Assembly (NCBI GenBank): GCA_001304015.1
Contig: LJUY01000099.1
Span: forward strand, 1 to 5,100
Length of the DNA stretch: 5,100 nucleotides
Direction of reading: 5' to 3'
DNA from: a candidate division Zixibacteria bacterium SM23_81
GTDB taxonomy: Bacteria > SM23-81
Shown here: positions 1-5,100 of the stretch, piece after piece
How the letters are laid out: every line of letters begins with the position of its first letter
Numbering within the stretch: position 1 is the stretch's first letter
Notes under the pieces: generated by a model
Told to the model about the DNA's origin: nothing
The model's database searches: none
The model's input: only the letters and a program-made list of their open reading frames with translations
Position numbers and translations under genes: made by a program

Positions 1-507
1 CTCTATTGGATTGCCTTCTCACTGATGTGGGGAGGAATGTCTGGTGGAAGGAGGCAAGGGGGAGGGTATGCTGCCCTCATTGGCATGGGAGCCTTTTTGC
101 TTTACTTCCTGACCAACCTCCTGGTTATGTATGGTTCAAGGATCAGAGAGTATTACGCTGATGAGAGGAGTGTGAAGCTGGGAAATCCTCCGCAACATTT
201 AGCTTCAGCGCTTTACAAACTTGTTTATAGCTCAGCTCAACTGAAGAGAGATCCGAGAGCCCAGGAAGAGCTGAAAAGAGTGGAGGGGGTGAAGGCCTTC
301 TTCTTGAATGATGTCTCTCGAGCTTTGAATGAAGTCAGAGAACTAAGAGAGGTAGATCAGGACCTTTCAGGGACAATAGATCAAAATGAGCTTCTCACCT
401 TGCGGTCTGGAGAAGTAAAACTGGGTAGGGCTGAAAAGATGATGGAGATTTTCGCCACCCATCCCAATATGCTCAAGAGAATTAAACGCCTAGCTACTTT
501 AGCTTAG
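1..507 (+). CDS. HtpX-like M48 membrane zinc metalloprotease, C-terminal part (5' end outside window)
   Basis: Membrane-bound zinc endopeptidase of family M48 (HtpX-like), a group that degrades damaged or misfolded membrane proteins. The frame is open from the first base, so the N-terminus and the HExxH zinc motif lie upstream. Numbering from the Met codon at 25, a hydrophobic segment spans about residues 16-36. It is followed by SRIREYYADE (38-47), the conserved M48 block whose Glu42 is the expected third zinc ligand. The motif PPQHLASALYKL (55-66) and the ending THPNMLKRIKRL (145-156) match the family's C-terminal signature. Between them lies a stretch longer than in E. coli HtpX, carrying a canonical EF-hand loop, DQDLSGTIDQNE (111-122), with Asp1, Asp3, Ser5, Gly6, Ile8 and Glu12 all in place. 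Calcium binding is inference. An intrinsic terminator follows 22 nt after the stop, so the gene probably ends its transcription unit. Family assignment is firm; substrate unknown. Confidence 0.9.
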   Translation, partial: LYWIAFSLMWGGMSGGRRQGGGYAALIGMGAFLLYFLTNLLVMYGSRIREYYADERSVKLGNPPQHLASALYKLVYSSAQLKRDPRAQEELKRVEGVKAFFLNDVSRALNEVRELREVDQDLSGTIDQNELLTLRSGEVKLGRAEKMMEIFATHPNMLKRIKRLATLA

Positions 508-529
508 AAATTCCCCCAAAAGGACCATT

Positions 530-564
530 AAAAGGGGTGTATTGAAACACCTCTTTTCTTTTTT
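530..564 (+). terminator. Intrinsic terminator after the M48 protease gene
   Basis: Arms 530-540 (AAAAGGGGTGT) and 547-557 (ACACCTCTTTT) pair over 11 bp with one G-U wobble and a 6-nt loop. The arms are followed by C and six T residues (559-564). This is a textbook Rho-independent terminator for the upstream gene. Confidence 0.88.
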
Positions 565-829
565 GAATATAAATAGAATCCCTTTAGAGATTCTCATTAT
601 CAGAGCATCCCGCATTGCGTATCTGAGACGCTTGCAGGCTATACGAAGATGTCAATGGCGTATAGTCACCAATTCTTTTGATTTGGGGAAGAAATCTACT
701 ATGTATCCAGGATTGGCGAATCTGTGTAATTCAGTGAGGAGTAAAGATTTCAACAACGTTTCTAAGAGAGGTGGAAGTGGATTGACTTGACCATACCCAC
801 CCCCCACCTTTACACTGCCCTTCCTTTAG
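565..829. other. Intergenic stretch without a convincing gene; possible decayed HTH/transposase remnant
   Basis: No gene with a believable start and ribosome site is visible. A TTG-initiated frame (542-790, 82 codons) begins inside the terminator, so it is not a credible gene. Parts of it, such as LRRLQAIRRC (codons 28-37) and the ending KRGGSGLT, resemble scraps of the N-terminal helix-turn-helix of IS630-type transposases. The match is weak and not supported by any catalytic motif. Two inverted repeats lie here: AGAATC/GATTCT (575-580 and 589-594) and a 9-bp pairing with one G-U (637-645 with 659-667). The best reading is degraded DNA, possibly an old mobile-element fragment, that ends where the exporter promoter begins. 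Confidence 0.3.
637..667. repeat. Inverted repeat with 13-nt loop in the intergenic stretch
   Basis: The core CTATACG (639-645) is exactly complementary to CGTATAG (659-665). Adding GG at 637-638 and TC at 666-667 extends it to 9 bp with one G-U pair. No T-run follows, so it is not a terminator. It could be a protein-binding site or chance; its role is unknown. Confidence 0.4.
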
Positions 830-857
830 TTGACACTGGATTGGTTAAACGTATATT
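830..857 (+). promoter_or_regulatory. Probable sigma70-type promoter of the exporter operon
   Basis: A perfect -35 box TTGACA (830-835) is followed by a 16-nt spacer and TATATT (852-857), one mismatch from TATAAT. It lies about 75 nt upstream of the adaptor's ATG and downstream of the M48 terminator, which is where an operon promoter is expected. No clear operator repeat overlaps it. The call rests on consensus match and position only. Confidence 0.6.
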
Positions 858-915
858 CTGAGAGATAAAGACGATATAGCCCTTAACAACCTATTCTTCC
901 AGAGGGTAACCGGAT

Positions 916-920
916 GGAGG
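916..920 (+). promoter_or_regulatory. Ribosome binding site supporting adaptor start at ATG 933
   Basis: GGAGG lies 12 nt before ATG 933, a slightly long but acceptable spacing. It supports 933 as the original start of the adaptor gene rather than GTG 1108, which has no comparable site and would remove the membrane anchor. Confidence 0.5.
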
Positions 921-932
921 CGAGCTGAGACC

Positions 933-2346
933 ATGCGGAAGCTAACTGTTCTTTTACTGACGATTCTTATCGTCGCAGCCGCATTGGTTTACTTCTACTT
1001 GAAGGGCCGACGAGCAGCCGCGCTTTCGGCTGGCCCAAGTCGAAAGGGGTCCTATCATAAGCGCAGTATCCTCCTCAGGCACGCTTAATGCCGTTATTAC
1101 GGTTCAGGTGGGGTCTCAGGTCTCTGGGCAGATCAAGGAACTTTTGGCTGACTTCAATTCGGAGGTTCGTGCGGGCCAGGTTATCGCGCGGATAGACCCA
1201 CAGGATTTCGAAGCCCGTGTGCGGCAGGCCGAAGCTGAGCTTGAGGTGGCCCGTGCCAACGTGGCAATACAGCGAGCTACCGTAGAGCGCGCACGAGCTG
1301 AACTGAGAAATGCGCAAGCGGCACTGGCAGCTGCCAAGGCCCAGACCGATAAAACGAGCGTGGCCGTCACTGACGCCAAGCGGGACCTAGATCGTAAACA
1401 GGCGCTTCACAAACGTGCCGTCATCTCGGAAAGTGATCTGGAAAAGGCCATGGTCGCCCATGAACAGGAGATGGCCCAGTTGAATCTCGCACAGGCCGAG
1501 CAGCGAGCCCAGGCTTCCCTGGTCAACTCACGAAAAGCCATGCTCAGGATGGCAGAGGAACAGGTGGTCCACGCAATTGCCCAGGTGGAGCACCGAGAGG
1601 CGTTTCTCCAGCAGAGCAAGATCGATCTGGAGCATACCATCATCCGTTCCCCCGTGGACGGGGTGGTCATCGAGCGGAGTGTTGATATCGGCCAGACGGT
1701 GGCGGCAAGTCTCCAGGCCCCTACGCTTTTCACCATCGCCCAGGATCTTCGGAAGATGCAGGTAGACACAGATATAGACGAGGCCGATATCGGTCTTATT
1801 TTAGACGGCCAGAGGGCGACTTTTAGCGTGGATGCCTTTCCGGGAAAAGAATTCAGCGGTCGGGTCGAACAGATCCGCAAGGCGCCCCACACATTGCAGA
1901 ACGTGGTGACCTACACGGTGGTCGTTTCAACTGAGAATCCCGACCTGCGCCTGCTCCCAGGCATGACTGCCAACGTGAAGATCGTGGTGGACGAGCGGAC
2001 CGAGGCCCTCAAGGTGCCCAACGCAGCGCTCCGCTTTCGAGCGGATGACAAGGAAAAGGAGGGAATAGCAGCTGTGGGGGATTCAACGACAGGCGGTGTT
2101 TTTGGCTCTGGGGCCGAGGTTGAGGCAGACAGGATGAGCCGCCTGTCTAATTCGGTGACGCGAGGACGGGTCTGGGTGCTCGATCCGAAGGGGAACCCTT
2201 CTCCGGTGGACATCATTGCCGGCATCAGCGACGGCAGTTTTACCGAGATTGTACGGGGCGATCTCAAACCCGGCCAGAAGGTGATCGTTGGGGTCATATA
2301 CCTATCGCGAGGCTCTTCCAGCCGTGGAAAAAGGCTAGGCTTGTGA
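933..2346 (+). CDS. macA: MacA-type periplasmic adaptor of a tripartite ABC exporter, with an internal frameshift
   Basis: Membrane-fusion (HlyD/RND adaptor) protein that would link the inner-membrane exporter to an outer-membrane channel. The start ATG 933 encodes MRKLTVLLLTILIVAAALVY, an N-terminal membrane anchor, but that frame ends at TAA 1086-1088. The rest of the protein is in the next frame, open from just after a TGA at 1000-1002. There FRLAQVERGPIISAVSSSGT (from 1024) and VQVGSQVSGQIKEL (from about 1102) continue the family's conserved N-terminal region. Counting from GTG 1108, a first lipoyl half is at about 1-30 and a long Ala/Gln/Glu-rich coiled-coil hairpin at about 35-175. The second lipoyl half, IIRSPVDGVVIERSVDIGQT, is at 178-197, and a beta-barrel and membrane-proximal region runs from about 215 to the end. 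Dropping one base would give 470 residues. GTG 1108 is the only usable in-frame start for the downstream part and would make an anchorless, truncated protein. Family assignment is firm; whether the gene is functional is unclear. Confidence 0.85.
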
Positions 2347-2347
2347 A

Positions 2348-3085
2348 GTGGGTGACCCTCTTTTAAAAACCGAGGGTTTGGTCAGGGACTACCATGTCGG
2401 ATCCCAAGTGGTCCGGGCCCTGGGCGGTGTGTCCATTGAGGTTGAACGGGGAGAATTTGTGGCGGTCATGGGGCCTTCTGGTTCGGGCAAGTCCACGTAC
2501 ATGAACCTTCTCGGCTGTCTCGATAAACCTACCGCGGGTCGGTATATCCTTGATGGGGATGACGTCTCCTCCCTCAGTCGTAGCCAGCTCGCCCATATCC
2601 GCAACCGCAAGATCGGTTTCATCTTCCAGACATTTAACCTTCTTCCTCGGACCACGGCCCTGGAGAATGTGACCTTACCTCTCATGTATGGAGAAATTCC
2701 TCGTCGGGAGCGCCGGAAAAAGGCGGAAGCCGTTCTTGAAGACGTTGGGCTCTCGGACCGTTCCCACCATCTGCCCACCCAGCTTTCAGGTGGAGAGCAA
2801 CAGCGCGTGGCCATTGCCAGGGCCCTCGTGAACAATCCAGCCCTTATACTAGCGGACGAGCCCACCGGCAATCTGGATACCAGGACGGGCATTGAAATCA
2901 TGTCGCTGTTGCAACGGTTCAACCGGCAAGGCGTCACCATCGTGCTCGTAACCCATGAGAGCGAGATCGCACGTTTCGCCCAGCGTATCCTTCTTTTTCG
3001 CGATGGGCGGCTCATAGGTGACGAAATAATGAAAGATCCCGCGGAGGCTGAGAAATCGAGCGACACGGAGGCACCATCCCCATGA
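2348..3085 (+). CDS. ABC exporter ATPase subunit, MacB/LolD/FtsE type
   Basis: Cytoplasmic nucleotide-binding subunit that drives the MacB-like permease by ATP hydrolysis. At 245 residues it is a single-domain ATPase with every catalytic element: Walker A GPSGSGKST (42-50), Q-loop Gln94 in FIFQTFNLLP, signature LSGGEQQR (146-153), Walker B LILADEP (166-172) with Asp170 and Glu171, D-loop GNLD (174-177) and switch His203. The sequence MNLLGCLDKPTAG (52-64) after Walker A is typical of the MacB/LolD group. It begins at GTG 2348, one base after the adaptor's stop, with only a weak AAGG 13 nt upstream. Translation therefore probably depends on coupling. The acidic, Ser/Pro-containing tail after about residue 230 is variable in the family. 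In E. coli MacB this domain is fused to the permease; here it is a separate gene. The transported substrate cannot be read from the sequence. Confidence 0.95.
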   Translation: MGDPLLKTEGLVRDYHVGSQVVRALGGVSIEVERGEFVAVMGPSGSGKSTYMNLLGCLDKPTAGRYILDGDDVSSLSRSQLAHIRNRKIGFIFQTFNLLPRTTALENVTLPLMYGEIPRRERRKKAEAVLEDVGLSDRSHHLPTQLSGGEQQRVAIARALVNNPALILADEPTGNLDTRTGIEIMSLLQRFNRQGVTIVLVTHESEIARFAQRILLFRDGRLIGDEIMKDPAEAEKSSDTEAPSP

Positions 3086-4314
3086 GATATCCAGATTCGG
3101 TCCTCGCCGCCCTCCGAGCGCTCCGAGCCAATGTCCTGCGGAGTGTACTTACTACCCTCGGAATCATCATTGGCGTGGCTGCTGTAATCATCATGATCGC
3201 CGTCGGCGCCGGAGCTGAGGCACGAATGGCCCAACTCATAAGCAGTCTGGGGTCCAACCTGATCATGGTGCTCCCCGGGTCAGGGACGGCTGGAGGAGTT
3301 CGCCTCGGCGTGGGAACGCAGCCGAGCATCACGGAAGATGATGCAGCCGCCATCCAGCGAGAGATACCCAGCGTGCAGGTTGCGGCACCCGGTATGCGTG
3401 GCAGCGGTCAGGTCGTATCTGGCAATCTCAACTGGTCAACCGTTATCTACGGCGTGACGCCCGAGTATCTTGAGGCGCGCGATTGGCAAATGGCAGGCGG
3501 CCGTGTTTTCACAGCCGAGGAGGTCAAAGGAGCGGCAAAGGTGGCGCTTCTCGGCAACACGGTGCTCGCCAACCTATTTCCCGGTCAAGACCCGCTCGGA
3601 CGGATCCTGCGGATCAACCGCGTTCCCTTTAAGGTCATTGGAGTACTCAGGGACAAAGGGGAGACGCTCATGGGTCGCGATCAGGACGACACAGTCTTCA
3701 TCCCCCTCTCCACGGCCAGAAAACGGGTGCTCGGCGGCCGTGAGTTGGGCGGCAACACCGTAGACACCATCTTCGTGAAAGCATGGAACCCAGGACTGGT
3801 CTCCCTGACGGTGGATCAAGTAAAAAAGCTGTTACGCCAGCGGCACCGGCTGAGGTCAGGCCAGGATGACGACTTCTTCATTCGAAACCTCTCCGAGATC
3901 CTCGAAGCCAGGGCCGAATCCTCTCGCGCCATGTCCCTGCTGCTGGCAGCGGTGGCCTCAGTATCCCTACTCGTGGGAGGCATCGGCATCATGAACATCA
4001 TGCTGGTCTCGGTGACGGAGCGTACCCGCGAGATTGGGCTCCGTATGGCCGTGGGCGCTCAGAGCCATGACATCCTCGGGCAGTTCCTCATAGAGTCTGT
4101 GACGCTTTCACTGATCGGTGGCCTCATCGGTGTCGTTTTAGGGCTAGGTGGCTCTGTAGCCATGGCCACGCTCGGCGAATGGCCCACGGTTATCGAGATC
4201 AAGTCAGTGGTCCTGGCCTTCGGTTTCTCGGCTGCGGTGGGCGTTTTCTTCGGGTTTTACCCTGCACGCAAGGCAGCACGTCTCGATCCCATCGAGGCGC
4301 TGCGCTACGAATAA
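3082..4314 (+). CDS. MacB-type ABC exporter permease subunit
   Basis: Inner-membrane permease of the type VII (MacB/LolC-E) ABC family, which uses a mechanotransmission mechanism to push periplasmic substrates outward instead of carrying them across the inner membrane. The 410-residue protein has the expected layout: TM1 at about 21-43 (LGIIIGVAAVIIMIAVG), a large periplasmic MacB_PCD domain at about 45-280, then TM2 (about 284-310), TM3 (about 334-360) and TM4 (about 372-392). The conserved coupling segment SVTERTREIGLRMAVGA (310-326) follows TM2. The C-terminus GFYPARKAARLDPIEALRYE (391-410) is the classic family ending, so the gene is complete. ATG 3082 overlaps the ATPase stop by 4 nt (ATGA) and has GGAGG at 3067-3071, 10 nt upstream. 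With the two preceding genes it forms one exporter. No TolC-like gene lies nearby. Likely cargo includes antibiotics, peptides or lipids, but nothing here decides it. Confidence 0.95.
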   Translation: MRYPDSVLAALRALRANVLRSVLTTLGIIIGVAAVIIMIAVGAGAEARMAQLISSLGSNLIMVLPGSGTAGGVRLGVGTQPSITEDDAAAIQREIPSVQVAAPGMRGSGQVVSGNLNWSTVIYGVTPEYLEARDWQMAGGRVFTAEEVKGAAKVALLGNTVLANLFPGQDPLGRILRINRVPFKVIGVLRDKGETLMGRDQDDTVFIPLSTARKRVLGGRELGGNTVDTIFVKAWNPGLVSLTVDQVKKLLRQRHRLRSGQDDDFFIRNLSEILEARAESSRAMSLLLAAVASVSLLVGGIGIMNIMLVSVTERTREIGLRMAVGAQSHDILGQFLIESVTLSLIGGLIGVVLGLGGSVAMATLGEWPTVIEIKSVVLAFGFSAAVGVFFGFYPARKAARLDPIEALRYE

Positions 4315-4440
4315 GCCAACAGTTTGTCACAAATTCCTTGCCGTTCGAAGAATTGTACCATGAGCTTCCCGGGCAGGAGCTCAAACTATTAAAGGTTTCA
4401 GGATGATATCGAGGTCTGACTTCAGCCCCCTTTTTGTTTA
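4315..4440 (+). other. Short structured region downstream of the exporter operon
   Basis: No gene is visible. Two imperfect hairpins can be drawn: 4332-4339 with 4348-4354 (AATTCCTT against AAGAATT, one bulged C), and 4361-4369 with 4376-4383 (TGAGCTTCC against GGAGCTCA, one bulged T). An outer AGTTTG/CAAACT pairing (4321-4326, 4382-4387) competes with the second. None is followed by a T-run, so I do not call a terminator. They may be an mRNA 3'-end structure or chance. Confidence 0.3.
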
Positions 4441-4665
4441 ATGGTGTCTGAAATATTCAATGCTGAGAGGGTCAAAAAGCGAGCAGAATATAGTGAGAGA
4501 AACCTCATAGAAGAATTCAACACAAGATCATTTGACAAAATCTCCGAGTGTGCTAGGGTGGAGATACCGGAAGCGACCGCTCACGAGATGGTCAAATAGG
4601 CCGAGGCGGAAGCTGAACCTGATATTGATCTGAAGGCTTACTTTCTTCCGCACGGAGGAGAGTAA
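4441..4665 (+). pseudogene. Small reading frame interrupted by an amber codon; possible gene remnant
   Basis: From ATG 4441 the frame encodes 52 residues up to TAG 4597-4599. It then stays open for 21 more codons to TAA 4663-4665. The residues on both sides read like one acidic, helical, soluble protein: before the stop, RVKKRAEYSERNLIEEF (10-26) and VEIPEATAHEMV (40-51); after it, AEAEAEPDIDLKAYF. A single C-to-T change (CAG to TAG) would explain the stop. The pattern of a charged helix, then VEIPE, then a helix ending in DLxxYF loosely recalls the C-terminal chaperone domain of trigger factor. I regard that as a suggestion only. No ribosome site precedes the ATG, and the 5' flank is T-rich. 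It could instead be a genuine small protein of 52 residues, or chance. The terminator stem overlaps its 3' end. Confidence 0.35.
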
Positions 4666-4673
4666 GCCTTTTT
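4635..4673 (+). terminator. Strong intrinsic terminator before the TPR gene
   Basis: Arms 4635-4649 and 4654-4668 form a 15-bp stem, with two G-U pairs, closed by a 4-nt GCAC loop and followed by five T residues (4669-4673). Two additional A-T pairs can extend the base. This insulates the TPR gene from upstream transcription. The TAA of the small interrupted frame (4663-4665) lies inside the 3' arm. Confidence 0.88.
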
Positions 4674-4723
4674 ACATGACATGAGCCAAGGGCCATCCGC
4701 AAGGAAAGGGGGGACTTAGAATC

Positions 4724-5100
4724 ATGAGAACGTCAACACAGATTCTCTTAGTATGGATGCTGCTGTTATCGTGCACTGCCTCCACCTTTGCTCAGGAGGC
4801 ATTGTGGAAAGAGCTATACAGTAAGATTGTTACCCTTCATCAACAAGGGCGGTATGGAGAAGCGGCCAAGGTGGCTGAAGAAGCCTTGACAGTTGCAGAA
4901 AAGACATTTGGTCCTAACCATCCCTATGTGGCCACTTCCCTGAACAATCTGGCGGGACTTTACCAAGCCCAGGGTAAATATAGCGAGGCTGAGCCGCTTT
5001 ACAAGCGAGCACTGGCAATAGAGGAGGAAGCCCTTGGTAAGAATCATTACCGTGTGGCGACATCCCTGAACAACCTGGCGGGACTTTACCAAGCCCAGGG
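4724..5100 (+). CDS. Exported TPR protein with kinesin-light-chain-type repeats, N-terminal part (3' end outside window)
   Basis: Probable protein-protein interaction scaffold outside the cytoplasm. ATG 4724 is preceded by a purine-rich AAAGGGGGG (4705-4713), 10 nt away. Residues 1-23 form a signal sequence: MRTSTQ, a hydrophobic core (ILLVWMLLL, 7-15), then STFA|QE (20-25), a good signal peptidase I site. Cys17 in LLSC is a poor lipobox alternative that would make it a lipoprotein. A degenerate first TPR spans about 27-68 (GRYGEAAKVAEEAL, 42-55). Full 42-residue repeats then begin at V69 (VATSLNNLAGLYQAQGKYSE) and V111, with the typical AEPLYKRALAIEEEALG second helix. These are TPR_10/TPR_12 kinesin-light-chain-type repeats, usually present in many copies, so the protein probably continues well past the window. 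It follows a strong terminator, so it must have its own promoter, which I could not identify. The partner protein is unknown. Confidence 0.88.
   Translation, partial: MRTSTQILLVWMLLLSCTASTFAQEALWKELYSKIVTLHQQGRYGEAAKVAEEALTVAEKTFGPNHPYVATSLNNLAGLYQAQGKYSEAEPLYKRALAIEEEALGKNHYRVATSLNNLAGLYQAQ
4928..5100 (+). repeat. Tandem 126-bp repeat encoding TPR units (second copy cut by window end)
   Basis: The unit starting at 4928 recurs at 5054, exactly 126 bp (42 codons) later. Over the 47 comparable bases (4928-4974 against 5054-5100) there are 3 differences, all at third codon positions and synonymous. This near-identity at DNA level suggests recent duplication or ongoing homogenisation of the TPR units. 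Confidence 0.85.

Follow-up and report, generated by a model that had tools for sequence, protein, structure and literature searches.

Does an exporter adaptor gene that reads in two frames reflect a real loss in its host, a fault of the draft sequence, or an unorthodox way of decoding? The question is raised by the window analysed here, a stretch of 5,100 bases that is an entire contig, presumably of metagenomic origin, from a draft genome of 3.07 Mb (99 contigs, 92.6% complete, 4.05% contaminated). It holds a MacAB-like exporter operon, in which the adaptor gene is followed by an ABC ATPase and then by a MacB_PCD/FtsX permease (Table 1). The preliminary description of this DNA had called the ATPase and permease intact, and Pfam and NCBIfam matches bear this out. 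The near-identical tetratricopeptide repeats at the 3′ end are the likely cause of the contig break there.

Table 1. Features of the 5,100-base window, with the evidence for each; L140 and L141 are loci of related adaptors.
Feature	Coordinates	Strand	Evidence
M48 (HtpX-like) peptidase gene, 3′ end, cut by contig start	1-507		
Strong terminator-like hairpin and T tail, 3′ of the peptidase gene	530-563		
Probable sigma-70-type promoter, TTGACA-N16-TATATT	830-857	+	Pattern scan, 11/12 matches
Adaptor 5′ frame: membrane anchor MRKLTVLLLTILIVAAALVYFYLKGR at the N-terminus, followed by out-of-frame residues as far as TAA 1086-1088	933-1088	+	ORF; N-termini profile, i-Evalue 9.2e-5
Frame-loss (indel) zone	1000-1023	+	TGA 1000-1002 upstream; motif spacing; DNA alignments with L140 and L141
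Adaptor 3′ frame: MacA-like periplasmic body (barrel-sandwich, alpha-hairpin, beta-barrel)	1003-2346	+	Pfam, NCBIfam and PDB matches
Exporter ABC ATPase (MacB-type nucleotide-binding subunit), intact	2348-3085	+	Pfam ABC_tran 1.2e-34; NCBIfam MacB 1.2e-75
MacB/FtsX-type permease, intact	3082-4314	+	Pfam MacB_PCD 2.6e-48, FtsX 6e-20
Tetratricopeptide-repeat gene, near-identical repeats, contig terminates within	4724-5098		

One adaptor gene in two frames

The anchor frame runs from ATG 933 to its TAA and encodes 51 residues, exactly where the preliminary description had placed it. The body frame, likewise shut upstream by TGA 1000-1002 as described, opens at 1003 and continues to TGA 2344-2346. 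Within the latter, the family-like sequence FRLAQVERGPIISAV starts at 1024, and joining both frames yields 470 residues. When the three frames were compared with a profile of relatives' N-termini, the body frame matched model positions 30-77 (i-Evalue 1.5e-26), the anchor frame matched positions 7-35 (i-Evalue 9.2e-5), and the third frame gave no match. Because the two matches are consecutive along one model, the frames are parts of one gene and not a chance juxtaposition: they are the two halves of a single MacA-like adaptor gene, one base out of step.

The identity of the body is clear. It matches HlyD_D23 (3.3e-20) and HlyD_3 (4.1e-16) in Pfam and RND_mfp in NCBIfam (5.3e-48; 163.6 bits against a cut-off of 94.9), and its best PDB matches are all MacA (chains 9qgy, 3fpp and 5nik). 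The barrel-sandwich, hairpin and beta-barrel of a MacA-type periplasmic adaptor are all present, while the N-terminal anchor, which belongs in the same reading frame, lies in another. The adaptor is a MacA-type gene, broken as sequenced. Against PRK11578, the E. coli MacA equivalog model, it scores 134.2 bits where the cut-off is 342, and is therefore MacA-like and no MacA equivalog.

Kind and place of the indel

The spacing of conserved motifs in the family can show whether a base was gained or a few were lost. From the start codon to the body motif, relatives span 31-36 codons with a mode of 32 (smaller values reflect a second, internal methionine, and some relatives' starts are not ATG), and the two closest, L140 and L141, both span 32; the window spans 91 nt, or 30.33 codons. 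The 30-residue spacing that one surplus base would require is absent from the relatives. The body motif, [YF]R, stands 28 residues ahead of VGSQ in the window, a distance shared by 40 of 41 relatives (the remaining one unmeasured). The stretch from the YFY that closes the anchor to the RFR motif measures 22 nt (7.33 codons) in the window and 24 nt (8 codons) in L141 and most relatives. DNA alignment to L141 places a 3-nt in-frame gap within the anchor and a 2-nt gap right after it, and alignment to L140 places a single 5-nt gap.

Because the window's spacing is short, losing 2 (or 5) bases net fits the family better than gaining one. Given the poor conservation of the anchor, this counts as moderate evidence. 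The preliminary description had removed one base to obtain a continuous 470-residue protein; its arithmetic holds, while its reading of a surplus base is disfavoured by the relatives' spacing. It had also placed the switch between about 1003 and 1024; with a loss of bases, the breakpoint could fall somewhere around 1000-1014.

Relatives, selection and genomic setting

Relatives were sought in 1,017 genomes, and 49 were examined, 47 of which reach the junction. The closest adaptors, all from one order, are L141 (77% identity over matched segments), L140 (70%) and L142-L144 (64-67%); many further ones, 57-62% identical, come from another phylum (L034, L045-L073). Both groups are uncultured. L038 and L041 lack an N-terminus because their contigs end there. 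In every one of the 47 junction-reaching relatives one open frame spans both anchor and body, which makes the window's contig the only one to show the split. Relatives with both frames separate, which the preliminary description had named as a sign of a conserved arrangement, number zero among these 47, and such an arrangement is rejected. Searches elsewhere added little: viral contigs and the phyla of genomes G034 and G101 gave nothing useful, the best match among genome contigs was just 28% identical, and plasmids reached at most 47%. Nor was the window's first upstream gene of use in placing the contig.

Several features of the relatives lie away from the junction. The order of the operon is the same in L140 and L142-L144. 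Upstream of its macA, L140 has both promoter hexamers in the same order (TTTAGTTGACA...TATATTC); this near-consensus promoter is common to L140 and the window (830-857), the remaining upstream DNA being dissimilar. In its C-terminal part, the adaptor of L140-L144 differs from that of the window by a helical insert of about 80 residues, which includes an LTPEQ-type motif. At 2060-2180 the window lacks this insert in frame and keeps a possible remnant, GAEVEADRMSRLSNS. Many relatives from the other phylum lack the insert as well, so its gain or loss seems common. L056, whose anchor is in frame, is interrupted much further along by an in-frame TAG within the hairpin region. Finally, the ATPase gene next to macA in L141 (323-965, minus strand) is itself broken: it has lost the ABC signature stretch (LSGGEQQRVAIARAL), with a change of frame.

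Selection on the body bears on the age of the fault. Compared with L141, the body has a dN/dS of 0.19, and its mismatches by codon position (99, 64 and 228) are concentrated at the third; Tajima tests gave no sign that the window's branch has gathered surplus amino-acid changes. Because the body is under purifying selection with no acceleration of rate, the fault is either recent or an artefact.

The base composition of the operon deviates from its surroundings. The exporter genes (1003-4314) have a G+C content of 58.7%, compared with 44-48% in the flanks (1-900 and 4315-5100) and 53.3% in the genome, placing the operon within the top 0.8% of genome windows, and three other genomes of the phylum have no close homologue. 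For these two reasons the exporter cassette may have been horizontally acquired. Pseudogenes are reported to be about 2.3 times likelier than genes to look horizontally transferred (PMC522871).

Mutation, error, and likeness to known systems

The reading given about an even chance is that a recent, lineage-specific small indel, of which a 2-base (or 5-base) deletion is the likeliest form, breaks the MacA-type adaptor just after its anchor. The site is the linker that immediately follows the membrane anchor of a tripartite MacAB-like exporter adaptor. Translation from ATG 933 would yield a 51-residue peptide, consisting of the anchor and out-of-frame residues, and would stop at TAA 1088; the body would go unmade, or would arise at an internal start as a fragment with no anchor. 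With the body not made properly, the exporter would lack a working adaptor despite its intact ATPase and permease. This reading is favoured by the single frame of every junction-reaching relative, by a spacing that falls 2 or 5 bases below, not one base above, that of the family, and by a site devoid of any run of more than three identical bases. The usual error is a single-base slip in a homopolymer, and a loss of 2 or 5 bases is atypical. The possibly horizontal origin of the cassette and the broken ATPase gene of L141 also speak for mutation. On the other side of the ledger, the body has not decayed, which an error would explain equally well.

The chief rival is such a sequencing or assembly error, whereby the organism's own macA is unbroken and the offset arises from the reads or from the merging of strain-variant reads. 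Its probability falls somewhat short of even: real inactivation stands slightly ahead, and error is nearly as likely. A fault unique to the window among 47 relatives, an otherwise intact operon with a body under purifying selection, and a contig of just 5.1 kb in a 99-contig draft assembly all count in favour of an error. According to Antonov et al. (PMC3711429), frameshifts that are isolated and validated by homology should mostly be sequencing errors, a prior that likewise counts for error and against mutation. Error is opposed, however, by the same lack of a homopolymer and the same deficit of 2 or 5 bases, and by the rest of the genome. In 0.643 Mb of the host genome, a phased-hexamer Viterbi scan flagged 16 apparent frame switches, and in 0.400 Mb of a complete, single-contig control it flagged seven; its sensitivity in both genomes was 46% (55 of 120 simulated mid-gene indels found). 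Inspection by eye of the flanking stops and starts left about 4 of the 16 resembling truly interrupted genes. The genome as a whole thus shows no clear surplus of frameshifts, and an assembly ridden with indels throughout is rejected. The scan misses the window's own near-terminal indel because the anchor is short.

It is improbable that the gene is split yet partly functional, its body being made separately as an unanchored adaptor through internal initiation at GTG 1108 or a coupled restart. The body ORF is indeed long (412 residues from GTG 1108) and conserved. However, GTG 1108, the first start codon in the body frame, lies inside the conserved VQVGSQVSG strand, so that its product, missing the barrel-sandwich's first strand as well as the anchor and any export signal, would be cytoplasmic and incomplete. 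Moreover, no Shine-Dalgarno sequence is evident at this codon, and none of the relatives is split likewise.

Decoding mechanisms fare worst. Programmed +1 ribosomal frameshifting, which would fuse anchor to body and set the level of the adaptor, suits an offset of exactly +1 and the retention of family sequence in both halves up to the switch zone, but is very improbable, given that 0 of 47 relatives conserve the transition, that 1000-1030 contains neither a slippery run nor an anchor-frame stop codon, and that RNA folds around the junction are average (z about 0.15). The prfB-type frameshift site requires a stop codon, and stop-coupled frameshifting is rejected on the same three counts of motif, fold and conservation. 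Equally improbable is a non-canonical +1 recoding confined to this lineage, which would join anchor to body and fix how much anchored adaptor is made relative to ATPase and permease. Phase variation is rejected as well, the switch lacking a simple-sequence repeat: a single doubled triplet, CGACGA, occurs in 1000-1030. The preliminary description had seen no classic slippery site and had preferred error or mutation to programmed frameshifting, and both judgements hold: the relatives are all single-framed, recoding signals are absent and the body is under purifying selection. The phenomenon is ordinary, of little weight beyond annotation, and suggests no special decoding mechanism. The fault is a sign either of recent gene loss or of an error in assembling a draft genome, and, as sequenced, the exporter is not to be counted functional.

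Among known systems, the closest in architecture is the macrolide/peptide exporter MacAB-TolC. The window shares with it the gene order of adaptor, ATPase and permease, and shares with its MacA (3fpp, 5nik, 9qgy) the domain order of N-terminal inner-membrane anchor, barrel-sandwich, hairpin and beta-barrel. Unlike MacAB-TolC, the window encodes the nucleotide-binding and permease parts of MacB as separate genes, and its adaptor gene is frameshifted. With respect to the frameshift itself, the window differs in no notable way from singleton frameshift genes and prokaryotic pseudogenes (PMC3711429, PMC522871): like them, it presents an isolated, homology-validated and non-conserved frame transition, here situated in an ABC-exporter operon.
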